38,591 bases of DNA from Bacteroidaceae bacterium (GTDB taxonomy: Bacteria; Bacteroidota; Bacteroidia; Bacteroidales; Bacteroidaceae): the NCBI GenBank assembly GCA_017483665.1, contig JAFUVM010000081.1:1-38591 (forward strand). Direction: 5' to 3'. This document shows, piece after piece, positions 1 to 38,591 of the stretch. Below the pieces are notes generated by a model, which was not told the DNA's origin, did no database searches, and saw only the letters and a list, made by a program, of their open reading frames with translations. Numbering within the stretch: the stretch's first letter is position 1; every line of letters starts with the position of its first letter. A program made the position numbers and the translations under genes.

Positions 1-91
1 CATAGTTCATAGTTCATAGTTCATAGTCCATAGTTCATAGTCCATAGTTCATAGTTCATAGTCCATAGTTCATAGTCCATAGTTCATAGTT
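1..91. repeat. Heptanucleotide tandem repeat (CATAGTT/CATAGTC)
   Basis: Thirteen consecutive 7-nt units, each CATAGTT or CATAGTC, fill the first 91 bases; the array may continue off the window edge. It belongs to the same class as the other heptamer repeats in this window, which resemble the short tandemly repeated repetitive (STRR) sequences known from cyanobacteria. It lies upstream of the MlaE-like gene. Function unknown. Confidence 0.9.
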
Positions 92-103
92 AGCGGCGGA
101 ATT

Positions 104-141
104 AAATCGTAAATAGTAAATCATTAAATAGTAAATCAGAA
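104..141. repeat. Heptamer-like repeat (GTAAATC/GTAAATA)
   Basis: About five imperfect copies of a 7-8 nt word (GTAAATC, GTAAATA, TTAAATA) directly abut the GTG start of the MlaE-like gene. The word differs from the array at 1-91 but is nearly the same as that found before the uridine kinase gene at 35605. It could double as an AT-rich translation initiation region; that is inference. Confidence 0.75.
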
Positions 142-143
142 AG

Positions 144-887
144 GTGTTCGTAACGAATTGGCTGGCTGCCTTTGGCAGGTACTTGCAACTGATGGGCAGG
201 GTGCTGAGCCTGCCCGAGCGGTGGCGTATGTTCATGCGACAGTATGTGCGCGAGATGGGTTCGCTTGGCGTGGACTCCATCGGCATCGTGCTGCTCATCA
301 GTTTCTTCATCGGTGCGGTCATCTGCATACAGATAAAGCTGAACATCCAGAGTGCCTGGATGCCGACCTTCACGACGGGCTATGTCACACGCGAGATCAT
401 GCTGCTGGAGTTCTCGTCGAGCATCATGTGTCTCATCCTGGCGGGCAAGGTGGGTTCGAACATCGCATCGGAGATAGGCACGATGCGCGTGACGCAGCAG
501 ATTGACGCGCTCGAAATAATGGGTGTCAACTCGGCATCGTTCCTTATCCTGCCGAAGGTGATGGGCATGATGACGATGGTGCCCTTCCTCGTTGTCTTCA
601 GCATCGTGACCGGCTTCGTGGGGGCGTATGCCACATCCTTTGCCGGCATCATCACGCCCGACGACCTCACGGTAGGCCTGCTGCACGACTTCAACCCTTG
701 GTTCGTCTACGCAAGCATCATCAAGAGCACCGTCTTTGCCTTCATCATCAGCAGCGTGGCGTCCTACCACGGCTACTTCGTGGAGGGCGGCAGCTTCGAC
801 GTGGGCAAGGCCAGCACGAACGCCGTGGTGTCGAGCAGCATGCTCATCCTCTTCAGCGACATCTTCCTGACGCAACTGTTGGCATAA
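144..887 (+). CDS. mlaE: MlaE-family ABC transporter permease
   Basis: Integral inner-membrane permease of the Mla/MCE phospholipid transport type, which moves phospholipids between inner and outer membranes together with MlaF and an MCE-domain (MlaD) protein. The 247-residue protein has the family pattern: an amphipathic N-terminus with LGVDSIGIVLLISFFIGAV, then several hydrophobic segments and the conserved LAGKVGSNIASEIGTMRVTQQIDALEIMG stretch (about residues 97-125), diagnostic of MlaE/TGD1-like permeases. The GTG start at 144 is chosen because an in-frame TAA lies at 132-134 and family members begin about this far before the first membrane segment; ATG at residue 17 is the alternative. 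The MlaF-like ATPase follows after a repeat-filled gap of 161 bases. No MCE-domain gene is in the window. Confidence 0.9.
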   Translation: MFVTNWLAAFGRYLQLMGRVLSLPERWRMFMRQYVREMGSLGVDSIGIVLLISFFIGAVICIQIKLNIQSAWMPTFTTGYVTREIMLLEFSSSIMCLILAGKVGSNIASEIGTMRVTQQIDALEIMGVNSASFLILPKVMGMMTMVPFLVVFSIVTGFVGAYATSFAGIITPDDLTVGLLHDFNPWFVYASIIKSTVFAFIISSVASYHGYFVEGGSFDVGKASTNAVVSSSMLILFSDIFLTQLLA

Positions 888-889
888 AC

Positions 890-1040
890 AATATTAGAAT
901 TAAGAATTAAGAAAGAAGAATTAAGAATTAGGAACCACTAATTAAGAATTAAGGGCTGGGAAGAAGGAAACGATAAAAGAAAAGGACTATCAGAATAAGA
1001 GAAGCAATTCTTAATTCTTATCTCTTAATTCTTAATTACA
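890..1040. repeat. Inverted pair of GAATTAA heptamer repeats between mlaE and mlaF
   Basis: The left part (about 893-955) repeats GAATTAA/GAATTAG, and the right part (about 1009-1037) carries the reverse complement CTTAATT. They flank a core of about 55 bases that is A/G-rich. The transcript could fold into one long imperfect hairpin between the two genes. The same 'heptamer arm - core - inverted heptamer arm' layout recurs near 10512-10602 and 32434-32557. Confidence 0.75.
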
Positions 1041-1048
1041 GAAAAGAC

Positions 1049-1816
1049 ATGATTGAAGTACAGCATCTATACAAGAGTTTCGACGGCAGGGACGTGCTGA
1101 TGGACATCAACATGCAGTTCCGCGACGGGAAGACAAACCTCATCATCGGTCAGTCGGGTTCCGGCAAGACGGTCTTGATGAAGAACATCGTGGGGCTCTT
1201 CACGCCCGAAAGCGGCAAGATTCTCTACGACGGACGCGACTTCGTGACGATGACGAAGCGCGAGCGCGTGATGCTCCGCCGCGAGATGGGCATGATATTC
1301 CAGAGTGCCGCGCTCTTCGACTCGATGACGGTGCTGGAGAACGTGATGTTCCCGCTCGACATGTTCTCCGACATGAACCAGGCCGACCGCGTGCAGCGTG
1401 CGCGTTTCTGCCTGGAGCGCGTCAACCTGAAGGGAGCCGAGGACAAGATGCCGGGCGAGATAAGCGGCGGCATGCAGAAGCGCGTAGCCATAGCCCGGGT
1501 CATCGCGCTGAACCCGAAGTACCTGTTCTGCGACGAGCCGAACTCGGGCCTCGACCCCAAGACGAGCCTCGTCATCGACGAACTCATCAGCGGTATCACA
1601 CACGAGTACGGCATGACCACCATCATCAACACCCACGACATGAACTCCGTGCTGGGCATCGGCGAGAGCATCCTCTACATCTGCGACGGGCACAAGGAAT
1701 GGGAGGGCTCGAAGGACGAGATCATGACGGCCACGAACGAGAAGCTCAACTCCTTCATCTTCGCCAGCGACCTGCTCCGCAAGGTGAAGGAGGAACAGAC
1801 CATGCGGACCCCCTAA
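1049..1816 (+). CDS. mlaF: MlaF-family ABC transporter ATP-binding protein
   Basis: Cytoplasmic ATPase that energises the MlaE permease. The 255-residue protein has Walker A GQSGSGKT at about residues 34-41, an ABC signature SGGMQKRVAIARV, Walker B YLFCDEPNSGLDP and the switch histidine in INTHDM. The ECGxQ-like region and the 'NSGLDP' D-loop are typical of Mla/MCE ATPases. It starts ATG at 1049 just after the inverted heptamer repeat. The last three codons and the stop (RTP-stop) lie within the left arm of the palindromic element at 1805-1925, so the element appears to have replaced the original 3' end. It is co-directional with mlaE and lptB and probably co-transcribed. Confidence 0.92.
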   Translation: MIEVQHLYKSFDGRDVLMDINMQFRDGKTNLIIGQSGSGKTVLMKNIVGLFTPESGKILYDGRDFVTMTKRERVMLRREMGMIFQSAALFDSMTVLENVMFPLDMFSDMNQADRVQRARFCLERVNLKGAEDKMPGEISGGMQKRVAIARVIALNPKYLFCDEPNSGLDPKTSLVIDELISGITHEYGMTTIINTHDMNSVLGIGESILYICDGHKEWEGSKDEIMTATNEKLNSFIFASDLLRKVKEEQTMRTP

Positions 1817-1925
1817 CCCCCTTTAGGGGGAACCATGTTACATATAGAAGATAACAAACTATGGACGAGAAACCAACACAGATAGTAACAGAAACTTCTC
1901 TCCCCCTAAAGGGGGTCGGGGGGTC
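1805..1925. repeat. Inverted pair of GC-rich palindromic elements spanning mlaF end and lptB start
   Basis: The left arm (1805-1829) and right arm (1901-1925) are inverted copies with about two mismatches in 25. Each holds an inner palindrome CCCCCTTTAGGGGG or CCCCCTAAAGGGGG. The spacer of about 70 bases holds the lptB start codon. The left arm supplies the mlaF stop codon, and the right arm is translated within lptB. Related copies occur at 15430, 26295, 26885, 33198, 34194, 36256 and 36749. Confidence 0.85.
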
Positions 1926-2712
1926 CGACTTCGGGGGGGCCTTGCATCTCCGCAGCGAAGGACTGGTGAAGATCTACGGCAAGCGGACGGTGGTGAACAA
2001 CGTCAGCTTCGATGTCCACCAGGGCGAGATAGTCGGTCTGCTCGGGCCTAACGGTGCGGGCAAGACGACGTCGTTCTACATGACAACGGGCCTCGTCCTG
2101 CCCAATGCCGGACATATCTTCCTGGGCGACGAAGAGATAACGAAGCTGCCCGTCTACCAGCGTGCCCGCCGCGGCATCGGCTATCTGGCACAGGAGGCCA
2201 GTGTGTTCCGCAAGATGAGCGTGGAGGACAACATTGCCAGCGTGCTGGAGATGACGGGCAAGCCGCGCGACTACCAGCGCGAGAAGCTGGAGAGCCTCAT
2301 CAGCGAGTTCCGCCTGGAGAAGGTGCGCCGCAACCTGGGCGACCAGCTGAGCGGCGGCGAGCGCCGACGCACGGAGATAGCCCGCTGCCTGGCCATCGAC
2401 CCCAAGTTCATCATGCTCGACGAGCCCTTTGCCGGCGTGGACCCCATCGCCGTGGAGGACATACAATACATCGTCTGGAAACTGAAACAGAGAAACATCG
2501 GTGTGCTCATCACCGACCATAACGTCGAGGAGACGCTCTGCATCACCGACCGTGCGTACCTGCTCTTCGAGGGGCAGATACTCTTCCACGGCACGCCGCA
2601 GGAGCTCAGCGTCAACCCTGTCGTGCTCGACAAATACCTCACGCGCAGCTTCGTTCTTCGCCTCAAGGACTTCCAGCAAATGGAGCAGGAACGAACAGCC
2701 ACAGCCGAGTGA
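1861..2712 (+). CDS. lptB: LptB, LPS export ABC transporter ATP-binding protein
   Basis: Cytoplasmic ATPase of the LptB2FG complex, which extracts lipopolysaccharide from the inner membrane and drives it along the Lpt bridge. Walker A GPNGAGKT is at about residues 63-70, the Q-loop follows, the signature is SGGERRRTEIAR, Walker B is FIMLDEPFAGVDP, and the switch is ITDHNV. The body from residue ~30 (LRSEGLVKIYGKRTVV) onward is textbook LptB. The first ~29 residues are extra relative to usual LptB starts; residues 13-22 (SLPLKGVGGS) are encoded by a palindromic repeat element. No alternative ATG is visible between the element and the conserved domain, so either the extension is translated or a non-ATG start is used. 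Confidence 0.95.
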   Translation: MDEKPTQIVTETSLPLKGVGGSDFGGALHLRSEGLVKIYGKRTVVNNVSFDVHQGEIVGLLGPNGAGKTTSFYMTTGLVLPNAGHIFLGDEEITKLPVYQRARRGIGYLAQEASVFRKMSVEDNIASVLEMTGKPRDYQREKLESLISEFRLEKVRRNLGDQLSGGERRRTEIARCLAIDPKFIMLDEPFAGVDPIAVEDIQYIVWKLKQRNIGVLITDHNVEETLCITDRAYLLFEGQILFHGTPQELSVNPVVLDKYLTRSFVLRLKDFQQMEQERTATAE

Positions 2713-2715
2713 CCC

Positions 2716-2803
2716 GGAAGAGCCTCGCGCTTATTTCGGAAGCGCCTCGCGCTTAATTCGGAAGCGCCTCGCGCTTATTCAAGAAGCGCACGCCGTGTTT
2801 TCC
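2716..2803. repeat. 22-nt period degenerate tandem array, locus A
   Basis: Four units of the type GGAAGCGCCTCGCGCTTATT start at 2716, 2738, 2760 and 2782, exactly 22 nt apart, and decay into a GC-rich stretch before the CotH gene. Each unit contains a small GCGCCTCGCGC-like dyad. The array lies between lptB and the next gene. The sequence differs from the other three 22-nt arrays. Confidence 0.85.
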
Positions 2804-2851
2804 GACACGGCACGGCGTCCTCGCCTCCTCACCCCGCTAACCCCAAGGAAT

Positions 2852-5746
2852 ATGCCTGCACATACATCAAAACACATCCTCCTGTCTGCCGTTTTCTGCA
2901 TGGCTCTGAACCTGTATGCGCAGGAAAATGCCCATCTGCTGTTCAACGAGATTTGCGTGGCTAACATTGACCGGCACCTCGACCCCTCGTACAACTATGG
3001 CGGATGGGTGGAGCTCTACAATCCCACGGCAAGCTACATCGCGCTGGGCAGCATGACCCTCCGGCACACGGATGCCGAGGGCAAGCTGGAACAGTACAAG
3101 CTGACCGACGACTACGGGAAGGTGTCGCCCCACGGATACCTTGTGCTCTGGTTCGACCACAACAGCAAGGAGGGTTACTACGGGCCGAATGCCGGCTTGC
3201 AAATCCCCTTCAAGCTGGATGCCGACGGCGGACTGATTGAACTGCTGGACGCCAAGGGGCAGCCGACAGATGCCCTGGAATATCCGCCGAGCATCGCGCG
3301 TTGTTCCTGGATGAGGGAAACGGACGGTGCGCCCAGCTTCGGGTGGACCTCTGTGCCGACCCCCAAGGCGACGAACAACACCAGCCGGACTGCCGACGAG
3401 AGACTGCAGGCCCCGGTCGTCAGCACGACGGGCGGAACCTTCGCGGACAGCTTTAGCTTCACGGTCGACATCCCCGCCGGCACGACGCTCTGCTACACCA
3501 CCGACGGCTCTGCGCCACAGCCCGGCACGTCGCCGACGAGTGCCGACGGGCGCTTCAGCGGCAACGGCAACACCATCTTCCGCTTCATGCTCTCGCGCGA
3601 AGGCTTCCTCGACAGTCCCGTCGTCACACGCACCTTCATCCGGTCCGACGGGCAGTTCACCTTGCCGATTCTCTGCGTCAGCACAGCACCCAAGAACTTC
3701 TTCGACAACACGATAGGCCTGTACGTGACGGGCACCAACGGACGCATCGCCAACAACTCGAAGGTGAAGGCCAACCAGAACATGGACTGGGAGCGCCCGG
3801 TGAACGTGGAGTACTTCGTCCCCGACGCCCACGGCGGCTACAGCGAAGCCCTCAACCAGGAGTCGGACTTCAGCATCTTCGGCGGATGGACGCGCTTCAA
3901 CACAGGCAACAGCGAGTTCCAGTACCGCACACCCTTCAAGCTGAAGTCTGGCAAAATCTACGAAGGCCTCAATTACTTCCCCTACCCCATCTTCGGCAGC
4001 AAGCCGCACATCAAGATAAAGAACTTCCTTGTCAGGAACGGAGGCCAGGACGGCAACGCCCGGATATGGGACGCTGCCATCCAGGAGCTGCTGCGCACCA
4101 GCGGCATCTACCTCGACTGTCAGGCCTGGCAGCCCGCCCACGTCTACCTCGACGGCAAGTACCTGGGCATGATGAACCTCCGCGAGGAGAGCAACAAGCA
4201 GTTCGCCTTCAGCAACTACGGCATCGACAAGGACGAGATGGACCAGTGGGAGGGCGACATCATCATCAAGGAAGGCGACAAGAAGAAGCTGGACGAATGG
4301 TACAACCTGAGCCGAAGCCTTGCCAGCAGCCCAGCCGATACCAGCATCTGGAACGCGATATGCCAGCTTGTCGACATCGACGAATACTGCAACTACATGG
4401 CCGCCGAGACCTACATGGGCAACCTGGACTGGCTCAGGGGCGGCTTCAAGAACCTCAAAGGATTCCGCGCCAGGGACGACAACGGCAAGTTCCACATCGT
4501 GCTGCACGACGTGGACGGCGGCTTCGGCGACACCGACATGATACTGCAAGTCCTGAACAAAGGCACCGGCTCGCTGCCCGTCCGGTTCAAGAACATGTTG
4601 CGCTACGAACCTTTCAAGAAGCAGTTCGTCGACGCCTACTGCATCATGGACGGCAGCGTGTTCGACCCCGAGCGCTGCGAGCCCATCGTTACCGACATGA
4701 AGAACACCATCAACCGGGCACTGCAGCTGGAAGGACTCACTTCCGACGAGAAGGCCGACAGGCTGATAGAGCGTCTGGGCGACTACGAAGTGCGGCGTCC
4801 GGCACTGAAGCAAAGCCTCAAGACGGCATTCGGCCTGCAGGACGAGTACACCGTCTCGCTGCAGACGAACCTGCCCGAAGCCAAGGCTCTTCTGCTCAAC
4901 GGACAGGAGATACCGACAGGCCGGTTCCGCGGCTACATGTTCGCACCCATCACGCTCACCGCGTCGGCCCCCGGCGGAACGGTCTTCCGCGAGTGGAACG
5001 TCAACGGCAGGGCCGTGTCCGCCGACTCCATCCTGCACCTCAGCAACGACTTCCCCTCGGGGACATTCCAGATAGAAGCCGTCTTCGAGCGCACCGAGCA
5101 CGCCGAGCCTCCCATACGCATCAACGAGGTAAGTGCCGGCAACGACATCTTCATCAACGAATACGGGAAGAAGGCCGACTGGATAGAGCTGTACAACACC
5201 ACCGACCACGACATCGACCTCTCCGGCATCTATCTGAGCGACGACCCGGACGATGCCTACAAGTTCCGGCTCACACCGCCCGGCGAGGCAGACGCCGCCA
5301 TTCCCGCCCACGGCCACAAGGTCGTTTGGTGCGACGGCAAGGACTCGGCCGCACAGCTGCATGCCGCCTTCAAACTGAAGAACGACGACGATGCCTACAT
5401 CTCCATCGTCGCCGCAGACGGCAGCTGGGCCGATGCCCTGCGCTACAGGAAACAGCCCCGCTGGTCGACCTACGGACGCTTCCCCGACGGCAGCTGCAGC
5501 ATGGCATTGCTCGAACGGCCCACCATCGGCGGCCCGAACCGCCCGTGCACAACCACCGTCCTCGAAACGCCCGACGACATCGGCAACAGCATCGCCGGGA
5601 AGACTGCCCAGCAGATTGCAGCCGTCAGGTACTACAACCTCGGCGGACAGCAAGTTTCCGCCCCCGGGGCCGAACGCATCGTCATCCAGCACATCACCTA
5701 CACCGACGGCACAACCCGCTCGCGCAAAATCATCAATCGGCAGTAA
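2852..5746 (+). CDS. Secreted CotH-kinase protein with two lamin-tail domains
   Basis: A 964-residue exported protein. ATG 2852 is preceded by AAGGA five bases upstream and starts a clear signal peptide (hydrophobic ILLSAVFCMALNLYA, cleavage near AQEN). Domains in order: a lamin-tail domain (about 25-130, WVELYNPT), a chitobiase/hexosaminidase C-terminal-like beta domain (about 170-250, YTTDGSAPQPG), a CotH kinase domain (about 265-630, with MNLREESNK, GNLDWLRGGFKNLKGFR and LHDVDGGFGD, whose Asp residues are candidate metal/catalytic residues), a short beta repeat, a second lamin-tail domain (about 755-870, WIELYNTTDHDIDLSG), and a C-terminal tail YYNLGGQQV resembling the sorting tails of neighbouring secreted proteins. 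CotH kinases phosphorylate proteins in Bacillus spores; the substrate here is unknown. The reading frame is open upstream into lptB, but the signal peptide fixes the start. Confidence 0.9.
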   Translation: MPAHTSKHILLSAVFCMALNLYAQENAHLLFNEICVANIDRHLDPSYNYGGWVELYNPTASYIALGSMTLRHTDAEGKLEQYKLTDDYGKVSPHGYLVLWFDHNSKEGYYGPNAGLQIPFKLDADGGLIELLDAKGQPTDALEYPPSIARCSWMRETDGAPSFGWTSVPTPKATNNTSRTADERLQAPVVSTTGGTFADSFSFTVDIPAGTTLCYTTDGSAPQPGTSPTSADGRFSGNGNTIFRFMLSREGFLDSPVVTRTFIRSDGQFTLPILCVSTAPKNFFDNTIGLYVTGTNGRIANNSKVKANQNMDWERPVNVEYFVPDAHGGYSEALNQESDFSIFGGWTRFNTGNSEFQYRTPFKLKSGKIYEGLNYFPYPIFGSKPHIKIKNFLVRNGGQDGNARIWDAAIQELLRTSGIYLDCQAWQPAHVYLDGKYLGMMNLREESNKQFAFSNYGIDKDEMDQWEGDIIIKEGDKKKLDEWYNLSRSLASSPADTSIWNAICQLVDIDEYCNYMAAETYMGNLDWLRGGFKNLKGFRARDDNGKFHIVLHDVDGGFGDTDMILQVLNKGTGSLPVRFKNMLRYEPFKKQFVDAYCIMDGSVFDPERCEPIVTDMKNTINRALQLEGLTSDEKADRLIERLGDYEVRRPALKQSLKTAFGLQDEYTVSLQTNLPEAKALLLNGQEIPTGRFRGYMFAPITLTASAPGGTVFREWNVNGRAVSADSILHLSNDFPSGTFQIEAVFERTEHAEPPIRINEVSAGNDIFINEYGKKADWIELYNTTDHDIDLSGIYLSDDPDDAYKFRLTPPGEADAAIPAHGHKVVWCDGKDSAAQLHAAFKLKNDDDAYISIVAADGSWADALRYRKQPRWSTYGRFPDGSCSMALLERPTIGGPNRPCTTTVLETPDDIGNSIAGKTAQQIAAVRYYNLGGQQVSAPGAERIVIQHITYTDGTTRSRKIINRQ

Positions 5747-5779
5747 ACATCGCACTAAAAACCAAAAACTAACATAACT

Positions 5780-6862
5780 ATGAAACAGATCTTTGTTATC
5801 CTCTTTGCCTTAATGCCATTGATGTCCCTGCAGCTCTCCGCCAAGGGAGACAAGGACAACCGGCTCGTCATCATCACCATCGACGGCCTGCGCTGGCAGG
5901 AAGTCTTCATGGGGGCAGAAGAGAATCTGCTCACCGACACCAAGCAGACACGCAACACCGAACTCTATCGCCAGACCTACTGGCGGTCCACTCCGGAGGA
6001 AAGGCGGCAGGTGCTGATGCCCTTCGTCTGGAACACCATCGCCAAGCAAGGCGTGCTCATCGGCAACCGCAACGTGAACAGCATCATGCAGGTTGCCAAC
6101 AAGGCCAACATCTCCTACCCGGGCTACAGCGAAATGATGACGGGAATGGCAGACGATGCCATCACAAGCAACGACCCCGTCGATAACCCCCACCGCAACG
6201 TCCTGGAGGCAGCCAACGAGGACGCACGCTACAAGGGCAGCGTCGTCATGTACGGCTCGTGGAAGTCCACGCGTTTCGCCATTCACAACGAGAAGGCCGG
6301 CATCCCGGCCAGCGTGTCCTACGAACCGAACATCGCCAAGAAACAGACACCACGCATCAAGCTTGCGGAGAGAATGCTGCAAGGGATGCCGCGCTACTGG
6401 GGCAGCGAACACTTCGACGCCTTCACCTACGCCTTTGCCATCGAAACGCTCCTCAGCGACCATCCCAAGGTGATGTGGATTTCCTTCGGCGACTGCGACG
6501 AGTGGGCACACGCCCGCAAGTACGACCTCTACCTCGACGCTGCCAAGGGCACCGACGCCTTCATCCGCGACATCTACGAGGCCCTCGAAGCCGACAAGTT
6601 CTACCGTGGCAAGACAACCTACCTCATCACCTGCGACCACGGGCGCGGCTTCGGCAACGAATGGTCCAGCCACGGCAGCAAAACCAAAGGCTCCGAAGCC
6701 ACTTGGGTCATGCTCCTGGGCAAAGGCATCGAGCCGAAGGGCGAAACACGCGAGTGCGGCCCCTACTACACAAAGCAGGTGGCAGCCACCGTCGCCTCCA
6801 TCCTCGGCATCGACTTCACCCCCGACGACGGCGCCGCGCTGCAGCCGTTTTCCAATTACTAA
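5780..6862 (+). CDS. Secreted alkaline-phosphatase-superfamily hydrolase
   Basis: A 360-residue protein with a signal peptide (IFVILFALMPLMSLQLSAKG) that acts outside the cytoplasm. Superfamily motifs visible are a first metal Asp in VIITIDGLRW (Asp35), the nucleophile region ISYPGYSEMMTG, a second metal cluster WISFGDCDEWAHARKYD, and LITCDHGRGFGNEW followed by SHG with the distal His. This matches the phosphodiesterase/phosphoglyceromutase-like/sulfatase branch; the substrate cannot be told from sequence. It starts 33 bases after the CotH gene in the same direction, so the two are probably co-transcribed and may act on the same phosphorylated surface material (inference). Confidence 0.85.
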   Translation: MKQIFVILFALMPLMSLQLSAKGDKDNRLVIITIDGLRWQEVFMGAEENLLTDTKQTRNTELYRQTYWRSTPEERRQVLMPFVWNTIAKQGVLIGNRNVNSIMQVANKANISYPGYSEMMTGMADDAITSNDPVDNPHRNVLEAANEDARYKGSVVMYGSWKSTRFAIHNEKAGIPASVSYEPNIAKKQTPRIKLAERMLQGMPRYWGSEHFDAFTYAFAIETLLSDHPKVMWISFGDCDEWAHARKYDLYLDAAKGTDAFIRDIYEALEADKFYRGKTTYLITCDHGRGFGNEWSSHGSKTKGSEATWVMLLGKGIEPKGETRECGPYYTKQVAATVASILGIDFTPDDGAALQPFSNY

Positions 6863-6936
6863 CGAGCACTTTCGAGCTTTCTTCACCGCTTTGCTCAGCC
6901 ACAAACAGAGCCGCCCGTGCCTAAGACGACAGAGTA

Positions 6937-6977
6937 ATTCGAATTTTGAATTTATAAATTTTGAATTTTGAATTAAT
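6937..6977. repeat. GAATTTT heptamer repeat overlapping the tig promoter
   Basis: Four to five copies of GAATTTT/GAATTTA form an AT-rich stretch. The -33 TTTG of the trigger factor promoter (6960-6963) is made by the repeat itself, so the repeat may have created or modified that promoter. The units form a partial dyad around ATAA at about 6953. Confidence 0.7.
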
Positions 6978-6990
6978 TGTCGTACCTTTG
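6960..6990 (+). promoter_or_regulatory. Bacteroidetes-type promoter for tig
   Basis: TTTG at 6960-6963, a 19-base spacer and TACCTTTG at 6983-6990 match the Bacteroidetes consensus (TTTG, 19-20 nt, TAnnTTTG). Transcription would start near 6995, giving a leader of about 85 bases before the tig ATG. Confidence 0.7.
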
Positions 6991-7079
6991 CACCCGCAAA
7001 TAAAATAACGACAGATTGGGGAATAGGATTTTGAGACACATTTCCTGTTTCACGACTCTTAATTCTTAACTCAAGTACA

Positions 7080-8447
7080 ATGAACATCACGTTTGAAAAC
7101 GTCGACAAGGTGAGCGCCCTGCTTACCATCAACATCGAGAAGGCTGACTACGAAGGAAAAGTGACAGCCGCCCTGAAAGACTTCAGCAAGAAGGCAAGCC
7201 TGCCCGGATTCCGCCCCGGAAAGGTGCCCGCATCACTCATCCAAAAGCGCTTCGGCAAGGAAATCATGGCCGAGGAAATCAACAAGCTCATCGGTGAGGA
7301 AATCAACAAGTATATCCACGAGAACAAGGTGAACATGCTGGCCGAGCCCCTGCCCAACGAGGAAAAGACGCCCGCCATCGACTTCGACACACAGGAGAAC
7401 TTCACCTTCGCCTTCGACATCGCACTCGCCCCCGAGTTCGACGCAAAGCTCTCGAAGAAGGACAAACTCACCTACTACGACATCAAGGTGGACGACGCCC
7501 TGGTGGACCAGCAGGTGCAGAGCTTCTGCAATCGCGGCGGACAGCAGGTCAAGGCCGACAGCTACGAGCCTCGCGACATGGTCAAGGGCACGCTCCAGCA
7601 GCTCGACGACAAGGGAGCCACTCTCGAAGGAGGCATCCTGGTCGAGGAAGCCGTCATGCTGCCCGAATACATGAAGAGCGAAGAGGAGAAGGCCAAGTTC
7701 CAGGGTGCCAAGCTGGGCGACGTCATCACCATCAATCCGGCCAAGGCCTATGCCGACAACGCCACAGAGCTCGCCAGCCTGCTGCGCATCGACAAGGAGG
7801 CAGCTGCCGAGATGAAAGCCGACTTCAGCTTCCAGGTATCCGAGATTCTGCGCTTCGAGCCCGCTAAGCTCAGCCAGGAGCTCTACGACCAGATGCTTGG
7901 CAAGGATGTCGTGAAGAGCGAGGAAGAGTTCCGCAAGTTCATCGCCGACGACATCAAGAGGAACTTCAACAGCGAAGCAGAATACCAGTTCACACAGGAC
8001 CTGCGCAGCTATGTGCTCGGCCGCATCGGCGAGGTTGAGTTCCCCGAGGAGCTCCTGAAGCGCTTCATGAAGCTCCGCAACGCAGACAAGGGCGAGGAGT
8101 ACGTAGAGAAGAACTTCAAGGACAGTCTGCCCGAACTGCTCTGGCACCTGGCCAAGGAACAGATTTGCGACCAGCTCGAGGTGAAGGTGCAGCACGAGGA
8201 CGTGCTCGAGACAGCCAAGGCATACACCCGCATCCAGTTTGCCCAGTACGGCATGATCAACCTCCCCGAGGAGTCCATCACCAGCTACGCCGCCGAGATG
8301 CTCAAGAACGAGCAGCAGGCTCAGGGCCTCGTAGAGCGCACCGTAGAGAACATGATGGCTGCCAAAGCCAAGGAGGCCGTCACGCTGAAGGTGAAGGAAG
8401 TCACGATGGACGAGTTCCGCAAGCTCACGGAAAAGAAGGAAAAGTAA
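7080..8447 (+). CDS. tig: Trigger factor chaperone
   Basis: Ribosome-bound chaperone that meets nascent chains at the exit tunnel. The 455-residue protein has the N-terminal ribosome-binding domain with the signature GFRPGKVPASLIQKRFG (about residues 42-58; the GFRxGKxP loop docks on ribosomal protein uL23), a poorly conserved PPIase-like middle domain (about 150-240), and the long helical C-terminal substrate-cradle domain ending in a Lys/Glu-rich tail. Length is normal. It sits directly upstream of clpP and clpX, the classic tig-clpP-clpX order. An AT-rich heptamer-like stretch precedes the ATG. Confidence 0.96.
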   Translation: MNITFENVDKVSALLTINIEKADYEGKVTAALKDFSKKASLPGFRPGKVPASLIQKRFGKEIMAEEINKLIGEEINKYIHENKVNMLAEPLPNEEKTPAIDFDTQENFTFAFDIALAPEFDAKLSKKDKLTYYDIKVDDALVDQQVQSFCNRGGQQVKADSYEPRDMVKGTLQQLDDKGATLEGGILVEEAVMLPEYMKSEEEKAKFQGAKLGDVITINPAKAYADNATELASLLRIDKEAAAEMKADFSFQVSEILRFEPAKLSQELYDQMLGKDVVKSEEEFRKFIADDIKRNFNSEAEYQFTQDLRSYVLGRIGEVEFPEELLKRFMKLRNADKGEEYVEKNFKDSLPELLWHLAKEQICDQLEVKVQHEDVLETAKAYTRIQFAQYGMINLPEESITSYAAEMLKNEQQAQGLVERTVENMMAAKAKEAVTLKVKEVTMDEFRKLTEKKEK

Positions 8448-8550
8448 ACAGACAAGAATCTTCGCGCGCACACACGCGTATATAATATAATAAGGTATAA
8501 GGGACGGCTCCGGTCGTTCCTTCTGCCTAAATGCAGACATACTTACGACA

Positions 8551-9222
8551 ATGAACAACGACTTTCGCAAGTTTGCTACCCGCCACCTGGGTATGAACAG
8601 CATGGCTTTGGACGACGTCATCAGCATGCAAAACCAGTACCTCAATCCCTACATCCTGGAGGAACGCCAGCTCAACGTCACACAGATGGACGTCTTCAGC
8701 CGCCTGATGATGGACCGCATCATCTTCCTCGGCACAGAGATTGACGACTACACCGCCAACACCCTGCAGGCACAGCTGCTCTATCTGGACAGTGCCGACC
8801 CGGGCAAGGACATCAGCATCTACATCAACAGCCCCGGCGGCAGCGTCTATGCCGGACTGGGCATCTACGACACGATGCAGTTCATCTCGAGCGACGTAGC
8901 CACCATCTGCACAGGCATGGCCGCAAGCATGGCTGCCGTACTCCTCGTCGCAGGCAAGGAAGGCAAGCGCAGCGCCTTGACGCACAGCCGCGTCATGATA
9001 CACCAACCGATGGGCGGCTCACAGGGACAGGCCAGCGACATCGAGATAACAGCACGCGAGATACAGAAGCTGAAGAAAGAACTCTACAGCATCATCGCCG
9101 ACCACTCGCACACCGACTTCGACAAGGTGTGGGCCGACAGCGACCGCGACTACTGGATGACTGCCGACGAAGCCAAGGAGTACGGCATGATAGACCGCGT
9201 ACTGATACGGAAGAAGGATTAG
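8551..9222 (+). CDS. clpP: ATP-dependent Clp protease proteolytic subunit
   Basis: Serine peptidase forming the tetradecameric chamber that degrades proteins unfolded by ClpX. The catalytic triad reads Ser126 (GMAASMAA), His151 (VMIHQPMGG) and Asp200 (DRDYW); spacing 25 and 49 equals that of E. coli ClpP. The 223-residue length includes a propeptide-like N-terminal segment of about 25-30 residues before the conserved core. ATG 8551 follows a 103-base gap with an AT-rich TATAATATAATAAGG stretch at about 8478 and a GC hairpin-like GGGACGGCTCCGGTCGTTCC. Co-directional with clpX. Confidence 0.97.
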   Translation: MNNDFRKFATRHLGMNSMALDDVISMQNQYLNPYILEERQLNVTQMDVFSRLMMDRIIFLGTEIDDYTANTLQAQLLYLDSADPGKDISIYINSPGGSVYAGLGIYDTMQFISSDVATICTGMAASMAAVLLVAGKEGKRSALTHSRVMIHQPMGGSQGQASDIEITAREIQKLKKELYSIIADHSHTDFDKVWADSDRDYWMTADEAKEYGMIDRVLIRKKD

Positions 9223-9233
9223 GGAATACAGAA

Positions 9234-9272
9234 TAGAGATTAGAGATTAGGGATTAGAGATTAGGGATTAGG
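9234..9272. repeat. GATTAGA/GATTAGG heptamer repeat before clpX
   Basis: Five alternating GATTAGA and GATTAGG units run up to two bases before the clpX ATG at 9275. They take the place of a normal ribosome-binding region. Confidence 0.85.
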
Positions 9273-9274
9273 TA

Positions 9275-10534
9275 ATGACAGGAAAGAACAAGAACCGTTG
9301 CTCCTTCTGCGGTCGTCGCGAGGACGAAGTGGCGCTGATGCTGACGGGCAAGAACGGATTCATCTGCGACGATTGTGTCCGTCAGGCAAGCCAGATTCTT
9401 CAGGAGAATATGGGCGAAGACATCTTTGCCAACGTCGGCAAAAGCAGGTCCGACAAAGTGCCGCGCAGCGGACTGAACATGCGAGACATTCCCAAGCCGC
9501 GCGAAATAAAGGCCTACCTCGACCAGTACGTCATCGGGCAAGACAGTGCCAAACGCTACCTGGCTGTCTCTGTCTACAACCACTACAAGCGTCTGGCCCA
9601 GCCCTCCGACGACAACGGCGTGGAGATAGAGAAGAGCAACATCATCATGGTCGGCCCGACCGGTACAGGCAAGACGTTGCTGGCACGCACCATTGCCAAG
9701 ATGCTCAGGGTGCCCTTCACCATCGTGGATGCCACGGTCTTCACCGAGGCGGGCTACGTGGGCGAGGACGTGGAAAGCATCTTGTCGAGGCTGCTTCAGG
9801 TGGCCGACTACGATGTTGCAGCCACCGAACGCGGCATTGTCTTCATCGACGAGATAGACAAGATAGCCCGCAAGCAGGACAATCCCAGCATCACACGCGA
9901 CGTCAGCGGCGAAGGCGTGCAGCAGGGACTGCTGAAACTGCTCGAGGGTTCGGAGGTCAACGTGCCGCCCAAAGGCGGACGCAAGCACCCGGACCAGGAC
10001 TATATTCACGTTGACACACGCAACATCCTCTTCATCTGCGGCGGTGCCTTCGACGGCATCGAGCGCAAGATAGCCCAGCGCCTCAATACACACGTCGTGG
10101 GCTACGACAGCGTGCAGAACCTGCAGAAGATTGACACGAAGGACCTGATGCAGTACATCCAGCCGCAGGACCTGAAAAGCTTCGGCCTCATCCCCGAGAT
10201 TATCGGCCGCCTGCCAGTGCTGACCTACCTCAATCCGCTGGACCGCGAGGCGCTGCGAAACATCCTGACCGAGCCGAAGAACTCGCTCGTGAAGCAGCAG
10301 ATAAAGCTCTTCGCCATGGACGGCATCACGCTCCGCTTCGAGGACAACGCGCTGGACTACATCGTGGACAAGGCCGTAGAGTACAAGCTCGGAGCCCGCG
10401 GACTGCGCTCCATCATGGAAGCCATCATGATAGAAGCTCAGTACAATGCGCCGTCGGAGGACGAGAAAACACTCACCATTACGCGCCAGTACGCAGAGGA
10501 GCAGGTGGGGAAGAATGAGAGAATGAAAAAATAA
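9275..10534 (+). CDS. clpX: ATP-dependent Clp protease ATP-binding subunit ClpX
   Basis: AAA+ unfoldase that selects substrates and feeds ClpP. The N-terminal zinc-binding domain has CSFCGRRE and ICDDCVRQA (four Cys, residues ~9-36). Walker A is GPTGTGKT (about 127-134), pore loop GYVGEDVE, Walker [10 protein letters not shown] (about 188-196), and the C-terminal small domain has [13 protein letters not shown] with sensor-2 Arg. The 419-residue length is normal. The last residues (GKNERMKK) and the stop codon are encoded by the GAATGAA-type repeat that follows, so the native C-terminal end appears to have been overwritten by repeat sequence. Confidence 0.97.
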
Positions 10535-10602
10535 AAAAATGAAAGAATGAAAAAATGAGAGAATGTCTATTCCTTCATTCTTTCATTCTTTTCTTCATTT
10601 TT
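10512..10602. repeat. Inverted GAATGAA heptamer element at clpX 3' end
   Basis: The left arm holds repeated GAATGAG/GAATGAA/AAATGAA words (10512-10564) and the right arm repeats CATTCTT/CATTCTTT (10574-10602), with a short TCTATTCCTT core. The two arms can pair into a long AU-rich hairpin after clpX, which could serve as a terminator-like structure. The left arm encodes the ClpX C-terminus. Confidence 0.8.
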
Positions 10603-10613
10603 AGCCAAAAAGA

Positions 10614-10645
10614 TTTGGTGGTTTGCACAATTCTTTGTATCTTTG
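10614..10645 (+). promoter_or_regulatory. Bacteroidetes-type promoter for recQ
   Basis: TTTG at 10614-10617, a 20-base spacer and TATCTTTG at 10638-10645 match the TTTG/TAnnTTTG consensus. The transcription start would be near 10650, about 25 bases before the recQ ATG. Confidence 0.7.
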
Positions 10646-10674
10646 TGTGATGCTTTGCTAAAACCACCTAAACA

Positions 10675-12852
<2,178 letters not shown>

Positions 12853-12963
12853 CGCACGGACTTCCGGTCGCATCCGAGCGTTTATACACCGAAGGAATCA
12901 CGACAAAATGCCAATCGGCTTGCGGAGCAAAACAAAACGACGCAGGGAGATGGCAGACAAATT

Positions 12964-13020
12964 ATGCCGTGCCGGGACATGCCAAATGGCAAGTTTCCGG
13001 GCACGGCATTTTTCGTTTTT
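12964..13020 (+). terminator. Rho-independent terminator after recQ
   Basis: ATGCCGTGCC at 12964-12973 pairs with GGCACGGCAT at 13000-13009, extended inward by GGA/TCC after one mismatch, with an AT-containing loop and a following TTTTTCGTTTTTT run. It ends about 115 bases after the recQ stop and closes that transcription unit. Confidence 0.8.
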
Positions 13021-13025
13021 TCACA

Positions 13026-13147
13026 CAGCACGGGGCTTTTCCAAACACGGCACGCTCTTATGACCAACGCGGCACGCTCTTATGGACAACACGGCACGCT
13101 CTTATGGGCAACGCGGCACGGGCTTATTGACGACGGCACGCTTCGCA
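13026..13147. repeat. 22-nt period degenerate tandem array, locus B
   Basis: Units of the type CGGCACGCTCTTATGGACAA start at 13026, 13048, 13070, 13092, 13114 and 13134 (spacing 22, 22, 22, 22, 20). The gap 12853-13279 between recQ and the rhamnosidase gene therefore holds a terminator, this array and a final promoter-like stretch; no gene is seen in it. A weak -7-like GTCCTTTG is at 13226-13233 without a matching -33 box. Confidence 0.85.
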
Positions 13148-13279
13148 GGAGGGGCTTTTGCTGACCGATGTCAAAATATTACATCAAAAAACCAGTTAAT
13201 CATCCGCTTTCTTACAGGAATTTGCGTCCTTTGCACCCGAAACAGAACATTTTGACCAACAGACAAAGCACACAAGAAC

Positions 13280-16225
13280 ATGTTTACGTTCATCAGACTT
13301 AGTCAACAGAGAGGAAAGAGATTCACGACCGTACTGCTCTCGGCCTTGGTTTGCTGCCTATGGTGCACCAGCTGTCAGGCACAGGCAGAAGAGACCACGC
13401 TGCTCGAGACGAAGGAGTTCGCCAAGCCTTCCATGCCTTGGCGCCCCATTCCGCTCTGGTTCTGGAACAACACACAGATCAGCGAGTCGGAGCTTGTCCG
13501 CCAGCTCCAGCAAATGGTGGAGACCGACGGCTACGGCGGGTGTGCCATCCTGCCCTTCGGCGGCGGGTTCCGCCCGGGCTACCTGTCCGACGACTACTTC
13601 AAGCTCTACGGGGCAGCCATCGCCAAGGCGCGGTCCCTGGGAGCCCACATGTCCATCTACGACGAGTACGGCTTCCCCAGCGGCAGCATGGGCGCCATCA
13701 ACGGCTCGGGCGTGACCACCTTCATGAACAACCACCCGGGGCACACCGTCAAGCGACTCGACAAGACGGAGTACCGCGTGGGCAGCGGTGCGACTTTCGA
13801 CAGGCAGCTCTCCCTCAGCGGGAAGCTGATGGCACTTGTGGCCTGGAACATGAACACGAAGGAGATCGTTCCCCTGCGCGACAACTACGACGAGGCGACG
13901 GGCCGTGTGACGTGGACTGCGCCCAAGCAGAGCGGCTGGCACGTGATGGTGTGCCAGTGCGTAGTGGACGGCGACCCGAACGTGGACTACCTCTCCGGCG
14001 AGGCTGTCAGCCTGTTTGTGCAGGACACACATGCCACCTACTACCGCCGCTTCGGCGACCACTTCGGCGGGACCATCGTCTCGACGTTCTTCGACGAGCC
14101 CACCATGTACCGCGCTCAGGGACGCATGTGGACGAACGACTTCAACGAACAGTTCGAGAAGCGCTACGGCTTCTCGCCCGAGATGCTCTACCCTGCCCTC
14201 TGGTACGACATCGGCGCACAGACGGCACGCGCCCGTAACCTGCTCTTCGGCCTGCACTCGACGCTCTACAGCGAAGGCTTCATGAAGACCATCTGCGAAT
14301 GGGCCACGGAGCACGGCATCCTGACCACCGGCCACCAGGATCAGGAAGAGATAGCCAACCCCACCAGCGTGGCAGGCGACCTGATGCTCGTCGGCAAGCA
14401 CCTCACCATGCCCGGCATCGACAAGATAGGCGGCGGACGCCCCACCGAGGACTTCTACAAAGTGGTGTCCTCGTCGGCCAACAACTGGGACAAGACCTAC
14501 GTGATGTCCGAAACCTACGGAGCCATGGGCAACATTCCCGTCGAGAAGCTCTATCAGGTAGCCATCGAGCAGTACACCAAGGGCATCAACCACCTCATCC
14601 CCCATGCCGTCTGGTACAACGACCGCGACGTCACCTTCCTGCCTGAGCTCTCGTGGCGCAACCCGCTCTACAACGCCGACCTGCCCGCGTTCAACGCCTT
14701 CCTCTCGCGCCTGAACTACATCCTGGCACGTCCGGGACGGCACGTGGCCGACGTCGGCGTGCTCTACCCCATTCAGACACAGTACGCCGGGCACAGGCTC
14801 GACGGGCCGAAGGGCTACTACGAAGGCGGCGTCGACGTGGAGGGAACCGACTATCCGCAGATATCGCACTACCTCACCGACGACCTCGGCATCGACTTCA
14901 CCTATCTCCATCCCGAAGTCCTCGACGACCGCTGCACCGCAGCCGACGGCCGCTTGAACATGAACAACACGGTGAACCACGAACACTTCTCCGTCATCAT
15001 CCTGCCCGGCGTGAAGGTCATCTCGCTAAGCAATCTGAAGAAGATAGAAGAAGCCTGGCAGCAAGGCGTCAGGGTCGTCTTCACCACGCAATGCCCCCAA
15101 CTGGCAGCCGACCGCGAAGACGCCGACCAGGAGGTGCAGGACATCGTTCGGCGCATGCTCGACGCCACGGAGAACAAGGCGTACTTCCTGCCCGCACCCT
15201 CGGCCGAGTCGCTGGCAGAAGTCATGGACGCCTGCCTGCCCGACCGCGACGTGCAGTTCTCCGGCGGCACACATCCGTTCAACTACATCCACAAGGTTGT
15301 GGACGGGCACGATGTATGGCTCTTCGGCAACATCGACGACACGTCCGCAACAAATACAATACGGCTAAAGACATCTGCTGCTCAACTCTCGTTGCTCGAC
15401 CCTCATACGGGGCAGGTAACAGCACTCCAGACCCCCTCCAACTCCCCCCAAAAGGGGTTCTCCCTCACCCTGCGCCCGAACCAGTCGGTGTTCCTCGTCG
15501 ACGATGCCCTGCTCCTGAAGAACGGCACAGTCGACGGCCCCGTGGACGAACGTCTTACCTACACCATAGAGATGCAGGCAAAGATAGAACAACTCTCGGC
15601 AGGCGTCTGCTTCTCCATCGCCGACCAGCAGAACTACTACATGTGGCAGTTCAATGCCTCCGACCCGCAGCATCCCCGTCTGCGCCCCCACCAGTGGCTC
15701 GGAGGCAGCGCGTCCCTGCTCGGGGAAATCAACCTGCCCGCCGAGGCGGACATACAGGCCGGGCACACCTTCCGCATAAAGCTTGAGATAGAGGACGAGA
15801 CGTACGTCAAGACTTACATCAACGACGTGCTCGTCGACGAACGGAGCGGCCGCTTCAAGTTCGGCAATGTCGGTTTCCGCCAGGCACACGACGACGCCTA
15901 CGGGAAGGCGGAAACGGCAAGCTACGACGATGTCCTCATCAGCGTCCGCACAGGAGAACGCACCCGCAACGTGGTCTTCTCGGAGGACTTCTCCGCCTCG
16001 AACCCCTTCTCTGCCGGCACCATCGCAGACGGCTGGCTGAGGGTAGAGGGACAGATGTCGCACGACATACTGGCCTGGCTCCGCGAAGTCCCCGATGCCG
16101 TCAGCCTCGCCCCAGCCACTTCCGCCAAAAGCGAGAGCCGATACATGCTCGACGGCACTCCGGCCCCCCGCCACGCCTCCGGCATCATCGTCCGCAACGG
16201 GAAGAAATACATGACAAGGAAATAG
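13280..16225 (+). CDS. GH106-like alpha-L-rhamnosidase, putative lipoprotein
   Basis: A 981-residue secreted glycosidase. The N-terminus has a hydrophobic signal ending at SALVCCLWCTSC, compatible with a lipobox (Cys about 33), so the enzyme may be surface-anchored. The catalytic part (about 50-620) carries the GH106-type pattern RPIPLWFWNN, GGCAILPFGGGFRPGYLSDDYF, YDEYGFPSGSMG and TFFDEPTMY, expected to form a TIM barrel cutting terminal rhamnose. A beta-sandwich (about 755-870) follows and is clearly related to the N-terminal domain of the next gene product (both contain MWQFN, RPH.W and VGFRQ/VGTRQ.HD). The C-terminus (SGIIVRNGKKYMTRK) resembles sorting tails. Residues about 717-730 (TPSNSPQKGF) are encoded by a palindromic repeat element. 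The exact substrate linkage is not deducible. Confidence 0.82.
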   Translation: MFTFIRLSQQRGKRFTTVLLSALVCCLWCTSCQAQAEETTLLETKEFAKPSMPWRPIPLWFWNNTQISESELVRQLQQMVETDGYGGCAILPFGGGFRPGYLSDDYFKLYGAAIAKARSLGAHMSIYDEYGFPSGSMGAINGSGVTTFMNNHPGHTVKRLDKTEYRVGSGATFDRQLSLSGKLMALVAWNMNTKEIVPLRDNYDEATGRVTWTAPKQSGWHVMVCQCVVDGDPNVDYLSGEAVSLFVQDTHATYYRRFGDHFGGTIVSTFFDEPTMYRAQGRMWTNDFNEQFEKRYGFSPEMLYPALWYDIGAQTARARNLLFGLHSTLYSEGFMKTICEWATEHGILTTGHQDQEEIANPTSVAGDLMLVGKHLTMPGIDKIGGGRPTEDFYKVVSSSANNWDKTYVMSETYGAMGNIPVEKLYQVAIEQYTKGINHLIPHAVWYNDRDVTFLPELSWRNPLYNADLPAFNAFLSRLNYILARPGRHVADVGVLYPIQTQYAGHRLDGPKGYYEGGVDVEGTDYPQISHYLTDDLGIDFTYLHPEVLDDRCTAADGRLNMNNTVNHEHFSVIILPGVKVISLSNLKKIEEAWQQGVRVVFTTQCPQLAADREDADQEVQDIVRRMLDATENKAYFLPAPSAESLAEVMDACLPDRDVQFSGGTHPFNYIHKVVDGHDVWLFGNIDDTSATNTIRLKTSAAQLSLLDPHTGQVTALQTPSNSPQKGFSLTLRPNQSVFLVDDALLLKNGTVDGPVDERLTYTIEMQAKIEQLSAGVCFSIADQQNYYMWQFNASDPQHPRLRPHQWLGGSASLLGEINLPAEADIQAGHTFRIKLEIEDETYVKTYINDVLVDERSGRFKFGNVGFRQAHDDAYGKAETASYDDVLISVRTGERTRNVVFSEDFSASNPFSAGTIADGWLRVEGQMSHDILAWLREVPDAVSLAPATSAKSESRYMLDGTPAPRHASGIIVRNGKKYMTRK
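15430..15466 (+). repeat. Palindromic element inside the rhamnosidase gene
   Basis: The sequence is a variant of the family (GACCCCCTCCAACTCCCC followed by CCAAAAGGGG). It is read in frame as TPSNSPQKGF between two beta strands of an accessory domain (VTAL and SLTLRPNQSVFLV). It corresponds to the TLSNSPLK peptides in the genes at 25758 and 36303, read in the same orientation and frame. Confidence 0.7.
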
Positions 16226-16286
16226 CACACATTATATATTATTAATAACAACACATCCAAATCTATTAACTTAAATCCTAACCAAA

Positions 16287-18824
16287 ATGCGAGGAAAGAA
16301 AATTGCTATGCTGCTCTTGGCGCTCATCGTCTGCAGCATGAATGCGTGGAGTTACAGGATTACCGACAACTACACCATCGAGAGTAAGTTCAAGATCAAC
16401 GCCATTGGCGCCGGCATCGCCTTCCGTGCCTACGAAGGCTTCGGCGGACAGATCTGCATGTGGCAGTTCAATGTGGGCGTCGACGGCACAAAATCGCTCT
16501 TCCGTCCCCACGACTGGAAGGTGGGCGGCATTCTGCTCGCCGAGATTAACACAGCCGACAAGGGCGTGGCACTGAACACCACCGACTGGTTCGTCACGAA
16601 GATTGTCATCACGAACGACGGCCAGCACGCCGACACCTACCTGCGCCGCGCAGACCAGGCTGAGTTCGTACAGATTGACTCACGCGACGGCAACTTCCGC
16701 TTCGGCCTGGTCGGCACACGTCAGGACCACGACGGCGACACCAACGAGTCTGCCAGCTACGACTACTTCAAGGTGACTGCCAACGAGACCGGCGAAGTGC
16801 TCTACAGCGAAGACTTCAATGCCACGAACGGCAACTGGAGGAACGACCCCGTCTGGAACGAGGCCGAAGGCACTCTGACCACCGAGGGACGCAACCTCAG
16901 CGAAGTGAAGTACTTCCCCAACAACATGTTCCTGGATGCCATCGACATGCACTACACCGTAGAGGCCGACATGACCATCGAGAACGGCTACGCTTCCCTT
17001 ATCTTCGGTCTGACCGAGAGCGGCAGCAACTACATGTGGCAGATTTCGCCCAACTACTACAACGACACCTCCGTCAGCACCTACTACCACCTGGACAACG
17101 GCAACGAGTCCTGGAAGGCACATGCAGGCGGTCCGCGCTATCCCGACTACGAAGCCATCGACTTCTGGGGCGAGAAGCGCCACGTGATGATTGAGGTAGA
17201 GGCCAACGTCGTCAGGACCTACATCGACGGCAAGCTGGAGGAAACCTTCACACAGTGCGACATGACCGACCTCGCCCTGCTCAACCCGGGCAAGATGGGC
17301 ATCCGCGTTGACGCCAGCAACGGCGTGGTTCACGAAGTCTACATCGACAATGTGAAGCTGACAGAATACGACAAGGAAGGCAACGCCACGGTCGTAATGG
17401 AGGATGGCTTCGACGGCGGCGTGGCTCACTACTTCGAGCTGAGCGGCAAGAACGCCACCTATGCCCAGGTGGTCGACGTGGACGGAGACTACGCTCTCTA
17501 CATCAACTGCGACGGAAGCGTGGACAAGAGTGCCAAGGTACGCCTCATCCAGACCGACGACTACGTCTGCACACACAACTACGAGAACGGCATCTGCACC
17601 ATCTGCGGCGAGTATGAAGAGCCCGGCTACGACGCCGACCTCAGCGCCTACACCATCGGCAACCTCGGTCAGCTGATTCGCTTCTCACAGATTGTCAACG
17701 GCGGCGAACAGGGTGCCAACGGCTCTCTGACTGCCGACATCGACATGGAGTACAGCGACAAGTTCCAGCCCATCGGCCTGAACAACGACGGCTCTTGGCA
17801 GCGTCCCTTCATGGGAACCTTCTACGGCAACAACCACGTCATCAGCAACCTCTTCGTCAAGACTGAGTGCGAGGGCGGTCTCTTCTCCCGCACACGTGGC
17901 GGCAAGATCTACAACCTCGGCCTCGTGAACGGACACATCGAGAGCACAGCCAACCTGCGCTGCGGCGCCATTGCCGGTGAGCATCACGACAATGCTCAGA
18001 TGGTGGACTGCTACGCTCGCGGCACGTTCGAGTTCGTTACCACGTACGCCCAGAAGGATGCCGTAGCGGGCGAATGTGCCGGCGGCCACTTCGTGAACTG
18101 CTACACCACGCTGCCCAAGATGTCATGCGACTATCCTATGGGCGGTGACATGACGAACAGCTACGAAGGCGTCACAGCAGAGCAGGGTGCTACGGGCGAG
18201 ATTGCCTACAAGCTGGGCACATCCTTCGGCCAGAACATCGGCACCGACGCTTATCCCGAACTCGACGGCGAGCAGGTTTACTTCATTGGCGAAGACGGCT
18301 ATGCCACACTCTACGACACCACAACAGGCTACGTGCTCAACGGCGACGCCAAGGCTTACGTTGCAACACTGCAGAAGACATGGCTCAACACCGCTGAGAT
18401 TGCAAATGTTCCTGCCGGTACTCCCGTCATCCTGAAGGGCACCTACTACAACAAGCTGGCTCAGGACCTGCCTGCCATCAACGTTGCCAACGACCTGAAG
18501 GGTACCGAGACAGCCACCGAGGCAGACGGCACAATGTACGTCCTTGCCAAGCCCGAAGGCGAAAAGATCGGTTTCTACAAAGCTGAAGGCACTATCGCTG
18601 CAGGCAAGGCATACTTCCAGAGCGCAAGCGGCGTGAAGGCATTCTACTTCGACGGCGACGATGCCACAGGCATAAATGAAGAATTAAGAATGAAGAATGA
18701 AGAATCAAAGGGCGAGGAAGCTATTTACAACCTGGCCGGTCAGCGCCTCGGGAAGATGCAGAACCGAAGGTCGACATATGTCAAGGGCATCAACATTATT
18801 GGTAACAAGAAAATTCTGAAATAA
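16287..18824 (+). CDS. Secreted LamG-like/GLUG-like protein with C-terminal sorting tail
   Basis: An 845-residue exported protein with a signal peptide (KIAMLLLALIVCSMNAWS). Residues ~22-180 form a concanavalin/LamG-like domain homologous to the accessory domain of the preceding rhamnosidase; a second such domain spans ~180-370. A short zinc-ribbon-like motif CTHNYENGICTICG lies near 427-440. GLUG-like beta-helix sequence (GTFYGNNHVISNLFV, GGLFSRT) follows to about 620, then a conserved module (ILAKPEGE-type, VLAKPEGEKIGFYKAEG) and the tail YNLAGQRLGKM...KGINIIGNKKILK. The tail resembles type IX secretion or Prevotella sorting tails. In-frame heptamer repeats encode NEELRMKNEE just before it. 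The stop TAA overlaps the ATG of the next small gene. Function is probably glycan binding or adhesion (inference). Confidence 0.8.
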   Translation: MRGKKIAMLLLALIVCSMNAWSYRITDNYTIESKFKINAIGAGIAFRAYEGFGGQICMWQFNVGVDGTKSLFRPHDWKVGGILLAEINTADKGVALNTTDWFVTKIVITNDGQHADTYLRRADQAEFVQIDSRDGNFRFGLVGTRQDHDGDTNESASYDYFKVTANETGEVLYSEDFNATNGNWRNDPVWNEAEGTLTTEGRNLSEVKYFPNNMFLDAIDMHYTVEADMTIENGYASLIFGLTESGSNYMWQISPNYYNDTSVSTYYHLDNGNESWKAHAGGPRYPDYEAIDFWGEKRHVMIEVEANVVRTYIDGKLEETFTQCDMTDLALLNPGKMGIRVDASNGVVHEVYIDNVKLTEYDKEGNATVVMEDGFDGGVAHYFELSGKNATYAQVVDVDGDYALYINCDGSVDKSAKVRLIQTDDYVCTHNYENGICTICGEYEEPGYDADLSAYTIGNLGQLIRFSQIVNGGEQGANGSLTADIDMEYSDKFQPIGLNNDGSWQRPFMGTFYGNNHVISNLFVKTECEGGLFSRTRGGKIYNLGLVNGHIESTANLRCGAIAGEHHDNAQMVDCYARGTFEFVTTYAQKDAVAGECAGGHFVNCYTTLPKMSCDYPMGGDMTNSYEGVTAEQGATGEIAYKLGTSFGQNIGTDAYPELDGEQVYFIGEDGYATLYDTTTGYVLNGDAKAYVATLQKTWLNTAEIANVPAGTPVILKGTYYNKLAQDLPAINVANDLKGTETATEADGTMYVLAKPEGEKIGFYKAEGTIAAGKAYFQSASGVKAFYFDGDDATGINEELRMKNEESKGEEAIYNLAGQRLGKMQNRRSTYVKGINIIGNKKILK
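18669..18758 (+). repeat. 90-bp module, copy 1 (89/90 identical to 23919-24008)
   Basis: This block encodes the end of the C-terminal module including the heptamer-coded EELRMKNEESKGE and YNLAGQRLGKM. It differs at only one base (18718 A versus 23968 G) from the block at the end of the 1615-residue protein gene, although the rest of the genes is much more diverged. This points to recent duplication or gene conversion. Confidence 0.9.
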
Positions 18825-18976
18825 TGAAGTACATTAAACCATCTATCGAAATCAGCGAGGCACAGGCAGCACAGATGCTGGCCGAGAGCCTCATCATCAG
18901 CGACACAACGGTCGACGGCAGCAAAGCCCTCACCAAGGAAGACAACAGTTGGGACATCTGGGACGAAGAAGAATAG
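18824..18976 (+). CDS. Small acidic peptide, translationally coupled to the preceding secreted protein
   Basis: A 50-codon gene whose ATG overlaps the upstream stop by one base (TAATG at 18822-18826), a classical stop-restart coupling. The peptide starts MKYIKPSIEISEAQAAQ, has a central AQMLAESLIISDTTVDG and an acidic Trp-containing tail SWDIWDEEE. No signal peptide or membrane segment is visible. It is clearly paralogous to the 51-residue peptide at 24077, which also follows a giant secreted protein; the residues from QMLAES to the end are almost identical. I recall many short Bacteroidales hypothetical peptides with a K-Y-I-x-P start and an acidic tail, but know of no assigned function. It could be a chaperone-like or regulatory partner, a peptide precursor, or a cargo peptide; none is shown. 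A hairpin terminator follows. Confidence 0.85.
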   Translation: MKYIKPSIEISEAQAAQMLAESLIISDTTVDGSKALTKEDNSWDIWDEEE

Positions 18977-19001
18977 TAAGTCCTAGCTGAACAATCCTTT
19001 C

Positions 19002-19055
19002 ATACCCCTGAAGGCTTTTTGGGAACGCCCAAATTGCCCTCAGGGGTATCTTTAT
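19002..19055 (+). terminator. Rho-independent terminator after the small peptide gene
   Basis: ATACCCCTGA (19002-19011) pairs with TCAGGGGTAT (19040-19049), with inner pairing GGC/GCC and TTGGG/CCCAA, followed by CTTTATT. It ends the transcript carrying the LamG-like protein and its small partner, before a new promoter at 19109. Confidence 0.8.
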
Positions 19056-19108
19056 TGCCTCCAACACATATCACTTTTACCCAAAAAGAAGAAAAAAAGG
19101 TGAAAACG

Positions 19109-19139
19109 TTTGTTATGTGTGTGAAAAACTGTAAATTTG
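19109..19139 (+). promoter_or_regulatory. Bacteroidetes-type promoter for the giant secreted protein gene
   Basis: TTTG at 19109-19112, a 19-base spacer and TAAATTTG at 19132-19139 match the consensus. The start would be near 19145 and the leader of about 60 bases ends with TTTCCC before the ATG at 19206. Confidence 0.7.
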
Positions 19140-19205
19140 TAGGGCGCAAACATGAAAAACTAACTAATACAACAACTATTTTATTAACCTTACAAACAGT
19201 TTCCC

Positions 19206-22200
19206 ATGAAAAAAAGTTTTCTATCTTTGCTTCTGCTTGCCCTGGTGGGCATAGCAGGAAACCTGAAGGCTTTGGCTCAGGAGGTGCCTGAACCAACCGC
19301 TCAGTGGAAATTCGACAACCCCAGCGACCTGATGGCTGCCAAGGTGGGCAGTCTGCAACTGGTTCCTGCCGTGGCAGGCAACAACACCATTTCGACTGCC
19401 ACTGTCGCCGAGGCTGGCATCGAAGCAGCACAAGGTCCGACGAAAGGAAGCAGTGCCATCTTCGTGCCTGCTGCCTCTGCTCTGAAAGTGGTACGCGCCG
19501 AAGGTGCCGCATCTTCCACTTCCTTCACATTCATGATGGACATTATGGTGCCCGATGCCTACCCCTACAACGGTCTGTTCCAGACAAATCAGGACAACGC
19601 CAACGACAGCGAATTCTGCATCCACGCAAACAAGATTGGTGCAAACGCCGTGGGCGGCTACTATGGTGGCATCAGAAGCGGAATGTGGTATCGTGTAGCC
19701 CTGACCAACAGCAACGGTTCGGTCAAGCTCTTTGTGAACGGCACTAAACTTGCAGACTACGAAACGTCTGACGCTCGCTGGGAGATTGACCCCACGTTCT
19801 ATCTCCTCTGCGACAACGACGGCGAGAAGACCGACACATACATCTCCGAGATTTCATTCTGGGAAACACCCCTCACCGACGAGCAGGTGGCAGCAATGGA
19901 GTTCACGCAGGACGTTCCCTGGATTACCAGCCTAAGCCAGATAAAGGAAGGCGACCAGTTCCACATCGTCAGCGACCGCATCGTGTTCGCCGGCACCAAG
20001 ACAGGCAAGCTCAAAGCTATGGCCTCTGCCCAGCCGGGCTTCTCCGTCAACTGGGGCGACCAATATGTTTATTGGGGCGACCTCGACAATGAGGCTGACG
20101 GCTTCATTTGGACTGCCGAGAAGGCAGGCGACCAGTGGGCTTTCCTCAACAAGGAGAAGAACCAGTACCTGGGCAACATGAATACCAACGAGGCTGACGT
20201 CATCTTTTCCGAGACGCCCGTGGGCTACACCCTCACCGACCTCCGCGAGGGCGAAGGCTGCTTCTACATGGCAAACGAAGAGTCTGAGCATTCACTGCAC
20301 GTTCAAGGCTATCTGATGGGAACACGTCCCAACAACAGTCTGGCAAAGCAGGAGGTGGGCGACGACGACTATCGCGACGATGTAGCCACAGCAGGCTATC
20401 CCGGCCGCTGGAGGCTGATAAAGCTCAATGCCGACGAACCCGTGGAAACCGGAACAAAGATTGAGACAGCTGCCGACTTCGAGGCTTTTGCACAGGCCGT
20501 CAGCGATGGCGAGACCGACATCGATGCCTATCTGGCTGCCGACATCGAACTCACCGGCAACATCATGGTCGGCAACAGCACCAACCAGTATGCCGGCACC
20601 TTCGACGGCAAGGGATACACCATTACCTATAATTATACAGATGTAGAAGCGCACAGCGGTCTCTTCCGTAACCTTAACGGCGCAACCATCCGTAACCTGT
20701 TTGTGAAAGGCACTGCTGTGGTGCAGGGCATTCACTTCGGTGCTCTGGTGGGCGATGCAGCCGGCGATGTGCTGATAGAGAACGTAGTGACGGATGTCGA
20801 CATCACCGGCGACCGCAGCGGCGTAACAGGCGACGGCGGCATGGCTGGATATCTCAACGGCAACATCACCTTCAACAACTGTGCTACGCTTGGCGCAATG
20901 GGCAACTCCGGCACCTCGATGTACTGCGGCTTCGTGGCATTTGCTACGGGCACCTCACTTTCCACCCTTAACAACTGCTACACTGCATGCAGCCTGACGG
21001 AAGGCACTGGCACCAGCTACTGCTACACATTCTGCCGCGGAACTATTGCCACCAACAACTGCTACTACGTCAATGTCATAGGCGAAGCACAGGGTACACA
21101 GATTACCGAGGACCAGATAGCTTCGGGTGAGCTTTGCTACAAGCTGAACGGCGACCAGAGCGAAATCAACTGGTATCAGACGCTCGGCGAGGACGCTCAG
21201 CCTGTTCCGTTCGATTCGCATGCACAGGTCTACGCCAACGGCGAACTGAAGTGCGACGGCACGAGCGCTGGCGGCGAGCTTGCCTATAGCAACTCTGCAA
21301 GCTCGGTGGTTCCTCCTCACACCTTCGAAGGCGGCTGGTGCACCGTCTGCGGTACATGGAACACCAATTATCTGACAGCCGACAGCGAGGGCTTCTACAA
21401 CATCAGTTCGGCAAACGACCTGGCCTGGATTGCTGAATTCATAGCACAGGGCAATACTGACGTCAACATCAAGCTGACAGCCGACATCGACCTGACGACA
21501 AGCAACTTCCCCGCCACCATGATTGGCAACAGCGGCAAGCAATATGCCGGCACCTTCGACGGACAGGAACATACCGTTAAATACAGCTACAACATCACCA
21601 GCAGCTACTGCGGACTGTTTGCTTACGTCAACGGCGCTACCATCCGCAACCTCCGCGTGGAAGGCGATGCTGTCTCTACAGCCATCCACTTCGGCGCCCT
21701 CATCGGCCAGGCCAACGGCACCGTGCTCGTGGAGAATGTTGTGACGGATGTCGACATCACGGGCAAGTCCAGCACTGGCGTACAGGGCGATGCCGGCATG
21801 CTGGGCGCTAACTACGCCAACATCACCTTCAACAACTGCGCTACCTTGGGCGAGATGGGCTACGAAGGCAGCTCGATGTACAGCAGCTTCTCCGGATGGT
21901 CCAATGGCACATCTAATACAATCCTGAACAACTGCTACACACTCTGCAAGCTCACCGAAGGCACAGGCACAGGCAACTGCTTTACCCTGACACATGCAGG
22001 CGGCCCGGTTGAACTCAACAACTGCTACTACCTCAACGAGATTGGAACGGTACAGGGAACGGCTATTGCCGAAGACCTTGCTTCCGGAGCATTCTGCTAC
22101 AAGCTGAACGGCGACCAGAGCGCCATCGGCTGGTATCAGACGCTTGGCAAAGACGCACTGCCTGTTCCTTTCGCTTCCCATGCAAAGGTTTATGCTAACG

Positions 22201-24053
22201 GCACGGTTCGCTGCGACGGTGCAGAGCTGCCCGACAGCCCTGTCGTATACAGCAACACCGAAGGCCAGACCGTGAAGCCAGACCATCAGTATGGTGCAGA
22301 CGGCATTTGCACAGTCTGCGGCAGCCCGAAGCAGAATGCCGACGGCTTCTACGTCATCGACAACGCAGCAAAGCTGAACTGGTTCGCCGGGCAGGTTGCA
22401 TCCGGTGCAACAGCAATCAATGCAGTCCTTGCTGCTGACATCGACCTCTGCACAAGCGAATATCCCGACCTGATGATTGGCAACTCCAACAACATGTTTG
22501 GCGGCATCTTCGACGGACAGGGACACACCGTCACCTACAGCTACTCCATCAGCAGCAACTACTGCGGCCTGTTCTCTTACGCAAAGAACGCCACCATCCG
22601 CAACCTGATTGTGAAGGGCGATGCTGTTGTGACAGCTATCCACTTCGGTGCCCTCATCGGACGCGGCGAAGGAACGATTCTCGTGGAGAACGTCATCACC
22701 GATGTCGACATCACCGGACAGCGCAGCAGTGTGACCGGCGACGGCGGTATGATTGGCGCCCTCTATGCCAACATCACCTTCAACAACTGTGCTACCCTGG
22801 GCAAGCTCGGCTATTCCGGCAGCTCGATGTACAGCGGCTTCTCCGGCTATTCGTCCGGCACCTCTTCCGCAACCTTGAACAACTGCTACACCATCAGCGA
22901 ACTCACCGAGGGAACAGGCACAGGCAGCTGCTTCACCTTCATCCACGGCAGTGGCGCGAAGGTCTTCAACAACTGCTACTATGTCAACGCCATCGGCACC
23001 GTGCAGGGCACAGCAGTCGAGGCTGACGAGGTTGCCAACGGTTCGCTCGCTGCCAAGCTGGGAGCAGGTTGGTATCAGAACATCGGCGAGGATGCCTATC
23101 CCGTTCTGGACAAGACTCATGCTGTTGTGAAGGAGATTAGCGAAGCCGGCTATGCCACGATGTACATCCCCGATGCAGTGGAGATTCCCGAGGACGTTGA
23201 GGTCTACACCGGCAGCTTCGAAGAGACATGGCTGAAGCTCGATGCAGTAGAGGGAACCGTTCCCGCTTGGGAGCCTGTCGTACTGAAGGGCGCTCCCGGC
23301 ATCTATAGCTTCATGCCTGCCGCAGCTTCCGAGATGAGCACAAAAGTTGTCTTCGCAGACCTTGGCTTCGAGAATGCAGCAGACCTCACCACATTCAACG
23401 TTGGCGGTCTGACCTTCAGCTTCGACGGCGGCGGCAACACCAACACTCCGAAGTACTACACCGGTGGCTCTGCTGCCCGCATCTATGGCAGCAACAGCAT
23501 GACCATCTCCGCAGCTGCTCCTATCAGCAAGATTGAGTTCACCTTCGGCGGCACCAACTATGCCTTCAAGAGCGGCGGCTACGAGTTCAGCAATGGCAGC
23601 TATGCCCTTGCCACCAAGACATGGACCGGCAGCGCTGAGAGCATAACCATCAAGAACACGACCACCAGCCAGTGGCGCATCGTCAGCATGACCATCACCT
23701 ACGAAGGCACAGCTCCCAACATCGCAGGCAATGTCCTGAAGGGTGCCAAGGAGGACATCGAGGCTGCAGGCAAGTACATCCTGGCTAAGCCCGAAGGCGA
23801 AGCAGTCGGCTTCTACCTGGCCGAGACAGGCAACATCAAGGCAGGCAAGGCTTATCTTGAAGTTTCCGAAGCAGCAGATGTTAAAGCCTTCCTCTTCAGC
23901 GACAGCGACGACGCCACGGGCATAAATGAAGAATTAAGAATGAAGAATGAAGAATCAAAGGGCGAGGGAGCTATTTACAACCTGGCCGGTCAGCGCCTCG
24001 GGAAGATGAAGAAGGGCATCAACATCGTAGGCGGCAAGAAGATTCTGAAGTAA
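19206..24053 (+). CDS. Giant secreted protein with LamG domain and three beta-helix repeats
   Basis: A 1615-residue exported protein: signal peptide (SLLLLALVGIAGNLKALAQ), a LamG/concanavalin-like domain (about 25-240), a ricin/actin-crosslinking-like stretch (to about 410), then three large repeats of ~318 residues (about 418-1310) with GLUG-like beta-helix sequence (each contains YAGTFDG or GGIFDG, ATIRNL, IHFGAL, ENV.TDVDITG, NITFNNCATLG and LNNCYT). Zinc-ribbon-like motifs HTFEGGWCTVCG and HQYGADGICTVCG separate the repeats. A further beta domain and the conserved ILAKPEGE module precede the tail YNLAGQRLGKMKKGINIVGGKKILK, shared with the gene at 16287. Likely a surface or secreted adhesin/glycan-binding protein; no catalytic residues recognised. 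It has its own promoter, and a small peptide gene follows after 23 bases. Confidence 0.8.
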   Translation: MKKSFLSLLLLALVGIAGNLKALAQEVPEPTAQWKFDNPSDLMAAKVGSLQLVPAVAGNNTISTATVAEAGIEAAQGPTKGSSAIFVPAASALKVVRAEGAASSTSFTFMMDIMVPDAYPYNGLFQTNQDNANDSEFCIHANKIGANAVGGYYGGIRSGMWYRVALTNSNGSVKLFVNGTKLADYETSDARWEIDPTFYLLCDNDGEKTDTYISEISFWETPLTDEQVAAMEFTQDVPWITSLSQIKEGDQFHIVSDRIVFAGTKTGKLKAMASAQPGFSVNWGDQYVYWGDLDNEADGFIWTAEKAGDQWAFLNKEKNQYLGNMNTNEADVIFSETPVGYTLTDLREGEGCFYMANEESEHSLHVQGYLMGTRPNNSLAKQEVGDDDYRDDVATAGYPGRWRLIKLNADEPVETGTKIETAADFEAFAQAVSDGETDIDAYLAADIELTGNIMVGNSTNQYAGTFDGKGYTITYNYTDVEAHSGLFRNLNGATIRNLFVKGTAVVQGIHFGALVGDAAGDVLIENVVTDVDITGDRSGVTGDGGMAGYLNGNITFNNCATLGAMGNSGTSMYCGFVAFATGTSLSTLNNCYTACSLTEGTGTSYCYTFCRGTIATNNCYYVNVIGEAQGTQITEDQIASGELCYKLNGDQSEINWYQTLGEDAQPVPFDSHAQVYANGELKCDGTSAGGELAYSNSASSVVPPHTFEGGWCTVCGTWNTNYLTADSEGFYNISSANDLAWIAEFIAQGNTDVNIKLTADIDLTTSNFPATMIGNSGKQYAGTFDGQEHTVKYSYNITSSYCGLFAYVNGATIRNLRVEGDAVSTAIHFGALIGQANGTVLVENVVTDVDITGKSSTGVQGDAGMLGANYANITFNNCATLGEMGYEGSSMYSSFSGWSNGTSNTILNNCYTLCKLTEGTGTGNCFTLTHAGGPVELNNCYYLNEIGTVQGTAIAEDLASGAFCYKLNGDQSAIGWYQTLGKDALPVPFASHAKVYANGTVRCDGAELPDSPVVYSNTEGQTVKPDHQYGADGICTVCGSPKQNADGFYVIDNAAKLNWFAGQVASGATAINAVLAADIDLCTSEYPDLMIGNSNNMFGGIFDGQGHTVTYSYSISSNYCGLFSYAKNATIRNLIVKGDAVVTAIHFGALIGRGEGTILVENVITDVDITGQRSSVTGDGGMIGALYANITFNNCATLGKLGYSGSSMYSGFSGYSSGTSSATLNNCYTISELTEGTGTGSCFTFIHGSGAKVFNNCYYVNAIGTVQGTAVEADEVANGSLAAKLGAGWYQNIGEDAYPVLDKTHAVVKEISEAGYATMYIPDAVEIPEDVEVYTGSFEETWLKLDAVEGTVPAWEPVVLKGAPGIYSFMPAAASEMSTKVVFADLGFENAADLTTFNVGGLTFSFDGGGNTNTPKYYTGGSAARIYGSNSMTISAAAPISKIEFTFGGTNYAFKSGGYEFSNGSYALATKTWTGSAESITIKNTTTSQWRIVSMTITYEGTAPNIAGNVLKGAKEDIEAAGKYILAKPEGEAVGFYLAETGNIKAGKAYLEVSEAADVKAFLFSDSDDATGINEELRMKNEESKGEGAIYNLAGQRLGKMKKGINIVGGKKILK
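20461..23130 (+). repeat. Three coding repeats of about 955 bp
   Basis: The marker ATCACCTTCAACAACTG recurs at about 20866, 21823 and 22774, giving periods of 957 and 951 bp. Units cover roughly 20461-21360, 21370-22330 and 22340-23130, the third being slightly shorter at its end. They encode successive beta-helix-type modules in one frame and are prone to recombination or assembly collapse. Confidence 0.9.
23919..24008 (+). repeat. 90-bp module, copy 2
   Basis: Partner of the block at 18669-18758, with one difference in 90 bases. It includes the heptamer run GAATTAA GAATGAA GAATGAA GAATCAA read in frame as EELRMKNEES. Confidence 0.9.
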
Positions 24054-24076
24054 GTACCAACTAAAACACAAACGAC

Positions 24077-24232
24077 ATGAAACGCAATTATATTTGTCCT
24101 TCTGCCTGCATAGAAGAGGCACAGGCAACACAGATGCTGGCCGAGAGCCTCATCATCAGCGACACAACAGTGGACGGCGGCCAGGCCCTCACCAAGGAAG
24201 ACACCGGCTGGGACATCTGGGACGAAGAATAG
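24077..24232 (+). CDS. Small acidic peptide, paralogue of the one at 18824
   Basis: A 51-codon gene starting 23 bases after the giant protein gene. The sequence begins MKRNYICPSACIEEAQATQ and continues MLAESLIISDTTVDGGQALTKED, ending WDIWDEE. The last ~33 residues are almost the same as in the peptide at 18824, while the N-terminal 15-17 differ and here include two Cys (C7, C11). Conservation at both protein and DNA level in the core and tail suggests selection or recent conversion. No signal peptide. Position immediately downstream of a secreted protein with the same C-terminal tail implies a functional pairing (inference). Function unknown. Confidence 0.82.
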   Translation: MKRNYICPSACIEEAQATQMLAESLIISDTTVDGGQALTKEDTGWDIWDEE

Positions 24233-24267
24233 TCGACACCGGCTGGAGCATCTGGGACGAGGAATAA
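24200..24267 (+). repeat. Tandem duplication of the small peptide's 3' end
   Basis: The 33-base block 24200-24232 encoding DTGWDIWDEE-stop is repeated at 24235-24267 as DTGWSIWDEE-stop, offset by 35 bases and therefore in another frame. The copy differs at four bases and keeps its own stop (TAA instead of TAG). The downstream copy has no start of its own. Confidence 0.85.
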
Positions 24268-24326
24268 CCCGCGCCCGGCCTGCTCCTGCCCGTCGGCAGG
24301 AATAGGCAACAGCTAATCGCAGCAAG

Positions 24327-24366
24327 GGCTGCAGGTCTGAGACATCAGGCTTGCAGCCTTTTTTTT
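24327..24366 (+). terminator. Rho-independent terminator after the giant protein/small peptide unit
   Basis: GGCTGCA (24327-24333) pairs with TGCAGCC (24352-24358); an inner CTGA/TCAG pair extends the hairpin. Eight T residues follow (24359-24366). A strong intrinsic terminator for the upstream unit. Confidence 0.88.
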
Positions 24367-24414
24367 CGTTTGCCGAAGAACATCACAGCCCGTCACGAAC
24401 TTCCTGAGAGCGAA

Positions 24415-25024
24415 GCCTAAACATCCCCAGGGCGAGGTACAAACTTCCCGAAGACGAGCCATAAACTCCCCAAGGGCGAACCATATATTTCCAAAGGGCG
24501 AACCATATATTTCCAAAGGGCGAACCATAAATTTCCCCAGGACGAGGTATAAACTTCCCCAGCACGTGGAGCAAAACTTTTTCAGTGGCACGGAAATATA
24601 TTTCAAAGGCACTAAAATATATTTCCAAGCTTCTGAAATATATTTCCAAGGCTTGGAAATAGTTTTTATCCGCGGCGCGAGGAATTTGTTGCCGCGTCGT
24701 GAGGATTTTGTTGCCGTGTCGCGAGGATTTTGTTGCCGTGTCGCGAGGAACTTGTTGTCGTGACGTGAAGAATTTGTTGTCGTGTCGTGAGGAATTTGTT
24801 GTCGCGGCGCGAGGAAATTGTGTCCGCGGCGCGAGGATGACATGTCCCTGCCGGGAAGATTTTTATGTTGCAGGCCGCAGAACTTTTTGTTGCGGGAAGG
24901 GGGATACTTGTCCGCGGGAAGAGGGATACTTGTCTGCGGGAAGAGGGATACTTGTCTGCGGGAAGAGGGATACTTGTCTGCGGGAAGGGGGATACTTGTC
25001 CGCGGGAAGGGGCGGAATCAGTAG
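24415..25024. repeat. 22-nt period degenerate tandem array, locus C (largest)
   Basis: About 610 bases made of successive sub-families: CCATATATTTCCAAAGGGCG units from ~24437 to ~24569 (22-nt steps), an AAATATATTTCCAAGG series at 24594-24657 (21-nt steps), CGAGGAATTTGTTG units at 24678, 24700, 24722, 24744, 24766, 24788, 24810 and 24832 (all 22 nt), and CGGGAAGAGGGATACTTGTC units at 24893, 24915, 24937, 24959, 24981 and 25003 (all 22 nt). Sequences drift from one sub-family to the next while the period stays. This fills the 849-base gap between the small peptide gene and the convergent cyclophilin gene. No credible gene is seen in it. Confidence 0.9.
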
Positions 25025-25081
25025 CGGTATGCCACGCCGATTGTGCCGGAAAATACCGCTTTTACGTGTTCCTTTGCCCCT

Positions 25082-25768
25082 TTATTTCTCCACAATCATG
25101 CGCCGGACAACGACATCCTGCAGCGGACGATCGTTTTCGTCGGTCTCCGAAAGCTGTATGTTCTTCACCACATCCATGCCCTCGATGACTTCGCCAAAGA
25201 CGGTGTACTGTCCGTCGAGGTGGGGTGTGCCGCCGCGCATGTAGTAGTCGTCCACCATCTGCGGCGTGAGCTCGATGCCTTTCTCCTCGAGGGTTGCACG
25301 CACTTTGCGCATGTCGGCGGCTCCCTGCTTCTTGCCATAGACGATATAGAACTGGCAGCCGCTGCTCTCCTGCTCGGGGTTGACGTCGTCCGGCTCACGG
25401 GCTGCCGCCAAGGCTCCGCGCCAATGATAGAGGTAAGGCAGGCAGAACTCCGCCGGAATGGTGTAGCCGTTCCCGCCGTCGCCCAGCAGTCTGCCAGGCT
25501 CTGCGCCCCGGCTGTCGGGGTCTCCGCCCTGTATCATGAAGTCCTTGATGCAGCGGTGGAAGAGCGTACCGTCGTAGAATCCTTCGCGGGCAAGCTTGAG
25601 GAAATTGTCGCGATGCAGAGGCGTGTCGTCCGAGAGAGCCACGCGGATGTTGCCCATGCTCGTCTCGATGCGGACGATGTGGCGCTTCTCTTTCCGTTTG
25701 GCTTCGGCGGAAAGGATGCCAAGGCACAGGAAGGCAACAACGATGAGGAATAGATGTTTATGTTTCAT
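25082..25768 (-). CDS. Exported cyclophilin-type peptidyl-prolyl isomerase
   Basis: Catalyses cis-trans isomerisation of prolyl bonds, here outside the cytoplasm. The 228-residue form starting at 25768 begins MKHKHLFLIVVAFLCLGILSAEA, a clear signal peptide; a longer frame up to 25801 would put 11 residues before it and is less likely. Cyclophilin motifs are LFHRCIKDFMIQGGDP, then SSGCQFYIVYGKKQ and YTVFGEVIEGMDVV; the catalytic Arg of FHR is present. An insertion of about 45 residues relative to short cyclophilins (LRKVRATLEEKG-like helix and PQMVDDYYMRGG) is typical of Bacteroidetes exported forms. Its start overlaps the end of the upstream glycosyltransferase gene by 11 bases, suggesting translational coupling. 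Confidence 0.92.
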   Translation of the reverse strand: MKHKHLFLIVVAFLCLGILSAEAKRKEKRHIVRIETSMGNIRVALSDDTPLHRDNFLKLAREGFYDGTLFHRCIKDFMIQGGDPDSRGAEPGRLLGDGGNGYTIPAEFCLPYLYHWRGALAAAREPDDVNPEQESSGCQFYIVYGKKQGAADMRKVRATLEEKGIELTPQMVDDYYMRGGTPHLDGQYTVFGEVIEGMDVVKNIQLSETDENDRPLQDVVVRRMIVEK

Positions 25769-27989
25769 AGCGTTTGATGATATTCGCAATTTCTTTGCCA
25801 CATTGGTTTACATTATAGTATTGTTCCGCCAAGGCACGGCCCCGTCTGCCCATCGCCTCAGCCTCGTCGGGATGTTCGTCTATGAAGCGAAGCCTGTCCT
25901 TCCAGCCTTCCACGTCGTTCGGTTCGAGCCAGTAGCCGCAGCCCTCCGCCTCGATGTCCATCGGCATCTGCGGGTTGCGGGTGCAAAGGATGGGCAGACC
26001 GAGGGCAAGCGCCTCGACGACGGTGGTCAGACCGACCGTATAATTGCTCCGTTGGCAACAGATGCAGACTGAACGGCTCCGTGCCACATACTGCGCTATC
26101 TCGTGCGGAATGGGGCGGTCGCCGTAGTGCATCTCGATGTTCTCTGCGGGATGAAGGCTCTCGAAGTATGCCTGCCGCTTCTTCTCGGCAAAGAGCACGA
26201 GGGGCAGCCCCGTCTCGCGGAATGCTTGGAGCAACGTCTTGAAGTCCCGAAGTTCCTTGCCGGTAGAGATGAAAAATGACCCACCCGAACCTACCAGACC
26301 CTCTCCCAACCTTTCCCTTGCAGGGAGAGGAGTATGTTGCTTCTCAGTTGCATCTTGATTCTCCCCCTTTAAGGGAGAGTTAGAGAGGGTCTGAAGTCCA
26401 TAATACTCCAGGTCTGCTCCCCAATGCACCATGCTCATGCGGCTCGGATCTGCTTTCTTGGAGACGAGACTGTCCTGCATGAGCTTCCCGGAGAAGAAGA
26501 TCATGTGATCCATGCCGCGGTAGAAGAGGCGTGCCAGGGCTTCGCGCAACGGGTTCTTCGCCTTGACGATGGGCTGGTGGTGCCAAACGACGATGGGATG
26601 CCTGTAGAGCCGCAGGGCCCGGAGCAGAATGACGGGCTCGATGCCGAGGCTGTGTGTGGCGTAGAGGACGTCGTAATGCTGACGGCAAGTGAGCACTTTC
26701 CACGTTGCCACGAGCATGTCGCGAAGGCGTTTGTAGGTGTGCTTCTGGTGATGCCAAACCACGTCGATGCCGTAGTCCTTCAGTTGCAAGGCACCATAGA
26801 GGAAGTGCGACGGGAACTTCCCCTCCTGCCACTCCCGCACGATGCGCTCTGTGTCTTGGGTGTGATAGAAGTAAACAGCCCCACAGCCTCCCCCGTCCCC
26901 TCCAAAGGAGGGGGGAACCATAGATTGCGGACCAAAAGAGGAGTCAGGGACGGGACAAGCGGATGGTTCCCCCCTCCTTTGGAGGGGACGGGGGAGGCTC
27001 TTCCTTCCGCTCAGCCACGGCACGCGTTCCACGAAGGGAACAGCCAGGAAGCAGAGCACGAAAGCTGCGGTTGTGATGATGACAAGGTCGGGGATGCTCC
27101 CCCGAAAGGGATGCCCGAGCAGGATGCTGGCGTAGGCGTAGCTGAGGATTATCGGGTAGTGCATCACGAAGAAGACCATGCTGTGCTCGCCGATATAGTT
27201 GATGACGGGCACCCGGGGCGTCGGCAACGAGAGCAGGATGCCCGAGATGCCAAGCAAGGAGAGGGGCATGATGAGCAGCACATTCCAATAGGAGCCGACC
27301 CAGACGTTCGTTTTCATTTCGTACTCGCCGTGCAGATAAATGTTGGCAAAGACGAAGCCCGCGAAGAGCAGGACGCTGACGACGAGGGCAAGATGCTTCG
27401 TCATACGGTCGAGAGCATGGTGCCACACCTTCCCCATGTAAAAGAAGAATGTGCCGCAGAAGACGTTGTCGAGGAAGAACCACAAGGGGTTGCCTTGCCT
27501 GAAGAGCCAGTAGCCGACGGCCGGGAAAAGCAGGACTATCCAATGAAGATAAGGGATTCGTTCGATGAAATGCATGAGGACGTAGGTGGCAAAGAACGAC
27601 AAGAGGAACCAAAGCGGACCGTTGCCTAAGGTGAGTCCGCTTTCGAGCCAGGTGAATGTCTGTACCTTGCCGATTGCCTTCGCGATGCCTTCCGGGAAGA
27701 GACTCAGCCAGAAGAAGGCCACGACGAAGCCGATGATGCCCCACGAGAGGTATGGCACGAAGAGACGACGGACGCGGTCACGCAGGTAGGGAAGCGTCTC
27801 GCCCGTGATGCCCTTGTTGAAGTAGCCCGCTTTGAAGAAGAAGAAACTCATGAAGAAGAACGTCCAAAACATCGTCTCCCTCCACCAAGGCGTCTGTCGC
27901 AACTGCGTCTGACAGACGGCATGGAGCGTCACCATCCTGAGGATGCAGAGTCCGCAGAGCAGATCAAATGCGTTGTTTCGCTGCTTCAT
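25758..27989 (-). CDS. Acyltransferase-3 / glycosyltransferase family 1-type fusion protein
   Basis: A 743-residue membrane protein with two normally separate enzymes. Residues 1-~330 form an acyltransferase-3 (OafA/NodX type) domain with about ten membrane segments (starts NAFDLLCGLCILRMVTLHAV; the usual R/H-containing first helix is recognisable). Residues ~370-743 form a cytoplasmic GT-B glycosyltransferase (VYFYHTQDTERIVREW at its start; C-terminal VGLTTVVEALALGLPILCTRNPQMP with the donor-binding Glu). The joint (residues 331-369) is encoded by a 115-bp inverted-repeat element, and residues 533-565 (TLSNSPLKGENQ to PLPARERLGEGL) by a second element of 99 bp. It probably adds a sugar and an acyl group to a surface glycan with the flippase encoded upstream. 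Whether the fusion is translated whole is untested; ATG in the element (SMVPPS) could start the GT alone. Confidence 0.82.
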   Translation of the reverse strand: MKQRNNAFDLLCGLCILRMVTLHAVCQTQLRQTPWWRETMFWTFFFMSFFFFKAGYFNKGITGETLPYLRDRVRRLFVPYLSWGIIGFVVAFFWLSLFPEGIAKAIGKVQTFTWLESGLTLGNGPLWFLLSFFATYVLMHFIERIPYLHWIVLLFPAVGYWLFRQGNPLWFFLDNVFCGTFFFYMGKVWHHALDRMTKHLALVVSVLLFAGFVFANIYLHGEYEMKTNVWVGSYWNVLLIMPLSLLGISGILLSLPTPRVPVINYIGEHSMVFFVMHYPIILSYAYASILLGHPFRGSIPDLVIITTAAFVLCFLAVPFVERVPWLSGRKSLPRPLQRRGEPSACPVPDSSFGPQSMVPPSFGGDGGGCGAVYFYHTQDTERIVREWQEGKFPSHFLYGALQLKDYGIDVVWHHQKHTYKRLRDMLVATWKVLTCRQHYDVLYATHSLGIEPVILLRALRLYRHPIVVWHHQPIVKAKNPLREALARLFYRGMDHMIFFSGKLMQDSLVSKKADPSRMSMVHWGADLEYYGLQTLSNSPLKGENQDATEKQHTPLPARERLGEGLVGSGGSFFISTGKELRDFKTLLQAFRETGLPLVLFAEKKRQAYFESLHPAENIEMHYGDRPIPHEIAQYVARSRSVCICCQRSNYTVGLTTVVEALALGLPILCTRNPQMPMDIEAEGCGYWLEPNDVEGWKDRLRFIDEHPDEAEAMGRRGRALAEQYYNVNQCGKEIANIIKRYET
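26295..26393. repeat. In-frame palindromic element pair inside the glycosyltransferase domain
   Basis: The outer arms CAGACCCTCTC (26295-26305) and GAGAGGGTCTG (26383-26393) are exact inverted copies, and each half has an inner CTCCCTTT...AAGGGAG-like dyad. The total length is 99 bp, a multiple of three, so the frame is kept. It is translated on the minus strand into a low-complexity linker (TLSNSPLKGENQ...). Confidence 0.85.
26885..26999. repeat. Inverted repeat with perfect 37-bp arms at the acyltransferase/GT junction
   Basis: The left arm 26885-26921 and right arm 26963-26999 are perfect reverse complements over 37 bases, separated by 41 bases. Each arm carries the inner palindrome CCCCTCCAAAGGAGGGG. 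The mRNA could form a 37-bp stem exactly between the two domains of the fusion protein. Confidence 0.92.
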
Positions 27990-28026
27990 CTTATTCTTAA
28001 CTCTTAATTCTTAACTCTTAACTTAA
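27990..28026. repeat. CTTAACT/CTTAATT heptamer repeat between flippase and acyltransferase genes
   Basis: Five units of the word TTAACTC/TTAATTC span the 14-base gap and the last codons of the flippase gene. On the minus strand they read as GAGTTAAGAATTAAG; they encode the final residues LRVKN and the stop of the flippase, and lie immediately before the ATG at 27989. Confidence 0.8.
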
Positions 28027-29452
28027 ATATATAATGTATCGCTTCCCGCATTATCTTTGCCCCGCTCACCCACATGATGCCGGCATAGAGGACGGCGGCA
28101 AGCAGGATGCGGCTCAGCAGGAGCAGCCACAGGTTCTCTATTCCCTCGGTCAGCCACCAGGTGATGCCAAGCACGAGGAGCGTGAAGACGAGGAACGGCA
28201 CCGTGTCCTTCAGGGCTTCCACGAAGGTGAGACCCGTCAAGCGCCAGGCAAACCATTGCCAAATGGCGAGCCAGGCGATGTTGAGAGCCACGAAATAGAC
28301 GACCATCGGCAGGAATCCGTAAGGGTAAAGCAGGATGAGACCTGCCAAGACTGCCAGACATTGGCCTATCGTGCAGGCCATGTTGACGTCGCTCCGGCCG
28401 CGGCTTATCGTGAGGTTGCTGTAGAGCGTGGTAATGGGGACGAAGGCTCCGTGCAGGCAAAGCAGGGAGAGAATCAGGCCGCTCTCCCTCCACTTCTCGC
28501 CTCCGGCAAGCAGGATGAACTCCTGAGCCACCAGTCCCAGCCCGAGCATAGCGGGGAAGGAGACAAAGCAAATGAAGCGGAGCATCTTGCGGAAGACCTG
28601 ACGATAGCGGCCGATGTCGTCCGCGACCTGTGCCAGAGTGGGTTGGCTGGTGCTTGTCACCATGCCGTTTATCGTGCTCGAAGCCATGTCGTTCCACTTC
28701 TTTGCATTCGAATAGACGCCAGCCAAGTGGTCGCCGAAGAACTTGCCGAGCAGGACGGAAAAGGCGTGGAGGTTGCAGATGCCCACGATATTCGTGAGCA
28801 TCAGCTTGCTGCTGAAGCCGAACATCCGCCAGGCGGGAGCAAGACTGAAGCGCAGCGTCGGCCTCCAGGGAGAGAAGAACCAGGCCATGACCTGCGTGAC
28901 GAGGACGAAGCAGACGGCCTGCGTCACGATTGCCCAATAGGCAAAGCCCTTCATGGCCATCGTGATACCGACGATGCCGGAGAGGAGCATGGCCGAGAGG
29001 GAGCAGATGCTGGTCTGTTTGACCATCAGATGTCCGAAGAGATAGGCCCTTTGAACCGTGCCGAGACCCGAGAGCAGGAAGCCCAGGAAAAGCACCCTGG
29101 CAAGGGGGACGAGCTCTTCCTGGCCGTAGAAATCTGCAATAAGCGGGGCGCAGAACCACAGGATGACGTAGAGCGAGCCGCTGACCAGGAGGTTGAACCA
29201 AAAGACGGAGTTGTACTCTTCGTGCGTCGGTTCGCGCCTGTTGCACAGAGCCGCGATGAAACCGCTCTCCTGGAGGGCGTTGGCAAGAGCTGCGAAGATG
29301 TTCAGCATCGCCACTTTCCCGTAGTCTTCCGGCGTGAGATAACGGAGCAAGACCAACCCGAACACAGCCCCTATGAGCTGCATCAACCCGTTGGACAACC
29401 CGCCCCAGAGCATCCCGCCTGCCGTACGTTCCTTTAGTGATTTCTGTTCCAT
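28004..29452 (-). CDS. Wzx-type oligosaccharide flippase
   Basis: A 482-residue inner-membrane protein of the MOP/polysaccharide-transport superfamily that flips lipid-linked oligosaccharides to the periplasm. The start MEQKSLKERTAGGMLWGGLSNGLMQLIG is typical (amphipathic S-L-K-x-R/K-T-x-x-G then the first helix), and about 12-14 hydrophobic segments follow, with the family pattern LTPEDYGKVAML after helix 2. It is first in a minus-strand unit followed by the acyltransferase/GT fusion after 14 bases and the cyclophilin. Its C-terminal codons come from a heptamer repeat. A consensus promoter sits right before the start codon. Confidence 0.92.
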   Translation of the reverse strand: MEQKSLKERTAGGMLWGGLSNGLMQLIGAVFGLVLLRYLTPEDYGKVAMLNIFAALANALQESGFIAALCNRREPTHEEYNSVFWFNLLVSGSLYVILWFCAPLIADFYGQEELVPLARVLFLGFLLSGLGTVQRAYLFGHLMVKQTSICSLSAMLLSGIVGITMAMKGFAYWAIVTQAVCFVLVTQVMAWFFSPWRPTLRFSLAPAWRMFGFSSKLMLTNIVGICNLHAFSVLLGKFFGDHLAGVYSNAKKWNDMASSTINGMVTSTSQPTLAQVADDIGRYRQVFRKMLRFICFVSFPAMLGLGLVAQEFILLAGGEKWRESGLILSLLCLHGAFVPITTLYSNLTISRGRSDVNMACTIGQCLAVLAGLILLYPYGFLPMVVYFVALNIAWLAIWQWFAWRLTGLTFVEALKDTVPFLVFTLLVLGITWWLTEGIENLWLLLLSRILLAAVLYAGIMWVSGAKIMREAIHYIFKLRVKN

Positions 29453-29459
29453 CGCTCTG

Positions 29460-29491
29460 CAAAGGTACGAATAAGCGAGCGAAATACCAAA
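29460..29491 (-). promoter_or_regulatory. Bacteroidetes-type promoter for the flippase operon, near-leaderless
   Basis: On the minus strand TTTG (29491-29488), a 20-base spacer and TACCTTTG (29467-29460) fit the consensus. The expected start is only a few bases before the ATG at 29452, so the transcript would have almost no leader. Confidence 0.72.
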
Positions 29492-29659
29492 TTTATTTGA
29501 GCATTTCCGAGCGGGAGTACTTTCGACGAAGTCAAAGGTACATAAGAATTAGCAGAACGAAACCCGACAAAAAGACTTCCTGCGAAGCATATTTTTGAAT
29601 TTTGAAGGACCATCCCGAGAGGAAGCGATTGTGCCGGCCGTTACTGTGTTGGCACATTC

Positions 29660-29760
29660 ACAACGTGTCGTGAGAAGCTATACGACGTGTCGCGAGAAGC
29701 AATACGACGTGTCATGATGGCAAACGCGACGTGCTGTGTTTGGCAATTCAACGTGGGGTT
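29660..29760. repeat. 22-nt period degenerate tandem array, locus D
   Basis: Units of the type ACGTGTCGCGAGAAGCAATA start at 29663, 29685, 29707, 29729 and 29750 (spacing 22, 22, 22, 21). The array lies in the 411-base divergent gap 29453-29863 between the flippase and V-ATPase genes. The remainder of the gap holds the two promoters and AT-rich sequence without a visible gene. Its words (CGTGTCGTGAG) resemble the CGTGTCGCGAGGA sub-family of locus C. Confidence 0.85.
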
Positions 29761-29805
29761 TTTATTTTTCTTCTGTCATTATTTCATCCTTTCATTTTTT
29801 ATTTG

Positions 29806-29813
29806 TACCTTTG
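29806..29813 (+). promoter_or_regulatory. Putative -7 box for V-ATPase D-I-K genes
   Basis: TACCTTTG followed by TGCCCGAAA matches the -7 element and closely resembles the tig promoter context (TACCTTTGCACCCG). No good TTTG is found 19-20 bases upstream, so the call rests on the -7 box alone. Confidence 0.5.
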
Positions 29814-29863
29814 TGCCCGAAATAACAATTGAGCTCTGAAGTAAAGAAGATTGAACATAAACA

Positions 29864-30472
29864 ATGGCAATAAAGTTTCAATACAACAAGACCTCGCTGC
29901 AACAGATAGAGAAGGCCCTGAAGATGCGGCAACGCACCCTGCCCATCATCAAGAGCAAGGAGACGGCGCTCAGGCTGGAGGTCAAGAAAAGCAAGGCGGA
30001 GGCCGACGAGCTGGAGCGCAAGCTGCAAAGTCAGATCGAAGGCTACGAGAAGATGTATGCCCTCTGGGGCGAGTTCGACGCCTCGCTCGTCAGCCTCGAC
30101 GACGTGGAGCTGGCCGTCAAGAAGATTGCCGGCGTACGCGTCCCCGTGCTCAGCAACATCAGTCTGAAGGTGAAGCCCTTCGGCCTGTTCAGCGCCCCGA
30201 AGTGGTACTTCGACGGCATCAAGCTCCTGCAAGGCCTCGCCAAGACCGCCGTGGAGCGCGAGTTCGTCTTTGCCAAACTGCATCTGCTGGAACATGCCCG
30301 CAAGAAGACGACACAGAAGGTGAACCTCTTCGAGAAGGTACAGATACCTGGCTATCAGGAGGCTGTGCGCAAGATTAAACGTTTCATGGAGGACGAGGAG
30401 AACCTCTCCAAGTCGTCGCAAAAGATACTGAAGTCGCTTCAGGAAAAGAGAAAGAAGGAGGACGTGGCATGA
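29864..30472 (+). CDS. ntpD: V-type ATP synthase subunit D
   Basis: Central-stalk (rotor shaft) subunit of the V/A-type rotary ATPase. The 202-residue protein begins MAIKFQYNKTSLQQIEKALKMRQRTLPIIKSKETAL, the conserved N-terminal coiled-coil segment, and ends with a second long helix (LSKSSQKILKSLQEKRKKE), the pair forming the antiparallel shaft. Its stop overlaps the ATG of subunit I by four bases (ATGA), implying coupling. The genes usually found just upstream (E, A, B) are absent here; instead a divergent flippase gene lies there. Confidence 0.93.
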   Translation: MAIKFQYNKTSLQQIEKALKMRQRTLPIIKSKETALRLEVKKSKAEADELERKLQSQIEGYEKMYALWGEFDASLVSLDDVELAVKKIAGVRVPVLSNISLKVKPFGLFSAPKWYFDGIKLLQGLAKTAVEREFVFAKLHLLEHARKKTTQKVNLFEKVQIPGYQEAVRKIKRFMEDEENLSKSSQKILKSLQEKRKKEDVA

Positions 30473-32430
30473 TTGAGAAAATGAAAAAACTCACCTTCCT
30501 GGTGACCGGAAAGGAATACGACGACTTCATCGCCGGGCTGCGCGAGCAGGGCGTGGTGCACGTACAGCAGCTGAAGGCAGGACAGACCAGCCCGCAGTTG
30601 CAGCAAGCCCTCGACCTGAGGCTCCGCTACCAGCAAGCCCTCAGCTACCTCGACATCTCGTTCAAAGCGTGGGAGACCCCCTCTCAGAGGTTAGAGGCAA
30701 GAGGTAAGAGGTCAGAGAATACTTTTGGTTCCGAAGCCAGCATCCCAAACAATCCTCTAACCTCTAACCACTCACCACTAACCACTAAATCAGGCGAAGA
30801 AAGCCTCCCTGCTCTTGAGTTCGTCGAGAAGCTCAAGGCCGAAGAAGTCAGCCTGCGCCATGAGATAGACGAGGCCGAGAAGAACATCGAGAAGCTGGAG
30901 CCCTGGGGCAACTTCGACTGGAAGAGCATCGAGCGCCTCCAGCAGGAGACGGGCATGCAGGTCTTCTTCTATGCCTGCAACGCAAAGTCCTTCCTGCAGG
31001 AATGGGCGGAGAAGTACTTCGCCACACCCATCGACGAATACCGCAAGCGCACATACTTCCTGGCATTCTCCGACGAGGAGCCCGACATCAAGGCCGAACG
31101 CCTGGAGCTGCCCACAGGCTCGCTCGAAGCCTACCGCAAGGAAGCAGCCGAGGTCAAGGAAGCCCTCCAGAAGAACCACGACACAATCTGCGCCGTCGCC
31201 CGCGAATGCCGCAGCACGCTCGAGAAAGGCTTGCGGCAAGCTCAGGGCGAGATACAACTGCGCCAAGTGGAGCTCTCGGACGAGAGTATTGCCGACGGAG
31301 CCGTCCGTCTCATGGTGGGCTGGACGCTGGCAGACAAAGCCGACGGGCTCAGCAAGTGGCTCGACGAACAACATATCTGTTACGAGCTGGAAGACCCGGC
31401 CTACGAGGACGACGTACCCGTCAAGATAACCAACGACGGCTACACCAGCCTCTTCGAGCCTATCCTGCGCATGTACTCGCTGCCCAACTATCGCGACATC
31501 GACCCCAGCGTCTTCTTCGCACCCTTCTTCATGCTCTTCTTCGGACTCTGCCTCGGCGACGGCGGCTACGGCCTGCTCGTCCTGCTCGGCGGCATCTACC
31601 TGGCCTTGAAGGGAAGCACCGACGACTTGAAGAGCTACGGACGCCTCGGCATCTGGCTCGGCCTTGCCACAACCGTCTGCGGTCTGCTCATGGGCACCGT
31701 CTTCGGCATCGACCTGTCGAAACAGGACTGGGCATTCCTGGCGCCCGTCAAGCCCTACTTCCTCAACAACAACGGCGTCGGCCCCATCTTCGGCTACTCG
31801 CCTATGATGGTCATCTCCGTCATTATCGGCTTGGTGCAAGTGCTCTTGGGTATGGTTCTCAAGGCATGTAAGGCGTGGAAGAACTATGGCTTCGCCTACT
31901 CCATCGGCACCTTCTCGTGGGTGGTGGCCTTGCTTTCCGCAATCGCCCTCTTCGGCTTGCCCGCCTGCGGAGTCGCCCTGCCACAAGCAATCATCTATCT
32001 GCTCTACGGCCTCATCGCGATTAGTGTCGTCGGCATCTTCCTCTACAACAACCCGTCGGCATACAAGAACCCCATCACCGGTCCGCTGCTCAACATCGGC
32101 GGAGGCGTCTGGGCAACCTACGGCATGTCAACCGGCCTGCTGGGCGACCTGCTGAGCTACATCCGCCTCTTCGCCCTCGGACTGACGGGCGGCGTGCTCG
32201 GCGGCGTGTTCAACTCGCTGGCCATCGACCTCACCTCCAGCCTGCCTTGGTTCGTCCGTTGGCTCCCGATGGTGCTCATCCTGCTTGCAGGTCACGGCAT
32301 CACCTTCGCCCTGAGCATGATAAGTGCCTTCGTACATCCCATGCGACTGACGTTCGTCGAGTTCTTCAAGAACGCCGACTTCAGCGGCGGCGGCAAGGAG
32401 TACAATCCATTCAGGACGGTGAAAGGGTGA
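30469..32430 (+). CDS. ntpI: V-type ATP synthase subunit I
   Basis: Membrane stator subunit that forms the ion half-channels next to the K ring. The 653-residue protein has a long cytoplasmic N-terminal part (about 1-330, coiled-coil-rich) and a membrane part from FFAPFFMLFFGLCLGDGGYGLLV onward with seven to eight hydrophobic segments, including LLGDLLSYIRLFALGLTGG with the conserved Arg needed for ion transfer. Residues about 69-108 are an in-frame insertion of a repeat element (QRLEARGKRSENTFG...PLTSNHSPLTTK), located in the peripheral coiled-coil domain where family members have a simple loop or helix. A related element copy directly follows the stop codon. Confidence 0.93.
   Translation: MIEKMKKLTFLVTGKEYDDFIAGLREQGVVHVQQLKAGQTSPQLQQALDLRLRYQQALSYLDISFKAWETPSQRLEARGKRSENTFGSEASIPNNPLTSNHSPLTTKSGEESLPALEFVEKLKAEEVSLRHEIDEAEKNIEKLEPWGNFDWKSIERLQQETGMQVFFYACNAKSFLQEWAEKYFATPIDEYRKRTYFLAFSDEEPDIKAERLELPTGSLEAYRKEAAEVKEALQKNHDTICAVARECRSTLEKGLRQAQGEIQLRQVELSDESIADGAVRLMVGWTLADKADGLSKWLDEQHICYELEDPAYEDDVPVKITNDGYTSLFEPILRMYSLPNYRDIDPSVFFAPFFMLFFGLCLGDGGYGLLVLLGGIYLALKGSTDDLKSYGRLGIWLGLATTVCGLLMGTVFGIDLSKQDWAFLAPVKPYFLNNNGVGPIFGYSPMMVISVIIGLVQVLLGMVLKACKAWKNYGFAYSIGTFSWVVALLSAIALFGLPACGVALPQAIIYLLYGLIAISVVGIFLYNNPSAYKNPITGPLLNIGGGVWATYGMSTGLLGDLLSYIRLFALGLTGGVLGGVFNSLAIDLTSSLPWFVRWLPMVLILLAGHGITFALSMISAFVHPMRLTFVEFFKNADFSGGGKEYNPFRTVKG
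30673..30793. repeat. In-frame heptamer-armed element inside ntpI
   Basis: A left arm rich in AGAGGTTAGAGG / GAGGTAA words, a core AGAGAATACTTTTGGTTCCG...CCCAAACAAT, and a right arm of CCTCTAACCTCTAACC words. The core and right arm match the element at 32434-32557 with few differences (shared CCCAAACAATCCTCTAACC). It stays open in the gene's frame. Confidence 0.85.
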
Positions 32431-32433
32431 AAG

Positions 32434-32557
32434 AGAGGTTAGTGGCTAGTGGTTAGAGGTTAGGGGTTAGAGAACACCTTTGGCCCCTCAGCTTCCCAAA
32501 CAATCCTCTAACCTCTAACCTCTAACCCCTAACCTCTATAAAACCCCTAACCTCTAA
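32434..32557. repeat. Second copy of the heptamer-armed element, directly after ntpI
   Basis: Same arms and core as the copy inside ntpI (GGTTAGAGAACACCTTTGG, CCCAAACAATCCTCTAACC). It fills the first part of the 322-base gap 32431-32752; the rest is AT-rich (ACACATTATATATAATAAGG at about 32655) with a GAATTAT repeat before ntpK. The hairpin could modulate the ratio of K to I subunits (inference). Confidence 0.85.
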
Positions 32558-32701
32558 AAATTGAAAAGAAGTTTAACCAAAATAATTATTAATCCCTCAT
32601 AAGACATAGTTCTTGATTCATGGCGAAAGCAAGCGAAGTCTAAAATAGCAAACTACACATTATATATAATAAGGTTGCAAAGCCCAACGTCGCCTTGCCT
32701 G

Positions 32702-33196
<495 letters not shown>

Positions 33197-33197
33197 A

Positions 33198-33262
33198 GAC
33201 CCCCTAACCCCCTTTAGGGGGAACAAATGGTAAATGGTAAATGATTAAATGGTAAATAACAA
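33198..33262. repeat. GC palindrome plus TAAATGG heptamer-like repeat after ntpK
   Basis: A copy of the GC-rich element (GACCCCCTAACCCCCTTTAG and GGGGAAC) is followed directly by four TAAATGG/TAAATGA words. The GC hairpin could act as a weak terminator for ntpK; the AT repeat leads into the next gene's start. Confidence 0.8.
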
Positions 33263-33263
33263 G

Positions 33264-34178
33264 ATGAAACCTACATTATTCCTCCTTGCTGCAGGTATGG
33301 GAAGCCGCTATGGCGGCCTCAAGCAGCTCGACACGCTCGGTCCTCAGGGGCAGAGCATCATGGACTATAGCATCTACGACGCCATCCAGGCCGGCTTCGG
33401 CAAGATTGTCTGGGTAATCCGTCGCGACTTCGAAGAGCAGTTCCGTACACAGATTCTCGCTAAGTACGAGGGTCACGTTCCCTGCGAGCTCTGCTTCCAG
33501 AGCCTCGATGCACTCCCCGAAGGCTTCACCGTTCCCGAAGGCCGCCAGAAACCCTGGGGCACAAACCACGCTGTCCTCATGGGTAAGGACGTCATCAAGG
33601 AGCCGTTCGCCGTGCTCAACTGCGACGACTTCTACGACCGCGATGCCTTCCGCGTCATGGCAAAGTTCCTGAGCGAACTCCCCGAAGGCAGCAAAGGCAA
33701 GTACGCCATGGTGGGCTTCCGCGTAGATAACACCCTGAGCGAAAGCGGTACCGTGAGCCGCGGCATCTGCGAGAACGACGAGCAGACACATCTGCTGACA
33801 GGCGTCGTAGAGCGTACGAAGATAGAACGTCGCGACGGCGTAGTGCAGTACCTCGACGAGAACGACCAGTGGGTCAGCATCCCCGACACCACACCCGTCA
33901 GCATGAACTTCTGGGGCTTCACACCCGACTACTTCGAGTACAGCGAGGCTTACTTCAAGACGTTCCTCTCCGACCCGAAGAATCAGGCAAACCTCAAGAG
34001 CGAGTTCTTCATTCCTCTCATGGTGGATTACCTCATCAAGAACGGCAAGGCAACGTGCGAAGTGCTCGACACAACGAGCAAGTGGTTCGGCGTCACCTAT
34101 CCCGAGGACCGTCCCGAGGTTGTCGCCAAGCTGGCTGCCCTGCACAAGGCCGGTCAGTACCCCGACAAGATGTTCTAA
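33264..34178 (+). CDS. NTP-transferase family sugar nucleotidyltransferase
   Basis: A 304-residue cytoplasmic protein starting LFLLAAGMGSRYGGLKQLDTLGPQG, the nucleotide-binding loop of sugar-1-phosphate nucleotidylyltransferases (GxGxRxGxxKQ), followed by the metal-binding region AVLNCDDFYDRDAF (D-D in place of the usual D.D) and NFWGFTPDYFEYSE. It is probably a nucleotidyltransferase activating a sugar phosphate; the substrate is not recognisable. I take the ATG at 33264; an in-frame ATG at 33249 lies inside the heptamer repeat and would add five residues (MVNNK). An element-derived hairpin terminator follows. Confidence 0.85.
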   Translation: MKPTLFLLAAGMGSRYGGLKQLDTLGPQGQSIMDYSIYDAIQAGFGKIVWVIRRDFEEQFRTQILAKYEGHVPCELCFQSLDALPEGFTVPEGRQKPWGTNHAVLMGKDVIKEPFAVLNCDDFYDRDAFRVMAKFLSELPEGSKGKYAMVGFRVDNTLSESGTVSRGICENDEQTHLLTGVVERTKIERRDGVVQYLDENDQWVSIPDTTPVSMNFWGFTPDYFEYSEAYFKTFLSDPKNQANLKSEFFIPLMVDYLIKNGKATCEVLDTTSKWFGVTYPEDRPEVVAKLAALHKAGQYPDKMF

Positions 34179-34193
34179 AAGCCTCACCCTCAA

Positions 34194-34226
34194 CCCCCTC
34201 TCCGAGGAGAGGGGGCTTTTATATTC
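34194..34226 (+). terminator. Terminator-like hairpin made from a palindromic element
   Basis: CCCCCTCTC (34194-34202) and GAGAGGGGG (34207-34215) form a nine-pair stem with a CGAG loop, followed by CTTTTATATT; outer AAAAGCC/GGCTTTT can extend it. The sequence is a variant of the GC-rich palindromic element, here apparently used as a terminator for the nucleotidyltransferase gene. Confidence 0.7.
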
Positions 34227-34235
34227 TTCCGACAC

Positions 34236-35579
34236 ATGAGACGCTTTGCTTTTTCATTCCTTACCTTTCTGCTGACACTTACCATAGCAGCACAAGGTCT
34301 TGTCGTCAGCGACGAGACACGTCGCATCCGCGAGGACTTCCAGGACCGCAAGTTCGGCATCTTCCTCCATTGGGGCATCTATTCCATGCTGGCCGACGGA
34401 GAATGGGTGATGCACAACCGGCACATCGACCGCAACGAGTATGCCAAGCTCGCCGGCGGTTTCTGTCCCTCCTGGTTCAGCGCACGCGAATGGGTGCAGC
34501 TCTTCAAGGAAGCCGGTGCCCAGTACGTCACATTCACCAGCAGGCATCACGACGGTTTCTCGATGTGGGAGACAAAGGCAAGTCCGTACAACATCGTCGA
34601 AGCCACGCCCTACGGACGCGACGTGCTGAAGTCGCTTGCTGATGCCTGTAGCCAGAACGGCCTCAAGCTCCATCTCTACTACAGCCACATGGACTGGCAG
34701 AGGACGGACTACCCGACAGGAAGCTGCCGCAACTGTCCGCACGACGAGTCAACCACCAACTGGGACAGCTACTACGCTTTCATGAACCAACAGCTCACGG
34801 AGCTCCTGACGAACTACGGCCCCATCGGTGCCATCTGGTTCGACGGCATGTGGGACCACAAGGAGAAGGAGTTCGACTGGCGGCTGGAAGAACAGTATGC
34901 TCTCATCAAGAAACTACAGCCCAAGTGCCTCATCGGCAATAACCATCACGGCGCTCCCATCGGCCTCGAGGACTTCCAGCTCTTCGAGCAAGACCTGCCC
35001 GGACAGAACACCGCAGGCTTCAACGGCGAAGAGACAATATCGCAACTCCCCCTGGAGACCTGCATGACGATGAACAACACCTGGGGCTACAGTATTACGG
35101 ACAAGAACTACAAGAGCGGAGACGAGCTCATCCGCCGACTCGTAACGGCAGCCGGCCTGAACGCCAACTTCCTGCTCAACATCGGACCGCGTCCCGACGG
35201 ACAGCTGCCCGACGAGGCTGTCGAGCGGCTGAAGCACATCGGAGCCTTCATGGACCTCAACGGCTCTGCCATCTACGACACGCGAGGCGGCTGTGTCCCT
35301 CCGCAGGACTGGGGCGTCACGACACAGAAGGGCAAGACGCTCTTCATTCACATCCTGAACAAGGAGAAGGACGGCAAGGTGGTCAACGAAGGACTGGAAC
35401 GCATCAACGGCGGACCGCTGTCCTTCTTGCTTCCCCTCAGCGAACACACGCTCTCGAAGGTCACTTTGCGAAGCGACGGATCTGCTCTACAGTTCCAGCG
35501 CGAAGGGAACGGCTACCGCATCTTCCTGCCCAAGCGTCCCGACACCGTGGACTGCATCCTGACCGCCACTTTACAATAG
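34236..35579 (+). CDS. Secreted GH29 alpha-L-fucosidase
   Basis: A 447-residue exported glycosidase removing alpha-linked fucose. The signal peptide is FAFSFLTFLLTLTIAAQG. GH29 hallmarks: KFGIFLHWGIYSM near the start, YVTFTSRHHDGFSMWETKAS, LKLHLYYSHMDW and the nucleophile Asp203 in IGAIWFDGMWD. The C-terminal beta-sandwich (about 345-447) is the usual one. It starts 9 bases after the hairpin at 34194 and has no clear promoter. Together with the rhamnosidase at 13280 it suggests use of host or plant deoxyhexose glycans. Confidence 0.93.
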   Translation: MRRFAFSFLTFLLTLTIAAQGLVVSDETRRIREDFQDRKFGIFLHWGIYSMLADGEWVMHNRHIDRNEYAKLAGGFCPSWFSAREWVQLFKEAGAQYVTFTSRHHDGFSMWETKASPYNIVEATPYGRDVLKSLADACSQNGLKLHLYYSHMDWQRTDYPTGSCRNCPHDESTTNWDSYYAFMNQQLTELLTNYGPIGAIWFDGMWDHKEKEFDWRLEEQYALIKKLQPKCLIGNNHHGAPIGLEDFQLFEQDLPGQNTAGFNGEETISQLPLETCMTMNNTWGYSITDKNYKSGDELIRRLVTAAGLNANFLLNIGPRPDGQLPDEAVERLKHIGAFMDLNGSAIYDTRGGCVPPQDWGVTTQKGKTLFIHILNKEKDGKVVNEGLERINGGPLSFLLPLSEHTLSKVTLRSDGSALQFQREGNGYRIFLPKRPDTVDCILTATLQ

Positions 35580-35604
35580 AAGGGACAAGGAGCAAGGGGC
35601 AAGA

Positions 35605-35641
35605 GAAATAGTAAATCGTAAATTATCAAATCGTAAATCAA
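35605..35641. repeat. GTAAATC heptamer-like repeat before udk
   Basis: Four to five words GTAAATC/GTAAATT/TCAAATC precede the ATG at 35645 by four bases. Nearly the same words occur before the MlaE-like gene at 104-141, 35 kb away. Confidence 0.8.
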
Positions 35642-35644
35642 AAG

Positions 35645-36256
35645 ATGTACATCATAGGCATAGCCGGCGGCACAGGTTCCGGCAAAACGACTGTCGTGAA
35701 GAAAATCCTCGAGACGCTTCCCACCGACCGTGTTGCGCTCATCCCGCAGGATTCTTACTACAACGACACCACACATCTCACCCCCGAGGAGCGCAAACGT
35801 ATCAACTTCGACCATCCCGATGCTTTCGACTGGAAGCTTCTCACCCAGCAGATACAGGCCCTGCGGCAAGGCAGGAGCATCGAGCAGCCCACCTACAGCT
35901 ACCTCGTCAGCAACCGACTGCCCGAGACGGTGCACGTAGAGCCTTGCGAGGTCATCATCATCGAAGGCATCATGGCTCTGTGGAAGAAGCAGCTTCGCGA
36001 CCTCATGGACCTGAAGATATTCGTCGATGCAGACCCCGACGAACGCCTCATCCGCGTCATCCAGCGCGATACAGTTGAACGCGGACGCACCACACAAATG
36101 GTGCTCGACCGCTACCTCGATGTCCTCAAACCGATGCACGAAGAGTTCATCGAGCCAACCAAACGCTACGCCGACCTCATCATCCCGCAGGGCGGCAACA
36201 ACAAGCAGGCCATCGACATCATGCGCACGTACATTATCCATAGGATTAAACCTTGA
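35645..36256 (+). CDS. udk: Uridine kinase
   Basis: Phosphorylates uridine and cytidine in pyrimidine salvage. The 203-residue protein has the P-loop GGTGSGKTT (residues 8-16), the nucleoside-binding region YNDTTHLTPEERKRINFDHPDAFDW, EPCEVIIIEGIMALW (Walker B-like), VDADPDERLIRVIQRDTVERGRT (lid Arg residues) and MHEEFIEPTKRYADLIIPQGG. Length and motifs are standard. The final base of the stop codon is also the first base of the palindromic element at 36256. Confidence 0.96.
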   Translation: MYIIGIAGGTGSGKTTVVKKILETLPTDRVALIPQDSYYNDTTHLTPEERKRINFDHPDAFDWKLLTQQIQALRQGRSIEQPTYSYLVSNRLPETVHVEPCEVIIIEGIMALWKKQLRDLMDLKIFVDADPDERLIRVIQRDTVERGRTTQMVLDRYLDVLKPMHEEFIEPTKRYADLIIPQGGNNKQAIDIMRTYIIHRIKP

Positions 36257-36355
36257 AGCCCCCTCTGACTCCCCCTTAAAGGGGAGAATAATAACAGGCC
36301 CAATGTTCACTCGAAAAACATTCCTTCCCTTTAAGGGGAGGTTAGGAGGGGGCTT
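36256..36355. repeat. Inverted palindromic element pair carrying the start of the lytic transglycosylase gene
   Basis: Outer arms AAGCCCCCTC (36256-36265) and GAGGGGGCTT (36346-36355) are exact inverted copies, each next to an inner CCCTTAAAGGGG-like dyad. The start codon ATG at 36303 lies in the core, and the right half is translated as FLPFKGRLGGGF. The layout equals that at 1805-1925 before lptB. Confidence 0.9.
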
Positions 36356-37463
36356 TCTCCTTTTTCTTTTACTCGCTTGTACTGCCAAGCAAGAGAAGCC
36401 TTCTGCTTCATCTTCCCTTTGGGGTGAGACAGAAGAGGGACCCTACGACCTCTACGAGATACAGAGCAGCGGCACGATTGTGGCCGGAACGTTGAGCGGT
36501 CCGGACACATACTACGAGTATCACGGACAGGGAATGGGCCTGCAATTCGACCTTGCCGAGGAATTTGCACAAAGCATAGGCGTAAAGCTCCAGATGGAGA
36601 TTTCGCCCGATACGGCTTCCCTGTTGGAAAGGCTGGAGCGGGGCGAGATTGACTTCATAGCACTCGAGATGCCGACCTGGCAGACGCGCTCCGACGAGGA
36701 GCTTCTGGGCGAAGCCATCGCCAAATGGTGGAGTCCCGAGCGTGTAAAGACCCTCTCTAACTCCCCCTTAAAGAGGGAGAACGTCGTTCGCCGCCACATG
36801 CGTCCCGTCATGCAGGATGCTGCACACGGCATCATCTCCGCCTACGACGAACTCTTCCGTCGGCACAGCGGAACGGCAGGATGGGACTGGCGCCTGCTCG
36901 CAGCGCAATGTTACCAGGAGTCGGGCTTCGACCCGCAGGCCCTCTCATCGATGGGTGCGCAGGGCCTCATGCAGCTCATGCCGGCCACAGCTGAAGCGAT
37001 GGGAGTGCCCGAGGGACAAGTCTTCGACCCCGAGCAGAACATCTCTGCCGCAACGCGATACATCCGCCGAGTCAGCCAAGCCTTTTCCGGCATCAGGGAC
37101 ACGCAGGAGCGCATCCGTTTCACTTTGGCTGCATACAACGGCGGCACAGGCCACGTACAGGACGCACAGATACTGGCACGCAAGGCAGGACGCGACCCGC
37201 ACCGATGGGACGAGGTGGCGCCCTTCATCCTGCACCTCTCCGAGCCCCGTTACTACCGCGACCCCGATGTCCGCCACGGCTATATGCGCGGCAGCGAGAC
37301 AGAAGCCTACGTCCGCCTCATCATGGAGCGTTGGGACCAGTACCGCGGCAGCGCCCGTTCCTTCGCCAGCGGCAGCACCCCGGCCCCCGCCAAGAGGAGC
37401 CTGCAGGACGGCGAATACAAGAGCCAGGTCAAGCCCGCCGAAGAATGGGTGCCGGAGGAATAA
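36303..37463 (+). CDS. MltF-like lipoprotein lytic transglycosylase
   Basis: Periplasmic or outer-membrane enzyme cutting peptidoglycan glycan strands. The 386-residue protein starts MFTRKTFLPFKGRLGGGFLL and has a lipobox LLLAC with Cys26. A shortened solute-binding-like domain (about 50-145, GTLSGPDTYYEYHGQGMGLQFDLAEEFAQ) precedes an SLT domain (about 190-330) with catalytic Glu206 (CYQESGFDP), GAQGLMQLMPATA and AAYNGGTGHV. The basic n-region of the signal peptide is encoded by a palindromic element, and residues 150-161 (TLSNSPLKREN) by another. The solute-binding part is about half the usual MltF size. The C-terminus is a proline/lysine-rich tail. Confidence 0.88.
   Translation: MFTRKTFLPFKGRLGGGFLLFLLLACTAKQEKPSASSSLWGETEEGPYDLYEIQSSGTIVAGTLSGPDTYYEYHGQGMGLQFDLAEEFAQSIGVKLQMEISPDTASLLERLERGEIDFIALEMPTWQTRSDEELLGEAIAKWWSPERVKTLSNSPLKRENVVRRHMRPVMQDAAHGIISAYDELFRRHSGTAGWDWRLLAAQCYQESGFDPQALSSMGAQGLMQLMPATAEAMGVPEGQVFDPEQNISAATRYIRRVSQAFSGIRDTQERIRFTLAAYNGGTGHVQDAQILARKAGRDPHRWDEVAPFILHLSEPRYYRDPDVRHGYMRGSETEAYVRLIMERWDQYRGSARSFASGSTPAPAKRSLQDGEYKSQVKPAEEWVPEE
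36749..36783 (+). repeat. Single palindromic element between the two domains of the transglycosylase gene
   Basis: AGACCCTCTCTAACTCCCCC followed by TTAAAGAGGGAGAAC is read in frame as KTLSNSPLKREN. The copy in the glycosyltransferase gene (minus strand) reads TLSNSPLKGEN in the same frame. It lies in the linker between the solute-binding-like and SLT domains. Confidence 0.85.
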
Positions 37464-37576
37464 TCTCGGGCAAAGCAGCACTTGTCACAATATAGTTTTG
37501 CACATATAGGAATCCATTATTTGAGTCTTTACACTAAAAAACTCGCATAATTCGTCTCGCATAAAGAAAAAAAACG

Positions 37577-37584
37577 TATCTTTG
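37577..37584 (+). promoter_or_regulatory. Putative -7 box for the mntA-hepT pair
   Basis: TATCTTTG matches TAnnTTTG and lies 55 bases before the mntA ATG. No good -33 TTTG at the right spacing is present, so support is partial. Confidence 0.5.
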
Positions 37585-37639
37585 TCTCGCGAGGAATGAA
37601 CTATTCAATCAGAGAACAGACAAAAGACTAGTCCAAACC

Positions 37640-37933
37640 ATGAAGACAAGAAGCGAATACATTGAACTCATCAAGAGTCATACCGACGAACTGAAACGCA
37701 GATTCGGCATCACTTCCTTGTCCATCTTCGGCTCCGTCGCTCGCGACGAACATCGCGAAGGCAGCGATGTGGACATTTATGTTACTATGCCTCCAAAGTT
37801 TTACAATCATGTGGCGGCAGCGATGTATTTGGAGGATTTGCTGGAAAGCAAAGTTGATTTGATACAGGAGCATCGGGGCATCCGTCCCTTCTTCCGCAAA
37901 CAGATAGAAACAGATGGCATCCGTATCTTATAG
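37640..37933 (+). CDS. mntA: MntA-like nucleotidyltransferase antitoxin
   Basis: A 97-residue minimal nucleotidyltransferase with the GSX10DXD motif complete: Gly31-Ser32, ten residues, Asp43-Val-Asp45 (FGSVARDEHREGSDVDIYV). In MntA/HepT systems this enzyme inactivates the HEPN toxin by adding AMP units to a tyrosine. It overlaps the following HepT-like gene by 20 bases, the usual arrangement. The local base composition is more AT-rich than the core genes, in keeping with mobility. Confidence 0.88.
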   Translation: MKTRSEYIELIKSHTDELKRRFGITSLSIFGSVARDEHREGSDVDIYVTMPPKFYNHVAAAMYLEDLLESKVDLIQEHRGIRPFFRKQIETDGIRIL

Positions 37934-38321
37934 ACAAGTGGGAGTCGTAGAAGATTTGCTAAAGCAAATCAAGAGAGCGATACTTAATCTGCAATCCTGG
38001 AACAAGGGTGTCCAAAGTGCGGACCATTGGTTGTCGTCTGCCGATGGAATGAAGACGCTTGCCGCCAATTGCATGTTAATCGAAGCAATAGGCGAAGGAT
38101 TCAGGAACATAGATGAAAGGACTGCCGGACAATTGCTTTCCCATCGACCAGATATTCCCTGGCGAGAAGTCATTGGTATGCGCAATCACATAGCACACGG
38201 CTACTTTGACATCAACGCAGACCTCGTTTGGGATGTCATCAGAAATGACCTCTCCCCCCTGCTTGATGCAACAGAATTCTTCCTCAACCATTTGTACGGA
38301 CTCGTTTCTGTTGAAGAATAA
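37914..38321 (+). CDS. hepT: HepT-like HEPN-domain toxin (DUF86)
   Basis: A 135-residue, all-helical HEPN protein, a predicted RNase toxin. The catalytic RX4H motif is Arg90-His95 in GMRNHIAHGYFDI, and Tyr97 completes RX4HXY, the tyrosine modified by MntA. ATG 37914 lies inside the end of mntA in another frame. Together the two genes form a complete type VII-like toxin-antitoxin module. Confidence 0.87.
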   Translation: MASVSYRQVGVVEDLLKQIKRAILNLQSWNKGVQSADHWLSSADGMKTLAANCMLIEAIGEGFRNIDERTAGQLLSHRPDIPWREVIGMRNHIAHGYFDINADLVWDVIRNDLSPLLDATEFFLNHLYGLVSVEE

Positions 38322-38327
38322 CCCCTT

Positions 38328-38465
38328 ATGCCAAGAAAAGCATATACCACCCAGCCTGCAGACTATACCGTCTGCCTGCACGAAGACTGCCCGATGGCAG
38401 CAACCTGTCTGCACCAGATTGCCTTTTCCGCTCTGCTGGAGAGCGAGGTATATTCTGAGTTTTAA
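38328..38465 (+). pseudogene. Short Cys-rich remnant, possibly DUF6078-like
   Basis: A 45-codon frame starting MPRKAYTTQPADYTVCLHED and continuing CPMAATCLHQIAF, ending in EVYSEF-stop. The C-x4-C-x5-C spacing (Cys16, Cys21, Cys27) and the D-x-x-V-C-L-x-x-D-C-P pattern resemble the N-terminus of a Bacteroidales family I recall as DUF6078, which is usually longer than 100 residues. It starts six bases after the hepT stop. It could be a truncated copy or a genuine small gene; recall only. Confidence 0.4.
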
Positions 38466-38539
38466 TTTAATTTGTAACGACTAAGCATCTATTTCTTGTT
38501 AAATATCTATAAATAAACGTATTGTTTACTATGTTTTTC

Positions 38540-38570
38540 TTGCACAATTCAAATTTAATTGCTACATTTG
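38540..38570 (+). promoter_or_regulatory. Bacteroidetes-type promoter reading out of the window
   Basis: TTG at 38540-38542, a 20-base spacer and TACATTTG at 38563-38570 match the consensus reasonably. The gene it would drive lies beyond the right edge. The stretch 38466-38539 is AT-rich and shows no gene. Confidence 0.6.
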
Positions 38571-38591
38571 TAACGGCTAAAGATAAAATCG

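Follow-up and report, generated by a model that had tools for sequence, protein, structure and literature searches.

Two paralogous peptides of 50 and 51 aa, each encoded directly behind a gene for a large secreted protein (the cargo), are members of a real coding family under purifying selection, and their occurrence is linked more closely to a beta domain near the C terminus of the cargo than to the tail that ends it. In the reading we favor, to which we give a probability of about 0.4, the peptide is a precursor that begins with a leader and serves the preceding cargo alone; it would be matured in trans by a trio of genes encoded on another contig, and its core would dock on the beta domain of the cargo. 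Positions below refer to the window, the whole stretch of 38,591 nucleotides that was analyzed. The domain coordinates were obtained by arithmetic.

16287..18824, + strand: cargo gene 1, 845 aa, signal-peptide-like N terminus
18264..18674, + strand: cargo 1 beta domain (about 140 aa across the family), domain HMM iE 4.5e-50
18720..18821, + strand: cargo 1 tail, YNLAGQR...GINIIGNKKILK
18824..18976, + strand: peptide 1, 50 aa, start codon overlapping the cargo 1 stop (TAATG)
18824..18880, + strand: putative leader of peptide 1, residues 1–19, containing YxxP; the presumed boundary is placed ahead of the conserved A-x-S
18881..18973, + strand: putative core of peptide 1 (AESLIISDTTVDGSKALTKED...WDIWDEEE), presumed boundary
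19206..24053, + strand: cargo gene 2, 1615 aa, signal-peptide-like N terminus, Laminin_G_3 and Peptidase_M26_N (Pfam)
23112..23339, + strand: extra partial beta domain of cargo 2, domain HMM iE 8.5e-18, profile positions 6–81
23490..23924, + strand: cargo 2 beta domain, domain HMM iE 8.8e-32
23970..24050, + strand: cargo 2 tail, YNLAGQR...GINIVGGKKILK
24077..24232, + strand: peptide 2, 51 aa, after a 23-base gap behind cargo 2
24077..24139, + strand: putative leader of peptide 2, residues 1–21, presumed boundary
24140..24229, + strand: putative core of peptide 2 (AESLIISDTTVDGGQALTKED...WDIWDEE), presumed boundary
24324..24361, + strand: terminator-like stem of unit 2, 17 pairs with a T-run (terminator scan)

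A peptide family encoded behind secreted proteins

The initial annotation had described two paralogous small frames behind two giant secreted proteins, and in this it was accurate: both frames have the lengths and spacing listed above, the peptides are 80% identical with 39 invariant columns, and the N termini of both cargos were judged by eye to resemble signal peptides. The peptides themselves lack a signal peptide, as had been stated, a simple hydrophobicity cut-off being passed by 5 of 205 family members selected by regular expression versus 67 of 76 cargo N termini. The likeness of the two units extends further than was described, the DNA of linker, tail, and peptide being 84% identical (256/305 aligned bases) with exact shared blocks of 49 and 40 bases, and it is therefore partly due to recent duplication or conversion. 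For this reason the evidence for selection was taken from relatives rather than from the window pair, for which dN/dS is 0.51: the median dN/dS is 0.21, all 603 pairs of relatives are below 1, and third-position changes are in excess. Within the genus, 56 of 61 genomes match the family, and 20 copies were seen in this genome. The host is a gut bacterium related to species of the ruminant gut. Searches with the peptide returned no Pfam family up to E 1, no credible NCBIfam match (best 0.12), and nothing below E 0.99 among PDB sequences; no Rfam family reached its gathering score in the window. Each unit had also been said to end in an intrinsic terminator, which holds for unit 2, where the stem is strong; behind unit 1 the terminator scan gave just a weak 5-pair site (19035–19048), and terminator-like sites across the region are fewer (5) than in shuffled sequence (9.6).

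A contig scan of loci found via the peptide alone placed 79 of 79 peptides behind a gene with a YNLAGQR...GKK-type tail, and the same pairing was found in 29 of 30 loci of a further set (L154–L183), the remaining locus being interrupted by the contig end. It recurs in other genera and in another family of the order, with different cargos. Unconserved frames, or frames with no association with large secreted proteins, would have refuted the initial annotation; instead, the frames proved to be conserved, and the association was upheld across the loci covered. The tail always precedes the peptide in the 79 loci, but the stronger link is with the domain ahead of the tail. The tail was rejected as the determinant of the peptide because, although 19 of the 82 tail genes in this genome have a peptide directly downstream, 63 do not. 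Fusion of cargo and peptide by read-through or frameshift was also rejected, the two being anywhere between overlapping by 4 bases and lying 383 bases apart, in more than one frame. No two of the 19 peptide-linked cargos share a Pfam family, and most are without a known domain (cargo 1 matched nothing in Pfam or NCBIfam at E 1 or better). Among the 63 peptide-less tail genes, the 42 that were compared with Pfam include BspA-type repeats (8), CotH, sulfatases, glycosidases, peptidases, and others; this contrast in cargo class is suggestive only.

Leader geometry and candidate maturation genes

The first residues of the peptide look like a leader of the kind bound by a RiPP recognition element (RRE). 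All 93 peptides tested (79/79 and 14/14) contain YxxP with Ala at +17 and Ser at +19, and the residue following YxxPx belongs to the published set LVIFA in only 47 of the 79 and 11 of the 14, and is Met in 30 and 2, respectively. Across 33 diverse members Y, P, A, and S are invariant, one W is nearly so, and the middle is variable. The 20 peptides seen in this genome have the conserved Ser in 18 cases and A-x-S in 17, those without A-x-S being L067, L093, and C12.

One PqqD (RRE) match above the Pfam cut-off was detected in the genome, on contig C143, next to genes for a signal-peptidase-like protein, a Walker-A protein with weak likeness to HprK-related kinases, and a T9SS plug domain; PqqD matches are unspecific, since the control set also yields them in Bacillus subtilis, Bacteroides ihuae, and Sulfolobus acidocaldarius. 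The peptidase has SMRP and HRI boxes and scores just above the Pfam S24 cut-off and below that of TIGR02228, and the candidate kinase matches ScmC (E 3.9e-6) and TIGR04352 (E 2.6e-5), both below cut-off, and no Pfam family. The trio and the peptides lie on different contigs of a single genome, and the peptide profile has no match on the 9.1 kb of C143.

The linear polyphosphorylated peptides (LPP) are RiPPs of Bacillota whose core is phosphorylated at S3, and their genes are encoded together with those for a discrete RRE, an archaeal-type signal peptidase, and an HprK-like kinase (PMC13381572). In the accessible portion of that report, LPP resemble the present family in their short precursors, conserved N terminus with YxxP, and variable C terminus; a conserved Ser follows the Tyr at 18 residues in LPP and, one residue off that spacing, at 19 here, and RRE and signal-peptidase-like genes occur together on C143 as in LPP clusters (PMC13381572). 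The same portion of the report describes LPP precursors inside the cluster, whereas here they are scattered behind secreted-protein genes; it also describes an NTP transferase and an MsbA-like exporter, neither of which was seen beside the C143 trio among the six frames run on Pfam, the contig ending there (PMC13381572). The host here, moreover, belongs to Bacteroidota, and the core is predicted to bind a co-encoded protein.

Under the precursor reading, residues 1 to about 22 (KKxYxxP...MLA) would form a leader fit for a PqqD-like RRE, and the remainder (AxSLxIxxxTVDGxxALTKED..WDIWDEE) would be a core contributing one further strand to the cargo's beta domain. We infer that the trio serves the peptides of this genome in trans, binding the leader, cutting near A-x-S, and perhaps phosphorylating the conserved Ser, as happens to LPP. 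The docked core may help the cargo to fold, be secreted, or assemble. A domain folded by a cytoplasmic peptide would hinder Sec export unless the peptide were exported too, and we know of no route by which the core might leave the cytoplasm.

The beta domain, the core-like loop, and predicted docking

Among the 82 tail genes of this genome, a peptide accompanies 15 of 21 domain-bearing genes and 4 of 61 others (P = 1.5e-8), a link that is favored by the training of the domain model solely on peptide-linked cargos. With another domain model, ten genes lacking a peptide gave matches that begin no later than profile position 55. The domain is present at iE 1e-5 or less in 49 of 55 cargos of relatives, including two whose hosts belong to a different family of the order, and in 193 of 205 pairs, a set selected for peptide and tail. 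Eight C-terminal stretches gave no credible Pfam or NCBIfam match except one sub-threshold hit to TIGR04183, and the second half of the domain together with the tail gave a poor PDB sequence match (8bbl, 0.0089).

In some cargos the beta domain has an additional loop that aligns with peptide residues 23–42 (hhalign E 8e-7). Within 3.46 million six-frame residues of the collected loci, a 16-residue pattern was found in 55 peptide contexts and in 13 contexts of one domain loop, and nowhere else. None of the 14 loops departs from the pattern at A, L, or K, and the positions conserved among the peptides are conserved in the loop as well. Since 11 of the 14 loop-bearing cargos also have a detected peptide behind them, the loop is no replacement for the peptide. 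AlphaFold modeled window peptide 2 alone as one helix with no strand (pLDDT 60); the L184 peptide, 82% identical to window peptide 2, was modeled in fusion with its domain and tail with a strand at residues 24–32 (block pLDDT 87 and 75), the alignment rows over the peptide numbering 12 in the fusion versus 34 for the peptide alone. Docking of the core on the beta domain is thus a prediction from a single model, which may have been aided by the 6 of 60 alignment rows that contain the core-like loop. A domain–core coupling analysis of 191 pairs revealed nothing beyond clade-level co-inheritance: the maximum was 1.71 versus at most 1.31 in ten global shuffles, but within-clade shuffles equaled the top-10 and top-30 values, and the lone coupling above them (domain 103 with peptide V31) was counted as no support.

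The initial annotation had offered a helper, a feedback regulator, and a peptide precursor as ideas; the fixed spacing of YxxP and A-x-S, the likeness of core and loop, and the predicted docking favor a mixture of the first and the last. It is unlikely, in our estimation, that the peptide is an unprocessed cytoplasmic helper, bound whole to the cargo's C-terminal domain during synthesis so as to keep it unfolded or pass it to Sec or T9SS, with its conserved N-terminal and Trp-rich C-terminal ends binding a common factor. Such a role would suit a single peptide per cargo lacking a signal peptide, an overlapping start or a gap of <6 bases in 36 of the 205 selected pairs, and the mean net charges in these pairs (peptide acid, −6.6; tail basic, +4.9), and it is compatible with the invariant Y, P, A, and S around a variable middle and with the docking predicted by AlphaFold. 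It leaves the fixed YxxP...AxS geometry unexplained, however; docking by an added strand would favor folding rather than block it, and a generic chaperone should not need some 20 genes.

Joint spread of domain, tail, and peptide by recombination, with the peptide acting on a target elsewhere and the loop a relic of one insertion, appears still less probable. The 84% identity and exact blocks of the window cassettes agree with it, as do couplings between the proteins no higher than in within-clade permutations and a loop that by eye resembles a single event in one cargo group. Against it, the link reaches beyond the genus and even the family, to hosts whose cargos differ, and the loop retains peptide-conserved residues while its flanks vary. 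We think it quite improbable that the peptide is a signaling or antimicrobial RiPP, merely cotranscribed with secreted proteins, whose core would leave the cell to serve in communication or competition: leader geometry, trio, and numerous paralogs would agree with this, but VDGxxALTKED and WxIW are common to most paralogs of this genome, where weapons would be expected to be more diverse, and the loop shared with the cargo implicates the cargo. A feedback regulator, a free peptide that signals whether the cargo has been exported and adjusts its expression or quality control, would fit cotranslation with the cargo and the two-ended anatomy of the peptide, but it is the least plausible role, with no regulatory target indicated, no Pfam, NCBIfam, or PDB match, and no RNA family.

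Secretion context and partner systems

One peptide per cargo together with a dedicated domain would offer a direct handle on the folding, exit, and anchoring of these proteins. Should the leader prove real, machinery for peptide maturation would act on protein secretion, which would widen the presumed scope of such pathways. A testable function is also suggested for RRE/kinase/peptidase trios outside Bacillota. The broader proposition that a RiPP-type pathway of Bacteroidota makes structural parts, one RRE/peptidase/kinase set serving about 20 precursors per genome and the core, perhaps phosphorylated, completing or locking the beta domain of a neighboring T9SS surface protein, is doubtful at present.

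In donor-strand complementation of pilus subunits, a short segment completes the beta domain of another chain, and the peptide core would do likewise; here, in contrast, no pilin is among the domain matches, and Foldseek gave no PDB fold for the domain at E 0.001 or better. We found no description of such peptides behind T9SS cargos among the titles and abstract openings returned by searches of open-licence literature or in the accessible portions of PMC9143113, PMC12618676, PMC10352776, and PMC13381572, and it is on this literature and the family libraries that the novelty of the peptide–cargo partnership rests. As described in parts of the reports at hand, T9SS type B cargos likewise have a dedicated partner gene directly downstream, for an SprF/PorP-like shuttle, some cargos being orphan (PMC12618676, PMC9143113). 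That partner is PorP/SprF-like, PorP being an outer-membrane beta barrel, whereas here it is a 50-residue peptide without a signal peptide (PMC12618676, PMC9143113). The only T9SS tail model touched by the present tails is type A, unlike type B. Like the type A sorting domain (TIGR04183), the tails are C-terminal, and 2 of 18 matched part of its profile, but at 14.0 and 18.9 bits, below the curated 23-bit cut-off; the other 16 did not match it; PDB sequences gave weak tail matches (7jvi, E 0.0019; 4kca, 0.04). The genome encodes SprA (2659 bits), PorV (421 bits), and a plug domain of the T9SS. SprA matched in 0 of 14 controls, and among 201 genomes of the family it was detected in 78 of the 82 that are peptide-positive (E 1e-5), two of the remaining four having PorV.

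Short peptides encoded behind tail-bearing genes

Re-reading of the sequence bore out the two short frames that the initial annotation had placed behind large secreted-type proteins (cargos), on contig C16 of a genome of 3.06 Mb (78% complete):

13280-16225: GH106-type alpha-L-rhamnosidase gene, ending 61 bases upstream of cargo 1
16287-18824: cargo 1
18824-18976: peptide 1 (50 aa)
19206-24053: cargo 2
24077-24232: peptide 2 (51 aa)
24235-24266: tandem near-copy of the final 32 bases of peptide gene 2 (29/32 identical), after its stop and in a different frame

The rhamnosidase gene may belong to one operon with cargo 1. The peptides matched no family in the libraries used. A single peptide query identified 14 places in this genome, and a profile of those 14 peptides identified 19 (E up to 10), including 17 with an E value no higher than 6e-7. 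Peptide-profile matches were found in 56 of 61 genomes of the genus (E 1e-3); at E 1e-5, peptide matches were found in 35/201 genomes of the family and 3/295 of the order, including the genome studied here, and a broader peptide profile (A10) matched 120/201 family genomes at E 1e-3. The named relatives (n = 79) all belong to uncultured Bacteroidaceae, Prevotellaceae, or Bacteroidales, and ruminant-gut samples figure in many of their titles. Among 603 pairs with dS < 1.2, drawn from 81 peptides, the median dN/dS was 0.21 and every value was below 1, and differences between paired peptide genes fell mostly at third codon positions (11439, vs. 5945 and 4351 at the other positions), indicating that the frames are genuine genes; the lack of conservation that would have spoken against the initial annotation was thus not observed.

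Scanning relatives' contigs with the peptide alone as query yielded 79 loci (from the best 80 of 112 relatives), and in all 79 a gene with the C-terminal YNLAGQR...GKK-type stretch (the tail) precedes the peptide, which upholds the proposed association with large secreted proteins; 52 of these tails were recognized by regular expression, 26 are YNVAGQ variants missed by it, and one (L251) was recognized by eye. Family and order searches gave 30 loci (L154-L183), 29 with a tail of the same kind; in the remaining one, L166, the contig ends just behind VLVK-stop. The distance from cargo to peptide gene ranges from a 4-base overlap to a gap of 383 bases. The tail profile matched 100 places in this genome (E up to 10). 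The neighbourhoods of these places, except for the ones on contigs C139 and C143, were screened by regular expression, giving 82 tail ORFs, 19 with a peptide directly behind; regex-called peptides at L078, L088, L105, and L116 were not family members by eye and were scored as absent. The genome's 20th peptide, on contig C12 (L087, minus strand), is separated by one gene from the domain-bearing tail gene upstream of it; the intervening frame reads by eye like an arabinofuranosidase. At three loci (L007, L009, and L012), the peptide gene is separated from the tail gene upstream by a repeat-like stretch (ATGACCCATA..CC.ATTTGTCACCTCCCC...), which lengthens the frame in two of the loci. We regard the peptide family, its pairing with cargos, and its shared core as solidly established.

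The cargo beta domain and type of secretion

A model of the last 190 cargo residues, trained on 13 of the 19 peptide-linked cargos, aligned to all 19 (with the alignments of L090 and L093 starting only at position 40 or 45) and also matched ten peptide-less genes, starting at position 55 or earlier. A second model, covering the beta domain without the tail and built from 60 cargos of other genomes, found 21 of the 82 tail ORFs (iE <= 1e-5), 15 with a peptide and six without, the C12 case counted among the six; the 61 domain-negative ORFs comprise four with a peptide and 57 without (Fisher p 1.5e-8 for the domain-peptide link, which is favoured by the training cargos all being peptide-linked). 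The four exceptions (L075, L090, L100, and L269), all in this genome, carry peptides with GxDxDG replacing the common core, and their cargos are missed by the general domain model; this subgroup may be a sign of core and domain diverging together. Of the 59 loci L125-L183, 55 gave a peptide and an upstream frame, with the domain in 49 of the 55 cargos (iE <= 1e-5), the genus loci overlapping the genomes used for training. Across all loci, the domain was detected in 193/205 unique pairs at 1e-3, these pairs having been selected by regular expression for peptide and tail. AlphaFold modelled the domain as a confident beta fold (pLDDT 92-97 across residues 21-130), for which no PDB structure match was obtained at E 0.001.

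Cargo 2 carries a second, partial copy of the domain ahead of the main one (23112-23339). A 49-base block between domain and tail is identical in both cargos (18669-18717 and 23919-23967), and downstream of it the tail contains another identical block, of 40 bases; these blocks reflect recent duplication or conversion of the 3' end.

SprA is encoded in this genome and in 155/201 family genomes, including 78 of the 82 that are peptide-positive at E 1e-5. The other four are G363 and G479, with PorV (419 and 425 bits), G318, with PorV at only 22 bits, and G387. Phylogeny confounds this association of peptide and SprA (p 1.2e-7), and 77 genomes with SprA lack a peptide match at E 1e-5. TIGR04183 matches two of 18 tails, each under the cut-off, and the tail-bearing proteins are accordingly rated as likely T9SS cargo. 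SprF-like shuttles of type B cargos offer a precedent for a partner encoded immediately downstream of a T9SS cargo gene (PMC12618676, PMC9143113).

A core shared with a cargo loop and its predicted docking

Six cargos have an extra domain loop resembling the middle of the peptide (HMM, best E 0.002 among 160 proteins). One loop segment, searched in 101 genomes, matched 18 places in 15 genomes and none in this genome; the loop is present in 12 of these places and absent in four, and L292 and L296 yielded no row. In a set of loci totalling 3.46 million six-frame residues, the pattern L.[ILV]....[VI][DN]G..AL.[KNQ] was confined to 55 peptide contexts and 13 contexts of this domain loop. Loop and peptide profiles aligned across peptide residues 23-42 (E 8e-7, probability 91.6). 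Among 14 loops, A, L, and K are invariant (14/14) and L, V, and G are conserved in at least 90%, the same residues being kept by the peptides. A peptide was detected behind 9/12 loop loci, or 11/14 when L253 and L254 are included.

Folded alone (34 sequences), peptide 2 was predicted as a helix at residues 8-26 with no strand (pLDDT 60). The L184 peptide, 82% identical to peptide 2, was modelled as a single-chain fusion to the domain and tail of its cargo, the stop being read as Q; of 60 alignment rows, 12 cover the peptide and six contain the core-like loop. In this fusion, the peptide acquires a strand at residues 24-32 (block pLDDT 87; following block, 75), beginning at the start of the shared core, and the tail has a pLDDT of 44-50. 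Domain-core couplings showed nothing beyond clade level. The predicted docking of the core on the cargo domain is judged probable (roughly 0.6).

A putative leader and candidate processing genes

Near the peptide N terminus is Tyr-x-x-Pro; counted from this Tyr, position +17 is Ala and position +19 is Ser in every member of two peptide sets (79/79 and 14/14). Three of the 20 peptides of this genome deviate: those of L067 and C12 have neither Ala nor Ser, and L093 has Cys replacing Ala. We propose a leader/core border before A-x-S, adjacent to residues 23 and 24, where the loop likeness and the predicted strand, respectively, begin. According to a study of linear polyphosphorylated peptides (LPP; PMC13381572), LPP precursors carry YxxPxVLxHQxIxFETxxS, in vitro cleavage of the leader by an archaeal-type signal peptidase required the RRE, and core Ser 3 is the phosphorylation target of an HprK-like kinase; the LPP core studied there starts with AQS, compared with AxS here. 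No description of cargo-paired peptides of this kind was found in the literature searched or the family libraries, and the peptides lack one defining LPP feature, the location of the precursor inside the cluster; on these grounds we rate them a new kind. If processing is confirmed, they would instead count as distant variants of the LPP-type RiPPs.

The one PqqD match found in this genome (E 3e-16) lies on a 9.1-kb contig (C143), with genes in this order:

Gene 1: gene with a WYTLDGRR-type tail
Gene 2: small protein with a signal-peptide-like start
Gene 3: Walker-A protein with weak HprK-related matches (ScmC 3.9e-6, TIGR04352 2.6e-5)
Gene 4: signal-peptidase-like protein (TIGR02228 E 4e-4; Pfam S24 barely above cut-off) with SMRP and HRI boxes
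Gene 5: PqqD (RRE)
Gene 6 (L388 6991-8925): glycine-transporter-type membrane domain and T9SS plug domain in a single frame, directly behind the PqqD gene

The SMRP and HRI boxes are presumably catalytic. We tentatively suggest that the trio of genes 3 to 5 processes the peptides. It turned up in none of the other collected loci, which had been selected for a peptide, a tail, or the domain and represent a small share of each genome. Among 14 control genomes, SprA was found in none and PqqD matches in three, one of them Bacteroides ihuae.
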